A DNA stretch of 64,000 nt from Flammeovirga kamogawensis (GTDB lineage: Bacteria > Bacteroidota > Bacteroidia > Cytophagales > Flammeovirgaceae). The translations under genes and the position numbers were made by a program. Of the stretch, positions 1-64,000 are shown one piece after another (the stretch's first letter is position 1; each line of letters starts with the position of its first letter). The DNA is taken from positions 4,155,001-4,219,000 of the forward strand of contig NZ_CP076128.1 in NCBI RefSeq assembly GCF_018736065.1, written 5' to 3'. The notes beneath the pieces are model-generated. The model was not told the DNA's origin, did no database searches, and was given only the letters and a program-made list of their open reading frames with translations.

Positions 1-153
1 TCTTTCTAACAAAGGTAATTGGTATTCCTCCTCTAAAGCTCTAACGTGTTTAGTTACAGCAGGTTGTGAAATCCCTAAAACTTCAGAGGCTTTTGTAAAA
101 CTCTGACGTTGAACTACTTCGTAGAATACATGTAATCTGAAATGTGATTTCAT
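1..153 (-). CDS. LysR-family transcriptional regulator, N-terminal fragment (runs off the window)
   Basis: Only the first 51 codons lie in the window; the gene continues past base 1. They encode the winged helix-turn-helix of LysR-type regulators: FYEVVQRQSFTKASEVLGIS, then QPAVTKHVRALEEE as the recognition helix, ending in PLLER. This is the DNA-binding part of a family that normally has about 300 residues with a C-terminal effector domain, which cannot be seen here. The ATG at 151-153 is the only plausible start. The gene is divergent from the ArsC-like gene at 388, and a perfect dyad at 209-225 lies between them, so autoregulation or control of the neighbour is plausible (inference). Confidence 0.9.
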   Translation of the reverse strand, partial: MKSHFRLHVFYEVVQRQSFTKASEVLGISQPAVTKHVRALEEEYQLPLLER

Positions 154-208
154 TTTTTTTGCTTTAGGTTTGATTTTTCACTAAATTAATAGACGGAATG
201 AATTAAAT

Positions 209-225
209 ATACACTAGATGTGTAT
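209..225. promoter_or_regulatory. Operator-like dyad upstream of the LysR gene
   Basis: Perfect inverted repeat ATACAC-N5-GTGTAT, 56 bp upstream of the LysR start codon in the divergent intergenic region. LysR-type regulators commonly bind interrupted dyads of about this size near their own promoters. Binding by this regulator is inference. The rest of 154-387 shows no other gene. Confidence 0.4.
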
Positions 226-387
226 TAGTTGCTAACATTTTTCCACTATTAATAATCCAAAAAACGATACAGTATTAAAAAGTATGATAATTATCAATAA
301 TTCTTGATGATGAAGATTTCGATAATTGGAAGCATTTATTACTAAATTATGATATAATAATATACCTGTATCCAATAAACTACCACC

Positions 388-765
388 ATGTCACTATCAA
401 TAACTAAAAGACCTGTTATCCTTTATGACAGTTCTTGTCCGAAACAAAGTAAATTTGCAAATGATGTAAATTTAAAAATCACAGATCTAAGAGAGATTGA
501 AGTCAATGCTTGTCCACTATCAGAACGATTGCTTGTTGATATTCTCGAAAAAATGAGAGTAAAACCATCTTCTGTGTTGATTAATGAGAAGTCACCTTGG
601 TATAGATGCTTTTCAGATGATTTTTACGAAATGAGTGATGTTGTTCTAATCAGAACATTAGTCGATTTCCCCTCCTTGTTAAAAACACCAATTGTAATTC
701 TTGATGAACAGGTATTTGTTGATCCCAAAGAGGAGTATCTTCCAATAGAAGAATTTGCGTATTAA
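388..765 (+). CDS. ArsC/Spx-like thioredoxin-fold protein
   Basis: The 125-residue length and layout match the arsenate reductase (ArsC)/Spx family. An N-terminal beta strand runs into a Cys-containing loop (ILYDSSCPKQSKFA, Cys17), a middle helix resembles the family segment (LLVDILEKMRVKPSSVL), and LLKTPIVILDEQVFV near the end resembles the ArsC LLxRPIVV strand. The family Arg before the cis-Pro is replaced (KTP), and there is only one Cys in the active loop, so it is neither a Spx CxxC protein nor a canonical arsenate reductase. Substrate unknown. It is divergent from the LysR gene. The fold is fairly sure; the function is not assigned. Confidence 0.6.
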   Translation: MSLSITKRPVILYDSSCPKQSKFANDVNLKITDLREIEVNACPLSERLLVDILEKMRVKPSSVLINEKSPWYRCFSDDFYEMSDVVLIRTLVDFPSLLKTPIVILDEQVFVDPKEEYLPIEEFAY

Positions 766-821
766 TTTCTTTAGAAATAAGAGAAAAGGTATTATCTATA
801 CATTTATTAAAAAATAAGTAT

Positions 822-1946
822 ATGATAGTACCTTTTTTGTCTTTAGATAGTATTCATACTTCAATTAAAAAGGAAGTATTATCTGCAATTGAACAGGTTT
901 ATAATGCAAATGATTTTATTTTAGGTGAGAAGTTAACTGCGTTTGAGGAGCAATACGCCAAAGCAACAGGAGTAAATTATTGTGTAGGTGTTGGTAACGG
1001 CTTAGATGCACTAAAAATAGCATTATTAGCACTTGATATTAATAAGGGAGATGAGGTAATTATTCCAGCAAATACATTTTTTGCTACCTTACAAGCAGTA
1101 GTACTTGTTGGTGCTAAACCTATTCTAGTAGATGTAAATCAAAAAGATGGTTTAATAGACATTGATTTATTAAAAAAGAGCATAACCTCAAAAACAAAAG
1201 CAATACTACCTGTTCATATGTATGGTAATGTTGCAGATGTATTATCTATATTAAAATTGATTAAAGGGAAAGAAATTTACCTTATTGAAGATAACGCTCA
1301 AGCTCATCTTGCAACTCTTAAAAACCAATTTACAGGTAGTTTTGGTCATATTAATGCAACAAGTTTTTATCCAGGAAAAAATTTAGGAGCATTAGGTGAT
1401 GGTGGTGCAATAACTACAAATAGTAAGGAATTAGCAGATAAATGCAAAGCAATTAGAAATTATGGGTCTTCTGAAAAGTACTATTATGATGTATTAGGTG
1501 AAAATTCTAGATTAGATAATTTACAAGCAGCAGTATTATCGGTAAAGCTAAAATATTTACCAGAGTGGACATTGGAAAGAAAAAAAATAGCAGCAATTTA
1601 CGCAAAAGAATTATTAGGAATAGGGGATATCAGTATGTTTGAAATAGAGAATACTGTCGGGCATGTCTATCATTTATTTACAATATTGACAGAGCATAGA
1701 GATCAATTATCAGCGTTTTTAAAAGAAAAGAACATCCAAACTATAGTTCACTATCCTGTCCCAATCCACCTACAAAAATCTGTAGCAAATTTAGGGTACA
1801 AAAAAGGCGATTTTCCCGTTTCCGAAAAAATCGCCAATTCTATTTTGAGCCTACCCCTTTTTATTGGTCTTACTAATAAAGAACAAATGTATGTGGTAGC
1901 ACAAATTAAATTATTTTTTAGTGTGAATAACCTGCTTCACGCATAG
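822..1946 (+). CDS. DegT/DnrJ/EryC1/StrS-family sugar aminotransferase
   Basis: PLP-dependent aminotransferase of the family that aminates nucleotide-linked keto-sugars for surface polysaccharides or antibiotics. Visible marks are the N-terminal VGVGNGLDALKIALLAL substrate/cofactor loop, IEDNAQAH (PLP-binding Asp), and SFYPGKNLGALGDGGAITT, whose Lys is the Schiff-base lysine, followed by RNYGSSEKYYYDVLGENSRLD. At 374 residues it has full family length. No sugar-biosynthesis partners lie next to it, so the sugar substrate cannot be named. Its last 36 bp overlap the convergent DUF2490 gene on the other strand. Confidence 0.9.
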   Translation: MIVPFLSLDSIHTSIKKEVLSAIEQVYNANDFILGEKLTAFEEQYAKATGVNYCVGVGNGLDALKIALLALDINKGDEVIIPANTFFATLQAVVLVGAKPILVDVNQKDGLIDIDLLKKSITSKTKAILPVHMYGNVADVLSILKLIKGKEIYLIEDNAQAHLATLKNQFTGSFGHINATSFYPGKNLGALGDGGAITTNSKELADKCKAIRNYGSSEKYYYDVLGENSRLDNLQAAVLSVKLKYLPEWTLERKKIAAIYAKELLGIGDISMFEIENTVGHVYHLFTILTEHRDQLSAFLKEKNIQTIVHYPVPIHLQKSVANLGYKKGDFPVSEKIANSILSLPLFIGLTNKEQMYVVAQIKLFFSVNNLLHA

Positions 1947-2645
1947 TCTTAAAACATCTGCATGATGAACAGACCCTTGTTGGTTTTTAAAACTATCCTC
2001 TCTTATATATTGAGCTTCTAAAGCGAGGTTATCATTTAACTTTTTATTAATGACTGCATAGGCTCTATGTTTATTGACAAAAGCATTTGTAGACTTATCG
2101 TTAAAATTTATAAACATTTCACCCCCAATACCAAAAGTCCAAGAATTGATAGCTTTTCTTACCATGTAAGAATACCTAAGTCTATTTTTCTGATCCTTTT
2201 CTTTATTTTCTTCGCCTTGTATAGTAGTGGTTAAAAACTGCTCTTCAAACCTTGCTCTTTGAGTAAAATACCAAGATTTATTTCTACTTAGAAAATGTTT
2301 CCCGATTAAATCTTGGTTTGGACGTATTTCTGATACATTTGCTCCTTCTGAATCAAATACATAAAAATAACCAATCCCAAGTCTGATAGAAAAATTCTTG
2401 TTGATTTTATACTTTGCCCCTGAACGAGCTTGTACTCTATTTGCCGTTACATCAAACTGGTGCAAATAAGCAGCATCAGTATCAATACTCCATTTCTTAT
2501 TTAGCTTTATGGAATTAAAATAATGTAACCATAACCTTTTATCATCTGATATTTGAGCAAATGATAAGTCAGATATTAAGAAGCAATATATTGCTATCGA
2601 TATTTTTAAAAAATTTTTCAATGTTTGCCGCTTGTTATTTATCAC
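1911..2645 (-). CDS. DUF2490 family outer-membrane protein
   Basis: 244 residues with an N-terminal signal peptide (hydrophobic IAIYCFLISDLSFAQ, cleavage probably after the A of FAQ). The mature part begins SDDKRLWLHYFNSIKLNKKW, the hallmark of DUF2490, and alternates aromatic/polar strands as expected of a small beta-barrel (YKINKNFSIRLGIGYFYVF; RYSYMVRKAI). Its role is unknown in the family. The 3' end overlaps the aminotransferase gene antisense by 36 bp, so both C-termini are read from the same DNA. Confidence 0.8.
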   Translation of the reverse strand: MINNKRQTLKNFLKISIAIYCFLISDLSFAQISDDKRLWLHYFNSIKLNKKWSIDTDAAYLHQFDVTANRVQARSGAKYKINKNFSIRLGIGYFYVFDSEGANVSEIRPNQDLIGKHFLSRNKSWYFTQRARFEEQFLTTTIQGEENKEKDQKNRLRYSYMVRKAINSWTFGIGGEMFINFNDKSTNAFVNKHRAYAVINKKLNDNLALEAQYIREDSFKNQQGSVHHADVLRLCVKQVIHTKK

Positions 2646-2703
2646 ACATAAGTGTAAAGATACTAGAGAAGGGACATTATACTGTATTTATCAATAAATA
2701 ATA

Positions 2704-3354
2704 TTAGAAACTTTTACCAAAAGCAACACCAAAACTCCACGTATCGTATACATTTCCTTTAATATCATAAGAGAAGTTTGGAGAAATACACCATTCTCCA
2801 GGTAATTCAAATTCTTTTTCAATCATAAATTTACAAACAGCAAAGTTCTGGTTTTTTTCTAATTCAATACCCGGACCTACACCAATATTCCATCCTTCCA
2901 GCGGACTGTAGAATAACATTAAAGCGCCAACATATGCATATTCTCTTTCTAGTTCTTCAGTCCCTCCATGTTCTCCATTTCCCTCACCAGGAACTTCAAT
3001 CATGTACTGTGCTATTTCCATATCGTTAATTAATCCGATAGAGAATTTTTTAGAGATTCTAAATGTATAATCTAAGCCAAAACTAGGAACTAACAATCCT
3101 TCATGAGAAGAAATTTCTTGTGGAATAAATGTGTACCCTAAATAAAAAGCTACTTTATGTCTTCTCATTTTTTCATGTTCTCCTTCATTCTCAAGTCCTT
3201 CTATATGGTGATCTTTTTTTGTATAGTCGTCTTTATAGCTTTCTACATATTGGTTGTGATTTGCATTTTCTGTTGCTTCTTGAGCAAATACATTTGATGC
3301 TGATAAAGCTAAAATTGAACCTAGAATGAATAGTTGTACTTTTATTAATTTCAT
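2704..3354 (-). CDS. Secreted beta-barrel-like hypothetical protein
   Basis: 216 residues with signal peptide (LFILGSILALSASNVFAQ). After a charged, His/Glu-rich stretch (HHIEGLENEGEHEKMRRHK) come strand-like segments VAFYLGYTFIPQE, GLDYTFRISKKFSIGLIND, YVGALMLFYSPLEGWNIGVG and WSFGVAFGKSF. The terminal Phe suits an outer-membrane barrel inserted by BamA. I do not recognise a specific family. It lies 59 bp downstream of the DUF2490 gene on the same strand, so it is transcribed before the DUF2490 gene as read on the minus strand and may be co-transcribed with it. Confidence 0.65.
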   Translation of the reverse strand: MKLIKVQLFILGSILALSASNVFAQEATENANHNQYVESYKDDYTKKDHHIEGLENEGEHEKMRRHKVAFYLGYTFIPQEISSHEGLLVPSFGLDYTFRISKKFSIGLINDMEIAQYMIEVPGEGNGEHGGTEELEREYAYVGALMLFYSPLEGWNIGVGPGIELEKNQNFAVCKFMIEKEFELPGEWCISPNFSYDIKGNVYDTWSFGVAFGKSF

Positions 3355-3480
3355 ATCATTATTATTAAAATACCTTTTAAATTTCTCTGCAAATTATAGT
3401 TTAACTTTAAACTTTTTGAGTTATTTATGATAATGATATTTAACAATTTTTTATAAAATATAATACAGTATTTTTTGATA

Positions 3481-3514
3481 AAAAAAGAGGCTGTGTATTG
3501 TTAAATACACAGCC
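3481..3514 (-). terminator. Rho-independent terminator of the GH13 gene
   Basis: On the minus strand an 11-bp perfect stem (GGCTGTGTATT with AATACACAGCC, 4-nt loop) is followed by a T-rich tail, 28 bp after the stop codon of the GH13 gene. Confidence 0.85.
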
Positions 3515-3541
3515 CTAATAAATATATGAGTTAATTGATAC

Positions 3542-5539
3542 TTAGATCAATTTTCTAACTTCAATTATTAAACATTGTCCAGCTTCTAAAGTTGCAGACA
3601 TCCAATTTTCAACAAATTTATATTCTTTTTTACCTACAAAGTCCCAATATGCACCATTGTTAGTACCAGGAATATTTAGATAAAAATCTTGCGAATTGTT
3701 GTAATCTGTATTAGCAACTACAAGTAAAGAATGTTCTGGATGCCACGGATCAAAACGTTCAAAAGCAATTACACTCTCAAAGGCAGTTTCTGGGTAATGA
3801 ATTGTCATAGACTCCTCATTTCCACGTAAGTGGTTATTGTTCAATAACCAACCAAAGTGATTGTAAATGTTATTAATGTATTTTATATACCCAATTAAGT
3901 TATGATCGTTGTTCCAACGTAGAGCAGATTTATAGAATAAAGGTAATCTTTGTTGACTATAAAAATCTGTTTCTGATTGTAAGAAGTTTAATCCAGTATT
4001 AACAGGCCATTCTTCCAAAAGCTCAAAACCTTGATGTATAAAAGGAATAGAGTTAGGTAAGAACTTATTTAATACATAAGTTACTTTACAATGTGGTTCA
4101 CCACCACGCATCATTGCTCTAGGCGTATTGTGGGTTTCTGGAGTACCATAATAAGGTAAAGCAAGGTAATTATTAGAGTCTTCTACAATTCTTTGAATTC
4201 CTTGGCGCTTATCACGAGAAGTAACTCTCCATTCATGTCCCAGTACAGCATTAAAGCCAGCATTTCTACTTTTCTGAGTAACATCAAAGTTTTCTTCACA
4301 GAAAGCAAAATCTCTATCATTTTTACGGGCTCTATCAATAATCTCTTCCATAAGAGGTTGAGGTAATGCATGTCCCATATCAATCATTACGCCGTCAATA
4401 CCAAAAGATTGGTAGTGAGGTATAACACCGCTAATTTTATCCCAAAGAGGTCTATTTACGTGAGTTGGCTGAGCTAACTCAGGGTTGTAGTAACGTATTG
4501 TATCGTATGCTATGTAGTTATAATCATTTGGTTCATGATCATAAGGGAAATTGTACATACGTAAATAAGTAACATCCGACCAAGCTGGTTGAATATCATC
4601 TGGTGGCCAATCTGCAAAAGCACCAGGAATAATTAATTCGCCCTCATCTGTATAAGCTACAAATTTTCCTTCTTCAACTTTAATTTGTTCTGGAGTAGGT
4701 GGCTTTTTAAATAAAGAACGGTACTCTCTACTAGGTGCAAAGTGATACCCTCCACCATCAGGAATTTGCTTAATTGCAGCTAATTCATCTGCAGGGAATT
4801 CAGGACTATGGTATTCATGTGTTCTTTTTCTATCAATCCAATAGAACCATTCTGGATTTAATTTTACCCAATCTCCACCTAAAGAAGATGTACGCAAAAC
4901 AAACTCCATAATAACACGCATTCCCATCATATGAGCAGCCTCAACAAACGCTTCGAATTGCTCTTCTACCGTAAAAGGAATAAGCGGATCTGCTAAATTA
5001 GGATCAAGTTTATATTGATCTTTAATAGCATACGGAGAACCTAAATCACCTCTGTTACCATCTTCACCAATACTGGTAAGTGGTAGCATATATACAGTAT
5101 TACAACCTAAGTCTCTAATGTACTTAAGCATTGAAATACATTTTAATAATGTACCAGTCTCTCTAAAACCATTATCACTACTAGTAATATCCATTCTATT
5201 TCCAGAACCAACATGACCGTCGTTATCGTGATCGTAAGCAGTTGTTAAACGCGGAAATAAATTATAGAAATTAGAAACATAGGTCCAGTCACCACCGTAA
5301 CCATGTACTTCATTTCTTAATTGAGAAAGGGAATGATTATAGTTGACATTTCTATCTGTAGGAGCAGTGATTTCTTGAATCGACTCCTTAAAGAAGGTCA
5401 TTGGGTTTGTTTTTACTGGATAGGAAGCACCTTGCTCCTGACCTAGCCATAATGAAGGCACATAATAATCTCTAGTTTCTTTGGCTTCATTCGCTTCTAA
5501 GAAATCAAGGATTTTGAGTAGCTTTGAATCTTTTTTCAT
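3542..5539 (-). CDS. GH13 alpha-amylase-family protein with substituted active-site residues
   Basis: 665-residue cytoplasmic (no signal) TIM-barrel protein of the GH13 alpha-amylase clan. LGCNTVYMLPLTSIGEDGN and GDLGSPYAIKDQYKLDP resemble the start of the barrel in GlgE-like members. Region II reads GIDGVMIDMGHALP: the nucleophile Asp387 is kept but the family Arg two residues before it is Met385. Region III FCEENF keeps the acid (Glu416). Region IV reads PETHNTPRA where GH13 has ENHDTPR, so the transition-state Asp is Asn471. Region I reads MEFVLRTSS instead of DxVxNHTS (Glu212 for Asp, Thr for His). It may be an altered transglycosylase or a non-catalytic glucan binder. It is a single gene with its own terminator. 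Confidence 0.8.
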   Translation of the reverse strand: MKKDSKLLKILDFLEANEAKETRDYYVPSLWLGQEQGASYPVKTNPMTFFKESIQEITAPTDRNVNYNHSLSQLRNEVHGYGGDWTYVSNFYNLFPRLTTAYDHDNDGHVGSGNRMDITSSDNGFRETGTLLKCISMLKYIRDLGCNTVYMLPLTSIGEDGNRGDLGSPYAIKDQYKLDPNLADPLIPFTVEEQFEAFVEAAHMMGMRVIMEFVLRTSSLGGDWVKLNPEWFYWIDRKRTHEYHSPEFPADELAAIKQIPDGGGYHFAPSREYRSLFKKPPTPEQIKVEEGKFVAYTDEGELIIPGAFADWPPDDIQPAWSDVTYLRMYNFPYDHEPNDYNYIAYDTIRYYNPELAQPTHVNRPLWDKISGVIPHYQSFGIDGVMIDMGHALPQPLMEEIIDRARKNDRDFAFCEENFDVTQKSRNAGFNAVLGHEWRVTSRDKRQGIQRIVEDSNNYLALPYYGTPETHNTPRAMMRGGEPHCKVTYVLNKFLPNSIPFIHQGFELLEEWPVNTGLNFLQSETDFYSQQRLPLFYKSALRWNNDHNLIGYIKYINNIYNHFGWLLNNNHLRGNEESMTIHYPETAFESVIAFERFDPWHPEHSLLVVANTDYNNSQDFYLNIPGTNNGAYWDFVGKKEYKFVENWMSATLEAGQCLIIEVRKLI

Positions 5540-5635
5540 ACTTATTATTTCAAAACGTTTGTACTGAAATAGAACTTATATTCACTGTGTGTTTTCTAAT
5601 CTACAATTTTCTTAGTTAATTCACCGAACTAAAAA

Positions 5636-5663
5636 TGCATCATTTTGTTAACAAATGATTGCA
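5636..5663. promoter_or_regulatory. Operator-like dyad between the GH13 and histidine kinase genes
   Basis: Imperfect dyad TGCATCATTT / AAATGATTGCA (one inserted base) centred on TTGTTAACAA, itself a 10-bp palindrome. It lies about 97 bp upstream of the GH13 start in the 276-bp divergent region. It could be a regulator site for the GH13 gene; no binding protein can be named. Confidence 0.3.
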
Positions 5664-5815
5664 ACCCGTTTCGATCCATATTTTTAATTACATTTTTATG
5701 TTATTTGCAATAATTCGTAAAAAAAACTTAACAAGGTGGTCATTGGTAAAATTGCAATGTAACTTTGTGAGTAACTGAATATAATAGCCAATAATATTAA
5801 TATCATCTTTAAGTA

Positions 5816-8245
5816 TTGAATTCACAATCAAGATCTATATGGTGGGTAATTACCCTCACTACCTTTTGTTTCTTAATAATAGGATATAAAGTCTATGAAA
5901 ACGGCGGCAGTAACTCAAGAAAATTAGCTTTTGAGGTTACTAAAGAACGTGCTGTTAGATATGGAGAAACTATCGAATCTAGATTACAAACCTTATTAAG
6001 TGAAATGAGGTTGATAAGTAATACGATGCAAATTATTGCAGAAGATGAAGGTAATACAGATGAAGTCTTAGAAGGCCTTCTTGATAATACCGTAGTACAG
6101 TATACTAATATAGAATACATGTGGATGGTACTTGTTGATAGTAACTCTATAGATAATGCTTATTACAATCCTATTTTTTATGATAATGAATCTATGAATG
6201 CTGATGGTGAAATTAATCATGAAATTAAAAAAGGGCAATTAGATTGGAATGAGTTTTTCTTAAAAGAAAGAATATTAGCATCAAGAGAATCTTTTGTAAC
6301 GTTGCCAAAGCATATACAAAACGGTAGTAATAATTTATTTGCAGTACATGTAGTATTACCATTCTTTTCTGAAAATGATAAATTTATTGGTGCTGTTGGG
6401 TCTGCAATTCGCTTATCTTTCTTTCAAAATTTTATAAAAGATACAGATGGAGATGATCAAAGGTATGTATGTATTGCAGCTCCAAATGGTCAAATAGTAG
6501 GCTCTGTTAATCCTTCTGATATTGGTAAAAATGATGGTATTCCTGCATATTTATTTGCATCATTAAGAAACGATCAAAAAGTAAGTAGAATAGTAGAAAA
6601 TAGTGAAACAGACGAAAGCTACTATGAAATGTTATTTCCAATTAAAATTCAGGGAATGACAGAACCTTGGGTTATCACTACTAGAGTACCACTCGAAGCA
6701 GTTTTAAGAAGTTCAATCCAGTCTCGCAATTTTACAATGGCATTGGTTTTTCTTCTGTGGGTAATTATTACTTCATCATTAACATTTATGGTAAGTAAAT
6801 GGAAAAGTGAATTAGGACAACGTAAAATTGTTGTAGAAGAATATAAAAAAACCAACGAACTATTAAGAAATATATTAGACAACTCTGATCATATCATGAT
6901 GTATACTTTAGATCGTGATAAACGTTTATTGAGTTGTAATAATAAGTTCATGAAAATTACAGAAATGCTTACAGGCGTCAGGCTCGAAAAAGGAGTTTAC
7001 TTGTTGGATATTTTTGATAGTATAAAAGAGAACAATAAGAATATTTTTGAAAGAGAATATTTTGACCGTTGTATAAAAGGAGAAGACTTAGTAGTTGTCG
7101 ATAAATTTAAAGGTTATTATTTCGAACAGTTTTTTAATCCTTTTAGAAATACGCAAGGAGAGATTATAGGGGTAACAAGTTTCTTGGTTGATGTAACAGA
7201 ATTAAAAGATGCACAGAAACAATTGGAGGTGCATAAAAACCATTTAGAACTGTTAGTAGAGAAACGAACAAAACACATTGAACGTCAGAATGAGGCATTA
7301 AGAACGCAATCAGAAAAATTAAGAGTTGCACATGATGAAATTCGAGAATCTAATTTAACTCTAGAGCATAAAAATGATGAGATTGCATCAAAAAATATTG
7401 CTATGCATGATTCTTTAATGAAAACTGAAAGTGCATTATCTCAATTAAAAGAAATGCAAGATCAGTTGGTTAGTTCTGAGAAATTAGCCTCAATTGGGCA
7501 ATTAACGGCAGGTATTGCTCATGAAATTAATAACCCAATTAATTTTGTAGCAAATAATGTTCTTCCTCTAAAAGATGATATTGAAGATTTGATTCAAGCT
7601 TTTAATGAACTTAAGAAGTTTGTAAAAGAAGAAACGATAAATGAGATTGAAGAAAATTACGATGTTACGTTCGTAATTCAAGAAATAAATGACCTATTAA
7701 AAGGTGTTGAAGAAGGGGCAAATAGAACTACTCAAATTGTAATGGATTTGAAAACTTTTGCTAGAATGGATTCTGCTCAATTTAAAGAAGCAAATCTAGA
7801 AGAAGGTATTGATACTTCTCTTACACTTTTAAACAATAAACTTAAAAACAGAGTAGAAGTCCATAAAGACTATGGAAATATCCCATTGGTTAACTGTAAT
7901 GAGAGTAAGGTTAACCAAGTTTTTATGAACATTCTTAACAACGCAGAACAAGCAATTAAAGATGAAGGGAATTTATCTATAAAAACTTGGAGCGATGATA
8001 AAATGGTTTACATAAAAATTACTGACGATGGTGGTGGAATGGATAAAGAAACTGTAAATAAAATCTTTGATCCTTTCTTTACAACCAAACCAGTGGGGTT
8101 AGGTACAGGTTTAGGGATGTCAATTTCATTTGGTATCATCCAAGATCATAAAGGAGATATTAAAGTAGATTCTGAAGTAGGAAAAGGTACTTCATTCACA
8201 ATAATATTACCAATAATAGGACCTCAGAAAACAGAGGAACAATAA
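5816..8245 (+). CDS. Membrane sensor histidine kinase with periplasmic sensor and PAS domain
   Basis: 809 residues. TM1 is at about 8-24, an extracytoplasmic sensor domain (dCache-like, about 25-305) follows, then TM2 at about 306-326 (MALVFLLWVIITSSLTFMV). After it come a PAS-like domain (LLRNILDNSDHIMMYTLDRD to TSFLVDVTELKDAQ), a coiled coil, and a HisKA/HATPase core with LASIGQLTAGIAHEINNPIN (phospho-His), NILNNAEQAIKDEG (N box), DDGGGMD (G1) and GLGTGLGMSISFG (G2). The start is TTG; no in-frame ATG occurs before the sensor domain, and TM1 would be lost with the next one. No response regulator is adjacent, so it probably signals to an unlinked partner. Confidence 0.9.
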   Translation: MNSQSRSIWWVITLTTFCFLIIGYKVYENGGSNSRKLAFEVTKERAVRYGETIESRLQTLLSEMRLISNTMQIIAEDEGNTDEVLEGLLDNTVVQYTNIEYMWMVLVDSNSIDNAYYNPIFYDNESMNADGEINHEIKKGQLDWNEFFLKERILASRESFVTLPKHIQNGSNNLFAVHVVLPFFSENDKFIGAVGSAIRLSFFQNFIKDTDGDDQRYVCIAAPNGQIVGSVNPSDIGKNDGIPAYLFASLRNDQKVSRIVENSETDESYYEMLFPIKIQGMTEPWVITTRVPLEAVLRSSIQSRNFTMALVFLLWVIITSSLTFMVSKWKSELGQRKIVVEEYKKTNELLRNILDNSDHIMMYTLDRDKRLLSCNNKFMKITEMLTGVRLEKGVYLLDIFDSIKENNKNIFEREYFDRCIKGEDLVVVDKFKGYYFEQFFNPFRNTQGEIIGVTSFLVDVTELKDAQKQLEVHKNHLELLVEKRTKHIERQNEALRTQSEKLRVAHDEIRESNLTLEHKNDEIASKNIAMHDSLMKTESALSQLKEMQDQLVSSEKLASIGQLTAGIAHEINNPINFVANNVLPLKDDIEDLIQAFNELKKFVKEETINEIEENYDVTFVIQEINDLLKGVEEGANRTTQIVMDLKTFARMDSAQFKEANLEEGIDTSLTLLNNKLKNRVEVHKDYGNIPLVNCNESKVNQVFMNILNNAEQAIKDEGNLSIKTWSDDKMVYIKITDDGGGMDKETVNKIFDPFFTTKPVGLGTGLGMSISFGIIQDHKGDIKVDSEVGKGTSFTIILPIIGPQKTEEQ

Positions 8246-8301
8246 AAATGTTGATAACTTTCTGATTAAAATAGTAGAATCAGAAAGTTATCAACATTTT
8301 T
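8244..8301. terminator. Strong bidirectional-type terminator hairpin
   Basis: A perfect 24-bp inverted repeat (arms 8244-8267 and 8278-8301, 10-nt loop) flanked by A- and T-runs. It overlaps the stop codon of the histidine kinase gene. Confidence 0.9.
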
Positions 8302-8358
8302 GTATTTATAAACAAATCGGATTGTTTATATGTTAGTAAATTCTTTTTAGCCAAGAAT

Positions 8359-11277
8359 ATGAAGCGACTATTAACTATTGTATTTATTATCTCTCTATTA
8401 ATTGTTGATAAATATTCTGTTTATGCACAATCATCTAATTTTATATACTACCCTGTTGATGCAAGTTTGATTTCTGGACAATTAAAGGCAATTAATAATA
8501 CTGGAGATGGAATACTTTGGGGAGCTTCTGATAATGGAGTAATGCGCTTTAATGGGGAGTCTACCAAATATTTTCCTACAGCTTTTCCTAGTAATTATAT
8601 CAAGTCTTTTACAAAAGAGAAAAATGGAGATATACTGGTTGTCCATGATTTAGGAGTAGGTAAAATTATTTCAACAGGAAGAGATTATCATTTTGAAAAT
8701 TTTATTGAAGGTGCTCATCAGTTCAATAAGAATAAACTGTTTTACCCCAAAAGTATTTTTGCTACGGATAATAAGGAATATTGGATAGGTGAAGATTCTT
8801 CTATTGTGCGTTATAAACAAGGAGAACACTTAAGAAGGTACCATCTTAAACTGCGTTCTCAATCTCCACATTATGTACGCTCTATTTTATTTGAAATTGA
8901 TGGTTTTAAGAATCCATGGGTTTTTAGTTTCTCAGGCAATATTTTTAGATATAATAAAAAGAAAGATAGCTTTTTACCTATTAAACTACCAATTCAAATC
9001 AATGAAATTTCTTGGGTAACAAAGAATGGTTTTAAATCGTTTTTTGTTGGTTGTAAACAGGGGCTTTTTGAAATGGAAGTCAATAGATCAGGTCAGTTAA
9101 TTAAATGGAAAAAAAGAGTTAATCTACTAGATATATCGGTTGGTGAAATCTTATCAAAAAATAAACTTATTCTTGGAACATGGAGTAATGGAGCCTACTT
9201 GGTTGATTTACATAAAAATCAACCAACTTATAGCAAAATAAACTTGCAAGGAAATGAAGATGTACTTTCTATTGACTATCAACATGGAAAAGGTATTTGG
9301 ATTGGTAGTACTGAGAGCATTGGTTTACTTAAAGAATTACCTTTTAATAGATTAGATTTACTTAATAATCATGTACTAGTAGAGAGTGCATATATCACTA
9401 AAAATGGTTCATTAATTTTTTCTGAGGGAGATAGTGTTCGTCAGTTTATCAAAAAAGAAGGCGAATGGAAACAAGATTATGTGTATTCATTTTCGGATCG
9501 AATTAGATCAATTGGTGAGTTTGAAGGAAAGTTAGTTTTTGGTAGTTATGTAGGAGATATCTTTTTTACTTCTCCTAACTCTAATAAATATTCAAAACTG
9601 AAAGAAATTAAATTTACGCAATCAATAACATCTTTTTTTGAAGATGAGGAGAATAATTTGTGGATTATTGGTGAGTACCAACCAGGAATTTATAAATACT
9701 CAAAAGAGCATAAATTGTCATATTTATCAGATGATAATTTAAAAGATGTTCAGGTAATAAAAGGAATCTCAGATGGATCGTTTTATGTAGGAACTGCACA
9801 TAAAGAGTATCTATTACAACGTTATAATTACACAGATCAAAAGTTTGAAAACCTCAATTTACAATTTCCTAGAACTGTTGCAGATGATATAATTATCAGA
9901 GATATATTAATTGATACTGAAACTGTTTTTCTAGCAACGTCTGATGGTTGCTTTTCTTTTGATAGGAGTACTTCGACTACTATTCCTTTAAAGGAAATTG
10001 AAGCATTAGGTTTAGAAAAAGAAGCTAATTTAAAAGCAATAGCAAGAGCAGGTAATACATTATGGTTGGCTTCTTTTAAAGGTGTTTATCGAGTAGAGAA
10101 TGGTAAAGCTCAGTTATTTGATAAAACAAATGGATTGCCTTCTAATGCTATAAAAATAGGAGGTTTAGTTAAAGGCAAACAAAAGGAACTTTGGATTGTA
10201 ACAGAAAAAGGGCTCTTATTTCATTCTGAAGATAAACCATTACCAAAAGCCACAGAGATTCAGTCTATTAAAGTTGTATATTCCGGTAATGATGGTGTGA
10301 AGAATTTATGGGATATGACAACAGATATTCCATATTATTCGAATGTAGAAGTTAGTTATACATCTCATTCTTTTCCTTTAATCAATACAAAATATCAGTA
10401 CAGAATTCTTTCTCAAGATACGATTTGGTCTGAGATGGAAAACACTGGTAAAATAAGTATTTTAAATGTTGAAGGTGGGAAGTATACAATTGAAGTTAGA
10501 TCACAAGAAAAAGGTAAATTAATTAGTGCAGTTTCTTCTATTACATTTAATGTGATAACACCTTGGTTTAGACAAATATGGTTTTACTCTGTTGTAGGAG
10601 TTCTAACTATTTTTCTGTTTTTTATCTTGATTAGAATTTACAATAAAAATTTAAGAGAAAAAGGGAAGCGATTAGAATATCTTGTTGAAATGAGGGCAAA
10701 AGAAATAGCTACTCAACGAACAAAAATAATGGAGCAGCAGCAAGAACTCTTCAATAAAAAACAAAAAATAATAGAAAATGAAAAATCTATTGCTGAAGCT
10801 GAATTAAAAAATTCACAATGGAGAGAAGAACAATTACAAGATATTATAGATCAGAAAAATGGTAGGCTTACTGCTGTAACTTTAAATATAGTAGAGAAAA
10901 ATAATTTCCTACATACCTTACAAAATCAAATTAAAAAGACAGTTGAAGATTATCCAGAACTAGCAGTATCACTTAATAAATTAAATAAAACGATAGAACA
11001 AAGTGATAAAACTGATAAAGATTGGGAAGAATTTCAATTGTATTTTGATGGTATTCATTCAGATTTTAATCAAAAATTAAAAGAAAAACATCCTAATTTA
11101 ACAGCACATGATCTTAGACATTGTGCATTAATTAGGTTAAACTTAGGGTTAAATGAGTGTGCTAATTTATTGGGTATTTCTCAAGATAGTATCAAGACCT
11201 CACGTTACCGTTTAAAGAAAAAGTTGGCTTTAGAGAACGGCCATAACCTTCAAGATTATATACTATCTTTTAAATAA
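8359..11277 (+). CDS. Propeller/triple-tyrosine (Y_Y_Y) sensor with C-terminal LuxR-like HTH
   Basis: 972 residues. A signal peptide (LLTIVFIISLLIVDKYSVYAQ) precedes repeated propeller-type segments (ILWGASDNGVMRFNG, NLWIIGEYQPGIYKYS, TLWLASFKGVYRVENG, ELWIVTEKGLLFHSE). A Y_Y_Y-like domain (KYQYRILSQDTIWSEMENTG, then GGKYTIEVRSQEKGK) follows, then a TM at about 745-765 (FYSVVGVLTIFLFFILIRIY), a long coiled coil and a LuxR-like HTH (LTAHDLRHCALIRLNLGLN, ISQDSIKTSRYRLKKKLAL). This is the Bacteroidota one-component architecture that resembles hybrid two-component systems but lacks kinase domains: periplasmic sensing joined to a cytoplasmic HTH. Its last 8 bp overlap the convergent glycosyltransferase gene. 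Confidence 0.88.
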   Translation: MKRLLTIVFIISLLIVDKYSVYAQSSNFIYYPVDASLISGQLKAINNTGDGILWGASDNGVMRFNGESTKYFPTAFPSNYIKSFTKEKNGDILVVHDLGVGKIISTGRDYHFENFIEGAHQFNKNKLFYPKSIFATDNKEYWIGEDSSIVRYKQGEHLRRYHLKLRSQSPHYVRSILFEIDGFKNPWVFSFSGNIFRYNKKKDSFLPIKLPIQINEISWVTKNGFKSFFVGCKQGLFEMEVNRSGQLIKWKKRVNLLDISVGEILSKNKLILGTWSNGAYLVDLHKNQPTYSKINLQGNEDVLSIDYQHGKGIWIGSTESIGLLKELPFNRLDLLNNHVLVESAYITKNGSLIFSEGDSVRQFIKKEGEWKQDYVYSFSDRIRSIGEFEGKLVFGSYVGDIFFTSPNSNKYSKLKEIKFTQSITSFFEDEENNLWIIGEYQPGIYKYSKEHKLSYLSDDNLKDVQVIKGISDGSFYVGTAHKEYLLQRYNYTDQKFENLNLQFPRTVADDIIIRDILIDTETVFLATSDGCFSFDRSTSTTIPLKEIEALGLEKEANLKAIARAGNTLWLASFKGVYRVENGKAQLFDKTNGLPSNAIKIGGLVKGKQKELWIVTEKGLLFHSEDKPLPKATEIQSIKVVYSGNDGVKNLWDMTTDIPYYSNVEVSYTSHSFPLINTKYQYRILSQDTIWSEMENTGKISILNVEGGKYTIEVRSQEKGKLISAVSSITFNVITPWFRQIWFYSVVGVLTIFLFFILIRIYNKNLREKGKRLEYLVEMRAKEIATQRTKIMEQQQELFNKKQKIIENEKSIAEAELKNSQWREEQLQDIIDQKNGRLTAVTLNIVEKNNFLHTLQNQIKKTVEDYPELAVSLNKLNKTIEQSDKTDKDWEEFQLYFDGIHSDFNQKLKEKHPNLTAHDLRHCALIRLNLGLNECANLLGISQDSIKTSRYRLKKKLALENGHNLQDYILSFK

Positions 11278-12238
11278 ATTTTAAAAGAAATTTCTGTAGT
11301 TGAATAGGTAATAGAAATAGTAGTATTAATTTTACTCTTTTTAATTGAATATATCTCCAGTTTAGAATTAAAGCTTTAATTGAAACAAAGTTTTTAAAAC
11401 TCAATAATTCACGTTCGAATAGTAGAATTTCTGTACTATCTAAATACTTTTTATGTCTAGTATATTCTCTTAGAATATTAATAAAACTTGATATAGAATA
11501 ACATTCAAAAATTGTTATTGCATCTGTAGAATATAGGTTGTTATTTAAAAGTAATTTTTTAGTGGCACGTTGTGCAGTGAATAAACCAAGTTGATTACTT
11601 GTTATTGTTTTTCTAGTTTCTGAAGTATCAGATTGATGGTAATAATAGATGCCGGAACAAATCATTACTTTATCTATTGATAAGAATAAGTATCTAGCAT
11701 TAACTTCATCAGAATGTAAGTGATTGGCGACGTAGGGTGAAGATGTATTATTTTTATTCAACTTATAAACACCAATAAATGATATTGACCAATCTAAACT
11801 GTGTTTTAAAGCATCTTTACCACTAATAAAATTATGAGATAATATTGGTAATTGGGAGTTTTTCTTTTGATCAGAATAATGATATACTAAAGTATAAAGT
11901 GCAGCATCAAGATTATTTTTTTTAATTAAATCAATTGCTTTTTCAATTGCATCAAAAGCAAGAAAATCATCACTGTCTACAACTGAAAAATAACTTCCTG
12001 TTGCATTTTTTAGAGCTAATTTTCTTGCATCTAAAACCCCTTTATGATTTTGAGATATAACTTTTAAATTTGGGTGTATTTTGGCCTGCTCTAATAGATA
12101 TTCAACACTACCATCTGTAGAACCATCATCTACACATATAATCTCAATATTATCATAAGTCTGTTTAATTATGCTATCTAAATATTTATCTAAATAATTG
12201 ATTGAATTATAAACAGCAGTAATAACACTAACTTTCAT
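11270..12238 (-). CDS. Family 2 glycosyltransferase
   Basis: GT-A fold glycosyltransferase. MKVSVITAVYNSINYLDKYL leads into ICVDDGSTDGS (nucleotide-sugar binding) and YFSVVDSDDFLAFDAIEKAI (DXD-like metal site). The C-terminal third is poorly conserved and ends with a hydrophobic helix (LILLFLLPIQLQKFLLKFI) that may anchor it at the membrane. Donor and acceptor cannot be told. The start overlaps the stop of the upstream MenE-like gene by one base, so the two are probably translated together. Confidence 0.88.
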   Translation of the reverse strand: MKVSVITAVYNSINYLDKYLDSIIKQTYDNIEIICVDDGSTDGSVEYLLEQAKIHPNLKVISQNHKGVLDARKLALKNATGSYFSVVDSDDFLAFDAIEKAIDLIKKNNLDAALYTLVYHYSDQKKNSQLPILSHNFISGKDALKHSLDWSISFIGVYKLNKNNTSSPYVANHLHSDEVNARYLFLSIDKVMICSGIYYYHQSDTSETRKTITSNQLGLFTAQRATKKLLLNNNLYSTDAITIFECYSISSFINILREYTRHKKYLDSTEILLFERELLSFKNFVSIKALILNWRYIQLKRVKLILLFLLPIQLQKFLLKFI

Positions 12239-13329
12239 TATTGCGATGCTAAATAGTTATTGATAGTTTCTTTTCTTTTAATTTTCATAGTATCTGTTTT
12301 GATAAAACTACCAATTGAAATAATCTGTTTTGGCACCTCAAATTTTCCTACTTTTTTAGAGAGATTTTGAAGAAGTGTGTTTTGATCATCAGTAGTTAAG
12401 CTAATTCCTTCTATAAATAATATTGCTTGTTCACCTAATAAGGAATGAGGAATGCCACCTACAAATATACTAACAGATGAATATCCCATATCGGATAATA
12501 TTTTTATAGCATTCGACTCAATTTTTTCTGCTTGTATTTTAACTCCTCCAGAATTAATAATATTATCCACTCTTCCTAACCATTCAAAAGAGGTTGTGCT
12601 GATCAATTTTACAACGTCATTAGTTTGTACTTTTTGATAGTCAGACATTGGAGCAATTATGTTTAGACAATTACGTTCGTCTACATTGATTGAAACTCCA
12701 TCAATTGTATGGTATAAGTTATCAGAATTCTCACATATTTTTTTTAAAGCAATATGTGATACAGTTTCAGTCATACCATATGTCATATATACAGCAGTAG
12801 CTTTTAATACAAGTATTATCTGTTCTTTTAAGAAATTACTAATAGGTGCTCCACCAATAATAATTTTTTTAACCTTTTGTAGTTGACTTAATTCATTTTC
12901 AATTGATGATTGAACCTGTAAAGGAACCATAGCAATAAAATCAAATGTTATAGTGGTAGGAACCTTACTTAATGGGTGAGAAGAAGGAGAAATAATCCAT
13001 GTATTTAAATTAAATTCTAGAGCTCTTACAAGCATCATTCTACCACCAATATATTCAGTATTTATACATATTAATGAGTTGTCGTTTTCTTTTAAACCTA
13101 AAACTTTTGCAGTTGCTTTAGCACTAGCTTCCATCTGGTTTCTTTTTATAACTATAGTTTTAGGATTTCCAGTAGAACCTGATGATTGCATGGTAAATTC
13201 TTCTTTGCCATTTAACCATTCAAAACAAAAAATTAGTACGTTATCAATGTGTTCCTCTCCATACATTTGGAAATTTCCATTACGTAGATCATTGATTTTG
13301 AATTCCTTTTCGGCGATGTGTAAATACAT
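12238..13329 (-). CDS. menE: AMP-binding protein, probable o-succinylbenzoate-CoA ligase (MenE)
   Basis: Adenylate-forming enzyme of only 363 residues, the short length typical of MenE in Bacteroidota. Motifs are FTMQSSGSTGNPKTIVIKR (P-loop-like A3), VYMTYGMTETVSH (A5), WLGRVDNIINSGGVKIQAEK (A7/A8) and near the end KTDTMKIKRKE, whose Lys is the catalytic A10 lysine. MenE makes o-succinylbenzoyl-CoA in menaquinone synthesis. No other men genes are adjacent, though a MenI-like thioesterase lies at 59216; assignment to MenE instead of another small acyl-CoA ligase is inference. Its stop overlaps the GT2 start (one base). Confidence 0.75.
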   Translation of the reverse strand: MYLHIAEKEFKINDLRNGNFQMYGEEHIDNVLIFCFEWLNGKEEFTMQSSGSTGNPKTIVIKRNQMEASAKATAKVLGLKENDNSLICINTEYIGGRMMLVRALEFNLNTWIISPSSHPLSKVPTTITFDFIAMVPLQVQSSIENELSQLQKVKKIIIGGAPISNFLKEQIILVLKATAVYMTYGMTETVSHIALKKICENSDNLYHTIDGVSINVDERNCLNIIAPMSDYQKVQTNDVVKLISTTSFEWLGRVDNIINSGGVKIQAEKIESNAIKILSDMGYSSVSIFVGGIPHSLLGEQAILFIEGISLTTDDQNTLLQNLSKKVGKFEVPKQIISIGSFIKTDTMKIKRKETINNYLASQ

Positions 13330-13366
13330 GAAGAATCGATTTATATCTTAAAAACTTACTACTTAG

Positions 13367-13397
13367 TTGTCATTGTAGGAATGATAATTGATCTTTG
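13367..13397 (+). promoter_or_regulatory. Bacteroidota-type promoter of the MORN-repeat gene
   Basis: TTG (13367-13369), 20-bp spacer, then GATCTTTG (13390-13397), one mismatch from the TAnnTTTG -7 box. The start codon lies 26 bp further on. Confidence 0.45.
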
Positions 13398-13423
13398 TAC
13401 CTTAGAATAATGATATATACCTA

Positions 13424-14995
13424 ATGAATACAAAAATTAAGACACTCAAATATACATTTCTAATTAGTCTATTTACTATTTTTTCTTTATCAGCTTATGC
13501 TCAAACAAAAAATAGAACATTAATCAAAACATTTTATGATGATTGGGCAGGGATTGTAGCCGAAGAATTTTATGTTATTGATGGTGATTCAAATAGAATT
13601 GATGGTGAATATAAAAGATACTTTCCCGGCAGTGATAATTTAATTGTAAAATCAAATTATAAGGATGGAGAGTTAAATGGAGTATTTCAAGAATTCTTTG
13701 AAAATGGACAGGTTCATTTTATGACACATTATAAAAATGGAATTCAAAATGGCAAATACACTTCATTTTATGTAGAGGGAATGAAAAAAACCGAAGCACA
13801 TTTTAGAAATGATGTAATGGTGGGTACTATGAAAAAGTATTATCAATCAGGGGCAATTCAGCTAGAACATAATACAAAAGCCAATATGTGGACAGAATAT
13901 TATCCGTCTGGGATTGTAATGTCTAAATCACAAATGTTAGGTGAAAAACGTAATGGGATAACAGAAGTATTTGATGAAGCTGGAAATCTTGTTCAAAAAG
14001 GTAATTATTTAGAGGGGTTAATTGATGGAAGTTATAGAACTTATTATGCATCAAATGGTAAAATAAAAAAAGAAAGCTTATTTGTAAATGGAGTTTTAGA
14101 AGGTGAATCAAAAGAATATTTCGAAGATGGAACTTTACAGCTTTTAATACCTTTTCAACATAACCTTGAACATGGAATAAGAAAAGAGTATTATAGAAAT
14201 TCCAAATTGATGTCTGAAGTAAAAATGATTGAAGGTAAAAATACTGGAAATTATAAAAACTATTACGAATCAGGCCAATTAAAAGCTGAAATGATTACGG
14301 CTTTGAGTAAAGATCAAAAAGGTGTTTTTAGAGAGTATAATGAAAGTGGAACACTCTTAAAAGAAGGGCATATGCAATCTGGTAAAATGCATGGTATTAC
14401 TAAAGTATTTTACGATAATGGTAATCTAAAAGAGTATTTTAATTATCAAAAAGGGGCTAAGAAAGGAGAACAAAAAACATTTTTCACTGACGGTAAATCA
14501 GTAGAGGTTTTAGAAGTTTATGCAAAAAATCCATCAGATTATACATATAAAGCATTTTTTGATACTGAAGTTATAAAAGAAGAAGGTCAGTATACAAAAA
14601 AGTTAAAAACAGGAACTTGGAAAACGTATTACTCAGATGGTAAAGTTAAATCTAAAAAGCAATTTACTAATGGGTTTGAAGAGGGAGATGCTTTTATTTA
14701 TAATCACGAAGGAGTTGTATTAACAAAAGAACGTTATAGAAAAGGACGTCTTGTTGGGATAAAAATAGAATATTTTGAGGATGGAAAAACAGTTTTGAAA
14801 GAAACACCGTACGATAAAGGCTATATTTATGGAGTTGTAAAACAATATTACAATAATGGTCAATTAAGAGCGTCAGGAAAACAATACAAAAACAAGAAGT
14901 TAAACTCTTGGAAATATTTTGATAAAAATGGGGTATTGGAAAGAGAAGAAATTTATGAAAAAGGCACTCTATTAGAAGTTAAGTATCCAAATTAA
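13424..14995 (+). CDS. Secreted YwqK/MORN-type repeat protein
   Basis: 523 residues with signal peptide (FLISLFTIFSLSAYAQ). The whole mature part is a tandem array of about 20-25-residue MORN-like units, each with a Y/F-(Y/F)-x-(N/S/D)-G-x core, for example EFFENGQVHFMTHYKNGIQN, YYASNGKIKKESLFVNG, YYESGQLKAEMI, YYSDGKVKSKKQFTNG and YYNNGQLRASGKQYKNKKLN. Families with this repeat are often annotated as YwqK antitoxin, but no toxin gene is next to it and the export signal argues against a cytoplasmic antitoxin; a periplasmic or surface structural role is more likely (inference). It lies 11 bp upstream of the Hsp15-like gene and is probably co-transcribed. Confidence 0.85.
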   Translation: MNTKIKTLKYTFLISLFTIFSLSAYAQTKNRTLIKTFYDDWAGIVAEEFYVIDGDSNRIDGEYKRYFPGSDNLIVKSNYKDGELNGVFQEFFENGQVHFMTHYKNGIQNGKYTSFYVEGMKKTEAHFRNDVMVGTMKKYYQSGAIQLEHNTKANMWTEYYPSGIVMSKSQMLGEKRNGITEVFDEAGNLVQKGNYLEGLIDGSYRTYYASNGKIKKESLFVNGVLEGESKEYFEDGTLQLLIPFQHNLEHGIRKEYYRNSKLMSEVKMIEGKNTGNYKNYYESGQLKAEMITALSKDQKGVFREYNESGTLLKEGHMQSGKMHGITKVFYDNGNLKEYFNYQKGAKKGEQKTFFTDGKSVEVLEVYAKNPSDYTYKAFFDTEVIKEEGQYTKKLKTGTWKTYYSDGKVKSKKQFTNGFEEGDAFIYNHEGVVLTKERYRKGRLVGIKIEYFEDGKTVLKETPYDKGYIYGVVKQYYNNGQLRASGKQYKNKKLNSWKYFDKNGVLEREEIYEKGTLLEVKYPN

Positions 14996-15006
14996 TTTAA
15001 CCTAAA

Positions 15007-15312
15007 ATGAGAATAGATAAATATTTATGGTGTGTTAGAGTTTTTAAAACAAGATCTCTTGCCACAGACGCTTGCAAAAAAGAAGAAGTTCTTTTAAATG
15101 GAAAAGTACCGAAACCTTCTCAGAAAGTGACTGAAGGAGATGTTATTGATGTCAGAAAGGCACCAATTTGGAGAAAATACAAAGTACTTAATGTGATTGA
15201 TAAACGTGTTGGAGCACCTCTTGTAGAAGAAAATTTAGAAGAGATTACAACAAAAGAAGAACTCGACAAGCTAAATGAATATATAGAAGAAAAAAGATTC
15301 TATTTAAAATAA
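15007..15312 (+). CDS. S4-domain RNA-binding protein, Hsp15-like
   Basis: 101 residues starting MRIDKYLWCVRVFKTRSLAT, followed by VLLNGKVPKPSQKVTEGDVI: the S4 RNA-binding fold of the Hsp15/HslR family. In E. coli Hsp15 binds stalled 50S subunits carrying nascent chains to recycle them; this is known for the family. It follows the MORN-repeat gene by 11 bp and ends in a terminator. Confidence 0.88.
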   Translation: MRIDKYLWCVRVFKTRSLATDACKKEEVLLNGKVPKPSQKVTEGDVIDVRKAPIWRKYKVLNVIDKRVGAPLVEENLEEITTKEELDKLNEYIEEKRFYLK

Positions 15313-15320
15313 TATAAATA

Positions 15321-15350
15321 AAAAGAGGTACTCATAGGGTACCTCTTTGT
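15321..15350 (+). terminator. Terminator after the Hsp15-like gene
   Basis: 10-bp stem AAAGAGGTAC / GTACCTCTTT (15322-15331 with 15339-15348), 7-nt loop, short T-rich tail. Confidence 0.7.
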
Positions 15351-15426
15351 TTATATAATGATTTATTTTTATTTTTAAATTAAGTACAAATAAAACTCTA
15401 TTATTAAGTTATCAACTATCATTGTC

Positions 15427-15681
15427 ATGCAGAATATCCATATCTTACTATTACTGATGTATTTATCAATAGGATTAGCTATATGGTCTTTTTATAAAAC
15501 ATTTTTGATAATAGATAAACCGGGAAGTTCTACATTTGATGCAGACGACGACGATAATAATGGAGGTTGGCCACAAGAACCTAAAGATCCTGATCTAGAT
15601 TTACCTCCAGGAGTATTTATCTTGCCACCCGAAGCTCCAGATCCTAGTCAAAGAAATAAAGACCTACAATTAATAAATTAA
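15427..15681 (+). CDS. Small single-pass membrane protein with acidic, proline-rich tail
   Basis: 84 residues. One TM at about 5-30 (LLLLMYLSIGLAIWSFYKTF), then an acidic run (ADDDDNNGG) and a tail rich in Pro and Asp (PQEPKDPDLDLPPGVFILPP). I do not recognise a family. The composition is clearly protein-like and the ATG is 7 bases after a run ending in ATCATTG. Its stop overlaps the convergent TPR gene by 4 bp. Topology is probably N-in or anchored with the acidic tail exposed; function unknown. Confidence 0.55.
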   Translation: MQNIHILLLLMYLSIGLAIWSFYKTFLIIDKPGSSTFDADDDDNNGGWPQEPKDPDLDLPPGVFILPPEAPDPSQRNKDLQLIN

Positions 15682-16163
15682 TTACTCTTAATCTTTTTTC
15701 TTAAACTTCTAGCCTGAGACGTTAACCCTTCCTTATTAGGAACAATCAATAATAACCTGTGTAACATTGCTAATGTATGCTTTTCTAATTTCAATTCTTT
15801 ATAAATTGTAGAAAGGCCAGACATGGCAGCAAAATGCCTAGGTTCTAATTCAAGAACCTTTTTAAGATCTTTGATGGCATTATTAAACTCTCCACGCATG
15901 TAATAAGAGATTGCTCTTTTATTAAAAATCTCCGCACATTTTTGGTTAAAAATTAAGGCATGAGAAAAAGTTGCAATAGCATCTTTGTACCTTTCGTTAG
16001 ACATTTGTTCAACACCTAGGGCAATGATGTCATTTAAAAATGGATCATCAGTTTTTTGCCATAACTGTAATATTGAATTTTCTATATCTAATATCGTATC
16101 TTTATCAGTGGCATCTTTTAATTGAATAAAAAGATTGTCCACTTCTGCAGTGTTTTCTTTCAT
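15678..16163 (-). CDS. Small TPR-repeat protein
   Basis: 161 residues, no signal peptide. Two or three tetratricopeptide repeats are visible: YKDAIATFSHALIFNQKCAE, IFNKRAISYYMRGEFNNAIK and DLKKVLELEPRHFAAMSGLS. The C-terminal part (LAMLHRLLLIVPNKEGL) is a further degenerate repeat. TPRs are protein-interaction scaffolds; the partner is unknown. The gene stands alone on the minus strand. Confidence 0.8.
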   Translation of the reverse strand: MKENTAEVDNLFIQLKDATDKDTILDIENSILQLWQKTDDPFLNDIIALGVEQMSNERYKDAIATFSHALIFNQKCAEIFNKRAISYYMRGEFNNAIKDLKKVLELEPRHFAAMSGLSTIYKELKLEKHTLAMLHRLLLIVPNKEGLTSQARSLRKKIKSN

Positions 16164-16321
16164 AGTTGTAGACTTAGATTTTCAGTAAAAATTATTTTAC
16201 TTTTATCATTAAAAGCAATTCATAGCCGAATTGTGTCACACTTCTTTAATACATAAACCCCCTTAAAAAGTTTCTAATAATTGAAATCATTAGGGAATTT
16301 CTAAACATATCTTCATAGTTC

Positions 16322-17635
16322 ATGAGAATAGTACAAACTTTCGTATTGCTTTTTATTGTTTTGATAAGCATTTCTAATTCTACAGTAAATGCACAAATAT
16401 CTGTTCAAACAACAAAATATATAATAGATTCTCTTTCAAGTGATATTTTAAAAGGTCGCTTGGCAGGGAGTGAAGGGGAACATATTGCTACAGATTTTAT
16501 TAGTAATGAATTTAAAAAATTAGGATTAACACCCGCAGGAGATAATGGAACATATTTTCAAGTACTCACGAAGTATTCTAAAATTGTAAAAAAGAATACA
16601 TTGTCTTTAAATAAATTACCAACTAATGAAAGCGATTTTTTTGTAGATACAAATGCAGAAACCATCTATTCAAAGAAAATTAAAGAGGTGAATATAAAAG
16701 AAATTCCTGAGGGAGACTCATTTAAAGATTTTAGAAAACAACTTCTATCTTCAGACGAACTGACATTAGTATGGGTGAAATCTAAAGACCATTTAATTGC
16801 ATTGTCTCAGTTTATAGCAACTGAAATTAGAAAACCTTACCAAGAAAGTATTGATTCTCCTCAAAGAATTATTTGGGTGAAAGATAATCCAACCGTAAGA
16901 AGTAAATTTAAAAAAGTACTCATTGATTTTTCTCAAGAAGTTGATAAGGTTGAAATGAGAAATGTTATGGCGAAGTTGAAAGGTGCTACAGAACAAACTG
17001 TAATGATTTCTGCTCACCATGATCATTTAGGAATTTTAAAACCTATACAAGGCGATTCTATAGCTAATGGAGCAGATGATAATGCATCTGGAGTATCTGC
17101 TGTAATTCAGATTGCCTCATACTTTGCAAAAAGAAAAAATATTAATAAAAGAACTTTACTCTTCACAACTTTTACTGCAGAGGAGCTTGGTTTAGTAGGT
17201 TCTACTTATATGGCTAGTAAAATGACAGAGGAAGAACTAAAGAATATTGTTGCAATGATTAATATTGAAATGATAGGTAAACCTTCTGTTAAAGGAAAAA
17301 GAAAAGCTTACTTAACGGGTTACAATAAGTCATCATTAGGAAAAATAATGGCTGATAATGTTTTTGCAAATAAGAAATTAAGATTTAAGTTTTTTGCTGA
17401 TCCTTATGATGATCTTAATCTTTTTATGCGTTCTGATAATGCACCTTTTGCAGCTAATGGTGTTCCAGCACATACAGTTTCTTCAACAGATATAGATTTT
17501 GATTCTTTTTACCATACCGTTAATGATGAACCGTCAACAATTAACTATAATAATGTTGTTGAGGTAACAAAAGGTATTATTGTTGGTATCGAGCCAATTG
17601 TAAAAGGTAGACAGACACCAAATAGAATAAGATAA
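16322..17635 (+). CDS. Secreted M28-family zinc aminopeptidase
   Basis: 437 residues with signal peptide (FVLLFIVLISISNSTVNAQ). Two-zinc M28 peptidase: ISAHHDHLG (first His ligand), NGADDNASGVSAVI (bridging Asp), FTAEELGLVGS (catalytic Glu and Glu ligand), INIEMIGKP (Glu at the position usually Asp) and SFYHTVNDE (last His). A protease-associated-like region sits between the N-terminus and the catalytic part. It removes N-terminal amino acids from peptides in the periplasm or outside. It has a long (186-bp) upstream region and is probably monocistronic with or followed by the DUF3179 gene. Confidence 0.9.
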   Translation: MRIVQTFVLLFIVLISISNSTVNAQISVQTTKYIIDSLSSDILKGRLAGSEGEHIATDFISNEFKKLGLTPAGDNGTYFQVLTKYSKIVKKNTLSLNKLPTNESDFFVDTNAETIYSKKIKEVNIKEIPEGDSFKDFRKQLLSSDELTLVWVKSKDHLIALSQFIATEIRKPYQESIDSPQRIIWVKDNPTVRSKFKKVLIDFSQEVDKVEMRNVMAKLKGATEQTVMISAHHDHLGILKPIQGDSIANGADDNASGVSAVIQIASYFAKRKNINKRTLLFTTFTAEELGLVGSTYMASKMTEEELKNIVAMINIEMIGKPSVKGKRKAYLTGYNKSSLGKIMADNVFANKKLRFKFFADPYDDLNLFMRSDNAPFAANGVPAHTVSSTDIDFDSFYHTVNDEPSTINYNNVVEVTKGIIVGIEPIVKGRQTPNRIR

Positions 17636-17709
17636 ACAATATAAAGTGAGTTCTTTTTCTTAAATTTATGCTGTTTAAGAGCCTAATAATTTTTTGATAG
17701 AAGTAAATA

Positions 17710-18840
17710 ATGAAGAGAATAATCAGTTTCTCGGTGTTGGTATTTGGATTTGTACTTCAAAGTCATGCACAAGTAAGTAGAGTTGGAGTAAAAGAAAATT
17801 GGAGTACTGATTTAAGCAGAACAACAATTTCACTTTATGAGTTTGAAGCCTTAACACCTAGGTCAGCTTTTCAAAGTATAGATAATCCTCGTTTTTATAA
17901 CGAAGAAACGTCAAAAGAATATTATGACGCTAATGAAAATGTTGTTGTTGTTAGTGCAGGAAGAGAATACAAAGCATATCCACTCGAATTTCTAATATTT
18001 CATCAAGTTATAAATGATCGAATAGGAGGTGTGCCCATTGCAGTAACATATTGTCCCTTTACAGATGCTGTAATTGTTTACGAACGCCGTTTTACTCATA
18101 GAGGTGTGCAAAGAGAATTATTACTTAAACCATCAGGAATGATTAGAAAGAGTAATATTGTTCTTTATGATCAGCAAACAGAATCTTGGTGGCAACAGTA
18201 TAATGGTACTGCTAAAGTAGGGCATTTTTTAGGTACTGAATTAAAGCAAGTGTGTTCTCTTAGAATGACAATGAAAGATTTTTATGAGAACTGTAAATAT
18301 GGTTTGGTAATTAAGGATAATGTAAAAGATGAACTTCTTCCATATGGTATAAACCCTTATTATAAATATGATAATGTTTTAACGGAAAAACCTCTTTACT
18401 TAAATTATATGCCGAGTGAAAAGCTAATGCCAATGGAAACGGTTTTATTAGTGGATTTACGCGGAAATAATATTATTTACCCATTAGAAGATTTACAGCA
18501 ACGTAAAGTATTGAATGATTTACCTATGGATATGTATGTTGTTGTCTTTTATGAAGCTAATTCAACATCGATGCTAGGAGGTAGAGAAATAAAGACAAAT
18601 GACAAACAAGGCTCAATGGCAGCTTATTCATCATTTCATGATGGAAGATTGTTGACATTTTCTTCTGAAGGAAATCATTTTATAGATGAACAAACAAAAT
18701 CAATATGGAATTTCAATGGACTTTGCATTGATGGTTCATTAAAAGGTCAGCAGTTAAAACAGTTAATGTCAAAGCAAAGTTTTGCTTTTGTAGCCTTAGA
18801 TTTTTATCGTAACAGTTTGATTTATAATATTAATTGGTAA
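17710..18840 (+). CDS. DUF3179 domain-containing secreted protein
   Basis: 376 residues with a signal peptide (SFSVLVFGFVLQSHAQ). Family marks are AYPLEFLIFHQVINDRIGGV, PIAVTYCPFTDAVIVYERR, and KSNIVLYDQQTESWWQQYNG, which match the conserved DUF3179 core (TYCPLxxxAxVFxR, SNLVMYDxQTxSxWxQ). The C-terminal half repeats the pattern weakly (RGNNIIYPLEDLQQRKVLND; MYVVVFYEANSTSML). Function is unknown in the family. It lies 74 bp after the M28 gene on the same strand. Confidence 0.85.
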   Translation: MKRIISFSVLVFGFVLQSHAQVSRVGVKENWSTDLSRTTISLYEFEALTPRSAFQSIDNPRFYNEETSKEYYDANENVVVVSAGREYKAYPLEFLIFHQVINDRIGGVPIAVTYCPFTDAVIVYERRFTHRGVQRELLLKPSGMIRKSNIVLYDQQTESWWQQYNGTAKVGHFLGTELKQVCSLRMTMKDFYENCKYGLVIKDNVKDELLPYGINPYYKYDNVLTEKPLYLNYMPSEKLMPMETVLLVDLRGNNIIYPLEDLQQRKVLNDLPMDMYVVVFYEANSTSMLGGREIKTNDKQGSMAAYSSFHDGRLLTFSSEGNHFIDEQTKSIWNFNGLCIDGSLKGQQLKQLMSKQSFAFVALDFYRNSLIYNINW

Positions 18841-18854
18841 TCAAATTTAAGGAA

Positions 18855-18886
18855 TTGTCATTTTCATAAAAACAGTTGTACATTTG
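18855..18886 (+). promoter_or_regulatory. Bacteroidota-type promoter of hemA
   Basis: TTG at 18855-18857, 21-bp spacer, TACATTTG at 18879-18886 (exact TAnnTTTG). Transcription would start near 18892, about 45 nt before the hemA ATG. Confidence 0.65.
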
Positions 18887-18935
18887 CATTTAGGAGATTA
18901 ACACTATCTCATCTATTTACTTTCTGAATAATACG

Positions 18936-20192
18936 ATGAAAGATTTCAAAGAAGTAAGATTATCATATAAGAATACACCAATAGATGTCCGTGGTAAGTT
19001 TTCATTAACTCAACAAGAATGTGAAGAGTTGTTGAAAGATTATCAATCGGATGATCGTATTAATGAATTATTATTTGTCTCTACATGTAATAGAACAGAA
19101 GCATTTTATGTATCTGATGAAGACATGTCTGTTGATATTATTCAAAAAATAAGTAATAAGAAAGGTGTTGATATCAAAGAAGCTGTAAAGTACTTTGAGT
19201 CTGATTGTGATCCTCTTCAAGTACAGAATCATTTATTCCGTGTAGCTTTAGGATTGGAAGCTCAAGTAGTAGGTGATATTCAAATTTCAAATCAAGTAAA
19301 AAGAGCTTATCAATGGACGGCCGATAACAATATGGCTGGTCAGTATTTACACCGTTTAATGCATACAATTTTTAGTGCAAATAAACGTGTTCAAATCGAA
19401 ACTGAATTTAGAGATGGGGCTGCTTCTGTTTCTTATGCGGCAGTAGAAATGATTGATGAGCTGACACTTGATATAACTGATCCGAAGGTATTAGTTGTTG
19501 GATTAGGAGAAATCGGAACAGATGCTGTAAGAAATCTTCAGAATACAGATATTTCTGATGTAACTATAATGAATAGAACATTAAGCGTTGCAGAAGAATT
19601 AGCCGAAGATACAGGTTATAAGATTCGTGGATTTGAGGAGTTATGGCATGCTGCAAAAGAGGCCGATGTAATCATATCATCTTTACCTATTGCTGATTAC
19701 TTTAATGTAGAAAATGTAAAGGATTTAGATATTCTTGCTTTTAAATGTTTCTTAGATTTATCTGTACCTAGATCTGTTGCAGAAGAGGTTGATAAAATAC
19801 CGGGTGTTTTAGTTTATACAGTAGATGATATTAATGCTAGGGCTGATAAAGCATTAGAGCGTAGACTAAATGCTATACCTAAGGTAGAAGCTATAATTAA
19901 TGATTCTTTAGTGGAGTTTAATAAACGATCTAAAGAAATGGAGTACTCTCCTATCATTAAAGGTTTAAAGAATGCTTTAGAGTGTATTAGAGAAAAAGAA
20001 GTTTTAAAATATCAAGATCAACTTAGTACAAAAGAACAAAAACAGGTTGATAAGATTACAAAAAACTTATTAAATAAGATAATGAAAGTTCCTGTTCTTC
20101 AATTAAAAGCATCAGCAAGTGTTGATAAAAAAGAAGGAGAAAAGATGGGGCAAATGATTTCTGAGTTATTTAATATTGATATAGAAAAATAG
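18936..20192 (+). CDS. hemA: Glutamyl-tRNA reductase
   Basis: Catalyses NADPH-dependent reduction of glutamyl-tRNA to glutamate-1-semialdehyde, the first step of the C5 tetrapyrrole pathway. The catalytic Cys lies in LLFVSTCNRTEAFYV, substrate binding in FRVALGLEAQVVGDIQISNQ, the NADP Rossmann motif in VLVVGLGEIGTDAVRNL, and the C-terminal helical dimerisation domain follows (418 residues, full length). The start at 18936 gives the usual N-terminus. No other hem genes are adjacent; it is a single-gene unit between its own promoter and terminator. Confidence 0.95.
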   Translation: MKDFKEVRLSYKNTPIDVRGKFSLTQQECEELLKDYQSDDRINELLFVSTCNRTEAFYVSDEDMSVDIIQKISNKKGVDIKEAVKYFESDCDPLQVQNHLFRVALGLEAQVVGDIQISNQVKRAYQWTADNNMAGQYLHRLMHTIFSANKRVQIETEFRDGAASVSYAAVEMIDELTLDITDPKVLVVGLGEIGTDAVRNLQNTDISDVTIMNRTLSVAEELAEDTGYKIRGFEELWHAAKEADVIISSLPIADYFNVENVKDLDILAFKCFLDLSVPRSVAEEVDKIPGVLVYTVDDINARADKALERRLNAIPKVEAIINDSLVEFNKRSKEMEYSPIIKGLKNALECIREKEVLKYQDQLSTKEQKQVDKITKNLLNKIMKVPVLQLKASASVDKKEGEKMGQMISELFNIDIEK

Positions 20193-20218
20193 CTTTTAAG
20201 AAGTAAGTCATATAAAAG

Positions 20219-20262
20219 AAAAATCCTTGATTAATAATGAAATTAATCAAGGATTTTTTTTA
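20219..20262. terminator. Terminator between hemA and lgt
   Basis: 15-bp perfect stem (20221-20235 with 20242-20256, 6-nt loop) followed by eight T on the plus strand. The A-run on the 5' side could also serve the convergent lgt gene, whose stop lies at the edge of the hairpin. Confidence 0.9.
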
Positions 20263-21114
20263 TTTCTTTAGTTTATCTTCATTAGGGTTAATTTCAGGGA
20301 ATGGAGGTGGTGTACCTGCCTTTCCATATGACCTAATAAAGAAGAAGAGCCCACCTAATACTGCAGGAATACTTAACCATTGTCCCATATTGAATTCCAT
20401 AGTTGCTTCAAATGCAACTTGATCTTCTTTAAAGAATTCCCAAACAAAGCGCATTCCGAAAACTAAAATTAAAAATAGGCCAAATAATTTCCCTTGAGGT
20501 AATTTTGGACCTTGTTTCTTATAGATAGCTCCTAAAATAAAGAATATAATAAGATATGTGATAGATTCATATAATTGAGCAGGATGACGTGGCGTCATTG
20601 GGTCTGCAACATAAGCACGTTCAAAAATAAAGGCCCAAGGTACATCAGTAGGTCTACCTATGATCTCTGAATTCATTAGATTACCAAAACGTATAAAGCA
20701 ACCAGCTAAAGCAACAGGTATTACAATACGATCTAGAATCCATAACCAAGGTTGGTCGGGTCTTTTACTACTATATAGATACAGAGCGATGATAATACCA
20801 ATGGCACCTCCATGACTAGCTAATCCCCCTTTCCAAATTTGAAGAACTTCAAGTGGGTGTTGTAAATAATAATCAGGTTGATAAAACAAAACATGCCCTA
20901 GTCGTGCTCCAATAATTGTGGCAACAACCATATAAATTAAAATGGCATCTGCGTCAGATTCTGGACGGTTTTCATTCACAAAGATTTTGGCCATAATCCA
21001 TGTACCAATAAAAAATCCTAATGAAAAAAGTAAACCATACCATCTTACAGGAAGTATTCCTGGAAGTATTTCTGGGTTGACGTCCCAATGTATAAATGCT
21101 AGTATTGATTCCAT
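20260..21114 (-). CDS. lgt: Prolipoprotein diacylglyceryl transferase
   Basis: Integral membrane enzyme that transfers diacylglycerol from phosphatidylglycerol to the lipobox Cys of prolipoproteins. Marks are VRWYGLLFSLGFFIG, WKGGLASHGGAIGIIIALYL, FIRFGNLMNSEIIGRPTD (Lgt signature, essential Arg and Asn) and RHPAQLYESI. I chose the ATG at 21112-21114 (285 residues): a longer reading frame reaches 21183 but its extra 23 codons run through a terminator hairpin at 21146-21180, so it cannot be the real start. A near-consensus -7 box (CATATTTG on the minus strand) ends about 5 bp before this ATG, which suggests a very short leader. Confidence 0.93.
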   Translation of the reverse strand: MESILAFIHWDVNPEILPGILPVRWYGLLFSLGFFIGTWIMAKIFVNENRPESDADAILIYMVVATIIGARLGHVLFYQPDYYLQHPLEVLQIWKGGLASHGGAIGIIIALYLYSSKRPDQPWLWILDRIVIPVALAGCFIRFGNLMNSEIIGRPTDVPWAFIFERAYVADPMTPRHPAQLYESITYLIIFFILGAIYKKQGPKLPQGKLFGLFLILVFGMRFVWEFFKEDQVAFEATMEFNMGQWLSIPAVLGGLFFFIRSYGKAGTPPPFPEINPNEDKLKK

Positions 21115-21145
21115 AGCACAAATATGTAAAATGCTTTTGTAAACA

Positions 21146-21180
21146 AAAAAGTCTTTTGAAATTGTATTCAAAAGACTTTC
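21146..21180 (-). terminator. Terminator of the tsaD transcript
   Basis: Perfect 13-bp stem AAAGTCTTTTGAA / TTCAAAAGACTTT (21148-21160 with 21167-21179, 6-nt loop); T-run on the minus-strand 3' side. It closes the tsaD plus 106-residue gene unit and sits directly upstream of lgt. The interval 21181-21307 holds nothing else recognised. Confidence 0.85.
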
Positions 21181-21307
21181 CATTTTTCATTTTCATATAT
21201 GGACTAAAGGAGATAAAAACTCCATTTAATACCTTCTATGAATATAATTTATTTGTATTGTAACTTTCGATCAAAAAGGTTTAACAAAAGTTAACCCCTA
21301 TGATTGT

Positions 21308-21628
21308 TTATTTTTTATGATCTAAAAGTGATATATCACTAATTAAATATTTTTCTGTTCCATTTTCTTCTATACTTAAATAGAGGATTCCTTGTTCTCT
21401 TAGGTCTTCTAATTTTTGTTTTGCATCTTTTGCATTAGCATTTGAATGAAGGCATAAAGCAGCAACGCTTATTCCTTCTTTATTTTCAGAAGCCAACTTT
21501 ATAACATTAGCATCTGATAGAAAAGAATAATTAGAAGTGTCAATACCTTTGTTTTTAGATTGAACGCTAAAAAATACACCCAATCCGATAGCAGTTATAA
21601 ATGCGAGAGCAACAACAATTAGACCCAT
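21308..21628 (-). CDS. Small membrane-anchored protein with winged-helix-like tail
   Basis: 106 residues. N-terminal TM at about 3-22 (LIVVALAFITAIGLGVFFSV), then a soluble part: DANVIKLASENKEGISVAAL, AKDAKQKLEDLREQGILYLS and KYLISDISLLD, which read as helix-helix-helix-wing and resemble small winged-helix modules. No family recognised. It starts 17 bp after tsaD and shares its terminator, so it is probably co-transcribed with it. Confidence 0.6.
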   Translation of the reverse strand: MGLIVVALAFITAIGLGVFFSVQSKNKGIDTSNYSFLSDANVIKLASENKEGISVAALCLHSNANAKDAKQKLEDLREQGILYLSIEENGTEKYLISDISLLDHKK

Positions 21629-21645
21629 AGAAAATTAAGTTTGTT

Positions 21646-22662
21646 TTATCTTGACCCAGTAAATTTTAAACGAGGATTTGGTGAAGTTGAAAGTTTTTCA
21701 AAATCTTTACCTTCATATTGGTAATGTGCAGCCATTGCAATCATTGCAGCGTTATCTGTACAATGTTCAAATTCTGGAATAAACACATTCCATCCCATTT
21801 TATTACCTTCTTCTTTTAACGTATTTCTTAAGCCAGAGTTTGCAGAAACTCCTCCTGCAATACCAATTTCTTTAATATTTAATTCATTTGCAGCTTTAGT
21901 AAGCTTTTTCATTAAAATACGAATCAAGGTATATTGAATACTCGCACATAAATCAGCTTTATTTTTTTCTATAAAATCAGCATCTTTTTGTGTTTCTTTT
22001 CTAAGAAAATTTAAAAAAGCAGTTTTTATACCACTAAAAGAAAAATTATAATCAGGTATATTGACGTTAGGAAACTTAAACTTTAACGGGTCTCCATCTT
22101 TAGCAAACTTATCTATGAGTGGTCCTCCAGGATAATCTAATCCCATAATTTTAGCCGTTTTATCAAATGCTTCACCAACGGCATCATCAATTGTTTCGCC
22201 AATAACTTCCATATCAAGAGGTGATTTTACAACAACTAATTGTGTATGTCCTCCACTTACAGTTAAGCATAAAAATGGAAATTTTGGTTTAGGGTTTTCA
22301 ATAAAGTGAGCAAGAATATGAGCTTGCATATGGTTTACTCCAATAAGAGGGATATCTAGTGCCATTGCCATACCTTTTGCAAAAGATGTTCCTACCAACA
22401 AAGCACCTAAAAGTCCGGGCCCTTTAGTAAAAGCAACTGCATCAAGATCAGTCTTATTTATTCCTGCATCTTTTAAAGCTTCACTAACTACAGGTAAAAT
22501 ATTTTTTTGATGTGCCCTAGAAGCTAATTCAGGAACTACACCTCCATATTTTTGGTGTACTTCTTGTGTAGAAACTATATTACTTAAAACAGTACCATTT
22601 TTAACTACTGATGCTGATGTTTCATCACAAGATGATTCTATAGCTAGGATTATTCCACTCAT
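21646..22662 (-). CDS. tsaD: tRNA N6-adenosine threonylcarbamoyltransferase
   Basis: 338 residues, full length. TsaD of the TsaBDE complex installs t6A at position 37 of ANN-decoding tRNAs. Motifs: LAIESSCDETSASVV (ASKHA phosphate 1), HMQAHILAHF (metal-binding HxxxH), LTVSGGHTQLVVV, and IAGGVSANSGLR near the C-terminus. A perfect inverted repeat sits 3 bp before the ATG and a TAATTTTG -7 box on the minus strand overlaps its distal arm. First gene of a two-gene unit. Confidence 0.95.
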   Translation of the reverse strand: MSGIILAIESSCDETSASVVKNGTVLSNIVSTQEVHQKYGGVVPELASRAHQKNILPVVSEALKDAGINKTDLDAVAFTKGPGLLGALLVGTSFAKGMAMALDIPLIGVNHMQAHILAHFIENPKPKFPFLCLTVSGGHTQLVVVKSPLDMEVIGETIDDAVGEAFDKTAKIMGLDYPGGPLIDKFAKDGDPLKFKFPNVNIPDYNFSFSGIKTAFLNFLRKETQKDADFIEKNKADLCASIQYTLIRILMKKLTKAANELNIKEIGIAGGVSANSGLRNTLKEEGNKMGWNVFIPEFEHCTDNAAMIAMAAHYQYEGKDFEKLSTSPNPRLKFTGSR

Positions 22663-22664
22663 TG

Positions 22665-22692
22665 TTTTGTTCTTTGACTTTAAAGAACAAAA
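22665..22692. promoter_or_regulatory. Perfect inverted repeat at the tsaD start
   Basis: 11-bp arms TTTTGTTCTTT / AAAGAACAAAA around a 6-bp centre, ending 3 bp before the tsaD ATG. TAATTTTG on the minus strand (a TAnnTTTG -7 box) overlaps the outer arm. It could be an operator, or an RNA hairpin that masks translation start. Which one cannot be told from sequence. Confidence 0.4.
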
Positions 22693-22768
22693 TTACATTA
22701 CTTGAAGCGAATGCCCTAGAAAAATAAGAAAGCATTAACTGACATTGATTGAATTTTAAAAAATAACT

Positions 22769-23221
22769 ATGAGTTTGCATCTTAATACAGAAGAACTTTA
22801 TAAAAAATATAACGCCTCCAATCAGATTGAATTATCGCGTTTACATTTTCAAACTTTATTTACCTATTTCCCTTGTTTGCTAATTGTTGCTTCTGATGGT
22901 ATTGTAGATGAAGAAGAATGGGTTTTTGTAAAATACTTATCAAAATTTATGGCTGAAGGCTATAAAAGTTCTTTAACTAGATCTGAGTTAGAAAATTTAC
23001 AAAAAGTATATTTTAACGAGTTAGAATATTTAATAAAAACACTTGATCAGTGGAAAGACCCTTTTTTAGATACTTTGTCTCATTATTTAGAAGAAAATGA
23101 CGATGAAAAAGAAGATATACTCGATATCCTAACATTGTTTGCGGAAGCTTCTGAGGGAATAAATGATGATGAAGAGAAAGCAATTGCAGAAATATCTGAA
23201 CGTCTAAAATTAGAGGAATAG
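22769..23221 (+). CDS. TerB-like acidic helical protein
   Basis: 150 residues, all-helical and acidic. TerB-type signature segments occur twice: LLIVASDGIVDEEEWVFVKYL and LFAEASEGINDDEEKAIAEI, each a helix with an acidic DGxVxxEE turn that in TerB proteins binds metal. The family has been linked to tellurite resistance and stress, but the role here is unknown. It is divergent from tsaD and precedes the GH73 gene by 104 bp. Confidence 0.65.
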   Translation: MSLHLNTEELYKKYNASNQIELSRLHFQTLFTYFPCLLIVASDGIVDEEEWVFVKYLSKFMAEGYKSSLTRSELENLQKVYFNELEYLIKTLDQWKDPFLDTLSHYLEENDDEKEDILDILTLFAEASEGINDDEEKAIAEISERLKLEE

Positions 23222-23324
23222 CAATATCTTGTTAATAAGGAATAATTTTTTCGACCAAAAAGTATTTTAAACTGTATTACTGTTAATACAATAACCTTAT
23301 AAGTATAGTAGTCGAACCTAAATA

Positions 23325-23846
23325 ATGAAAATTAGATTATTCCTTTTATTAACGATTTTACTGTTTAACCTTTCATCTTGTTTTTCTTTTATTAAACCCG
23401 CAGAAGATAGAGTTACAGCATATATTGAAAAATATGGATATTATGCTGTACAAACTATGAAAAAGTACCAAGTACCCGCTAGTATAACAATTGCTCAAGG
23501 TATTTTGGAATCTGGGTTTGGAGAAGGAGAATTAGCAAAGAAATCAAATAACCATTTTGGTATTAAATGCCACTCTCAATGGAAAGGAGAGACAATTACT
23601 CATGATGATGATGCAGATGCAGAATGTTTTCGAGTTTATAGTTCAGTTTTAGATTCCTATTTTGATCATGGAGAATTCTTATCAGCTAGAAAGTGGTATG
23701 AATCTCTTTTTGAGCTTCCAATTAATGATTATGAAGCTTGGGCTAAAGGATTATCTGAATGTGGTTATGCAACTGACCCAGAATACAGTAAAAAAATTAT
23801 TGATTTAATTGAGAAATATAAATTGTATCAATTAGATGAAATGTAA
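23325..23846 (+). CDS. Lipoprotein glucosaminidase (GH73-like peptidoglycan hydrolase)
   Basis: 173 residues. A lipoprotein signal (LLLTILLFNLSSC, lipobox LSSC) is followed by a single glucosaminidase domain: YGYYAVQTMKKYQVPASITI, AQGILESGFGEGELAKKSNN (catalytic Glu in the LESGFG motif), HFGIKCHSQWKG, then FRVYSSVLDSYFDHGEFL and GYATDPEYSKKII. It cleaves GlcNAc-MurNAc bonds in peptidoglycan. No LysM or SH3 repeat is fused. It ends in a strong terminator. Confidence 0.88.
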   Translation: MKIRLFLLLTILLFNLSSCFSFIKPAEDRVTAYIEKYGYYAVQTMKKYQVPASITIAQGILESGFGEGELAKKSNNHFGIKCHSQWKGETITHDDDADAECFRVYSSVLDSYFDHGEFLSARKWYESLFELPINDYEAWAKGLSECGYATDPEYSKKIIDLIEKYKLYQLDEM

Positions 23847-23889
23847 AATAAAAGCCCTATTTCGAACTCGAAATAGGGCTTTTATTTTA
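23845..23889. terminator. Bidirectional terminator between the GH73 and S46 genes
   Basis: Almost perfect long stem of about 20 bp (AAAATAAAAGCCCTATTTCG and its complement), A-run and T-run flanks, between convergent genes. Confidence 0.93.
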
Positions 23890-23908
23890 TGATATATTTA
23901 AAACTAAC

Positions 23909-26089
23909 CTAGTTTTTCACTATAGTCATTTCGTCAATCAATCTACTGCATTCACCGTATTTATCTACAACAAATAAAACATAACGGATATCAACAATAA
24001 TATTTCTACATTTTACAGGGTCAAACATTAAATCTGACATTGTAGACTCCCAAGTTCTGTCAAAATTAATACCTATAAGCTGCCCTTCTGCATTGATTAC
24101 AGGTGATCCAGAATTACCTCCAGTTGTATGATTAGAACCTGTTATACAAACTACCATTTTGCCATCTTCTGCATATTGACCGTAATCTTTATTTTTATAG
24201 AGGTCAATAAGTTTCTTTGGAACATAAAACTCGTGTGTTTTAGGAACGTCAACTAATCGTTTTTCCATAACACCTTCAAGAGTCGTATAATATTTAAAAT
24301 CTACTCCATCTCTTGGTTCAGATCCTTCAATTTTTCCATAAGTCACACGAAGAGTACTATTGGCATCAGACCAATATTGCTTACTTGCACCTTTTACATT
24401 AGCAACATATTCTCTATTCGGAAATACTTCTTGTAATGCTTTCACGTATGTACGCATAGATAAATCGATACTTTCTGATAATTTACTATACTCAGGTTTT
24501 ACTTTTATAGTAAAGGTATCGTATATCTCTTTTGCAATAACAAAGGCAGGGTCTTTTACTATTTTATTATAAATAGCATCTTCTGGTCCATTTAATAGTG
24601 CATCTAGCTTTTCTTGATTACAGAAAATACTCTTTTTATATACTGTAGATGCTAATTTATTGAAATCTCCTTTATCTTTTGCTTTTGAAAAAGCGGAAGG
24701 TAAGAAGCTAGAATCAATAGCATCTGAATATAAAGTTGATGCAGAAATAAAGACTTCTTTGTCTGTTGCTTTATCATAATTTTTGAAGAAACTATTTACA
24801 GAGTTTTTCAGTTTTGCAATAATTTGAATTGTTTCAGGACTACCCGCTTTTACCTTGCTCAATTTTTCAAACCCTAAAGCAAATCGTAATATTTCCGGGC
24901 CGTAATATAATTCTTCAACATAAAGATCTCTTGCTAACTGATACTTTTCCATTTCTTTAAACTCTTGTTTAAAATCAGAAAGTAAAGAAGCATATTCAGG
25001 TTTGTCCTTTACAGCTTCAGCAAACATTTTTTCTTGTTCTACTTTCTTATCAATTGCATCAAGACGTTTTAAACCTTTACTTTCACCAATCCACTTTTTA
25101 TATGCATTGGCAACTCTAGCTTTTTTAGCAGAGTATTTAATACGTACATTATCATCGGCCGCCATATTTTTATCATAGATTGCAATTGTCTTTTCGCGCA
25201 TTGCAATTTTGATAGGATTAGATTTGTCAACAGTATATTCAATACCTTCCGATGGTAAATATTGTTTTGTTCTACCTGGGAAACCATAAACCATTGTAAA
25301 ATCATTAGGTTTTACACCATTTAAAGTGATAGGGAAATGGTACTTAGGTTTGTAAGGGATATTATCTTCTGAGTATTCTGCAGGTTTCCCATCTTTATCA
25401 GCGTATATTCTAAAAATTGAAAAGTCGCCAGTATGTCTTGGCCACATCCAGTTGTCAGTATCACCACCAAATTTACCTATTGATGAAGGTGGGGCGAATA
25501 CTAACCTTATATCTGTAAATGTTTCCATTACAAACATATAGTATTCATTACCATAAAAGAATGGTTTAATGATATACTCGTAATGAGTATTTTTTACAGC
25601 ATTATCACCTACTTTAGTAATGTTATTTTTGATTATTTTCTGACGTTCTTCTTCTTTTAGGTCATTCGTTACACCATCAAGAATTGCTTTAGAAACATCT
25701 TCAATACGAACAACAAAACTAACTGTTAAGCCATTACTTTTAAGTTCTTCTCCAAAAGATTGAGCTGCAAACCCATTGGTCAAAAGATCATTTTCAACTG
25801 TTGAGTGAGATTGTATTTGTCCGTATCCACAATGGTGATTAGTAAGAATTAAACCTTTATCAGAAACAACTTCACCTGTACAGCCTCTACCAAACCATAC
25901 AACTGCGTCTTTCATACTAGATTTATTGACAGAATAAATGTCTTCAGCTGTTAGCTTAAAACCATTTGCCTGCATATCTTCTTCATTTAACTGTTGAAGA
26001 AGGGAAGGAAGCCACATTCCTTCATGTGCAAATACCGAAAATGGTGTAAGCACAAATGAAATTAAAACGATGTGTAAGAATTTTTTCAT
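23909..26089 (-). CDS. S46-family dipeptidyl peptidase, DPP11-type
   Basis: 726 residues with signal peptide (FLHIVLISFVLTPFSVFAHE). The S46 catalytic triad is visible: His in GLILTNHHCGYGQIQSHS, Asp in FGGDTDNWMWPRHTGDFSI and Ser in TGGNSGSPVINAEGQ. The specificity segment reads IGINFDRTWESTMSDLMF; in this family an Arg at the FDR position marks DPP11 (cuts after Asp/Glu) while DPP7 has Gly. It therefore probably releases acidic dipeptides in the periplasm. This supports growth on proteins, as in Porphyromonas (known for the family; the role here is inference). Confidence 0.9.
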   Translation of the reverse strand: MKKFLHIVLISFVLTPFSVFAHEGMWLPSLLQQLNEEDMQANGFKLTAEDIYSVNKSSMKDAVVWFGRGCTGEVVSDKGLILTNHHCGYGQIQSHSTVENDLLTNGFAAQSFGEELKSNGLTVSFVVRIEDVSKAILDGVTNDLKEEERQKIIKNNITKVGDNAVKNTHYEYIIKPFFYGNEYYMFVMETFTDIRLVFAPPSSIGKFGGDTDNWMWPRHTGDFSIFRIYADKDGKPAEYSEDNIPYKPKYHFPITLNGVKPNDFTMVYGFPGRTKQYLPSEGIEYTVDKSNPIKIAMREKTIAIYDKNMAADDNVRIKYSAKKARVANAYKKWIGESKGLKRLDAIDKKVEQEKMFAEAVKDKPEYASLLSDFKQEFKEMEKYQLARDLYVEELYYGPEILRFALGFEKLSKVKAGSPETIQIIAKLKNSVNSFFKNYDKATDKEVFISASTLYSDAIDSSFLPSAFSKAKDKGDFNKLASTVYKKSIFCNQEKLDALLNGPEDAIYNKIVKDPAFVIAKEIYDTFTIKVKPEYSKLSESIDLSMRTYVKALQEVFPNREYVANVKGASKQYWSDANSTLRVTYGKIEGSEPRDGVDFKYYTTLEGVMEKRLVDVPKTHEFYVPKKLIDLYKNKDYGQYAEDGKMVVCITGSNHTTGGNSGSPVINAEGQLIGINFDRTWESTMSDLMFDPVKCRNIIVDIRYVLFVVDKYGECSRLIDEMTIVKN

Positions 26090-26126
26090 TTCTACTATGT
26101 GATTAATATATGGTAATTATGGTTTG

Positions 26127-26164
26127 AAAAAATAGCCGAAGTCAACAAAGTCAACTTCGGCTAT
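26127..26164 (-). terminator. Terminator of the parAB-dapB-lepB operon
   Basis: 11-bp perfect stem ATAGCCGAAGT / ACTTCGGCTAT (26132-26142 with 26154-26164) and a T-run on the minus strand, 30 bp after the lepB stop. Confidence 0.85.
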
Positions 26165-26193
26165 GATGACGTAAAAACGCCTTTAGTATTTTT

Positions 26194-27423
26194 TTATTTA
26201 ATCTGATTATTGCCCTCGTCTTTCTTTTTAACGAAGCTAAAATAACCAAAGAATGCTAGTAGTGTGATGCCAATAACGATTTTAATCCAAGTAGGAATTT
26301 GTGTGTCGCTACCAATAAGAAGTCCGATACGGTCGTATCTAATACTATTTTCAGCATCAGGATTGTTGTCTTTAGACATCCAGACCATAACAGCTTTGCC
26401 TATTACGTGGTCGAATGGAACATATCCCCAATATCTTGAATCTAATGAATTATGACGATTATCTCCCATCATAAAGTAGTAATTCTGTTTTACAGTATAC
26501 GACTCTTGTACTTCGTCACCTAAATAGAATTTACCATCTCTGAATGATCCGATTTTACCGTCATTATAATCTACTTCATACTCTTCGGTAATGGCTTTGT
26601 ATTGCGACCAGTTGTCTGCCGTGATTTTTACTACATCACCTTCTTTAGGAATATAAAGAGGTCCGAAGTTATCAATAGACCAATTATTACTTGCTTTTTG
26701 TGGGAAGACATCATTATCTTCTCTAGCATATATTTTATCAACAGATTCGATAAAGTCTAATTTTCTTAAATCATCAGCACTATGTTTAGGCAACATAGCA
26801 GTGTAAGTAAATTTTCCTTCTGGCCCTGGAACCATATTTAATCTGTAATGAGCTATATTATTATAGTCATATGCATAAACATTGTATTTCTCTAAAGTTC
26901 TTTTACCAATTTGAGTTTTAGATACAATAGTATATTGTGTTTGGCTCTCTGTTGGAGTTTCAACTCTTTTACCATTGATAAAAACATCTTGGTCTTTAAT
27001 CTGTAGCGTATCACCTGCAATAGCAATACAACGCTTAATATAGTTGAGTTTCATATCCGAAGGAAAGCCTTTTTCAGCAGGATAATTAAAAACAACAACA
27101 TCATTATTTTTTACAGATGTAAAACCAGGAATTCTATGTGATTTTAGTTGAATCCAATCTAAGAATGATGGTATTTGTGTACCCCAAATAGTTTGATGCG
27201 TTAATGGTAACTGCAAAATTGTTTTTGGTGTACGAGGTCCGTAATGAACTTTACTAACAAAAAGGTAATCGCCAACCAATAGCGATTTTTCCATAGATGA
27301 AGTAGGGATTGTAAATGCCTCAAATGCAGCCCAACGAATTAATGTTGCAGCAATAATTGCAAATATGAGAGCGTCAGTCCATTCTTTACTACCTGATTTT
27401 AGTTTCTTATCTTTTTTACTCAT
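26194..27423 (-). CDS. lepB: Signal peptidase I
   Basis: Membrane serine protease that removes signal peptides. FTIPTSSMEKSLLVGDYLFV holds the catalytic Ser (box B), YIKRCIAIAGDTLQI the catalytic Lys (box D), and YYFMMGDNRHNSLDSRYWGY box E. One N-terminal TM (WTDALIFAIIAATLIRWAAF) and one C-terminal TM (IVIGITLLAFFGYFSF) are present; a long insertion between boxes D and E makes it larger (409 residues) than E. coli LepB, as is common in Bacteroidota. I use the ATG at 27421-27423; a longer frame to 27513 would overlap dapB and has no family-like sequence. Last gene of the par-dap operon. Confidence 0.93.
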   Translation of the reverse strand: MSKKDKKLKSGSKEWTDALIFAIIAATLIRWAAFEAFTIPTSSMEKSLLVGDYLFVSKVHYGPRTPKTILQLPLTHQTIWGTQIPSFLDWIQLKSHRIPGFTSVKNNDVVVFNYPAEKGFPSDMKLNYIKRCIAIAGDTLQIKDQDVFINGKRVETPTESQTQYTIVSKTQIGKRTLEKYNVYAYDYNNIAHYRLNMVPGPEGKFTYTAMLPKHSADDLRKLDFIESVDKIYAREDNDVFPQKASNNWSIDNFGPLYIPKEGDVVKITADNWSQYKAITEEYEVDYNDGKIGSFRDGKFYLGDEVQESYTVKQNYYFMMGDNRHNSLDSRYWGYVPFDHVIGKAVMVWMSKDNNPDAENSIRYDRIGLLIGSDTQIPTWIKIVIGITLLAFFGYFSFVKKKDEGNNQIK

Positions 27424-27448
27424 TATTCTTTTCAATATTATTTTTACC

Positions 27449-28174
27449 TTACAAAGATAGCATATCTTGCATGCCAAAAATACCTTCTTTTTTATGTAGC
27501 CATTCACCTGCAAGTACAGCTCCTAAAGCAAAACCTTTTCTTGTAAAAGCAGTGTGTTTAATATCTATTCTATCAATTTCAGAAGTATAAGATATTTCAT
27601 GAGTACCAGGTACATCTGGTTCTCTAACAGCTTCTATCTCTATACCATTATCAACAGCTTTATCTTCGCCTTGTAAAGTCCATTTATCAACTCCTTCAAA
27701 ATTTTCAATAACTCCTTCAGCTAAAGTTATGGCTGTTCCAGAAGGAGCATCTAATTTTTGAGTATGATGAATTTCAACCATAGATGATTTATACTCCGCA
27801 TTAAAAGCACTCATCATTTTTGCTAATTTCTTATTTAATTCAAAAAAGATATTAACACCTAAACTATAATTTGATGCATAAAAGAATGCTGTATTATTAT
27901 CTTGAGTAGAAGCTTCAATTATATCTTTTTTATCTAACCAACCTGTAGTTCCTGAAACAATACGAATACCTTTATCTAAACATGTTTTGATATTATCATA
28001 TGCAGAACTTGGTTGAGTAAATTCAATAGCAACATCAACTGTAGACGGATCAATAGTATCTAAATCAGAACGGTTGTCTTTATCAATAATTCCAACAACA
28101 TTGTGTCCTCTTTCTTTTAAAATACCTTCAATGGTTTGCCCCATTTTACCGTAGCCAATTAATAAAAAATTCAT
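27449..28174 (-). CDS. dapB: 4-hydroxy-tetrahydrodipicolinate reductase
   Basis: 241 residues, full length. Reduces HTPA in the lysine/diaminopimelate pathway. NAD(P)-binding FLLIGYGKMGQTIEGIL, VAIEFTQPSS, GIRIVSGTTGW, YASNYSLGVNIFFELN, and the substrate/catalytic segment VEIHHTQKLDAPSGTAITL (catalytic His and Lys) are all present. It lies between the DUF5683 gene (8-bp gap) and lepB (25-bp gap) in one operon. Confidence 0.95.
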   Translation of the reverse strand: MNFLLIGYGKMGQTIEGILKERGHNVVGIIDKDNRSDLDTIDPSTVDVAIEFTQPSSAYDNIKTCLDKGIRIVSGTTGWLDKKDIIEASTQDNNTAFFYASNYSLGVNIFFELNKKLAKMMSAFNAEYKSSMVEIHHTQKLDAPSGTAITLAEGVIENFEGVDKWTLQGEDKAVDNGIEIEAVREPDVPGTHEISYTSEIDRIDIKHTAFTRKGFALGAVLAGEWLHKKEGIFGMQDMLSL

Positions 28175-28182
28175 CTGTTATA

Positions 28183-28893
28183 TTATTTAGAGTTTAATTT
28201 TAATGAGAGTGTCATACCAACAGCAGGTAAACCCGTTAAAGGATCTGGAATTGCTGAGGGTGATACTTTAAAAGATAGGTCATCGCTAATGTCATAATAC
28301 TTTAAATGTTGGTCTACAGCAGCATCTAAGGCTCCTAACATATACCACATACAAGTAACAATTATCATAAAGTCTCTATCACGTCTGAAGTTGTCACTTC
28401 TATTTCTAAGATTTTCTACCGTTAGGTTTCTATAAATCTCAGGAATTAGATCATCATTTGTTGGATCAGCATCTGCTTTGTAGGCTAACCAATGACTACT
28501 TTGTATATAATTTGAATGATTAAATTTTATAAAGTAGCCAAACACAGCAAAACCACCATAAAGAATTGGCACTTTCCATACTTTATTATTATGAATCTGA
28601 CCTAAACCAGGAATAACAATAGAATAAAAAGAAGCCTTGGTAGGTTCTGTTAAGTTTTGATATTGTAATCTTTGTTTTCGCTTTTTTTCTTTTTGATCAA
28701 TATGGTTAGGTATCGCTTTTATTGTTGTAAGCGAATCCATTGATCTTTTGTTTCTTTCAGCTTCAGAAATTTCTTCACTTCCAGTTGTGTCTGGTATAGG
28801 CTCTGTTTGAGCAAATGAAGTAATTCCGTTGAAAAAAGAAAAGCAAAAAACAAGAGTGAATAGATAAAATATATGATTGCGTAAACGCAGCAT
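28183..28893 (-). CDS. DUF5683 domain membrane protein
   Basis: 236 residues. Signal or TM at the N-terminus (IFYLFTLVFCFSFFNGITSF), then the DUF5683 core FYSIVIPGLGQIHNNKVWKV and ILYGGFAVFGYFIKF, and a C-terminal segment YMLGALDAAVDQHLKYYD. Function unknown, but the gene is found repeatedly between parB and dapB in Bacteroidota (known context, from memory). Its start overlaps the parB stop by one base, so translation is coupled. Confidence 0.85.
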   Translation of the reverse strand: MLRLRNHIFYLFTLVFCFSFFNGITSFAQTEPIPDTTGSEEISEAERNKRSMDSLTTIKAIPNHIDQKEKKRKQRLQYQNLTEPTKASFYSIVIPGLGQIHNNKVWKVPILYGGFAVFGYFIKFNHSNYIQSSHWLAYKADADPTNDDLIPEIYRNLTVENLRNRSDNFRRDRDFMIIVTCMWYMLGALDAAVDQHLKYYDISDDLSFKVSPSAIPDPLTGLPAVGMTLSLKLNSK

Positions 28894-29831
28894 CAGTGAG
28901 TTTTTAGAATGTCTAAAATTCGGTTAAGATCTTCAACAGATTGATAAGGGATTTTAATTTCACCTTTTCCTTCGTCAGAATTTTTAATTTTAATCTGAGT
29001 TCCAAAATGCGATGATAAATCTCTTTGTAGTCTACTAAATTCGAAATCTAAAGGTTCGTTTTTATTTTTAGACTTAGTTGTTAAAGGATCTTTTCCTTGA
29101 ATAATATCGCGTACTAAATTTTCGGTTTTACGAACCGATAATTCATCTTTTACAATTGTATCAAAAAGTGCCAATTGTACCTCAATACTATTTACATTAA
29201 CAAGTGCACGAGCATGTCCCATTGATATCATGCCATTTCGTAATCCTGTTTGGATTTCAGGAGGTAATTTTAGTAAACGTAAATAGTTTGCTACTGTAGA
29301 TCTTTTTTTACCAACTCTATCACCTAATTCTTCTTGCTTTAAATCACATTCAGCAATAAGCCTTTGGTATGATATTGCTACTTCTATAGGATTAAGATCT
29401 TCTCTTTGAATATTTTCAATTAATGCCATTTCTAGCATTTGAGCATCGTTAGCTCCTCTAATATATGCTGGGATTTTTTCTAACCCCGCCATTTTAGATG
29501 CTCTCCAACGCCTTTCTCCAGAAATTATTTGAAATTGGTTTTCTGTTAATCGACGTACAGTAATGGGTTGAATGATACCTTGAACACGAATTGAATCAGC
29601 AAGTTCTTTTAATGCTTCGTCTTTAAATTCGAGGCGAGGTTGAAAAGGATTTCTTTCGATATGATCAATAGAAATCTCATCTAATTTTTCTACAATATTT
29701 ACATTAACAGCGTCTACAGGTTCTGATGTAGGTGCTGTTTCTGTTTTTTTAGAATCACCAAGTAAAGCTCCTAAACCTTTACCAAGTGCATTCCTTCTTT
29801 TTAATGTTTTCTTTTCTGAATTATCAGGCAT
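28893..29831 (-). CDS. parB: Chromosome-partitioning protein ParB
   Basis: 312 residues. KRRNALGKGLGALLGDSK at the N-terminus contacts ParA; the CTPase/parS-binding core reads RNPFQPRLEFKDEALKELAD, GIIQPITVRRL, ISGERRWRASKMAGLEKIPA and LIENIQREDLNPIEVAISYQ; the HTH is LGDRVGKKRSTVANYLRLLK. ParB spreads from parS sites and loads condensin. I saw no TGTTTCACGTGAAACA-like parS in the window; parS is probably elsewhere near the origin. Follows parA by 52 bp. Confidence 0.95.
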   Translation of the reverse strand: MPDNSEKKTLKRRNALGKGLGALLGDSKKTETAPTSEPVDAVNVNIVEKLDEISIDHIERNPFQPRLEFKDEALKELADSIRVQGIIQPITVRRLTENQFQIISGERRWRASKMAGLEKIPAYIRGANDAQMLEMALIENIQREDLNPIEVAISYQRLIAECDLKQEELGDRVGKKRSTVANYLRLLKLPPEIQTGLRNGMISMGHARALVNVNSIEVQLALFDTIVKDELSVRKTENLVRDIIQGKDPLTTKSKNKNEPLDFEFSRLQRDLSSHFGTQIKIKNSDEGKGEIKIPYQSVEDLNRILDILKTH

Positions 29832-29883
29832 AATCTCGCCGCGCTCAAATAGGTTAATTAATAGTATTAATAGAGTTGTATTC

Positions 29884-30663
29884 TTAAGCTTTAGCAGTCA
29901 TTTTGTTCTTAGTCAAAATTTCTTGTGCTAAATTAAGGTAGCATACAGCTCCTTTACTCACTGCATCATGAGCAATAACAGGTACACCAAAACTTGGTGC
30001 TTCACTTAATTTAATGTTTCTCGGAATGATAACATCAAAAACTAAGTCACCAAGGTGTTTTTTTACTTCTTCAACCACCTGATTAGATAAACGTAAACGA
30101 GTATCATACATTGTCATTAAAATCCCTTCAATTAATAAATTAGGATTTAATCTAGATTGAATAAGTTTTACAGTATTTAATAATTTATCTAAACCTTCTA
30201 AAGCATAAAATTCACATTGTACAGGTACAATGACAGAATCTGCAGCTGTTAAGGCATTTACTGTAATTAAACCAAGAGAAGGAGAACAGTCTACGATAAT
30301 AAAATCGTATTTATCTTTAATTTGTTCTAATGCTCTTAGCATACGCATTTCTCTGTCTTCAATATCAATCATTTCAATTTCAGCACCAACTAAGTCGATG
30401 TGTGAAGGAATGATATCTAAATAATCAAAATCAGAGTTTACGATTATATCTTCTACATTGATGTCTTCCACCATGCAGTTATAAATGCTTTTTCGTTCTT
30501 CTTTAGGATCAAGGTTTAATCCAGAAGTCGAATTTGCTTGAGGATCGGCATCAACTAGTAATGCATTATACTCCATGGCAGCAAAACTAGCTGCTAAGTT
30601 TACAGCAGTTGTGGTCTTGCCAACGCCGCCTTTTTGGTTGGCTACTGCGATTATCTTACCCAT
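29884..30663 (-). CDS. parA: Chromosome-partitioning ATPase ParA (Soj-like)
   Basis: 259 residues. Deviant Walker A motif IIAVANQKGGVGKTTTAVNL at the very N-terminus, Walker A' in LLVDADPQANSTSGLN, Walker B in FIIVDCSPSLGLITVNAL. It is the short chromosomal type without an N-terminal HTH, so it is unlikely to be a plasmid ParA that autoregulates. First gene of the parA-parB-DUF5683-dapB-lepB unit. Confidence 0.96.
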   Translation of the reverse strand: MGKIIAVANQKGGVGKTTTAVNLAASFAAMEYNALLVDADPQANSTSGLNLDPKEERKSIYNCMVEDINVEDIIVNSDFDYLDIIPSHIDLVGAEIEMIDIEDREMRMLRALEQIKDKYDFIIVDCSPSLGLITVNALTAADSVIVPVQCEFYALEGLDKLLNTVKLIQSRLNPNLLIEGILMTMYDTRLRLSNQVVEEVKKHLGDLVFDVIIPRNIKLSEAPSFGVPVIAHDAVSKGAVCYLNLAQEILTKNKMTAKA

Positions 30664-30744
30664 TGTGTCTCTTCTCTAAAATTTCTTGTAAACACAAATA
30701 TAGTTTTTTTAATAATGTACTATTAAAAAATGTATTTTCTTTAT

Positions 30745-31386
30745 CTAAAGAGATTTAAATTCGTAACCTTTTTTCGAAAAATATGCTAAAAAGCGAGGTA
30801 AAACGTACTTTAAATTTTTTTCTGCTTTTAAACTATCATGAAAAACTACGATAGAACCATCTTCAGTTAGCTTAATTGCTGTTTTTAAACAAGTCTCTTC
30901 ATTGTAATTTTTATTATAATCTCTTGTTAAAACATGCCACATTATTATTTCATATTCAGGTAATACTTTTTGTAAAAGTTTTTTTCCAATTTGCCCATGT
31001 GGAGGTCTAAAAAGTTTTCTTGGCTTTTTCTCAATAAACTTATCGTTAGAATTTAGCCACTTTTCACATTCATCAATATTCTTAAGGTATTTCGATAAAC
31101 CATTTTTCCAATATTGAAGATGATTAAAAGTATGGTTACCTACAGTGTGTCCTTCATCTAAAACTTGATTGTAAGTAGCTGGATATTTTTTGATATTATC
31201 ACCTACGCAAAAGAATGTAGCCTTAGCATTGTACTCTTTTAAAAGGTCTAAAACCCAAGGAGTAATTTCAGGTATTGGTCCATCATCAAAAGTAAGATAT
31301 ATACTAGGATGTTCACCTTTTTCTTTTTTCCAAGTTAAGCTTGGAAACATTTTGTTTCTTACAAAACTGCCTACTCTTTGAATCAT
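30745..31386 (-). CDS. Polysaccharide deacetylase (NodB-homology) family protein
   Basis: 213 residues, a bare NodB domain. IYLTFDDGPIPEITPWVLDL (catalytic Asp and metal-binding Asp), GHTVGNHTFNHLQYW (metal-binding His pair), RKLFRPPHGQIGKKLLQ (catalytic Arg/Pro loop) and GSIVVFHDSLKAEKNL (last His). No signal peptide, so a cytoplasmic or membrane-side substrate is likely; GlcNAc in peptidoglycan or a carbohydrate is the usual class. It sits upstream of parA on the same strand (81-bp gap) and divergent from the ilv operon. Confidence 0.9.
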   Translation of the reverse strand: MIQRVGSFVRNKMFPSLTWKKEKGEHPSIYLTFDDGPIPEITPWVLDLLKEYNAKATFFCVGDNIKKYPATYNQVLDEGHTVGNHTFNHLQYWKNGLSKYLKNIDECEKWLNSNDKFIEKKPRKLFRPPHGQIGKKLLQKVLPEYEIIMWHVLTRDYNKNYNEETCLKTAIKLTEDGSIVVFHDSLKAEKNLKYVLPRFLAYFSKKGYEFKSL

Positions 31387-31563
31387 TGAGTTCTGATCTA
31401 TTTATTATATATACAAATATAGTTAATACTTTTTGGCTTAGGAATGATATTTATTATTCTACTAAAATGGTGCTTAATTGTATTAAAATACAGAATGTAA
31501 ACGATATATTGGGTTAGGATTCGTAATTATTTATAAAAAGTAAGCGATGTTCACACTTATTTT

Positions 31564-31596
31564 TTTGCAAATTAAAACGGAAGATCTTTATATTTG
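31564..31596 (+). promoter_or_regulatory. Promoter of the ilv operon
   Basis: TTTG at 31564-31567, 21-bp spacer, TATATTTG at 31589-31596: exact match to the Bacteroidota TTTG-N19-21-TAnnTTTG promoter. The predicted start is near 31602, about 14 nt before the leader-peptide ATG. The rest of 31387-31563 shows only AT-rich sequence. Confidence 0.7.
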
Positions 31597-31615
31597 ATGT
31601 AAACAATGATCAGAT

Positions 31616-31687
31616 ATGTTGAATAAAACGCAAAATATTGTCCTAATTATTAGAAAAACGATTGTCGTCCTGCTGAAGGAAAGATAA
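31616..31687 (+). CDS. Branched-chain amino acid leader peptide of the ilv operon
   Basis: A 23-codon open frame, ATG at 31616 and TAA at 31685, too short for usual ORF finders. It begins MLNKTQ and contains two regulatory clusters, NIVLII and TIVVLL, ending KER. Eleven of 23 residues are Ile, Val or Leu, exactly the end products of the downstream operon. It sits between a consensus promoter and a competing hairpin pair. Attenuation by ribosome stalling on such codons is well known for ilv and leu operons of enteric bacteria; that this frame is translated is inference from the arrangement. Confidence 0.8.
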   Translation: MLNKTQNIVLIIRKTIVVLLKER

Positions 31688-31772
31688 TGGTCGGGATATA
31701 TATTTTGTGAATACAAGAAATAAATACAGGCCATTGTCAGATTGAATAAAAAATTATGACAGTGGTTTTTTT
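31683..31772 (+). promoter_or_regulatory. ilv attenuator: antiterminator and terminator hairpins
   Basis: Two mutually exclusive helices are visible. Antiterminator: 31683-31692 (GATAATGGTC, covering the leader stop codon) pairs over 10 positions with 31729-31738 (GGCCATTGTC). Terminator: 31731-31739 (CCATTGTCA) pairs with 31757-31765 (TGACAGTGG), followed by seven T. The shared arm means only one can form. A ribosome at the leader stop would cover 31683-31692 and allow termination; a ribosome stalled at Ile/Val/Leu codons (31637-31675) would leave it free and permit readthrough into ilvE. Confidence 0.8.
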
Positions 31773-31834
31773 ATTAAAACATTTTTGTTTCAAAGTTGAT
31801 TTAATTGTTTAAAACATCTATAAACTCTTCAGGT

Positions 31835-32731
31835 ATGTTAAAATATTATGATAAGGATACAGTAATTTTCCATAACGGAGAATTTATCAAGGCTGAAGAG
31901 GCAAAAGCAGATCTTTTTTCGCAGTCTTTGCACTACGGAAACGGAGTATTTGATGCAGTAAGAGCATATGATACAGCCTTAGGTCCACATATTTTTAAAG
32001 CAAGAGAACACTACACAAGATTTGTTGAAGCTGCAAAAACAATGCACTTAAACTTAGATTATTCTGTAGATGAACTTGTAGGAATAACATACCAATTACT
32101 AGAAGAAAATGGATTCAAAGATGCATACGTTAGACCATTGGTTTATGCGAGTGCAAATATGGATTTGACCCCTACTAAAACGCATAATATTTTTATTGCA
32201 GCGTGGAGATGGGATAAATTTTTAGGTAAAGATTTATTAGATATAACAATATCAGCTTATACTCGTCCTAGCCCATATTCTTTTAATGTAGAAGCTAAAA
32301 TTTCAGGGCACTACATTAATTCAATAGTATCTATTGCAGAAGCGAAGGAAAGAGGTTTTGATGATGCAATTTTACTTGATGTAGAAGGGTATGTTGCAGA
32401 AGGAACTGGTGCTAATTTCTTTTTTGAAAAAGATGGTAAACTATTTACCTCAAAGAAAGGACATATATATCCAGGTATAACTCGTGAAGTTGTATTTGGA
32501 ATAGCAAAAAGTCTTGGTGTTGAAGTAGTTGAAGGACAGTTTAAACCAGAAGATTTAAATGATATCGATGGAGCTTTCTTTACAGGTACAGCAGCACAAA
32601 TAACAGGTATTAGCAGCATAGATGGTAAAGCCATGAATAAGGATTGGGATGATACCATTGGTTGTGAAGTATTTGAAAAGTACAGACAATTTGTGACACA
32701 AAGTGAGTACGACAACTACTCAATTATTTAA
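31835..32731 (+). CDS. ilvE: Branched-chain amino acid aminotransferase
   Basis: 298 residues from the ATG at 31835; a TTG 30 bp upstream would add ten residues without family support and sits close behind the attenuator. Fold type IV PLP enzyme: ADLFSQSLHYGNGVFDAVRA (N-terminal signature), AKISGHYINSIVSIAEAKER (Lys Schiff base in AKISGHYIN), EGTGANFFFEKDGK and FFTGTAAQITGI. It makes Ile, Val and Leu from their 2-oxoacids. First structural gene of the ilv operon, directly under the leader attenuator. Confidence 0.93.
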   Translation: MLKYYDKDTVIFHNGEFIKAEEAKADLFSQSLHYGNGVFDAVRAYDTALGPHIFKAREHYTRFVEAAKTMHLNLDYSVDELVGITYQLLEENGFKDAYVRPLVYASANMDLTPTKTHNIFIAAWRWDKFLGKDLLDITISAYTRPSPYSFNVEAKISGHYINSIVSIAEAKERGFDDAILLDVEGYVAEGTGANFFFEKDGKLFTSKKGHIYPGITREVVFGIAKSLGVEVVEGQFKPEDLNDIDGAFFTGTAAQITGISSIDGKAMNKDWDDTIGCEVFEKYRQFVTQSEYDNYSII

Positions 32732-32764
32732 TAAAGAAACTATACAGACAAACAATATAAAACT

Positions 32765-34447
32765 ATGGCAGAGGAGTTAAACAAACACAGCCGCACTATT
32801 ACACAAGACGATACACAGCCTGCAGCTCAGGCAATGCTATATGGTATTGGACTTAAAGATGAGGATATGAAAAAGCCTCAAATTGGTATTGCAAGTACTG
32901 GTTACGAGGGTAATACATGTAATATGCACTTGAATGACCTAGCTAAAATAGTTAAGGTAGGTGTTCAGAAAGAAGGCTTAGTAGGTTTAATATTTAATAC
33001 AATTGGTGTAAGTGATGGTATCACAAATGGTACTATTGGTATGCGTTACTCGCTTCCATCAAGAGATATTATTGCAGACTCTGTTGAAACTGTAGTAAAC
33101 GGTCAGTTTTATGATGGTTTAATTACTGTTGTAGGTTGTGATAAGAACATGCCTGGAGCGATGATGGCAATGTGTCGTATTAATCGTCCAACAATTATGT
33201 TGTATGGTGGTACTATTGCATCTGGTTGCTTCAAAAATAAAAAATTAAATATTGTATCAGCATTTGAAGCCTTAGGTGAAAAAATAGCAGGTACTATATC
33301 TGATGAAGATTATAGAGGGGTAATTAAAAATGCTATTCCTGGTGCAGGTGCTTGCGGAGGTATGTACACAGCAAATACAATGGCTTCGGCAATTGAAGCT
33401 ATGGGAATGAGTTTACCTTATTCTTCATCAAACCCTGCAGTTAGTGCAGAGAAAAGAGCTGAATGTAAAAATTTAGGTGCTTCAATGCATCATATATTAA
33501 AGTTAGATCTTAAGCCTTCAGATATACTTACAAAAGCTTCTTTTGAGAATGCTTTGACAGTAATTATGGCTTTAGGTGGATCAACAAATGCTACATTACA
33601 TATGTTGGCAATTGCTAAGGCAGCTGATATCAAATTAACTTTAGATGATATTCAAAGAGTTTCTGATAAAGTACCTTTCTTAGCAGACCTTAAACCTTCT
33701 GGTAAATATTTAATGGAAGATGTTTTTGCAGTAGGAGGTATTCCTGCAGTAATGAGAACATTATTAGATTGGGGATTAATTGATGGAACTTGTATGACCG
33801 TTACAGGAAAAACAATTGCTGAGAATTTAGCAGATGTAAAACCTTTAGGTGGCGAACAAGATTTATTACGTCCTCAAGATAATCCAATTAAATCAACAGG
33901 TCACTTACAAATTCTTTATGGAAATTTAGCAACAGAAGGTTCTGTAGCTAAAATTACCGGTAAAGAAGGAGAAAAATTTGTTGGTCCAGCAAAAGTGTAT
34001 AACGATGAGTTTGCAGTAATTGCAGGAATCCAAGCAGGTGAAGTAAGTAAAGGTGATGTAGTAGTTATTCGTTACGAAGGTCCTAAAGGTGGTCCTGGTA
34101 TGCCGGAAATGCTTAAACCAACATCAGCTATTATGGGTGTAGGTTTAGGTAAAGATGTAGCATTAATTACTGATGGTCGCTTCTCAGGAGGTACTCACGG
34201 TTTTGTAGTGGGGCATATTACTCCAGAAGCTGCAGTTGGTGGTAATATCGCATTAGTGAATGATGGAGATATTATTACAATTGATGCAATAAGTAACCAA
34301 ATTTCTGTTGCTGTTTCTGATGAAGAATTAGCTGAAAGAAGAAAAAATTGGGTTGCTCCGGAACCAAAATTCAAAAAAGGTATTTTATATAAGTATATAA
34401 AGACAGTTTCTTCAGCATCTGAGGGATGTGTAACAGATGAATTTTAA
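32765..34447 (+). CDS. ilvD: Dihydroxy-acid dehydratase
   Basis: 560 residues, full length. Fe-S enzyme that dehydrates 2,3-dihydroxy acids in Ile/Val synthesis. Cluster cysteines lie in [17 protein letters not shown] and [29 protein letters not shown] supplies the third. C-terminal signature [19 protein letters not shown] is intact. It follows ilvE by 33 bp and precedes ilvB by 41 bp in the operon. Confidence 0.96.
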
Positions 34448-34488
34448 TAGTTCATTGTTATAAAATTAGTACGACAAATTGTTTCAAT

Positions 34489-36231
34489 ATGAGTACAGCG
34501 ACAAAAGAGATGTCCAATGAAGAAAAAGTAGTTGGCCAGACGACAAAAAGAGTAAGTGGAGCAGAGGCAGTGCTGATGGCATTGTTAGAGGAAGGAGTAG
34601 ATACACTTTTTGGTTATCCAGGTGGAGCTATCATGCCATTTTATGATAAACTCTACCATTATGAAGACAAGATTAAGCACTACTTAGTGCGTCATGAGCA
34701 AGGTGCAACACATGCGGCTCAAGGGTATGCTCGAGTCAATCATAAAGTGGGCGTCTGTATTGCAACTTCAGGTCCTGGGGCTACAAACTTAATTACAGGT
34801 TTAGCCGATGCTATGATAGATTCGACACCTATGGTAGCAATTACAGGTCAAGTAGCATCTCATTTATTAGGAACTGATGCTTTTCAGGAAACTGATGTAG
34901 TTGGTATTTCAACTCCTGTTACAAAATGGAATTTTCAAGTAACTAAAGCTTCTGAAATTCCAGAAGCAATGGCGAAAGCATTTTTTATTGCAAGAAGCGG
35001 AAGACCGGGTCCTGTATTAATAGATATTACAAAAGATGCTCAATTCGAAGAATTTGACTTTGAATACAAGCGTTGTGAAAATATTCGTAGTTATAGACCA
35101 GTTCCTGTAGCTACAGAAGAATCTATAGATGCAGCAGCAGTATTACTTAATCAAGCTAAAAAGCCTTATATCCTTGTAGGACATGGTGTAATGCTTTCTA
35201 AAGCTGAAAAAGAATTAATTGCTTTTGCAGAAAAAACAGGTATTCCTATGGCTTCAACTCTTTTAGGGTTGTCTGCCGTACCAGTAGATCATCCTTTATA
35301 CGTTGGCTACTTGGGAATGCATGGTAATTATGGCCCAAATATCAAGACAAACGAATGTGATGTTTTGATTGCTGTAGGTATGCGTTTTGATGACCGTGTA
35401 ACAGGAGACTTATCTCGTTATGCAAAGCAAGCTAAAGTTATTCATATAGAAATTGATCCTTCTGAGATTGATAAGAATGTGAAAACTGAGGTTGCTATCA
35501 TTTCTGATGCAAAAGCAGCTCTTGAGCGTTTATTACCAAAAGTAGAAAAAAGAGAACATTCTGAATGGATTGCAGAGTTCCATGCATGTGATAAAATAGA
35601 AAAAGAAGAAGTTCTAGATTACGCATTAGGTTCATCTACAGAAAAAGTAAAAATGTCAGAAGTAATCAGAATGTTATCTGATAAAACTGATGGTGAAGCA
35701 GTTATTGTAACTGATGTAGGTCAACACCAAATGGAAGCTTCAAGATACTATGAGTTTAAAAAGACAGATAGTATTGTAAGTTCTGGAGGATTAGGGACTA
35801 TGGGATTTGCTTTACCTGCTGCTATTGGAGCAAAAGTTGGAGCACCTGATAGAACTGTTGTCTCTATATCTGGAGATGGAGGTTACCAAATGACTGTACA
35901 AGAATTAGGAACAATATTCCAATACAACATACCTGTAAAGATATTAGTATTGAATAATAGCTTCTTAGGAATGGTACGTCAGTGGCAAGAGTTATTCTTT
36001 GATAGACGTTACTCATTTACAGAAATGGTAAATCCAGATTTTGTAAAACTAGCTGAGTCGTATTATATCAAAGCTGATAAGGCAGAAACAAGAGAATCGT
36101 TAAGCGATAAAATGGACCAATGGTTAGCGTCAGATGGGCCATCTTTCTTGGAAGTAGTTGTAGAACAGGAATCAAACGTATTCCCAATGATACAAACAGG
36201 AGCTGCAGTATCAGAAGTTCGCTTGAAATAA
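34489..36231 (+). CDS. ilvB: Acetolactate synthase, catalytic subunit
   Basis: 580 residues. TPP enzyme that joins pyruvate with pyruvate or 2-oxobutyrate. [20 protein letters not shown] begins the pyrimidine-binding domain, [18 protein letters not shown] has the catalytic Glu, and the TPP/Mg motif is [17 protein letters not shown] to [12 protein letters not shown] domain: [14 protein letters not shown] to GMHGNYGPN. It is followed after 12 bp by its regulatory subunit ilvN. Confidence 0.96.
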
Positions 36232-36243
36232 AAGATTAAGATT

Positions 36244-36783
36244 ATGGAAAAGCAAAGATTCACATTATCGATATTTACAGAGAACGTAGTAGGTTTAACT
36301 AACCGTATCTCTATTATCTTTTCAAGAAGAAAATTAAATATTGAAAGCTTAACAACTTCTGCTTCAGAAGTTGAGCATATTCACCGTTTTACGATTGTAT
36401 TTAATGCAACGGAAAGTGCTGCTCAAAAGCTTTCATTACAAATAGAAAAACAAATTGATGTAGTTCGTTGCTTTCTTTACGAAGATAAGGAAATGATATA
36501 TCAAGAAGTAGCTTTATATAAAGTAGCAGTTGATAATTTAACAGATTCTGATGCAGTAGAAGATATTGTACGTAAGAGTCATGCTAGAATATTAGCCGCT
36601 AAAGCTGATTTTATGGTCATTGAAAAAACGGGCCATGAAGAAGACACTCAAGCATTATATGAAGCATTAAAACCTTTTGGTCTATTGCAATTTGGCCGCT
36701 CAGGTAGGATTGCACTCTCTAAGGAACGTCAAGAAATTAGTACGTTATTAGCAGAGTTCGAACAAGAGAATGCGATTGTGTAA
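36244..36783 (+). CDS. ilvN: Acetolactate synthase, regulatory subunit
   Basis: 179 residues. ACT domain at the N-terminus: FTLSIFTENVVGLTNRISII, FSRRKLNIESLTTSASEVEH and IHRFTIVFNATESAAQ, the valine-binding part; the C-terminal domain contains ADFMVIEKTGHEEDTQALYE and LKPFGLLQFGRSGRIALSK. It activates IlvB and confers valine feedback. The stop codon at 36781-36783 begins a small hairpin before ilvC. Confidence 0.94.
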   Translation: MEKQRFTLSIFTENVVGLTNRISIIFSRRKLNIESLTTSASEVEHIHRFTIVFNATESAAQKLSLQIEKQIDVVRCFLYEDKEMIYQEVALYKVAVDNLTDSDAVEDIVRKSHARILAAKADFMVIEKTGHEEDTQALYEALKPFGLLQFGRSGRIALSKERQEISTLLAEFEQENAIV

Positions 36784-36799
36784 GGTCGAAGGACCTTTT
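36782..36799 (+). other. Small intercistronic hairpin between ilvN and ilvC
   Basis: AAGGTC-GAAG-GACCTT followed by TTTT, starting within the ilvN stop codon. Six base pairs are too few for an efficient terminator, but it may be a partial terminator or a processing/stability site that alters the ilvC to ilvBN ratio (inference). Confidence 0.35.
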
Positions 36800-36847
36800 A
36801 AAAAGAAAACTTTCAAACTAAGGAATCACAAATTTATTTTTTTTATT

Positions 36848-37912
36848 ATGGCAGAGATTAATTTCGGAGGAGTAGTTGAGAACGTAGTAATGCGTGAAGA
36901 ATTTCCATTAACAAAAGCACAGGGAATTTTAAAAGAAGAAACTATTGCAGTTATCGGATACGGTGTACAAGGTCCAAGTCAAGCACAAAACATGCGTGAT
37001 AATGGTCTTAATGTAATCGTAGGTCAACGTAAAGGTGGTGCTTCATGGGACAAAGCTGTTGCTGACGGTTGGGTACCAGGTGAAACACTTTTCGAAATCG
37101 GTGAAGCAGCTGAAAAAGGTTCTATTATCTGTTACCTTCTTTCTGATGCAGCTCAAATTGCTGTATGGCCACAATTAAAAGAGAAATTAACTCCAGGTAA
37201 AGCACTTTATTTCTCTCACGGATTTGGTGTAACTTACCATGAGCGTACTAACATCGTTCCTCCTAAGGATATTGATGTGATTTTAGTAGCTCCTAAAGGA
37301 TCAGGTACTTCTTTAAGAACAATGTTCTTAGAAGGTCGTGGTTTGAACTCTTCTTATGCAATCTACCAAGATGCTACAGGAAATGCTTATAACAGAACTA
37401 TCTCTTTAGGTATTGGTGTTGGAGCTGGATATTTATTCCCAACTGACTTCAAAAAAGAAGTATTCTCTGACCTTACAGGTGAGCGTGGTTCTTTAATGGG
37501 TGCTATTCAAGGTTTATTCGAAGCACAATATGATGTGTTAAGAGAAAACGGACACTCTCCATCTGAAGCATTTAACGAAACTGTTGAAGAGTTAACTCAA
37601 TCTTTAATGCCATTAGTTGCTAAAAATGGAATGGATTGGATGTATGCTAACTGTTCTACTACAGCACAACGTGGTGCATTAGATTGGAAAGATAAATTCC
37701 GTGATGCAGTTCGTCCAGTAGTAGAAGATTTATATCGTTCAGTAGCTACAGGTGAAGAAGCACAACGTTCTATCGATACTAACTCACAACCAGATTACCG
37801 TGAGAAATTAGACGAAGAATTACGTGTATTACGTGAGTCTGAAATGTGGAGAGCAGGTGCTGCAGTACGTGCACTTCGTCCAGAAAATCAAGAAGTAGAA
37901 GCTGAGGCGTAA
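36848..37912 (+). CDS. ilvC: Ketol-acid reductoisomerase (NADP+)
   Basis: 354 residues from ATG at 36848; a longer frame opening at 36770 overlaps ilvN out of frame and lacks family similarity. NADPH-binding TIAVIGYGVQGPSQAQNMRD, the Mg/substrate segment SDLTGERGSLMGAIQGLFEA, and NCSTTAQRGALDW are visible. Catalyses isomeroreduction of acetolactate and acetohydroxybutyrate. Codon use looks richer in C-ending codons than its neighbours, as in highly expressed genes. Last gene before a strong terminator. Confidence 0.95.
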   Translation: MAEINFGGVVENVVMREEFPLTKAQGILKEETIAVIGYGVQGPSQAQNMRDNGLNVIVGQRKGGASWDKAVADGWVPGETLFEIGEAAEKGSIICYLLSDAAQIAVWPQLKEKLTPGKALYFSHGFGVTYHERTNIVPPKDIDVILVAPKGSGTSLRTMFLEGRGLNSSYAIYQDATGNAYNRTISLGIGVGAGYLFPTDFKKEVFSDLTGERGSLMGAIQGLFEAQYDVLRENGHSPSEAFNETVEELTQSLMPLVAKNGMDWMYANCSTTAQRGALDWKDKFRDAVRPVVEDLYRSVATGEEAQRSIDTNSQPDYREKLDEELRVLRESEMWRAGAAVRALRPENQEVEAEA

Positions 37913-37933
37913 GCTAGTCAGTTTTTTATATAG

Positions 37934-37962
37934 AAAAGGGATGGCTTAGGCTATCCCTTTTT
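37934..37962 (+). terminator. Terminator of the ilvEDBNC operon
   Basis: 11-bp stem AAAAGGGATGG / CTATCCCTTTT (two G-T type pairs) with a 6-nt loop, then T-run. Confidence 0.85.
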
Positions 37963-38034
37963 GATTTCTTATGAATTTAATTCAATTGAAATATCAACCA
38001 TCTTTATTAGTTTAAAGGTATAAGGTGATTTCCC

Positions 38035-39303
38035 ATGCAAGAAACAGAAGAATTTGTAGACTTACCAAGTGTTGAGTCAATAGTTAAAGCACATAGAAAA
38101 CTAAAGGACGTGGTTACGCGTACGCCTTTAATGAGAAACTTGAACTTATCAGAAAGATATCAAGCAGATATTTGGCTTAAGAGAGAGGATCTTCAAATTG
38201 TGCGCTCATATAAACTTAGAGGTGCATTCAATAAGATATCTTCTTTAGATAAAGAAGAACAAAAAAGAGGTATTGTATGTGCTAGTGCTGGAAACCATGC
38301 ACAAGGAGTAGCATATTCTTGTAAATTGTTGGGAATTCATGGTGTTATTTATATGCCTGCTCCAACACCTAAGCAAAAGGTGAGTCAGGTAAGAATGTGG
38401 GGTAAGGACAAAGTCGAAGTAGTGCTTATTGGCGATACTTTTGATGATGCTTATGCTGCAGCAATGAAACGTTGTGAAGAAGAAGGAAGAGTTTTTATTC
38501 ATCCTTTTGATGACCCTAAAGTTATTGAAGGTCAAGGTACTGTTGGGTTAGAGATTTTAGAAGATGCTAAAGAAGAAATAGACTACCTTGTGATGCCAAT
38601 AGGTGGAGGCGGACTATCTTCTGGTGTTGGAAGTTATTTTCAACAAATAAGCCCAGCTACAAAAATTTATGGTGTTGAGCCAGAAGGTGCTCCAGCAATG
38701 AAAGAATCAATTATTCAAGATAGAGTAGTTACTCTAGATAAAATTGAGAAATTTGTAGATGGTGCAGCGGTTCAGAGAGTAGGTGATAATACTTTTAGAA
38801 TTGCAAAACAGTTTCTAGAAGACGTTATATTAGTTCCTGAAGGAAAAGTATGCTCAACAATCTTAAGATTGTATAACGAAGATGCTATTGTAGTAGAGCC
38901 AGCAGGAGCGTTGTCTATATCTGCTCTAGATGCAATCAAAGATGAAATAAAGGGTAAGAAGGTAGTATGTGTTGTAAGTGGTTCTAATAATGATATTGGA
39001 CGTATGGAAGAGATCAAACAGAGGTCTCTTATATATGAGGGTTACAAACATTACTTTATGATCCGTTTTCCTCAAAGAGCGGGAGCTTTAAGAGAATACT
39101 TAATTGAAATTTTAGGTCCGAATGATGATATTTGTCATTTTGAATATACTAAGAAAGTCAATAGAGAAAAAGCTCCAGCAATTGTAGGAATCGAGGTGAA
39201 ATCTCCTGAAGATTTTGATGCTTTAATGATTAGAATGGAAAAAAGAGGTTACAAATATGAACTACTGAATGAAAATGAGGATATGTTCCATTTTTTAATC
39301 TGA
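38035..39303 (+). CDS. ilvA: Threonine ammonia-lyase (deaminase), short form
   Basis: 422 residues. PLP enzyme giving 2-oxobutyrate, the entry to isoleucine synthesis. VVTRTPLMRNLNLSERYQAD and LKREDLQIVRSYKLRGAFNK (PLP Lys in SYKLRGA), ASAGNHAQGVAYSCKLLG, PIGGGGLSSGVGSYFQQ are the catalytic part; the C-terminal YFMIRFPQRAGALREYLIEI is a single ACT-like regulatory domain, so this is the short regulated form. It stands 122 bp after ilvC behind a terminator, so it may have separate transcription. Confidence 0.94.
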   Translation: MQETEEFVDLPSVESIVKAHRKLKDVVTRTPLMRNLNLSERYQADIWLKREDLQIVRSYKLRGAFNKISSLDKEEQKRGIVCASAGNHAQGVAYSCKLLGIHGVIYMPAPTPKQKVSQVRMWGKDKVEVVLIGDTFDDAYAAAMKRCEEEGRVFIHPFDDPKVIEGQGTVGLEILEDAKEEIDYLVMPIGGGGLSSGVGSYFQQISPATKIYGVEPEGAPAMKESIIQDRVVTLDKIEKFVDGAAVQRVGDNTFRIAKQFLEDVILVPEGKVCSTILRLYNEDAIVVEPAGALSISALDAIKDEIKGKKVVCVVSGSNNDIGRMEEIKQRSLIYEGYKHYFMIRFPQRAGALREYLIEILGPNDDICHFEYTKKVNREKAPAIVGIEVKSPEDFDALMIRMEKRGYKYELLNENEDMFHFLI

Positions 39304-39386
39304 TAGTTTTCTATTGATTCATACTTGTAAATCAATATATTATGGTTTTGTTAAGATAAAATTACAATTTTTATTGAGGTTGTAGC

Positions 39387-39417
39387 TTGTTTTATCCAAA
39401 TCAAGGATGCATCTTTG
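39387..39417 (+). promoter_or_regulatory. Promoter of the tRNA-Asp array
   Basis: TTG (39387-39389), 20-bp spacer, CATCTTTG (39410-39417), one mismatch from TAnnTTTG. The first tRNA starts 38 bp on. Confidence 0.5.
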
Positions 39418-39454
39418 CATCGCTTTTAAGAGGAATACCTGTTTAAAAGCAATT

Positions 39455-39531
39455 GGAGCAGTAGTTCAGTTGGTTAGAATACCTGCCTGTCACGCAGGGG
39501 GTCGCGGGTTCGAGTCCCGTCTGTTCCGCCA
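39455..39531 (+). tRNA. tRNA-Asp (GTC), copy 1
   Basis: 77 nt with encoded CCA. Acceptor stem GGAGCAG / CTGTTCC, anticodon loop CTGTCAC (GTC, Asp), T loop GTTCGAGTC. First of seven identical copies; preceded by a different flank (CAATT) from the others. Confidence 0.97.
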
Positions 39532-39568
39532 ACAAGTCTTTCATCAAGACTTTCAAAACTAGATGACT

Positions 39569-39645
39569 GGAGCAGTAGTTCAGTTGGTTAGAATACCTGC
39601 CTGTCACGCAGGGGGTCGCGGGTTCGAGTCCCGTCTGTTCCGCCA
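39569..39645 (+). tRNA. tRNA-Asp (GTC), copy 2
   Basis: Identical to copy 1, 114 bp downstream, encoded CCA. The intervening 37-bp spacer holds an AAGTCTT / AAGACTT hairpin. Confidence 0.97.
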
Positions 39646-39682
39646 ACAAGTCTTTCATCAAGACTTTCAAAACTAGATGACT

Positions 39683-39759
39683 GGAGCAGTAGTTCAGTTG
39701 GTTAGAATACCTGCCTGTCACGCAGGGGGTCGCGGGTTCGAGTCCCGTCTGTTCCGCCA
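39683..39759 (+). tRNA. tRNA-Asp (GTC), copy 3
   Basis: Identical 77-nt tRNA with CCA; preceded by the same 37-bp spacer. Confidence 0.97.
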
Positions 39760-39796
39760 ACAAGTCTTTCATCAAGACTTTCAAAACTAGATGACT

Positions 39797-39873
39797 GGAG
39801 CAGTAGTTCAGTTGGTTAGAATACCTGCCTGTCACGCAGGGGGTCGCGGGTTCGAGTCCCGTCTGTTCCGCCA
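39797..39873 (+). tRNA. tRNA-Asp (GTC), copy 4
   Basis: Identical 77-nt tRNA with CCA; same spacer. Confidence 0.97.
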
Positions 39874-39910
39874 ACAAGTCTTTCATCAAGACTTTCAAAA
39901 CTAGATGACT

Positions 39911-39987
39911 GGAGCAGTAGTTCAGTTGGTTAGAATACCTGCCTGTCACGCAGGGGGTCGCGGGTTCGAGTCCCGTCTGTTCCGCCA
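39911..39987 (+). tRNA. tRNA-Asp (GTC), copy 5
   Basis: Identical 77-nt tRNA with CCA. The spacer after it carries one extra A (38 bp). Confidence 0.97.
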
Positions 39988-40025
39988 ACAAGTCTTTCAT
40001 CAAGACTTTCAAAAACTAGATGACT

Positions 40026-40102
40026 GGAGCAGTAGTTCAGTTGGTTAGAATACCTGCCTGTCACGCAGGGGGTCGCGGGTTCGAGTCCCGTCTGTTCCGC
40101 CA
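40026..40102 (+). tRNA. tRNA-Asp (GTC), copy 6
   Basis: Identical 77-nt tRNA with CCA, 115 bp from copy 5 because of a one-base insertion in the A-run of the spacer. Confidence 0.97.
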
Positions 40103-40139
40103 ACAAGTCTTTCATCAAGACTTTCAAAACTAGATGACT

Positions 40140-40216
40140 GGAGCAGTAGTTCAGTTGGTTAGAATACCTGCCTGTCACGCAGGGGGTCGCGGGTTCGAGT
40201 CCCGTCTGTTCCGCCA
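40140..40216 (+). tRNA. tRNA-Asp (GTC), copy 7
   Basis: Last identical copy with CCA; its 3' flank differs and leads into a terminator. Confidence 0.97.
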
Positions 40217-40224
40217 ACCAATTC

Positions 40225-40258
40225 AAAGACAAGTTCGATATCGGGCTTGTCTTTTTTT
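40225..40258 (+). terminator. Terminator of the tRNA-Asp array
   Basis: 9-bp stem AAAGACAAG / CTTGTCTTT with a 12-nt loop and a T-run. The convergent RluA gene ends at its 3' edge. Confidence 0.85.
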
Positions 40259-41198
40259 ATTTTAAGAGATTAGAAATCTCGATTGGTAATTCAGAATCAA
40301 ATTTTAAAATAGTATTTCCATCTTTTGGTGATAGAAAGTGTAAAGTTTTTGCATGTAAACAGTGCCTTCCAATTGAATTCTGAAGTGCGATATCATTTAT
40401 GAGATATGGAATTTCGTAACGTTTATCACCTACTAGTGGATGACCTATAAAGTGCATATGTACGCGAATTTGGTGTGTTCGTCCTGTTTCAAGTCTACAT
40501 TCAACTAAAGAATAGTTACTAAACTCTTTTATTACTTTATAGTGTGTTATTGCTTTTTTACCAAAAGATTGATCTTTTGAGACTTCAATACTTCTTTCGT
40601 TTAAAGGATTACGTCCTATAAACTCATCAATAGTTCCTTTTTTTATTTTTAGCTTACCCCAAACTAATGCATAATAAGTTCTATAGGGTTTCATGTTTTG
40701 AAATTGCTGTGATAATAATTCTCTAGCAGCTTCAGTTTTGGCCATTACTAAAACCCCGCTAGTATCTTTATCTAGACGTTGAACAATAGAATCTTTAATA
40801 AGGGCATTAGGTTGCTTAGAGATCATGTAATGATACTTTAATGCATTCTGTAGTGTTGTGTCGTAATAACCAAGTCCAGGGTGCATAGGCATACCTGAAG
40901 GTTTATTTATTACAATAAATTCATTTTCTTCTAATAGAATTTTAAGAGGATAATTATAGGCAACTAATTCAATTCTTTTGTGATAGAGTTCGAACCATTG
41001 AATTTTATCATCTGACTTAATAATGTAACTAGATTTTGTTTTTTTATCATTTACCAAAACCATTGAACTCTTAATCTGTTTTTGAATAAGGTTTCGGCTT
41101 TTTTGTGGAAGTTGTAAAGATAGGAAATGATCTAGACGAGTACTTTTACCTCCTTTTGGTATTATGAATTCCTCGTGAAGATGTTTCTTTTCTATCAT
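40257..41198 (-). CDS. RluA-family pseudouridine synthase with S4 domain
   Basis: 313 residues. The N-terminal S4 domain (TRLDHFLSLQLPQKSRNLIQ, MVLVNDKKTKSSYIIKSDD) binds RNA; the catalytic domain has IVQRLDKDTSGVLVMAKTEA with the catalytic Asp, and CRLETGRTHQIRVHMHFIGH, typical of RluC/RluD. Which rRNA site it modifies cannot be told. It is divergent from the site-2 protease gene (69-bp gap). Confidence 0.9.
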   Translation of the reverse strand: MIEKKHLHEEFIIPKGGKSTRLDHFLSLQLPQKSRNLIQKQIKSSMVLVNDKKTKSSYIIKSDDKIQWFELYHKRIELVAYNYPLKILLEENEFIVINKPSGMPMHPGLGYYDTTLQNALKYHYMISKQPNALIKDSIVQRLDKDTSGVLVMAKTEAARELLSQQFQNMKPYRTYYALVWGKLKIKKGTIDEFIGRNPLNERSIEVSKDQSFGKKAITHYKVIKEFSNYSLVECRLETGRTHQIRVHMHFIGHPLVGDKRYEIPYLINDIALQNSIGRHCLHAKTLHFLSPKDGNTILKFDSELPIEISNLLK

Positions 41199-41267
41199 TA
41201 TAAAAATTTTTATTGTTCGATCAGCAATACAAAGCTAACTTGCAAAACTTATTTTAAGAAAAGATAT

Positions 41268-42458
41268 ATGAAAGAAATTAAAGATTCTTATCAATCAGAA
41301 TCAGATGTTCAAATAGAAGCACAACCACTTAAGAAAAAAACAGTTGGAATGGTTTGGTGGAAACACCTACTACTTTTTTTGTTGACAGTTTGTGCAACTA
41401 CCTTTGCGGGAGCAGAATGGATATATGGGAAATCTGTTTTAATGAATGAATTAACACCTAAGGAATGGATTGGTTCTTTATCTTATTCTCTACCTTTCTT
41501 AGGAATTTTAACGGTTCATGAATTTGGACATTATTTTACTGCTAAATATTATAAATTAAAGGTTACACTTCCTTATTACATTCCGGTATGGCTTTTTAGT
41601 TTTGGTCCATCAATAGGCTCATTTGGGGCTTTTATAAAAATAAAGAGTGTTATAAAAACTCGAACTCAGTTTTTTGATATTGGAGTTTCTGGTCCGTTAG
41701 CGGGTTTTATAGCTGCTTTGTTTGTACTTGCATATGGGTTTACACATTTACCTCCTCCTGAATATATTTATCAAATTCATCCTGAATATCAAAAGTGGGG
41801 ATTAGATTATGCAAAATATGCTTACGAAAATTTACCAATGGGAGAGAGCTTGAGCTTAGGTTCTAATTTATTATTTGAGTTTTTTAAACACTTTGTAGCT
41901 CCAGATCCATCATTGGTTCCTAATGGACATGAAATGATGCATTATCCATTTCTATTTGCAGGATACCTAGCCTGTTTTTTTACAGCATTAAATTTATTAC
42001 CATTTGGACAGTTAGATGGAGGGCATGCCTTGTATAGTATTATAGGAACAAAGTGGTTTAATAGATTATTACCATTTACTTTTGCGGCTTTTCTTTTTTG
42101 GGGAGGTTTAGGATTATTTTCAGCCTATGATTCTTCAGATGTACTAATTACTTATGCACCATTGTATGTAGCTTACTTATTCTTTGTATCAATGAATTTA
42201 TTTGAGAATAAGGTGTCAGTTGCATTATATGCTATGTCAATATTTACACTTCAGTTTGTTTTTTCTACTTTCACAGATGGTATAGTTGGGTATCAGGGGT
42301 GGTTGTTTTTTGGGTTTCTATTGTCTAAAGTTTTAGGTTTACATCACCCACCAGCTTTATACAAAAAAAGTGTTGACACCAAGAGAAAAATCATCGGTAT
42401 CATCACTTTAATTGTTTTCATATTATGCTTTACGCCTACTCCTTTTATTCTTGAGTAA
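41268..42458 (+). CDS. Site-2 protease family (M50) membrane metalloprotease
   Basis: 396 residues, about seven or eight TM segments. Zinc motif HEFGHYFTAKYYK (HExxH) near residue 90 and the third ligand in LNLLPFGQLDGGHALYSII are intact. I use the ATG at 41268 since a longer frame from 41175 overlaps the RluA start. S2P enzymes cut transmembrane anchors, for example of anti-sigma factors; no such partner lies here and no PDZ insertion is evident. Its 3' end overlaps the convergent Cas6-like gene by 14 bp. Confidence 0.88.
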   Translation: MKEIKDSYQSESDVQIEAQPLKKKTVGMVWWKHLLLFLLTVCATTFAGAEWIYGKSVLMNELTPKEWIGSLSYSLPFLGILTVHEFGHYFTAKYYKLKVTLPYYIPVWLFSFGPSIGSFGAFIKIKSVIKTRTQFFDIGVSGPLAGFIAALFVLAYGFTHLPPPEYIYQIHPEYQKWGLDYAKYAYENLPMGESLSLGSNLLFEFFKHFVAPDPSLVPNGHEMMHYPFLFAGYLACFFTALNLLPFGQLDGGHALYSIIGTKWFNRLLPFTFAAFLFWGGLGLFSAYDSSDVLITYAPLYVAYLFFVSMNLFENKVSVALYAMSIFTLQFVFSTFTDGIVGYQGWLFFGFLLSKVLGLHHPPALYKKSVDTKRKIIGIITLIVFILCFTPTPFILE

Positions 42459-43245
42459 TGTTAGCATCTTTCGATAATTCATAAGGAGTCTTTTTAGGGT
42501 TGAAATTTGGAATATCTAACATTCCAAAGCCGTGAGTAGTTAACTCCCCAAATCCATTATGATAAATAAATTCTTGAACCTCAGGTGCAGCCATTACTTC
42601 AAAAGGTAAAGTGTAACCACGAGCTTCTTGGATTTCTCCATTCTTTATTACAGAATATATACGAGCAAATTTCTTGTCCATTCTATTAATTCTAGCCAAA
42701 TACTCTTGATCTGGAATTACTTGGAAACGGAAAAATGAAGAGATTTGCTCTGGAGTATATTTACCAGATTTTTCCATTCTAAACATTGTTGAATCGTACA
42801 ACATGTCAGAAAAATCATCACTCAAAGGGTTTACAAACATTTTATTGTTTAAACCTTCAATCATATGAAATGGTACGATTGGAGAGATGCAAAGGAATTT
42901 CATAGCTTCTTTGAATTCAGGAACTTCTTCTTCTTCAACATAATCTGCTTGTAGCATGAGGTTACCGAGCAGAATATGTGATTCTTGAAATAATCCTTTA
43001 ACAATTTTATCTATAAATTCTTTGTTTGGACTGGTTAAAACTATTGTAGCTTTTTTTGAAAAATAATGGAGACCTTCACGGCCAACTTTTGTCTGTCCTT
43101 TAAGTCCAGAAAAAGTAAAACTAGCTTTATCAAAAACGTCATTGTCAGCACATACTATTTTAAGCATGTTTTGAACAAGTTTCTGATGATGAAAGGGTAA
43201 TATTGCACCCTTATTGCGGAGATTGAAGATTATTCTAATGCGCAC
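42445..43245 (-). CDS. cas6: Cas6-family CRISPR endoribonuclease-like protein, orphan
   Basis: 266 residues, the family length. The N-terminal ferredoxin-like fold reads MRIRIIFNLRNKGAILPFHH then QKLVQNMLKIV, matching the Cas6 lPxNYNxxLqxxIY strand-helix; FTFSGLKG is the Cas6 FTFSxL motif; the C-terminal Gly-rich loop is YHNGFGELTTHGFGMLDI (Cas6: GxGxxxxxGFGxV). His19/His20 lie where the catalytic His is often found. Cas6 cuts CRISPR precursor RNA. No repeat array or other cas gene lies in the window, so either the array is elsewhere or the protein has another RNA target. Confidence 0.75.
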   Translation of the reverse strand: MRIRIIFNLRNKGAILPFHHQKLVQNMLKIVCADNDVFDKASFTFSGLKGQTKVGREGLHYFSKKATIVLTSPNKEFIDKIVKGLFQESHILLGNLMLQADYVEEEEVPEFKEAMKFLCISPIVPFHMIEGLNNKMFVNPLSDDFSDMLYDSTMFRMEKSGKYTPEQISSFFRFQVIPDQEYLARINRMDKKFARIYSVIKNGEIQEARGYTLPFEVMAAPEVQEFIYHNGFGELTTHGFGMLDIPNFNPKKTPYELSKDANITQE

Positions 43246-43411
43246 CTTCTAAAAAATTTGTAGTTGGTAACTTCAAATAGGATAAAATCCTAATAGATTA
43301 AAAAATTTTATGAGAGTATGATACACTCAAAATGACATATTTCATTCATTTTACTTAATATCAATAATATAATCGAATTAAAGTAATTTTTTTTAATAAA
43401 AAGGATTTTTT

Positions 43412-45313
43412 TTAATGATTAAGCATTGGTTTATATTTTTTCCACCAATGTTGCAATGTTAAAATAGACCATACTTGATTCTGATCATAATTGGATGAAT
43501 TGAAGATTAATTGCTTTAATGCTTCTGTATATTCAACATTAAAGACTCCCTGTTCAATAACAAAATCTTTGTCTAAAAGTTCATTTATCCAAGGTCTAAG
43601 TACAGTTTTATAACCGTTCATTAACGGAACTTCAAAACCATGTTTTGGACGTTTATAAAGTTCTTCAGGTAGTAGTGGTTTAAATGCATCTTGAAGAACA
43701 CGTTTTTTCATGTTCTCATTTATTTTATAAGATGTTGGAAGTCGCATAGCGAATTCAACAACTCTATGATCTAAAAAGGGAACTCTAACTTCTAAACTGT
43801 TTAACATAGACATCGAATCAACTTTAAAAAGCATATCGTTAACCAAGAGTCCGTTAAGGTCTGCATATAGAACATCATTAATTCCTTTTCCATCAATAGC
43901 AGCGGTTATTGCATTTTTTCTATTTAAGAATTCAGTTGAATTAATATTCTCTCTAAAAGAATTATTAAGAATTTGATCTGTAGAATTTGTATCTCTCCAA
44001 CAACATTGGAACCAATATCTTTCTTTAGGGCTAAGTGATAAACCATCACCAAACTTTACAGCTTGTCTAATTTTATTTCCAATTGATGAGTTTCTACTTT
44101 GTGGTAATTTTTTTAATAATGGTGTTAGATTTTTGACTAAAGAAGGAAGTAAACCACCTTGTCTAGATTTCCATTCGCCATAATGTTTATTATACCCCGC
44201 AAACATTTCATCTGCCCCATCGCCTGATAGTGCAATGGTAACATTTTTCTTGGTCTCTTTACAAAGTATATTTACAGCAATTGCAGAGGCATCAGCAAAA
44301 GGTTCTCCATAATTATCTAACATTTCGAATAAATGTTGATAGAAGTCGTCTGGAGTTAATTGAAATGCAGTGTGATTTGTTTTATATTTTTTAGCTACTA
44401 ATTCTGCATAATGAGTTTCATCAAATAATGGCTCATTTTTATACCCAATAGAAAAAGTTTGTAATTGATCAGTATGTCTAGAAGCTAAAGCCACAATAGC
44501 AGAAGAATCAATTCCTCCACTAAGAAATGCCCCTAGAGGTACATCTGCAATCATTCTGTCATGAATAGATTGATCTAAAATCTCGACTAATTGTTTTTTA
44601 GCCTCATCATAACTAATAGTTAAAGGGGTAGAGGTGGCTTCTTTAAGAGAATAATAAGGAGAAATGTCCACTTTCTTATTCTTTATAAACATGCAGTGCC
44701 CTTGAGGTAACTTCTTTATTCCTTTAAAAATAGAATTAGGAGTAGGTATATAAGTAAGCTGTAATAATTGATATATAGATGTAGGGTCAACTTTTTTATC
44801 GATTCCAAATTCTAATAGCGCTGACATTTCACTAGCAAATACAATCTTATCTTCATCTACAGCATAAAGTAAAGGCTTAATACCCATTCTGTCTCTAGCA
44901 ATAAATAAGCTATCTTCTTGATTATCATAAATTGCAAATGCAAAGAAACCATTAAACAGTTCAACACATTTTTTACCGTAATGTATATAAGCGTATAATA
45001 AAACTTCTGTATCAGAGGAGGTTGTGAATTTTACACCCTTTACAGAAAGTTGCTTTTTGATGTCAAGAAAATTATAAATCTCACCGTTAAAAACAATGGT
45101 ATATCTATCAGAGATATCATTCATTGGTTGATTTGCTCCTTCACTAAGATCAATAATTGACAATCTTCTATGTCCAAGATGTACAAAATGACTATTAAAA
45201 ATACCGGAAGCATTTGGTCCTCTATGAGTAATTTTATCATTTGCTCTTTGAAGATGAATTGCTTGCATTCTTCCAATTTCATTGAAAGCAAATAACCCTG
45301 TAATTCCGCACAT
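43412..45313 (-). CDS. asnB: Glutamine-hydrolysing asparagine synthase
   Basis: 633 residues. Class II glutaminase with Cys2 exposed after Met removal (MCGITGLFAF), HRGPNASG and RLSIIDLSEGANQPM; the synthetase part has the PP-loop FLSGGIDSSAIVALASRHTD and LSGDGADEMFAGYNKHYGEW. Makes Asn from Asp and Gln; homologues in surface-sugar clusters can amidate other acids, but no such cluster is here. It has an upstream gap of 93 bp to chrA on the same strand. Confidence 0.9.
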   Translation of the reverse strand: MCGITGLFAFNEIGRMQAIHLQRANDKITHRGPNASGIFNSHFVHLGHRRLSIIDLSEGANQPMNDISDRYTIVFNGEIYNFLDIKKQLSVKGVKFTTSSDTEVLLYAYIHYGKKCVELFNGFFAFAIYDNQEDSLFIARDRMGIKPLLYAVDEDKIVFASEMSALLEFGIDKKVDPTSIYQLLQLTYIPTPNSIFKGIKKLPQGHCMFIKNKKVDISPYYSLKEATSTPLTISYDEAKKQLVEILDQSIHDRMIADVPLGAFLSGGIDSSAIVALASRHTDQLQTFSIGYKNEPLFDETHYAELVAKKYKTNHTAFQLTPDDFYQHLFEMLDNYGEPFADASAIAVNILCKETKKNVTIALSGDGADEMFAGYNKHYGEWKSRQGGLLPSLVKNLTPLLKKLPQSRNSSIGNKIRQAVKFGDGLSLSPKERYWFQCCWRDTNSTDQILNNSFRENINSTEFLNRKNAITAAIDGKGINDVLYADLNGLLVNDMLFKVDSMSMLNSLEVRVPFLDHRVVEFAMRLPTSYKINENMKKRVLQDAFKPLLPEELYKRPKHGFEVPLMNGYKTVLRPWINELLDKDFVIEQGVFNVEYTEALKQLIFNSSNYDQNQVWSILTLQHWWKKYKPMLNH

Positions 45314-45406
45314 ATTAGATTTTGACTGCTCTTTTTATTTAAAAAAAATCAATAGAAGATATCTATTAAAGTAACGAATTTACAAAAAAAGATTTTGATT
45401 TTACTA

Positions 45407-46531
45407 TTAAACAAGGTGGAGTAAATAACCTCCTAAACTTCCTCCTAAAACAATCCACATTGGATTCGATTTTTTTAAACCAAATGTAGCAATGCAACTT
45501 AATATTGCAATTATAATACCTTGCCAGCTAGAAGCAATATCTACTCCCATTTGAAAAAGGACTATAATCATAATTGCTACCGATGCGATATTAACACTAT
45601 CTAGAAAATAGCCTACTATTTTAGAATTCCTGAGCTTTGGTATGATAGGGTTTAGTAAAACAACTAATATAAATGATGGTAAAAATATACCTAAAGTAGC
45701 TAAAAGAGCACCACTAATACCGTCCAATTGATAGCCTACAAAAGTAACTGTCGATAAAACAGGACCTGGTGTAAATTGGCCAATTGCAATTGCATCCATT
45801 AATTCTCCTCTAGTTAGAATACCTGTTGCTACGAATTCAGCATCTAAATACGCAAATAATACATAGCCACTTCCATATAATACAGCACCCACTTTTAAGA
45901 AAGTTAAAAATATAGTACTTGATGTTAGGGAAGAAATAGATAAAGAATTTGTAATCAATAAAGGGAGAAAGGCTTTTTTAGATGATTGTGATGAATTTTT
46001 AAAAGAGAAATACAAAACACCTAAAAGCCCAGTAACTAAAAGAGCAGTAATTTCATTAAATCCTAAAATACTTAGCAAAATTGTAAGTATTCCTAAGACT
46101 CCTAATTCAATACTTTTAAGAGCTTTTTTTCCTAATTTATAAATTGCTGAAGCTATAATAGCTAATACAGCTGGTTTTATACCGTAAATGAAAGGAGCTA
46201 TATTTGGCAAATCACCATAAGTAACATATGCCCACCCTAAAATTCCTGTTAGTACAACAGCTGGAAATATAAAAGAAATGCCACCAACAATTAGCCCAAT
46301 AAAACCAGCTCTTTCATGACCACAATGCATAGTCATTTCTGTAGAATTAGGACCGGGTATTAGATTTGTAGCACCAACTAGATCTAGAAAGTGATCTCTT
46401 GTCATCCATTTTCTTTTTTGGACAACTTCTTCTTCAAGCATAGCAATATGAGCTGCAGGTCCACCAAATGCTAAGCAACCTAATTTAAACATCACAAAAA
46501 ATACTTCTGCAATGCGGGGAAAGTTATTCAT
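45407..46531 (-). CDS. chrA: Chromate transporter (CHR family), two-domain
   Basis: 374 residues from the ATG at 46529-46531; a longer frame to 46615 has a 28-residue non-hydrophobic head without family similarity. The two CHR halves are visible: FVMFKLGCLAFGGPAAHIAM ... LVGATNLIPGPNSTEMTMH, and FLKVGAVLYGSGYVLFAYLD ... AIGQFTPGPVLSTVTFVGYQ. Family members export chromate; the natural substrate is uncertain. The N-terminal half carries the E-E-V-V-x-K-R-K-W motif after TM1. Confidence 0.9.
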   Translation of the reverse strand: MNNFPRIAEVFFVMFKLGCLAFGGPAAHIAMLEEEVVQKRKWMTRDHFLDLVGATNLIPGPNSTEMTMHCGHERAGFIGLIVGGISFIFPAVVLTGILGWAYVTYGDLPNIAPFIYGIKPAVLAIIASAIYKLGKKALKSIELGVLGILTILLSILGFNEITALLVTGLLGVLYFSFKNSSQSSKKAFLPLLITNSLSISSLTSSTIFLTFLKVGAVLYGSGYVLFAYLDAEFVATGILTRGELMDAIAIGQFTPGPVLSTVTFVGYQLDGISGALLATLGIFLPSFILVVLLNPIIPKLRNSKIVGYFLDSVNIASVAIMIIVLFQMGVDIASSWQGIIIAILSCIATFGLKKSNPMWIVLGGSLGGYLLHLV

Positions 46532-46615
46532 TTTATTTATTTGATAATTTAAGTAGTGCAAATATCTACCTGAAAATGAATTAAATTGTGGTCTTTTTGA
46601 AAAAAAATAGGACAT

Positions 46616-46658
46616 TAAAAAAAACAGGCACCGAGCACTTAAATCGCCCGATGCCTGT
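46616..46658 (-). terminator. Strong terminator downstream of the phosphodiesterase gene
   Basis: Perfect 13-bp stem with one G-U pair (46624-46636 with 46646-46658), 9-nt loop, followed by eight T on the minus strand. Confidence 0.9.
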
Positions 46659-46828
46659 CTGTGTCACGCTTTTAGAAACTGATAATTTTTTTATAAATTT
46701 TTTCAGTTTGCTAGCATTATCTCATCTCATAACTTTCAAGAACAAATTAAGCGTATTTTGAACACATACACAGGTGAGATATAATGATTTTTTAGTTGAT
46801 TGATATCATTGTTTTTTAAATGGTAATA
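46659..46828 (-). other. Gene-free 170-bp stretch before the terminator (possible small RNA or long 3' UTR)
   Basis: No open frame longer than seven codons is seen on the minus strand. The distance between the phosphodiesterase stop (46829) and the terminator is much longer than for other genes in the window (8-50 bp), so a stable 3'-UTR RNA or separate small RNA is possible. No clear promoter was found within it. Confidence 0.3.
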
Positions 46829-47335
46829 TTATTTAATAGAAGCTCTTTCGCCAAGTTCGATCACTTTTAAATCTTTAGGCTTTCCATCTTCTATAGTTAA
46901 CTTTATTAAAGTTCTCATTTTATGAAAACCATGTTTACCTGCTGCTCCAGGATTAATATGTATTAAATTTCTATTCTGATCTGGAATAACTTTTAAAATG
47001 TGAGAATGACCACAAATAAAAATTCTAGGTTTTAATTCATCAAGACGTTTTTTTAATTTTGCTGTATACCTAGGAGGGTACCCCCCAATATGAATCATAT
47101 AGATTGATACTCCATTAATAGTAAATATTTGCTCTTCTGGAAACTCTGCTCTTATTTTCCCGCCATCAATATTCCCATAAACAGCTCTTAAAGGAGCTAG
47201 ATGTTTTAGTGTATTTGTTACTTCTTCTTTACCTATATCACCAGCATGCCATATTTCGTCACAATCAGAAAGATGCGCTGTAATTCTATCGTCTATATAT
47301 CCGTGAGTATCAGAAATAATACCTATTAAAGCCAT
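46829..47335 (-). CDS. YfcE-type metallophosphoesterase
   Basis: 168 residues. All metal motifs are present: LIGIISDTHGYIDDR (DxH), EIWHAGDIGKEE (GD), AVYGNIDGGK (GNxD) and FICGHSHILK (GHxH), with a last HINPGAAG. Small phosphodiesterases of this class hydrolyse phosphodiesters with Mn2+ in vitro; the natural substrate is unknown. Single gene. Confidence 0.9.
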   Translation of the reverse strand: MALIGIISDTHGYIDDRITAHLSDCDEIWHAGDIGKEEVTNTLKHLAPLRAVYGNIDGGKIRAEFPEEQIFTINGVSIYMIHIGGYPPRYTAKLKKRLDELKPRIFICGHSHILKVIPDQNRNLIHINPGAAGKHGFHKMRTLIKLTIEDGKPKDLKVIELGERASIK

Positions 47336-47426
47336 TGTTGTTAATGATTTGAAATATTTGAATCATTGAAAACTATTCAATCGTTCAAATTGTTGTAGAT
47401 CAATTTAATACCAAACTTATAAGATC

Positions 47427-48038
47427 ATGAAACATATATTAAAATATTTATTCGCATTCATCATTCTTTTCAGTTCAGTAAATTTATTTGCTCAAGATAC
47501 AGTAAAAACAAAAGAGTTGACAAAGTCTGAATTAAGAATTCAGAGGAAACAACAAAGATTAAAAGAAAAGCAACAACGTAAATTGTTAACTCAACAATTA
47601 GAAAAAATGAATCATGAAAGTGCTGTAGTAGGGATAGATAGTCAATTATTTGTTTTAGAAGCAACTCAAGCATATGATAGATATGGAAATGTTGAAAATG
47701 TAAATAGTACTATAAATTTTGTCAAAATTGTAGATGATAGAGCGATATTTCAACTTGGCTTTGAAGGAATAGTCGGATATAATGGAGTTGGAGGCATTAC
47801 GATGGAAGGAAAAATATCTGATTATAAAGTCGAAAAGTTAGAAAACGGTAGAGTTACTGTAAAGTTTAACGCTATGGGACCAGCTATGATGGTGAGTATG
47901 AGCTTTTCATTAGATGGTGAAGGGAATTATGCTAATGTAAAAGTAAAGTCTCAGACAGAAAATATAGAATTGAATTTTAGAGGTGTAATAAAGCATATGA
48001 ACCAATCTAGAATTTATGAAGGCATGAAAGTTTTTTAA
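47427..48038 (+). CDS. DUF4251 domain-containing secreted protein
   Basis: 203 residues with a signal peptide (YLFAFIILFSSVNLFAQ). A Lys/Arg/Gln-rich helical linker (QRKQQRLKEKQQRKLLTQ) is followed by DUF4251 segments (AYDRYGNVENVNSTINFVKI, QLGFEGIVGYNGVGGITMEG, VKFNAMGPAMMVSMSFSL). Function unknown in the family. Its own terminator follows. Confidence 0.82.
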   Translation: MKHILKYLFAFIILFSSVNLFAQDTVKTKELTKSELRIQRKQQRLKEKQQRKLLTQQLEKMNHESAVVGIDSQLFVLEATQAYDRYGNVENVNSTINFVKIVDDRAIFQLGFEGIVGYNGVGGITMEGKISDYKVEKLENGRVTVKFNAMGPAMMVSMSFSLDGEGNYANVKVKSQTENIELNFRGVIKHMNQSRIYEGMKVF

Positions 48039-48048
48039 AATAGAAATA

Positions 48049-48080
48049 AGAGGAGTGTGATAGAAGTTACACTCTTTTTT
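48049..48080 (+). terminator. Terminator after the DUF4251 gene
   Basis: 8-bp stem GAGTGTGA / TTACACTC (48053-48060 with 48067-48074, one G-T pair), then T-run. Confidence 0.7.
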
Positions 48081-48133
48081 ATAAGTTGTTTTTAGTGATT
48101 ATTATCATTGAAAGTAACTAATTAATTGATGAA

Positions 48134-48165
48134 TTTGGTGTGTATAAACTACACTTGTATATTTG
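48134..48165 (+). promoter_or_regulatory. Promoter of the DUF892 gene
   Basis: TTTG at 48134-48137, 20-bp spacer, TATATTTG at 48158-48165: exact Bacteroidota promoter. Transcription start near 48171 leaves about 53 nt of 5' leader. Confidence 0.65.
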
Positions 48166-48223
48166 TAAAGTGTTGTAAATATGTGTGTTATGATAATTAT
48201 AGTTACATCTAAATAACAATGTT

Positions 48224-48724
48224 ATGAAACTTATCGAAGATTTAAGACACCTGTTTATTCATCAAATCAAGGATCGTTATGATTCTGAAACGCAACAAGT
48301 AGAAGTCTTACAACAACTAAAAACTAAAGTACATTCTATACACTTAAAACGTGTTTTAGAAAATTGTGAAAATCACGCCCAAAAGCATTTAACATCACTT
48401 GATAATCTGTTTTCTGAATTACAAGAAAATGGAGTTGGTGATATTTGTGAATGTAGTTTAGGTGTAATTACAGAAATGGAAAAGATAATTGAAAGATCAA
48501 TTAATCCTGTAGTTACTGATATGGCAATACTATCTGCAGTAAAGCAATTACATTCAAATGACTTGTCTGGGTATCACCTAATACTAATGTATGCACATCA
48601 AGTTCATGATGAAACCATTATAGAAGCATTAGAACAAATGCTTAAAAATGAACGAGATTTAGATATATTATTAGATGAAACAATTCATTCTATTATTGAG
48701 AAAGAAGCAGTCTATATGCTTTAG
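48224..48724 (+). CDS. DUF892 (YciE/YciF-like) ferritin-fold protein
   Basis: 166 residues, four predicted helices. LIEDLRHLFIHQIKDRYDSE is the family N-terminus; repeated Glu/His positions (ENCENHAQKHLTSLDNLF, SLGVITEMEKIIERSI, SAVKQLHSNDLSGYHLILM) fit the ferritin-like metal site. Family members are stress-induced (osmotic or stationary phase); the reaction is unknown. The gene ends one base before the stop of the convergent amidase gene. Confidence 0.75.
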   Translation: MKLIEDLRHLFIHQIKDRYDSETQQVEVLQQLKTKVHSIHLKRVLENCENHAQKHLTSLDNLFSELQENGVGDICECSLGVITEMEKIIERSINPVVTDMAILSAVKQLHSNDLSGYHLILMYAHQVHDETIIEALEQMLKNERDLDILLDETIHSIIEKEAVYML

Positions 48725-48725
48725 C

Positions 48726-50045
48726 TTATTTCTTAGGAATATATTCTGCTTCAGGGTTTCTCTTTTCGCGTTCTAAAACTGTTACAATAAACGCATCAGG
48801 GAAACCTTTTTTTCGTACAATTGCTTTTATTTTTTCTGCCTCAACCTTAGAATAAGTTTTACCTACAAGTACTTGATATTTGTATGAATTTTTGGTTTCC
48901 TTATCATAAAATAAATAAACAGGAAAGCCAAGATTAGTAAACTCACGTTTTGTGAGGTCGATTTCTACCTCGCTAGACATAATTTGAATTCTGTAAAAAT
49001 GAAGAGAATCATTTTGAGAATTCATTCGAGATGAATCTGTGGTAGTGTTTGCAGCTTTAGTTATCTCTTTTTTTGTCGTAGATACTTTTGGTTTCGGTAC
49101 TGATTCTTTAATTACTGGTTTATTAAATGTTCTGACGTAAGCATCTTTAAATCCTTTTTTCTTAATTTTTTTAGCAAGAACATCAGCATTTTTCTTGATA
49201 TATTCACGACCTACTAATAAAGAATATACTTTCCCTTCTTTTAAAGTATCTATTGCCATATTTAGGTTTTGATATTTTTTTGCAGAAATATCTTTCCAAT
49301 TTGGAGTTGCTCCAATTTGTACTCGATAATATGGATATCGAACATCAAGTTTTGGCCTTGGACGTTTGTTTTCAAAATTTCTAATAGCTCTAAATAATGC
49401 AGAAGCTATATAAGTTTGTCCTTTACCAGAATTAAGATATTGTTCTTCAGTAGGGTTACTCATAAAACCACATTCTATCAAAGCTCCAGGCATTTCTGTA
49501 TACTGTAATACCTGAAGATTGTGTCCTCTATCATTTCGATCTTTAATGCCTCTACTTTTTCTACCAGCGCGGATAAATTCTTTATCTATTTCTTTTGCTA
49601 AACCAAATGAGGTTGGAAACTTCTCACTTTGAATATGCACTTGTGTTCCGTGGTAATTCCTATTGCTTAAAGCATTACAATGTATACTGATAAAATAGTC
49701 GGCTTTAATTTTATTGGCATAGTTAACCCTATCTGTTAAGGAAATGGTTCTATCGGTTTTTCTTGTGTATTTTACTGTAACATTTTTTACACGCTCTTCA
49801 AGATATCCACCTAGCCTAAAAGCTATATCAAGATTTAAGTCAGATTCATGCTTAAAAGATTTTTTACTTCTAGGTTTACCTACATCTTCACCTCCATGAC
49901 CAGGGTCAATTACAATAACTACATTTCTATCGAAACTGTATTGCTTAAAAGAATCACTTTGTGCCTTTACTACAGATATATTTATCAATATTAAAAGCAT
50001 TAAAAGTGGATATAATAATCGTAATATATGTTTAGGGAAAGTCAT
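48726..50045 (-). CDS. N-acetylmuramoyl-L-alanine amidase with two SPOR-like repeats
   Basis: 439 residues. Signal peptide (LLYPLLMLLILINISVVKAQ), Amidase_3 catalytic domain (VVIDPGHGGEDVGKPRSKKS, FISIHCNALSNRNYHGTQVH, ALIECGFMSNPTEEQYLNSG), then two SPOR-type modules (YYRVQIGATPNWKDISAKKY ... and HFYRIQIMSSEVEIDLTKRE ...) that bind denuded glycan at division sites. It cleaves the peptide from MurNAc during septum splitting. The two SPOR copies are separated by a Lys/Thr/Ser linker. Confidence 0.9.
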   Translation of the reverse strand: MTFPKHILRLLYPLLMLLILINISVVKAQSDSFKQYSFDRNVVIVIDPGHGGEDVGKPRSKKSFKHESDLNLDIAFRLGGYLEERVKNVTVKYTRKTDRTISLTDRVNYANKIKADYFISIHCNALSNRNYHGTQVHIQSEKFPTSFGLAKEIDKEFIRAGRKSRGIKDRNDRGHNLQVLQYTEMPGALIECGFMSNPTEEQYLNSGKGQTYIASALFRAIRNFENKRPRPKLDVRYPYYRVQIGATPNWKDISAKKYQNLNMAIDTLKEGKVYSLLVGREYIKKNADVLAKKIKKKGFKDAYVRTFNKPVIKESVPKPKVSTTKKEITKAANTTTDSSRMNSQNDSLHFYRIQIMSSEVEIDLTKREFTNLGFPVYLFYDKETKNSYKYQVLVGKTYSKVEAEKIKAIVRKKGFPDAFIVTVLEREKRNPEAEYIPKK

Positions 50046-50198
50046 ATTTATAAGTCCTCTGTAAAATCTATCCTACGAAATTGCGTGATGTGATTCTTAT
50101 TTACAAGTATTCTTATATAGTTCTTATATTAATTATGCGATTTCGATCAAAATGTCGAACTTTAGGCGGAATTAAAAAGACAGATATTAAACAAACAA

Positions 50199-51029
50199 AT
50201 GGCAGATAGTAATGAGCAAGAAATGTCCTTCTTAGATCATCTAGAAGAACTAAGATGGCATGTAATGAGAGGGGTTGCGTCAATTTTTATTTTTTCAATC
50301 ATCGCCTTTATCGCTAAATCATATGTTTTCAATGTGATAATATTAGGTCCTTCAAGACTTGATTTTCCTACATATCAGTGGCTTTGTGAACTATCTAAAT
50401 ATATGCATACTGATGCATTATGTATAGAAAGCCTACCTTTTACTATACAGAGTAGAACAATGACTGGGCAATTTGCAATGCATATTATGTCGTCTGTTGT
50501 GATTGGATTAATCTTTGCTTTCCCGTATACTTTTTGGGAGATTTGGCGTTTTGTAAAACCAGGTTTATATGATACTGAGCAAAGTGTGACTACAGGAGCA
50601 ACATTTTTTGTAAGCCTACTTTTTATTACTGGTATTTTATTTTCATATTTTATTGTATCTCCTTTAGCAATTAATTTCTTATCGAATTATCAAATAGATG
50701 AATCAGTGTTAAATGAGTTTGATATTACCTCTTATATATCAACTTTAGCAATGATTGTTCTCTCTGGTGGAGTAATGTTTCAGTTACCAATGGTGGTATA
50801 CTTCTTATCAAAATCTGATATTGTTACTCCAGAAAGCATGAAACAATATAGAAAGCATGCTATTGTTATTATTCTGATAGTTGCCGCTATTATTACACCT
50901 CCGGATCCTATAACGCAATTATTAATTGCAGGACCTATTCTTTTACTTTATGAGATTAGTATTTATATCTCTGCAAGTGTATTGAGAGGAAAGCAGAAAA
51001 AAGCTAAAAAAGAATTAAGAAAATTATAA
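50199..51029 (+). CDS. tatC: Sec-independent protein translocase TatC
   Basis: 276 residues with six TM segments. MSFLDHLEELRWHVMRGVAS is the TatC signature. A large extracytoplasmic loop follows (YQWLCELSKYMHTDALC), then FAFPYTFWEIWRFVKPGLY and LSGGVMFQLPMVVYFLSKS and AIITPPDPITQLLIAGPILL. It receives twin-arginine signal peptides. No tatA/B is adjacent. It ends in a terminator. Confidence 0.95.
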   Translation: MADSNEQEMSFLDHLEELRWHVMRGVASIFIFSIIAFIAKSYVFNVIILGPSRLDFPTYQWLCELSKYMHTDALCIESLPFTIQSRTMTGQFAMHIMSSVVIGLIFAFPYTFWEIWRFVKPGLYDTEQSVTTGATFFVSLLFITGILFSYFIVSPLAINFLSNYQIDESVLNEFDITSYISTLAMIVLSGGVMFQLPMVVYFLSKSDIVTPESMKQYRKHAIVIILIVAAIITPPDPITQLLIAGPILLLYEISIYISASVLRGKQKKAKKELRKL

Positions 51030-51037
51030 TATTGAAG

Positions 51038-51071
51038 ACTGAGTTACTGTAAGGTGACTCAGTTTTTTTTA
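51038..51071. terminator. Terminator between tatC and recR
   Basis: 10-bp stem ACTGAGTTAC / GTGACTCAGT (one G-T pair, 6-nt loop) with T-run on the plus strand. Confidence 0.85.
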
Positions 51072-51082
51072 TCCCAATTAAT

Positions 51083-51694
51083 TTATTGGGTAAGGTCTGT
51101 TCTTTCAGAAATTGAACGACCTAGGGTTAATTCATCAGCGTATTCTAAAGCACCACCAACAGGTATACCTCTGGCAATATTAGTTACTTTTATCTCAGGT
51201 ATATCATTAAGTTGCTGACGGATAAAGAATGCTGTAGTATCGCCATCTAAACTAGCGTTTAAGGCAAAAATAACTTCATTGATATCTTCGGAGTGAATTC
51301 TATCAATTAGATGTTCAATGGTCAGATCCATAGGTGTTATACCTTGTAAAGGAGATATCACTCCATTAAGAACATGGTAAATTCCCTTATATGCACCTGT
51401 AGATTCAATAGCTAAAACATCAGACATATTTTCTACAACACAAAGTGTGTTGATATCCCTAACTGGGTTCTTACAAATACCACATAATTCCTCATCAGAA
51501 ATATTGTGGCATTTTTTGCAATACTTTACATTTAAACGCAATGCAGCTATAGAAGTAGCTAAATCTTTTGCATACAGTTCATCTTCCTTCAAAATATGCA
51601 ATGCAAGGCGTAAAGCTGATTTATTACCGATACCAGGTAATTTAGAAAGCTGAGCAACAGCTTGCTCTAAAGATTTTGAAGGAAGGTTTAACAC
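51083..51694 (-). CDS. recR: Recombination protein RecR
   Basis: 203 residues. The HhH segment QLSKLPGIGNKSALRLALHI, zinc finger CKKCHNISDEELCGIC, Toprim LCVVENMSDVLAIESTGAY, and the C-terminal RGIPVGGALEYADELTLGRS are all intact. RecR with RecO/RecF loads RecA on gapped DNA. It follows clpS by 18 bp. Confidence 0.95.
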   Translation of the reverse strand: MLNLPSKSLEQAVAQLSKLPGIGNKSALRLALHILKEDELYAKDLATSIAALRLNVKYCKKCHNISDEELCGICKNPVRDINTLCVVENMSDVLAIESTGAYKGIYHVLNGVISPLQGITPMDLTIEHLIDRIHSEDINEVIFALNASLDGDTTAFFIRQQLNDIPEIKVTNIARGIPVGGALEYADELTLGRSISERTDLTQ

Positions 51695-51712
51695 AGAAAA
51701 TGTAATTTTAAT

Positions 51713-52003
51713 TTATAGTATTTCAGAAGATATACCTCTGTCTGACATTGAATTACGCATAGGAGCAAGTTCATCAAAAGTACCATTTTTAACAGCACAT
51801 TTTCCATTGTAATGGATAATCCATGTACACTGTTCAGCTTGATGCGTAGTGTGTTCACAAACTTGAATGAGAGCATCAATTACATGATCAAATGTATTGA
51901 CATCATCATTGAACACTACTAGTTCCCTATTAAGTTCAGAGTCTACTTCAGTTTCCTCAAGTACTTGAACGTCTATATCTGGTTGAGTTGCAAATTTTAA
52001 CAT
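51713..52003 (-). CDS. clpS: ClpS adaptor of the Clp protease
   Basis: 96 residues from the ATG at 52001-52003; nine extra codons upstream have no family match. The ClpS core is visible: ELVVFNDDVNTFDHVIDALI, HTTHQAEQCTWIIHYNGKCA and VKNGTFDELAPMRN. It delivers N-end-rule substrates to ClpAP/ClpCP. Probable operon with recR. Confidence 0.92.
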   Translation of the reverse strand: MLKFATQPDIDVQVLEETEVDSELNRELVVFNDDVNTFDHVIDALIQVCEHTTHQAEQCTWIIHYNGKCAVKNGTFDELAPMRNSMSDRGISSEIL

Positions 52004-52137
52004 ACGAAAGTATAAGATTTGAATACACAAAAATAACGATCATGATTATATTTAACTAATCACACACTATATAACATAAGAACTATTGATTTAGTTTACG
52101 TTAATAGTGCAAAATAAAATTAATAAAACACAAAAAA

Positions 52138-53034
52138 ATGAGACGTAAAGTACTTATAACTGGTGCAAATGGGCTTTTAGGTCAACACCTTACCAAATTG
52201 TTATTAACAAAAAAAAATATTGAAGTGTTCGCTTCTGGAAGAGGGAAGGACCGTTTATTGGAAAAAGGGTACAATTATATTTCTTTGGATGTATCTAAAA
52301 AAAGTGAAGTAGATCGAGTTATTACATCAATACAACCAGATATAATTATTCATGCTGCTGCTATTTCAAAAGTAGAAGATTGTGAAAATGATAATAACAA
52401 TGCGATTTTACAAAATGTTAGTGCGACCAATTTTTTATTAAACGCAGGGAAATCAAATGCTTTAAAACAATTTATCTTTGTTTCAACAGATTTTGTTTTT
52501 TCAGGGGAAAAGGGGATGCTAACAGAAGAAGATAGAAGAGATCCTCCTAATTTTTATGGACAAACAAAATTGTTAGCAGAAGATCTAGTAATGCAAAGTT
52601 GGCCTTTCAAAACAGCTATTGTCAGAACTTGTCTTGTATATGGTCAAGTAAAAGATATGAGTAGAACTAATATAATGTTATGGGTGAAAAATAATCTTAA
52701 GAAAGGAAATTCGATAAAAGTAGTCAACGATCAGTATAGAACCCCTACTTATGTTAAAGATTTAGCACAAGGGTGTTTTTTAATTTTAGATCAAGAAGCA
52801 GAAGGTATTTACCATATTTCTGGTAAAGATTATTTAACTCCATATACGATAGCATTAAAAGTAGCTAAAGAACTTAATTTACCTACAAATTTAATAACTG
52901 AAGTTACAGCAAATACATTCAAAGAAAATGGTAAGAGACCATTGAAGACAGGGTTTAACATTAGTAAATCAAAAAATATACTCGGATATGAACCAATCTC
53001 ATTTAACAAAGGTTTAGAAGAAGTAGTGAAATAA
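52138..53034 (+). CDS. NAD-dependent SDR, dTDP-4-dehydrorhamnose reductase-like (RfbD family)
   Basis: 298 residues. VLITGANGLLGQHLTKLLL is the NAD-binding turn, IIHAAAISKVEDCENDNNNA and FVFVSTDFVFSGEKG-like STDFVF segment (KQFIFVSTDFVFSGEKG) carry the active Thr/Ser region, and NFYGQTKLLAEDLV has the YxxxK catalytic pair. This family reduces dTDP-4-dehydrorhamnose or similar NDP-sugars; no rfbA/B/C partners are adjacent, so the exact substrate is uncertain. Confidence 0.82.
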   Translation: MRRKVLITGANGLLGQHLTKLLLTKKNIEVFASGRGKDRLLEKGYNYISLDVSKKSEVDRVITSIQPDIIIHAAAISKVEDCENDNNNAILQNVSATNFLLNAGKSNALKQFIFVSTDFVFSGEKGMLTEEDRRDPPNFYGQTKLLAEDLVMQSWPFKTAIVRTCLVYGQVKDMSRTNIMLWVKNNLKKGNSIKVVNDQYRTPTYVKDLAQGCFLILDQEAEGIYHISGKDYLTPYTIALKVAKELNLPTNLITEVTANTFKENGKRPLKTGFNISKSKNILGYEPISFNKGLEEVVK

Positions 53035-53258
53035 TTCTTTAATAATGTTAATATTCTATTGTAAAATTGATATATTTGGGCTTGTATTGTTTTACTCAAA
53101 AGTGATATCAACTATTTCTATTCATTAATTATGTACATGATTTTCATGAATTTGGCATAATACGTGTATGAGTATAATAGGTAATTGTAATTACTCTTTA
53201 AAATGACATTTTTTGACTCCTACTAACAATTTGAGTCTACTTATAAAAAAATTTTATA

Positions 53259-54029
53259 ATGAAAATAAAGACTTCATTTCAAGCTGTTTTATTTTTAGTC
53301 TTAATGTTTTTCGCTTTTTCTGAAGTTTCTGCACAAGGAGTTAGAGGAAGAGCACGATTCACATCAAAAAAGAAATATTGGAGTTTCGGTGGAATGATAA
53401 CCTCTTCAAACTTTATGGGAGACTTATCACCAACACCTAATAAAGGTAGTATTGATTGGTCTAACACATTAGTACAGTTTGGTGGATTTGTTCAAAGAAG
53501 ATATTTACCGAGGATTTCGGGAAGAGTATCTTTAAATAACAACTTTTTCTCAGGAAGTGATGCAGATGCAGGACGTAATGCAGATAGAGGTTTAGAATTC
53601 TTTACTTATGCCACTCAGATTAATGTGATGGGAATTATTGATTTATTCCCCAATGCAGGTGTGTATTATAGAAGACCTAAAATTCCGATCCCATATATTG
53701 GTCTTGGAATAGGAGGGATGTTTGTGGCATCTACAGTTTCACAAAAACCTGACCCTAATTACCAAGGAGAAATAATTTCTGGAGAACAAAAAAATACAGA
53801 AGTTACATATGTAATTCCTGTTGCTCTTGGAGTAAGATATAAATTATCAACGCATCTTGATATTGCTTTTGAAGCAACTGTAAATTATGCAGGTAGTGAT
53901 ATGGTAGATGGTATTAATAATGAAATTAACGGGAGTACATCTAGTCAGTTAAATGATGCTTTTATGACATTAGGTTTTTCTCTTAATTACATATTGGGAG
54001 GTACTATTAAAATGCCTAAATTCCGTTAA
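53259..54029 (+). CDS. Outer-membrane beta-barrel protein (DUF6089-like), copy A
   Basis: 256 residues, signal peptide (VLFLVLMFFAFSEVSAQ). Barrel start KKYWSFGGMITSSNFMGDLS, then alternating strands (GGFVQRRYLPRISGRVSLNN; VIPVALGVRYKLSTHLDIAF; MTLGFSLNYILGG). DUF6089-like barrels are common in Bacteroidota. The next gene (54130) shares the start pattern (KYW-GG-GDLS), so the pair are paralogues. Separate terminator follows. Function unknown. Confidence 0.75.
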   Translation: MKIKTSFQAVLFLVLMFFAFSEVSAQGVRGRARFTSKKKYWSFGGMITSSNFMGDLSPTPNKGSIDWSNTLVQFGGFVQRRYLPRISGRVSLNNNFFSGSDADAGRNADRGLEFFTYATQINVMGIIDLFPNAGVYYRRPKIPIPYIGLGIGGMFVASTVSQKPDPNYQGEIISGEQKNTEVTYVIPVALGVRYKLSTHLDIAFEATVNYAGSDMVDGINNEINGSTSSQLNDAFMTLGFSLNYILGGTIKMPKFR

Positions 54030-54049
54030 CGATAAAGTTTTTAATACTT

Positions 54050-54083
54050 AAAAGTCCGTGCAGTACACTGTTCGGACTTTTTT
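54050..54083 (+). terminator. Terminator after barrel copy A
   Basis: 9-bp stem AAAAGTCCG / CGGACTTTT with T-run. Confidence 0.8.
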
Positions 54084-54129
54084 GTACTGATAAATTGAAT
54101 ACTTTTGTACTCATAATAAATAAAGTATA

Positions 54130-54837
54130 ATGAAGCATTTTTTTTCAGTTGCAGCAGTATTTTCAATACTATTTTTTTGCACATTAAATAAAACTAACGC
54201 ACAAAGTAAATATTGGGTTTATGGTGGTGCTTTAGGTGTTACAGGATATGCAGGAGATTTATCTACATTTCCTAACCCAGTAGATTATCGAGTTGGAGCA
54301 AAGCTTTTTGCTAAATATAAAATGAAGTCGTATTTACTTTGGAGAACTGATATTGATTATGGTTGGTATCAAGGTGTGGGTAGAATTCAAGATAACCTCC
54401 CTGAATATAAAACAGAGATTCATATGATAAATGCAGCAACTGGTTTTGAATATAATTTCTTGCAGTTTCGAGAAGATAAACGACATAAAGATAGTTTTAC
54501 ACCTTATTTCTTTTTACAATTAGGAGTTGGGACATTCTTAAATAAAGTATCAAACCCAGCTACAGGAGCGTCGTATAGCGACACGGCAATAGCAGTAACA
54601 ATGCCTGTTGGAATGGGGTTTAAGAAGAGAATAAGCACTTATTTAGATATAGGTATGGAGTTCAGTATAACTAAGCCATTATGGACTGATAAAACGGATG
54701 GAGTATATAAGAGTACTGAAAGTGTTGCAGGTTTGTTTGTTGATGAATCTTGGAGAGACAATTACTACTTTTTAGGTGTTACTTTAAGTTATCACCTAAT
54801 ACGAGTAAATTGTCCCAAAACACCTAGATATCAATAA
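54130..54837 (+). CDS. Outer-membrane beta-barrel protein (DUF6089-like), copy B
   Basis: 235 residues with signal peptide (FFSVAAVFSILFFCTLNKTNAQ). The mature start KYWVYGGALGVTGYAGDLST parallels copy A, followed by strand-like KLFAKYKMKSYLLWRTDIDY and YFLGVTLSYHLIRVNC. A TACTTTTG -7 box lies at 54100-54107, so it has its own promoter despite lying 100 bp after copy A. Paralogue of copy A by layout. Function unknown. Confidence 0.75.
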   Translation: MKHFFSVAAVFSILFFCTLNKTNAQSKYWVYGGALGVTGYAGDLSTFPNPVDYRVGAKLFAKYKMKSYLLWRTDIDYGWYQGVGRIQDNLPEYKTEIHMINAATGFEYNFLQFREDKRHKDSFTPYFFLQLGVGTFLNKVSNPATGASYSDTAIAVTMPVGMGFKKRISTYLDIGMEFSITKPLWTDKTDGVYKSTESVAGLFVDESWRDNYYFLGVTLSYHLIRVNCPKTPRYQ

Positions 54838-54881
54838 AAACAAAAGCCATTCAATTTTAAAATTGAATGGCTTTTGTTTTT
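54836..54881. terminator. Long perfect terminator palindrome
   Basis: 46-bp perfect palindrome, arms of 23 bp with no spacer, flanked by A and T runs. It lies between convergent barrel genes and can serve both. Confidence 0.93.
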
Positions 54882-54898
54882 TATACTTGATTAGTATT

Positions 54899-55480
54899 TT
54901 AGTTGCCTCCGAAAAAATAACCAACACTTAAGATCCATTGAGTAGATTTAATTGAAGGAGCACCAGTTTGTTGAGTAATCAAATCTGAACCACTTTCATA
55001 TTTAACATCAACAGTTAATTTCTTGATATCAGCACCTATACCTGCTTGCCATCCCCAAGTGAAGCTTTCATACTCTAAATCTCCTGCATCTTCTGGGAAG
55101 TTTGATTGAGCAACAGCACCACCAAATGCACGAGCACTAATACCTAATAGACCAAATTTTAGACCTACCAAGACTGGAACGTCAAATCTGTTAATATATG
55201 CATCATCTGATATACCTTGGTATGAGATAGTACCTCCAACTCTTGAGTATAAAGCTTCAATTTGAGCATAAATTGGTAATACAGGAATGTTTGTTCTAAA
55301 CATACCACCTACGTGCCATGATGCAGTTCCTTCTGTTGTCCATCCTGTTACAGGACCGCTTAAGTCGTAACTAGATGCACCAATACCACCTTTTACACCA
55401 AGGCTAAATAAGCCATCTTGTGCATTTGCAGTAGCACCAATTAAAAATAGACCGATTAAAAGAGTTAAGATTTTTTTCAT
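54899..55480 (-). CDS. Small outer-membrane beta-barrel protein
   Basis: 193 residues with signal peptide (ILTLLIGLFLIGATANAQ). GLFSLGVKGGIGASSYDLSG, ALYSRVGGTISYQGIS, FDVPVLVGLKFGLLGISARA and a C-terminal STQWILSVGYFFGGN give an eight-stranded OmpX/PorT-like barrel. The family is not certain and the role is unknown. Third barrel gene in this 2.2-kb stretch, on the opposite strand. Confidence 0.75.
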   Translation of the reverse strand: MKKILTLLIGLFLIGATANAQDGLFSLGVKGGIGASSYDLSGPVTGWTTEGTASWHVGGMFRTNIPVLPIYAQIEALYSRVGGTISYQGISDDAYINRFDVPVLVGLKFGLLGISARAFGGAVAQSNFPEDAGDLEYESFTWGWQAGIGADIKKLTVDVKYESGSDLITQQTGAPSIKSTQWILSVGYFFGGN

Positions 55481-55651
55481 GATTGTTTTTAAATAAAAAA
55501 TAGTTGTATTCTATAAATTAGACAACTAAGATTAAATGTATGTCAATATCAGTACGTTAAATTATAATCTATCAAGATAATTTTTGATACCTATATACTA
55601 CAATTTAACTTGCAGTTCGTTAGACACAAAAATTTAACCAATCATTAAAAG

Positions 55652-56434
55652 ATGAAGGATCAATTCAAATTATTTTTAAGTTTAATTATAGTCTTTGTTA
55701 CTTTCTTAAATCAAGATGTTTTGGCTTGGGGGCATACAGGTCATAGAGCTGTAGCTGAAGTAGCTGATAATCATTTAACAAAAAAAGCAAAAAAGCAACT
55801 ACAAGCTATTTTAGGAGATTCAGCCTATTTGCCAATGGTGTCTACTTGGATGGATGATATCAAATCTGATAAGAAGTATAGCTTTATGTACACTTGGCAC
55901 TTTATTAATATTGATGAGGGACAAACTTTTGAAACATTAAAGAGAAACCCTAAAGGAGATATCATAAAGTCAATTGAAGAAATGAAAAGAGTTCTTAATG
56001 ATCCTTCTTCTTCAAAAAGACAGAAAGCTCAGGCAGTTAAGATTTTAACGCATTTAGTTGGAGATTTACATCAACCTTTCCATGTGGGGCATGCAAGTGA
56101 TTGGGGCGGAAATAAAGTAAAAGTAACTTGGTTTGGAGAACCGTCTAATATCCATAGAGTTTGGGATTCTGAAATGTTAGGTTCTAAAGGGTTAAGTTAC
56201 ACGGAAGTAGCAAAATACGTAGACCATGCAACACCAGAGGAAGTTAAAGTGATACAGAGTGCTTCAACAATAGATATGATGAAGGAATCTTATGCTTTAT
56301 GTACAGACTTATATGATGTTGGAGATGGCAAGTTAGGATACAGATATTTATATGATCATTATAAAACTGTAGAAGAAAGAATTGAATATGCAGGAATTCG
56401 TTTAGCAGGTATTCTGAATGAAATTTTAGGATAA
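55652..56434 (+). CDS. S1/P1-family zinc-dependent nuclease
   Basis: 260 residues with signal peptide (FLSLIIVFVTFLNQDVLA). The mature start WGHTGHRAVAEVADNHLTKK gives Trp1 and His zinc ligands, TWMDDIKSDKKY the Asp ligands, HLVGDLHQPFHVGHASDWGG and HRVWDSEML the remaining His/Asp. It cleaves single-stranded nucleic acid and 3'-nucleotides outside the cell. Its own terminator follows. Confidence 0.9.
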   Translation: MKDQFKLFLSLIIVFVTFLNQDVLAWGHTGHRAVAEVADNHLTKKAKKQLQAILGDSAYLPMVSTWMDDIKSDKKYSFMYTWHFINIDEGQTFETLKRNPKGDIIKSIEEMKRVLNDPSSSKRQKAQAVKILTHLVGDLHQPFHVGHASDWGGNKVKVTWFGEPSNIHRVWDSEMLGSKGLSYTEVAKYVDHATPEEVKVIQSASTIDMMKESYALCTDLYDVGDGKLGYRYLYDHYKTVEERIEYAGIRLAGILNEILG

Positions 56435-56450
56435 TTCAGTTGATAACAGG

Positions 56451-56488
56451 AAAAGAGATGTATTCTATTAAGAGTACATCTTTTTTTT
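56451..56488 (+). terminator. Terminator after the nuclease gene
   Basis: Stem AGATGTA / TACATCT continued inwards by TTCT / AGAG, loop ATTA, then T-run of eight. Confidence 0.8.
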
Positions 56489-56569
56489 GTTCAAATGTGC
56501 TTATAATTTAAGTATTCTATAAATATAATTATCACCTTTACCATAAGAAACAGACAAAAGGATAAGAAT

Positions 56570-57745
56570 TTGATAGATCAGGAAAAAGAAAATATATATA
56601 CATTACAATTTTGGTTGTTATGTACAAGCTCGTTATTATTTTTCACGAGTTTTAATATGATAATTCCAGAACTTCCTGATTACTTAACCTCATTAGGAGG
56701 TGAAGATTATAAAGGGCTGATTATTGCGTTATTTACATTAACGGCTGGTTTATCTAGACCATTTAGTGGTAAATTAACAGATCGAATTGGACGTGTACCT
56801 GTAATGGTTGTAGGAGTAGTAGTTAGTTGTATTTGTACACTTTTTTATCCAATTGTAGGTACAGTAGCAGGCTTTTTATTATTGCGCTTTTTTCATGGCT
56901 TTTCTACAGGTTTTAAACCAACAGGTACTTCTGCTTTCTTAGCCGATATTGTCCCTTCAAATAGAAGAGGTGAAGCTATGGGGATTTTAGGTTTTTGTTC
57001 AAGTACAGGAATTGGTATTGGACCAATTTTAGGTAGTTGGTTAACTATGGAGACTGACATTAATACTATGTTTTATTGTTCTTCGGTAGTTTCTCTATTG
57101 TCTATCTTAATTCTTTCGGGTATGAAAGAAACTTTAGAGCATCCTGAAAAGTTAAAGTTGGAACATTTTAGAATTCGGAAGAATGAGATAATTGATGTAA
57201 ATGCTTTACCCCCAGCCATCGTTATGTTACTTTGTACAACATCTTATGGCGTTATTCTTACATTAATTCCTGACCTTAGCAAATCTTTAGGAATAGAAAA
57301 CAAAGGGATGTTCTTCATGTTTTTTACAGGGGCATCAATGTTAGTGAGAGTATTAGCCGGTAAGCTTTCTGATAAATATGGTCGAATACCTGTCTTAAAG
57401 TTATCAACAATATTATTAGTAGTTTCACTGTGTTGGGTTGGATTAGCATCTTCTGATTTAGAATTATATGCCGCTGCAATTTTATTGGGCCTAGGAATAG
57501 GAACAAACTCACCGACAATATATGCATGGACAATCGATAGAAGTAATATAAAGCATAGAGGGAGGGCAATAGCCACAATGTATATTGCTTTAGAAATTGG
57601 TATAGGAATGGGTGCATTTTTATCCGGACTCTTGTATGATAATATAGAAGAGAGGTTAGGGTGGTCATTTATAGCGTCAGGTTTTGCCTGTTTTTGTGCA
57701 TTTCTGTATGTAACATTTGCCCCTTTAAAAGAAAAATCAGTTTAA
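56570..57745 (+). CDS. Major facilitator superfamily transporter
   Basis: 391 residues, about 12 TM helices. Motif A in loop 2-3 GKLTDRIGRVPVMVVGVVVS and its echo GKLSDKYGRIPVLKLSTILL in loop 8-9; FFHGFSTGFKPTGTSAFLAD is in TM4-5. Substrate cannot be told (EmrD/Bcr-like drug exporters are closest in feel). Start is TTG at 56570; the next ATG lies inside TM1, so the TTG is needed to keep TM1. The downstream HAD gene begins 11 bp after its stop. Confidence 0.87.
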   Translation: MIDQEKENIYTLQFWLLCTSSLLFFTSFNMIIPELPDYLTSLGGEDYKGLIIALFTLTAGLSRPFSGKLTDRIGRVPVMVVGVVVSCICTLFYPIVGTVAGFLLLRFFHGFSTGFKPTGTSAFLADIVPSNRRGEAMGILGFCSSTGIGIGPILGSWLTMETDINTMFYCSSVVSLLSILILSGMKETLEHPEKLKLEHFRIRKNEIIDVNALPPAIVMLLCTTSYGVILTLIPDLSKSLGIENKGMFFMFFTGASMLVRVLAGKLSDKYGRIPVLKLSTILLVVSLCWVGLASSDLELYAAAILLGLGIGTNSPTIYAWTIDRSNIKHRGRAIATMYIALEIGIGMGAFLSGLLYDNIEERLGWSFIASGFACFCAFLYVTFAPLKEKSV

Positions 57746-57756
57746 AACTATATAGA

Positions 57757-58425
57757 ATGAAATTTGAATATTTATTCTCCGATTGTGATGGAGTAATTAT
57801 AGATAGTGAGATTATTGCGGCTAGAGTAATGGTGAAATATATACAATCTTACAATGTACCTATCACCTTAGATGAGTACTTGGTGAAATTCTCTGGGCAA
57901 ACTTTTTCAGGTATAATGACAGGCTTATCAAAAAAATATAACTTAGATTTACCTAATGATTATGTAAACAAAATCACATCATTATATAAAAAAGCAGCTG
58001 TACAAGAAGAAAAAGCTATTGAAGGAACAAAAGCTGCTTATGAACAAATTGATTTGCCAAAAGCAATAATTTCTAACAGTTATAAAGAACAAATAAACCA
58101 TGCTGTAGATTTTACAGGAATGAGAGATTTGTTTAATGATAGGGTGTTCTCTGGTGTGGAAGATGTTTCGAATCCAAAACCTGCTCCAGATATATATTTG
58201 CATACTGCAAAAATGCTTGAAGTGTTACCATCTAAGGTAATTGTAATTGAAGATAGTGCGAGTGGAGCAAAGTCTGCAGTTGCAGCAGGAATGTATGTTA
58301 TTGGTTTTACGGGAGCATCGCACATAAAAAAAGGGCACGAACATACTTTAAAAGAAATTGGTGTAAAACACGTAATTCAAAGTATGTCAGAACTCCCTTT
58401 ATTAATCAAAAAGATTAATGGTTGA
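57757..58425 (+). CDS. HAD-superfamily phosphatase, beta-phosphoglucomutase-like
   Basis: 222 residues from the ATG at 57757 (an earlier in-frame GTG falls inside the MFS gene). Motif I LFSDCDGVIIDSEIIAARVM (DxD nucleophile), motif II AIISNSYKEQI, motif III Lys in NPKPAPDIYLHTAKM, motif IV VIVIEDSASGAKSAVAAGMY. Cap is the helical C1 type (SGQTFSGIMTGLSKKYNL). Sugar-phosphate phosphatase or mutase; specific substrate unknown. Probably co-transcribed with the MFS gene; convergent with the histidine phosphatase gene. Confidence 0.87.
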   Translation: MKFEYLFSDCDGVIIDSEIIAARVMVKYIQSYNVPITLDEYLVKFSGQTFSGIMTGLSKKYNLDLPNDYVNKITSLYKKAAVQEEKAIEGTKAAYEQIDLPKAIISNSYKEQINHAVDFTGMRDLFNDRVFSGVEDVSNPKPAPDIYLHTAKMLEVLPSKVIVIEDSASGAKSAVAAGMYVIGFTGASHIKKGHEHTLKEIGVKHVIQSMSELPLLIKKING

Positions 58426-58434
58426 GGAAAAAGA

Positions 58435-59076
58435 TTAATATGCATGAGCCTTTTTTGTGATATGATTTAAATGTCTAATATCATTGGCTTGAACAATTCT
58501 AAATCGATTATTCTGATAAATAATATGATATAAGGCAAGGTTAGAATGTTCATACTGGTTCATCTTACTTAAAGGTTCATCCATAAGTGTAGAGATTAAA
58601 ATTTTCATTGCTCTACCGTGTGTACAAATCAAAATGTTTTTTTCATCAGGTTGTTGAAGAATTATTTCGAATGCTTCTTTTTGACGTTTTACAACTTCAT
58701 GAGGAGATTCTGCTCCTTCTAATTTGTAATCATAATTTCCATTATTCCATTCAGATAACAGTTTAATGTAATTTATCTCATCTTGCTCAGTCAATTCTCT
58801 ACCTTCTTTTTCTCCCCAACTGATTTCATTTAAGCCATGATGGGTGTCAAATGGAATTCCTGTGGCAACAAAAGGCTGAACCGTTTGATGAGTACGTTTT
58901 AATTTAGAAGTATAAATCTTATCAAAGGCAATATGATTATATTTAGAGAAAAAAGCATTTGCTTGTAGTTTACCCAAACCATTTAGGTTGGAGTCTATAC
59001 TACTACCTTGGACGTATCCTTTTTTATTAAAATCAGTTTCTCCATGTCTGATTATGTAAATGTGTTTTGCGTTCAT
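58435..59076 (-). CDS. Histidine phosphatase family protein (phosphoglycerate mutase-like)
   Basis: 213 residues. IYIIRHGETDFNKKGYVQGS gives the catalytic His of the RHG motif, KLKRTHQTVQPFVATGIPFD the Arg pocket, NEISWGEKEGRELTEQD the Glu, and NILICTHGRAMKILISTLMD the second His. Dephosphorylates small phosphoesters; too short and generic to name a substrate. Confidence 0.88.
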   Translation of the reverse strand: MNAKHIYIIRHGETDFNKKGYVQGSSIDSNLNGLGKLQANAFFSKYNHIAFDKIYTSKLKRTHQTVQPFVATGIPFDTHHGLNEISWGEKEGRELTEQDEINYIKLLSEWNNGNYDYKLEGAESPHEVVKRQKEAFEIILQQPDEKNILICTHGRAMKILISTLMDEPLSKMNQYEHSNLALYHIIYQNNRFRIVQANDIRHLNHITKKAHAY

Positions 59077-59215
59077 AATTTTTTAATAATAAAATCATTT
59101 TTTTAATGATTTAGTGGTGAAACATAAATGAATATTGTCGGCAATAATTATAATTGCCTAATTAACACTACGTAATAGTAAGTGCTTTAGTATATAAAAC
59201 AAATAAGAAGAATGT

Positions 59216-59632
59216 ATGTTTAACAGTAAAATTACAATAAAATCTTTAAATGACCTCAGGGATAACATGTTAGGACATTTAGATATTGAATTTATTCGTG
59301 TAGAAGATGGATTAATTGCAGCAACAATGCCTGTCGATCATAGGACAAAACAACCAATGGGATTGTTACATGGAGGTGCATCTATGGTGTTAGCAGAAAC
59401 TTTAGGTAGTGTAGGGGCACTAACGCATGCAATTGATAAAGAAACTGTACCTGTAGGACAAGAAATCAATGCTAATCATATCAAAAGTGCTAGAAAAGGT
59501 ATTGTAACAGGTTTTGCGAAACCTATTCATATTGGAAAAAAATCTCATGTGTGGGAGATGAAAATTTATGATGAAGATGAAGAGTTGTTATGTATTTCTA
59601 GAATGACAATTGCTTTAATAAGAAAGAAATAA
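59216..59632 (+). CDS. Hotdog-fold acyl-CoA thioesterase, MenI/YdiI-like
   Basis: 138 residues. The hotdog core reads GHLDIEFIRVEDGLIAATMP, HRTKQPMGLLHGGASMVLAE (HGGxxxxLAE with the catalytic Glu) and EINANHIKSARKGIVTGFAK. YdiI/MenI of this group hydrolyses 1,4-dihydroxy-2-naphthoyl-CoA in menaquinone synthesis; PaaI relatives use other acyl-CoAs. A MenE-like ligase occurs 46 kb away, so the MenI role is possible but not shown. ATG at 59216 is the likely start. Confidence 0.78.
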   Translation: MFNSKITIKSLNDLRDNMLGHLDIEFIRVEDGLIAATMPVDHRTKQPMGLLHGGASMVLAETLGSVGALTHAIDKETVPVGQEINANHIKSARKGIVTGFAKPIHIGKKSHVWEMKIYDEDEELLCISRMTIALIRKK

Positions 59633-59674
59633 AAAAACATTTTTCTGACAGGTGTAATATTTTTGTTAAAAAAG

Positions 59675-59704
59675 TTGAAGCTGAATTGAACTTTAGTAGG
59701 TTTG
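59675..59704 (+). promoter_or_regulatory. Promoter of the gene at 59754
   Basis: TTG (59675-59677), 19-bp spacer, TAGGTTTG (59697-59704), exact TAnnTTTG. Confidence 0.55.
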
Positions 59705-59753
59705 TGTATATAATTTGACTTCTAATTAAGAGATTAATAGTAAAAAAGTAAGA

Positions 59754-60284
59754 ATGGATTTTTTAAAAAGTACTCGTTTCTGGGTTATCACGTTACTAGG
59801 GTTTATATCAATTGGTATAATAAGTATAATGACTGGTGTTTATTCTGAAGTGAAAATTGATCAAAAAGAATCAGATGGCTGGGAATTAGTAGGGATAGAA
59901 TATGAAGGGAAAGCTGATTCACAAGTATTTATTAATTTATATGATTCTATTTCAAAAGAAATAGAAAGAGATAAACTATCTGGTAATTTAGCAGTTCTTT
60001 TTTTTCAAAATCCCAATACTGATAAACCAATCAAAGCTATTGTTGGAGCACTTTCTACGAATAAAGTAGCAAGTCAACAAAATGGATATAAAGTGTATAA
60101 ACAGGGACCATATTTAGAAGTATATTCTGAAATAAAAATGGGTGAACTTTTTACGCCTAATCCAGAAAATGTAATTAATCAGATTAATGACTTGATTGAA
60201 ATGTCTTTTGGATCTGTACCTAATAAATATTTAGAATATTACCCTTCAAAATCTACAGTAATCCAATCTGCAATTGTAGAGTAA
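59754..60284 (+). CDS. Membrane-anchored protein with possible GyrI/SOUL-like fold
   Basis: 176 residues. TM at about 8-28 (FWVITLLGFISIGIISIMTG), then a soluble domain with YSEVKIDQKESDGWELVGIE, INLYDSISKEIERDKLSGNL, AVLFFQNPNTDKPIKAIVGA and ENVINQINDLIEMSFGSVPN. The alternation of strands and an amphipathic helix resembles membrane-tethered GyrI-like proteins, but no strong signature is seen. It has its own promoter and is followed 53 bp on by a histidine kinase, so it may act as a sensing partner (inference). Confidence 0.55.
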   Translation: MDFLKSTRFWVITLLGFISIGIISIMTGVYSEVKIDQKESDGWELVGIEYEGKADSQVFINLYDSISKEIERDKLSGNLAVLFFQNPNTDKPIKAIVGALSTNKVASQQNGYKVYKQGPYLEVYSEIKMGELFTPNPENVINQINDLIEMSFGSVPNKYLEYYPSKSTVIQSAIVE

Positions 60285-60337
60285 CCACAAATTAAGGAGG
60301 CAGATTATTAAAATTAAATTTCACCAACTCTTCTATT

Positions 60338-61528
60338 GTGAAAGGAAAAATATATTCAAACCGATATAGCTTAAAGATTATTGTAATCTTAATGGGGTTA
60401 GTAATAGGTATCACTTCTTTAATTTATACTGAACTTCTTGTTGATGAATTAAGACAAAGAGAATATGATCAAATAGATTTCTTTGCTAAAGTTCAGGCAA
60501 AATTAGCCACAATGGGTACAGAAGATAATGCAGATGTTACTTTTCTTTTGATGGAAGTAATTAAAGGAAATGATTTAATTCCTGTTGTACTTACTGATGA
60601 CATGGGAGAGCCTATCAGTTCTAAAAATATTGAGATACCTTCAGATCTTAATTTTGCTCAGCGAATGGACTATCTTAAAAAGGAAGTTCAAGAGATGAAA
60701 AAGAATTATGCACCAATAAAAATTGATTTTACAGATGGGGAAGAGCAATATATTTACTATGCAGATTCTAAGTTGGTACGTAATTTACGTTTTGCTCCAA
60801 TGATTCAATTGTCTGTTTTAGCAATATTAGCCTTAGCTGCCTACCTGGTTTTTTCTACATCAAGAAGAGCTGAGCAAAACCAAGTATGGGCAGGGTTAGC
60901 CAAAGAAACTGCACATCAATTAGGAACACCAATATCTTCATTAGTTGCATGGATTGAATATTTTAAAACAGATGAAGATTTTGATCAATCTATAATAGAA
61001 GAATTACAGAAAGATATTACTAGGTTAGAAATGATAACAGCTAGGTTTTCTAATATCGGTTCTGAACCTGTATTAAAACCAGCAAATTTAGAATCTTCTG
61101 TTCGTGGTGCAGTAGAATATATGTCTAAACGTATCTCTACAAAAGTGAGTATGAACGTACATTATAACTTAGAGGGACAAGCAGATATTAATATTAGTCT
61201 ACCTTTATTTGAATGGGTTGTAGAAAACTTATGTAGAAATGCAGTAGATGCAATGAATGGTGTTGGTAGATTAGATATTACTATGGAACTAACTCAGCAC
61301 AAGACTTCTGTTACTATAGATGTGAAAGATACAGGCAAAGGAATACCTAAGAATAAACTTACTACAGTGTTTAACCCTGGGTATACTACAAAGAAAAGAG
61401 GTTGGGGTTTAGGTCTAACTTTAGTAAAAAGAATTGTAGAAGATTACCATAAAGGAAAAATAATAGTTTTAGAATCTACTCCTGGAGAAGGAACAACATT
61501 TAGAATAACGATGCCAATTATTGTGTAA
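60338..61528 (+). CDS. Membrane sensor histidine kinase
   Basis: 396 residues. Two TM segments (about 11-30 and 153-173) flank an extracytoplasmic domain; then a short H box AGLAKETAHQLGTPISSLVAW, N box LCRNAVDAMNGVGRLDITME, G1 DTGKGIPKNKLTTVFNPG and G2 GWGLGLTLVKRIVEDYH. The start is GTG at 60338; a Shine-Dalgarno-like AAGGAGG at 60294-60300 is too far upstream (about 37 bp) and no in-frame start lies between, since the stop TAA at 60293 precedes it. No response regulator is adjacent. Confidence 0.87.
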   Translation: MKGKIYSNRYSLKIIVILMGLVIGITSLIYTELLVDELRQREYDQIDFFAKVQAKLATMGTEDNADVTFLLMEVIKGNDLIPVVLTDDMGEPISSKNIEIPSDLNFAQRMDYLKKEVQEMKKNYAPIKIDFTDGEEQYIYYADSKLVRNLRFAPMIQLSVLAILALAAYLVFSTSRRAEQNQVWAGLAKETAHQLGTPISSLVAWIEYFKTDEDFDQSIIEELQKDITRLEMITARFSNIGSEPVLKPANLESSVRGAVEYMSKRISTKVSMNVHYNLEGQADINISLPLFEWVVENLCRNAVDAMNGVGRLDITMELTQHKTSVTIDVKDTGKGIPKNKLTTVFNPGYTTKKRGWGLGLTLVKRIVEDYHKGKIIVLESTPGEGTTFRITMPIIV

Positions 61529-61568
61529 TAAATCAATTGATTTTGTCGTGTAAATAATCTTAATAAAG

Positions 61569-61599
61569 TTGTGTTTTTAACTGTTTTTGATGACATTTG
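61569..61599 (+). promoter_or_regulatory. Promoter of the structured RNA
   Basis: TTG at 61569-61571, 20-bp spacer, GACATTTG at 61592-61599, one mismatch from TAnnTTTG. It ends 5 bp before the first base of the RNA's 5' stem (61605), the right distance for transcription start. Confidence 0.55.
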
Positions 61600-61604
61600 T
61601 ACAT

Positions 61605-61785
61605 GGGTCGGTAACATTTGGATTTTTCAACGTGAACTCATATAAGGTGTACTGATTTTTGAAGAGCAGGCCTCAACTTTATTTCGATAAAGTCATTCTT
61701 TGGAATGTTAACAGTGGAAGGTCGACATATGATCAGGAAACCTAAACCTGTTATAAATGGAGAAATTCCAACCGACCCTTTTTTA
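61605..61785 (+). ncRNA. Structured RNA of about 181 nt, 6S (SsrS)-like candidate
   Basis: The 5' end GGGTCGGT (61605-61612) is the exact complement of ACCGACCC (61771-61778), which is followed by a T-run, so the closing stem doubles as terminator. Inwards: 61619-61628 with 61759-61770; 61641-61648 with 61746-61755; CTGAT with ATCAG (61652-61656, 61732-61736); GGCCT with AGGTC (61669-61673, 61719-61723); then hairpins ACTTTAT-TTCG-ATAAAGT (61676-61693) and CATTC-TTTG-GAATG (61694-61707). A long rod with bubbles and closed ends suits 6S RNA, which sequesters RNA polymerase; this is a guess. Not tmRNA, SRP or RNase P. Confidence 0.7.
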
Positions 61786-61789
61786 TTTT

Positions 61790-61818
61790 AAAGCGATGCA
61801 TTGCATGGCTTTTTTTAT
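61790..61818 (+). terminator. Second terminator after the structured RNA
   Basis: Hairpin AAAGCGATGCA / TGCATGGCTTT with one G-G mismatch and a T-run of seven, directly after the RNA's own T-tract. It makes readthrough into nadC less likely. Confidence 0.6.
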
Positions 61819-61855
61819 TGTTCTCACTACAATTGATTAGAAATTAACAAACAAC

Positions 61856-61887
61856 TGATCTCATATTATTAGTTTTTTTTGAGATCA
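61856..61887. promoter_or_regulatory. Operator-like dyad upstream of nadC
   Basis: Inverted repeat TGATCTCA (61856-61863) and TGAGATCA (61880-61887), 16-bp spacer with an internal T-run, 36-67 bp before the nadC -7 box. Could be a regulator site for nadC; no known NAD regulator motif is recognised. Confidence 0.3.
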
Positions 61888-61922
61888 ATTACAAATAAAG
61901 TGGAACAGTAACATCATTTGTT

Positions 61923-61930
61923 TATTTTTG
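61923..61930 (+). promoter_or_regulatory. Promoter -7 box of nadC (leaderless)
   Basis: TATTTTTG fits TAnnTTTG and ends 5 bp before the GTG start at 61936. Expected transcription start coincides with the GTG, so the mRNA would have no leader. A -33 box is weak. Confidence 0.45.
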
Positions 61931-61935
61931 CGTCC

Positions 61936-62790
61936 GTGAAACCAAAGTACTTAACAGAAGAAGCTATTGATGCATTCATTAAGAGTGCATTAAAAGAAGA
62001 TATCGGAGATGGCGATCATTCCACGCTCTCTGCTGTGCCTAAAGATGCAGTAGAATCTGCAAAAATGATTTTTAAAGATCAAGGAGTTATTGCAGGTATA
62101 GAAATGGCAAAACGCATTTTCTTAACTTTAGATCCTGATATGGAAATTAAATGTTTTGCTAATGAGGGCGATAGTCTAAATTATGGAGACATTGTAATGA
62201 CTATTAAAGGTAATGCTCAAGCTATTTTAATGGCAGAACGCCTTGCTTTAAATTGTGCACAACGTATGAGTGGAATTGCATCTCATACTCACCGTGTAGT
62301 AAACCTTATTAAAAACTCAAAGACTAAGATTTTAGATACTCGTAAAACTACACCAAATTTCAGATTAATGGAGAAATGGGCAGTTTTCTTGGGTGGAGGA
62401 AGAAATCATAGATTTGGTTTGTATGACATGGTTATGCTAAAAGATAATCATATAGATTATGCTGGAGGAATTGAAAAAGCTGTAAGCGATACGAAACAAT
62501 ATCTATCAGAAAATAATAAATCACTTCGTATTGAGGTAGAAACAAGAAACCTTGATGAAGTGAAACAAGCATTAGCTGCAAAAGTAGATGTTATCATGTT
62601 AGATAATATGGATATTGCAACAATGAAAGAAGCTGTTCGTATTGTTGGAGGACAATGTGAAACTGAAGCATCTGGAGGAATAACAGAAAGTAATGTTGCT
62701 GAAGTAGCAGAAACAGGAGTTGATTTTATTTCTTTAGGAGCCTTAACTCATTCTAGTCTAAGTAAAGATATCAGCTTAAAGGCTGTATAA
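61936..62790 (+). CDS. nadC: Nicotinate-nucleotide pyrophosphorylase (carboxylating)
   Basis: 284 residues from the GTG at 61936. A TTG at 61918 is possible on paper, but its extra codons are the -7 promoter box and add a hydrophobic tail without family match. FIKSALKEDIGDGDHSTLSA is the N-terminal quinolinate site, AERLALNCAQRMSGIASHTH, ILDTRKTTPNFRLMEKWAVF (phosphate loop), GGGRNHRFGLYDMVMLKDNH and VDVIMLDNMDIATMKEAV complete the family. It converts quinolinate and PRPP to nicotinate mononucleotide. Confidence 0.94.
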   Translation: MKPKYLTEEAIDAFIKSALKEDIGDGDHSTLSAVPKDAVESAKMIFKDQGVIAGIEMAKRIFLTLDPDMEIKCFANEGDSLNYGDIVMTIKGNAQAILMAERLALNCAQRMSGIASHTHRVVNLIKNSKTKILDTRKTTPNFRLMEKWAVFLGGGRNHRFGLYDMVMLKDNHIDYAGGIEKAVSDTKQYLSENNKSLRIEVETRNLDEVKQALAAKVDVIMLDNMDIATMKEAVRIVGGQCETEASGGITESNVAEVAETGVDFISLGALTHSSLSKDISLKAV

Positions 62791-62804
62791 ATTGTATTAT
62801 TAAG

Positions 62805-63359
62805 ATGACAATCAAGACAAAAAAATATCAATTAGAATCGAACCAATATGTAAAATTAGGTTTGATTGGGGTAATGAAAGAATTATGGTGGTTCTGGTTT
62901 ATACCAGCTGCAATTATAATTATACCGTCATTAATATGGCCAAGTTCACTTTGGTGGATGGTAGGTGTAGGTGTATTATTATCTGTACTTTACATTTTAT
63001 TTTGGTGGGCACAATTTATGGGAGCAACACAAATGGAACAAAGTAAAATGTTCTTTGAGAGACTTTCATATGAAATAGATAGCAGATTCATCATGATGAA
63101 ACGTAATGCTAAAGAAGGTATGCCTGTAAAATGGGAGATGGTTAAAAGTGCAAAAATGACAGATGATGCATTTGTTTTAATGTTAGGTAATGATAATGTT
63201 GAAGCAAATAAAATTCAAAAGTTTTTTGCTCAGAAGTTAGGTATGCCTTTATACTTACCTTATTCTATCTTCACTACAGAAGTACAAAAAGGATTTATGA
63301 TAAAACTACTTCAACGTAAAGGTCTTATAGAAGTTCCTGAAACGACAAAAGAAGCATAG
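62805..63359 (+). CDS. YcxB-like membrane protein
   Basis: 184 residues. Two TM helices at about 27-70 (LWWFWFIPAAIIIIPSLIW, LWWMVGVGVLLSVLYILFW), then a soluble domain with SYEIDSRFIMMKRNAKEGMP, VKWEMVKSAKMTDDAFVLML and a C-terminal YLPYSIFTTEVQKGFMIKLL, which fits the YcxB-like PH-type fold. Function unknown. Lies 14 bp after nadC and ends in a terminator, so it is co-transcribed with nadC. Confidence 0.65.
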   Translation: MTIKTKKYQLESNQYVKLGLIGVMKELWWFWFIPAAIIIIPSLIWPSSLWWMVGVGVLLSVLYILFWWAQFMGATQMEQSKMFFERLSYEIDSRFIMMKRNAKEGMPVKWEMVKSAKMTDDAFVLMLGNDNVEANKIQKFFAQKLGMPLYLPYSIFTTEVQKGFMIKLLQRKGLIEVPETTKEA

Positions 63360-63377
63360 TTTTAAAACTATTCTATA

Positions 63378-63412
63378 AACCTCTTAAGAAGCATCTTGAG
63401 AGGTTTTTTTTG
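63378..63412. terminator. Terminator after the YcxB-like gene
   Basis: 12-bp stem AACCTCTTAAGA / TCTTGAGAGGTT (one G-T pair, loop AGCA) with T-run. It overlaps the 3' end of the convergent hydrolase gene. Confidence 0.85.
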
Positions 63413-64000
63413 TTTTTAACCATTCAAAATATTTAAATAATGCTCTGTTATGGTCTGCTTCTAAATAAATAATAGACTCTTTAGGTAATTGAAGAATAAA
63501 ATTATCTAAATCTTTTTTTAAGATAACAGCATCATACTTGCCTAGAAAAAGAAGTAATTTACTTTCAGTTTTTTTTACTTTATTTATTAAATCAGTTTTA
63601 GAAAAGTTAGCCACTGAAATTGAAATCCATGTTTCTGCAATTCTAGAAGAATACAAGTTGTTAGTTAGATTCTGCTTAATAAACCGCTCTTGCTTTACAG
63701 AAATTATATTTAAAAACTTTGCAACTGATATTAATTTACTGACCTTTACGGCGTTGGTCATTATTAATTTAAATACTGGTTGTATTAGTTTTGCAGTTGC
63801 AATTGGAAAAATAACATTATCTCCTATGCCATCTGGTGCAATTAAGTGGAGCTCTTTACATTTTGTTGGAAAGCGTAGGTAAAGGAAGCATGCTATTCTT
63901 GCTCCAATAGAATACCCACAAATAGACCAATTTTTTATTTTTTTTTCAGAAGTTAGCTTTTCTATAAAAGTAATAATTTCTGTAAAATAAATTTGAGAGT
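63384..64000 (-). CDS. Alpha/beta-hydrolase, C-terminal part (runs off the window)
   Basis: The frame is open from the stop at 63384 to the window edge without interruption. Upstream of the internal Met at 63759-63761 it reads NWSICGYSIGARIACFLYLR, the GxSxG nucleophile elbow, then HLIAPDGIGDNVIFP. Asp in LLLFLGKYDAVILKKDLDNF and His in IIYLEADHNRALFKYFEWL complete the triad. The Met at 63759 is internal, not the start: taken alone it would lack the nucleophile. Substrate unknown; the N-terminus lies beyond the window. Confidence 0.8.
   Translation of the reverse strand, partial: SQIYFTEIITFIEKLTSEKKIKNWSICGYSIGARIACFLYLRFPTKCKELHLIAPDGIGDNVIFPIATAKLIQPVFKLIMTNAVKVSKLISVAKFLNIISVKQERFIKQNLTNNLYSSRIAETWISISVANFSKTDLINKVKKTESKLLLFLGKYDAVILKKDLDNFILQLPKESIIYLEADHNRALFKYFEWLKTKKTSQDAS

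Follow-up and report, generated by a model that had tools for sequence, protein, structure and literature searches.

The interval in front of the ilvEDBNC operon of Flammeovirga kamogawensis (Bacteroidota, Cytophagales) is very probably a ribosome-mediated transcription attenuator, as judged from its anatomy, its recurrence among relatives, the matching of its helix partners and its computed energetics. A preliminary description had claimed such an attenuator before ilvEDBNC, and the claim is borne out by the anatomy, by computed folding and by recurrence. The window analysed is the whole stretch of 64,000 nt that spans positions 4,155,001 to 4,219,000 of the forward strand of contig NZ_CP076128.1 (assembly GCF_018736065.1), and all positions below are numbered within it, all features lying on the plus strand. 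The operon consists of ilvE (branched-chain aminotransferase, 31835-32731, ATG at 31835), ilvD (dihydroxy-acid dehydratase, 32765-34447), ilvB (acetolactate synthase large subunit, 34489-36231) and ilvN (acetolactate synthase small subunit, 36244-36783), each passing a curated NCBIfam cut-off, followed by ilvC (ketol-acid reductoisomerase, 36848-37912), which passed its NCBIfam cut-off with a start chosen here, the mechanical ORF beginning at 36770. A search of named genomes returned 63 loci, from which 58 titled Betaproteobacteria were left out; in the remaining five Flammeovirga records, IlvE is 86-93% identical to that of the window. A terminator-like hairpin with a T-run, recognized by eye in the sequence 3' of ilvC (37936-37962), suggests that the operon ends ahead of an ilvA-like threonine ammonia-lyase gene (38035-39303). 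Just downstream of the latter lie seven tandem tRNA-Asp(GTC) genes (39455-40216, spaced by about 114 bp), and the minus-strand ORFs drawn across this array are artefacts.

The leader ORF, MLNKTQNIVLIIRKTIVVLLKER including its stop codon, extends from the ATG at 31616 to the TAA ending at 31687 and is conserved in the genus. Its coordinates, its 23 codons and its total of 11 Ile, Val and Leu codons were given correctly in the preliminary description, while the two clusters said to contain all of these hold only 10, the eleventh being Leu codon 2. A short ORF rich in Ile, Val and Leu codons thus stands before an operon that makes those very amino acids; all three of its Val codons are GTC, and two of its four Leu codons are CTG. 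A Pfam profile scan of two leader peptides (that of the window and that of locus L003) matched no family, 23 amino acids being little for a profile. The peptide QNI(V/I)L is common to 9 of 9 genus leaders, as would be expected if the leader acted as a sequence-specific arrest peptide, or by translational coupling, and not through codon supply; such a mode of action is very unlikely, given that the peptides are very different outside the family while their I/V/L content is kept, and that 147 nt with a terminator in between separate the leader stop from ilvE.

The promoter is less clear-cut than had been described. The site presented as a consensus promoter is only a 9/12 match to the sigma-70 motif, and shuffled sequences do as well (6 such sites against 8.6 expected); part of this match is the TTG at 31565-31567, which we take to be a candidate -33 element. 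The motif TAnnTTTG is the -7 promoter motif of Bacteroidota, and an exact copy, TATATTTG, occurs at 31589-31596. It is enriched 5' of leaders, being present at 22/81 of them against 13/275 control windows farther upstream, yet only in a minority. Transcription would start just 5' of 31616. We infer that the promoter is active, that the leader is translated, that ribosomes stall on it and that transcripts terminate at the attenuator.

In the predicted fold, the leader RNA has the anatomy of the classical four segments plus an outer stem. Segment 1 (31658-31680, from the fold and the swap test described below) comprises the 5' side of a protector hairpin and its small loop, and within it the control codons ATT GTC (31661-31666) are folded against 31683-31688. 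Segment 2, the antiterminator 5' arm GATAATGGTC (31683-31692), covers the leader stop codon (31685-31687); segment 3, the antiterminator 3' arm GGCCATTGTC (31729-31738), overlaps the terminator 5' arm (31731-31739); and segment 4 (31757-31765) is the terminator 3' arm, followed by a U-tract of seven T (31766-31772). The outer stem joins early leader codons (31629-31644) to 31693-31709, according to the minimum free energy (MFE) fold and the swap test. The two helices of the preliminary description are right as given, namely an antiterminator of 10 pairs, including G-U, between 31683-31692 and 31729-31738, whose 5' arm spans the stop codon, and a terminator of 31731-31739 with 31757-31765 and T7 that has an arm in common with it. 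Of the mechanism then proposed, the freeing of segment 2 by a stalled ribosome is reproduced in computed folding, while the model had neither the outer stem nor the protector (1:2) hairpin.

Hence the sequence itself contains a predicted intrinsic terminator between the leader and ilvE (31731-31765 plus T7), and by computation the antiterminator and the terminator exclude each other, a ribosome on the stop codon masks the antiterminator, and a protector helix in the computed window fold sets the control codons against the antiterminator arm. The region 31600-31775 (176 nt) folds with an MFE of -42.6 kcal/mol against a mean of -26.2 in shuffles (z -4.9; 0 of 200 as low). A simple terminator scan did not list the hairpin 31731-31765, because its loop measures 17 nt and the scan allows 3-8.

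Switching was computed with a ribosome model, in which the A site is placed on every codon in turn, the ribosome hides 15 nt counted from that codon's first base, and pairing probabilities (P) are obtained for the free downstream RNA. With the A site at codons 12-18 of the window leader, the antiterminator is favoured (P(2:3) 0.83-0.99), and at codons 19-24, up to the stop codon, the terminator is favoured (P(3:4) 0.92-1.00). Changing the footprint from 12 to 18 nt keeps the flip between codons 17 and 20, shifting it by about one codon. Stalls at codons 10-11 (Leu10, Ile11) give P(2:3) of just 0.17 and 0.22 with the 15-nt footprint; this is a weak hint, dependent on the footprint chosen, that the main signals may be Val and Ile and not Leu. 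In the absence of a ribosome, P(3:4) is 0.96-0.97, and P(2:3) ahead of segment 4 synthesis amounts to 0.07-0.13; the terminator wins here because 31629-31644 pairs with 31693-31709 and ATT GTC pairs with the antiterminator arm.

The mechanism that we propose is as follows: (i) with Ile and Val plentiful, the ribosome would reach the stop codon and cover 31683-31692, so that segment 3 would pair with segment 4 and RNA polymerase would stop in the T-run near 31772; (ii) with charged Val- or Ile-tRNA in short supply, the ribosome would stall at the codons of 31661-31669, open the protector hairpin and free segment 2, upon which the antiterminator 2:3 would form and the operon would be transcribed; and (iii) without translation, the long stem and the protector would hide segment 2 and the terminator would win.

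A stable, structured leader with alternative folds is also what a ligand-binding riboswitch or a T-box would offer, in which an amino acid or tRNA is sensed directly and the ORF is incidental. The amino-acid leader families of Rfam comprise His, Leu, Thr, Trp and Phe leaders and ilvB-type motifs; none of these, and no T-box, matched the interval at gathering score or among its 8 hits with E<=10. Indeed no Rfam family reached its gathering score there, the best sub-threshold E value being 0.17, and the features that recur across the sampled genomes are the coding content and an arm spanning the stop codon, while the letters of the arms change, which together leave direct sensing exceedingly improbable next to ribosome-mediated attenuation.

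Leaders and helices are conserved in relatives, contrary to what the preliminary description had named as grounds for abandoning its claim. By eye, a leader and a hairpin are present in 9 of 9 Flammeovirga genomes, in 7 of 8 other genomes of the family with a match to the ilvE query (the exception being locus L020) and at 7 of 9 ilvE loci at the level of the order (L017 and L023 being without). To survey the phylum, ilvD was searched in 198 phylum genomes (79 matched) and 118 order genomes (73 matched), a sample that includes relatives of one another. Six same-genus places were left out, as were ten phylum places that the window or the order list already covered, and 138 ilvD upstream stretches were kept, 3 of them shortened by contig ends. 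The strict scan required 6 or more I/L/V within 8 codons of a short ORF and a terminator 30-80 nt past its stop codon. It matched 68 of the 138 upstream regions and left 70 unmatched, whereas the reverse strands gave 0/138 and five rounds of dinucleotide shuffling gave 0, 0, 0, 1 and 0 of 138. By rank, the matches were distributed as 35/68 in the order, 15/32 in the rest of the class and 18/38 in other classes, and by hand tally they are spread unevenly over 17 families; a single family (f41, 17/20 places) supplies 17 of the 18 matches in classes other than that of the window, the remaining families there giving 1/18.

The window leader itself, like that of L002, has 5/8 I/L/V and misses the strict cut, which is passed by 13 of the 15 genus and family loci tested. 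A looser cut that admits it gave 75/138 forward, 4/138 reverse and 0, 0 and 2 in shuffles. Two strict matches (L126 and L129) look false by eye but remain included in all figures. An initial scan, which allowed a wide distance between stop and terminator and accepted weaker terminators, had given 75/138 forward but 16/138 reverse and was replaced.

This recurrence bears on the simplest alternative, a plain intrinsic terminator without regulation, beside an ORF that AT-rich sequence has made I/L/V-rich by chance. Small ORFs of that kind are common in AT-rich DNA, and the promoter match is at chance level; the excess of forward-strand matches over reverse strands and shuffles, together with a partner matching equalled in none of 2000 permutations and a synonymous codon bias confined to the leader frame (both detailed below), nevertheless makes chance an extremely unlikely explanation.

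The attenuator reading was further examined through its helices, by an alignment-free swap test in which the native pairing partners of every leader are set against partners exchanged among 80 leaders (2000 permutations), the duplicates L004 and L006 being omitted. Large effects were obtained for the antiterminator 2:3 (native 19.1 versus permuted 13.4) and the terminator 3:4 (27.6 versus 15.8), and small ones for the protector 1:2 (13.83 versus 12.68) and the outer stem (13.6 versus 12.0), the native value being reached in 0/2000 permutations in all four; control segments not expected to pair gave 9.7 versus 10.0, reached by 1763/2000. The preliminary description had suggested compensatory changes in both helices as a check; across the 80 leaders, partners match better within a locus than after swapping, while covariation within the genus is weak and, for the antiterminator and the terminator, non-significant. 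The covariation set comprised the window, L003, L005, L007, L008 and L009 plus the neighbours L010 and L011, with the near-identical L002, L004 and L006 left out, and across these eight sequences the helices are nearly invariant. The antiterminator and the terminator each show one double change in this set (reached by 64/500 and 114/500 shuffles, respectively), and the outer stem shows 3 (reached by 19/500).

Across 81 leaders, the I/L/V share tops at 0.91, twelve codons ahead of the stop. The ribosome model gave, for 82 leaders at the stage when segment 4 has yet to be transcribed, an average P(2:3) of 0.00 for a ribosome on the stop codon and of 0.85 for one 11-13 codons earlier; in 64 of the 82, P(2:3) exceeds 0.8 within codons 5-15 before the stop and is below 0.2 at the stop. 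The antiterminator arm lies under the stop-codon ribosome in 82/82, a figure partly built into the search window. Since P(2:3) ahead of segment 4 synthesis averages 0.52 across the 82 leaders without a ribosome, the hiding of segment 2 in the absence of translation would not be general. At full-length equilibrium, strong switching is seen in only 16 of 81 leaders, the genus loci L003, L005 and L007 being among those that do not switch, and equilibrium folding was dropped as a general proof for that reason. Because so few switch at equilibrium, most leaders would need the antiterminator to form first, that is, kinetically; winning by earlier formation is normal for antiterminators in such systems.

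The leaders of family f41, which belongs to another class (L177, L182, L187, L192 and similar ones), have a recurrent tail resembling Tyr-Arg-Pro-Gly-Lys, possibly kept since its codons form a hairpin arm.

A loose scan of 1.5 kb upstream found no His leaders at 16 HisG loci and no Leu leaders at 20 LeuA-model loci of relatives (3 of the 20 being weak or paralogous: L294, L296 and L297), with coverage confined to the upstream region of that gene. The sequence evidence speaks against His or Leu attenuators being general in the genomes of the sampled relatives.

The dominance of GTC among the Val codons of the leaders was unexpected. In the long ORFs of the window, GTC makes up 4.3% of Val codons, as against 3/3 in the leader, and CTG, used there for half of the Leu codons, amounts to 1.8%. 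Codons were counted in 55 representative leaders, obtained by merging at 70% ungapped identity over the last 66 nt, and expected counts were derived from the long ORFs in the stretch that carries the leader concerned. GTC was found 87 times against 19.2 expected and GTA 13 times against 50.4; among Ile codons, ATT was in excess (179 versus 116.1) and ATC (33 versus 66.5) and ATA (20 versus 49.4) were depleted; the Leu codon CTA occurred 44 times against 15.8. Owing to the depletion of ATC, the bias is no general taste for C-ending codons. The GTC excess is present separately in all four kinship sets and is specific to the leader frame, in which GTC occupies 0.080 of the slots, as compared with 0.003 and 0.004 when the other frames are read. 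With the window left out (54 representatives), the Ile codon right after GTC is ATT in 42/42 cases and ATC or ATA in 0/42, ATT accounting for 138/193 elsewhere. In-frame GTC ATT, often GTC ATT ATT, recurs across kinship classes, for instance at L169, L177, L180 and L128, and may reflect a codon-pair effect, common ancestry or some other cause.

Two simple accounts of the bias are insufficient. One is that GTC is there only for pairing; its share of Val codons is 0.63 (71/113) at paired and 0.44 (19/43) at unpaired positions, against about 0.13 expected, so that base pairing accounts for part of the bias. The other account, that GTC is used because tRNA-Val(GAC) is missing, starts from the genome that carries the window, which has eight tRNA-Val(UAC) genes and in which no tRNA-Val(GAC) was found by an Rfam tRNA search, BLAST and a pattern scan; the Rfam search was incomplete, with 150 of 661 candidates scored and 89 matches listed, these being without tRNA-Ile(GAT) and tRNA-Ala. 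In the phylum sample, however, a tRNA-Val(GAC) pattern is present in 153/198 genomes and a UAC pattern in 188/198, and among 41 leaders the GTC share is 0.72 with the GAC pattern (24 leaders) versus 0.52 without it (17 leaders). The matches listed for the F. kamogawensis genome include tandem arrays of a single kind (8 tRNA-Val(UAC), 7 tRNA-Glu, 6 with anticodon CAT and 7 tRNA-Asp) and an array of 8 tRNA-Lys with a tRNA-Leu(GAG) among them; one array locus (L237) lies at 147158-147902 of contig C1 of that genome, outside the numbering of the window.

A theory published for E. coli holds that leader codons are those whose reading drops most sharply on starvation (PMC1183508, which also names attenuation of ilvGMEDA). 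By selective charging, abundant GTT codons would drain a single-copy tRNA-Val(GAC), and the reading of GTC would fail first; in genomes without a detected tRNA-Val(GAC), such as that of F. kamogawensis, U34 would read GTC poorly. GTC may thus perhaps be a sensing codon in Bacteroidota leaders.

As modelled, the Flammeovirga switch works like the enteric ilv attenuator, and every sequence-level feature of that mechanism which we tested was found. The attenuator of E. coli ilvGMEDA has alternative hairpins and a terminator, as in Flammeovirga, and its short leader, ilvL, likewise places Ile, Val and Leu codons ahead of ilv genes. It differs in that ilvL has 32 codons with Val mostly as GTG (5/6), against 23 codons and GTC (3/3) in Flammeovirga, where, moreover, the stop codon of the leader itself lies within the antiterminator arm and the gene order is ilvEDBNC.

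Within the same phylum, leader-peptide attenuation has been suggested for amino-acid operons of Flavobacterium psychrophilum, with a leader peptide and a structured 5' region (PMC9723704); the section concerned mentions neither an ilv leader nor a model nor a survey of the phylum. For B. thetaiotaomicron, PMC7366714 mentions short ORFs that resemble leader peptides, and a table of PMC2864571 lists Bacteroid-trp (RF01692) as a putative cis-regulatory RNA of Bacteroidetes; the latter belongs to another pathway by its name and has no match in the window. Writing in 2010, the authors of PMC2965389 knew of no demonstration of leader peptides outside Proteobacteria and Actinobacteria prior to their own case, from Firmicutes. 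Attenuation of a branched-chain operon linked to a uORF is also described for ilvBNC of Corynebacterium, a member of a different phylum, in PMC11857589 and PMC10272879, and we liken the two by description. Among the open-licence matches listed, no paper dealt with an ilv leader in Bacteroidota or with the GTC bias; Vitreschak et al. 2004 and Lopatovskaya et al. 2010 are outside that scope.

Overall, this kind of attenuation is already known; what makes the case interesting is how widely the design occurs in the sampled phylum, along with the bias in valine codons. The F. kamogawensis leader offers a compact and legible case of enteric-type attenuation beyond the phyla in which that mechanism was elucidated, and comparison places the same design ahead of the ilv genes in roughly half of the ilvD-bearing Bacteroidota sampled. 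We propose tentatively, with somewhat less than even confidence, that attenuation of ilv genes is widespread in Bacteroidota and perhaps of ancient origin, with GTC as a fixed sensing codon, the Val codon that fails first. The strong, frame-specific GTC bias provides a natural test, across genomes with differing sets of valine tRNAs, of whether leader codons are chosen for sensitivity to starvation; if the proposal is true, the choice of leader codons would have been selected for that sensitivity.
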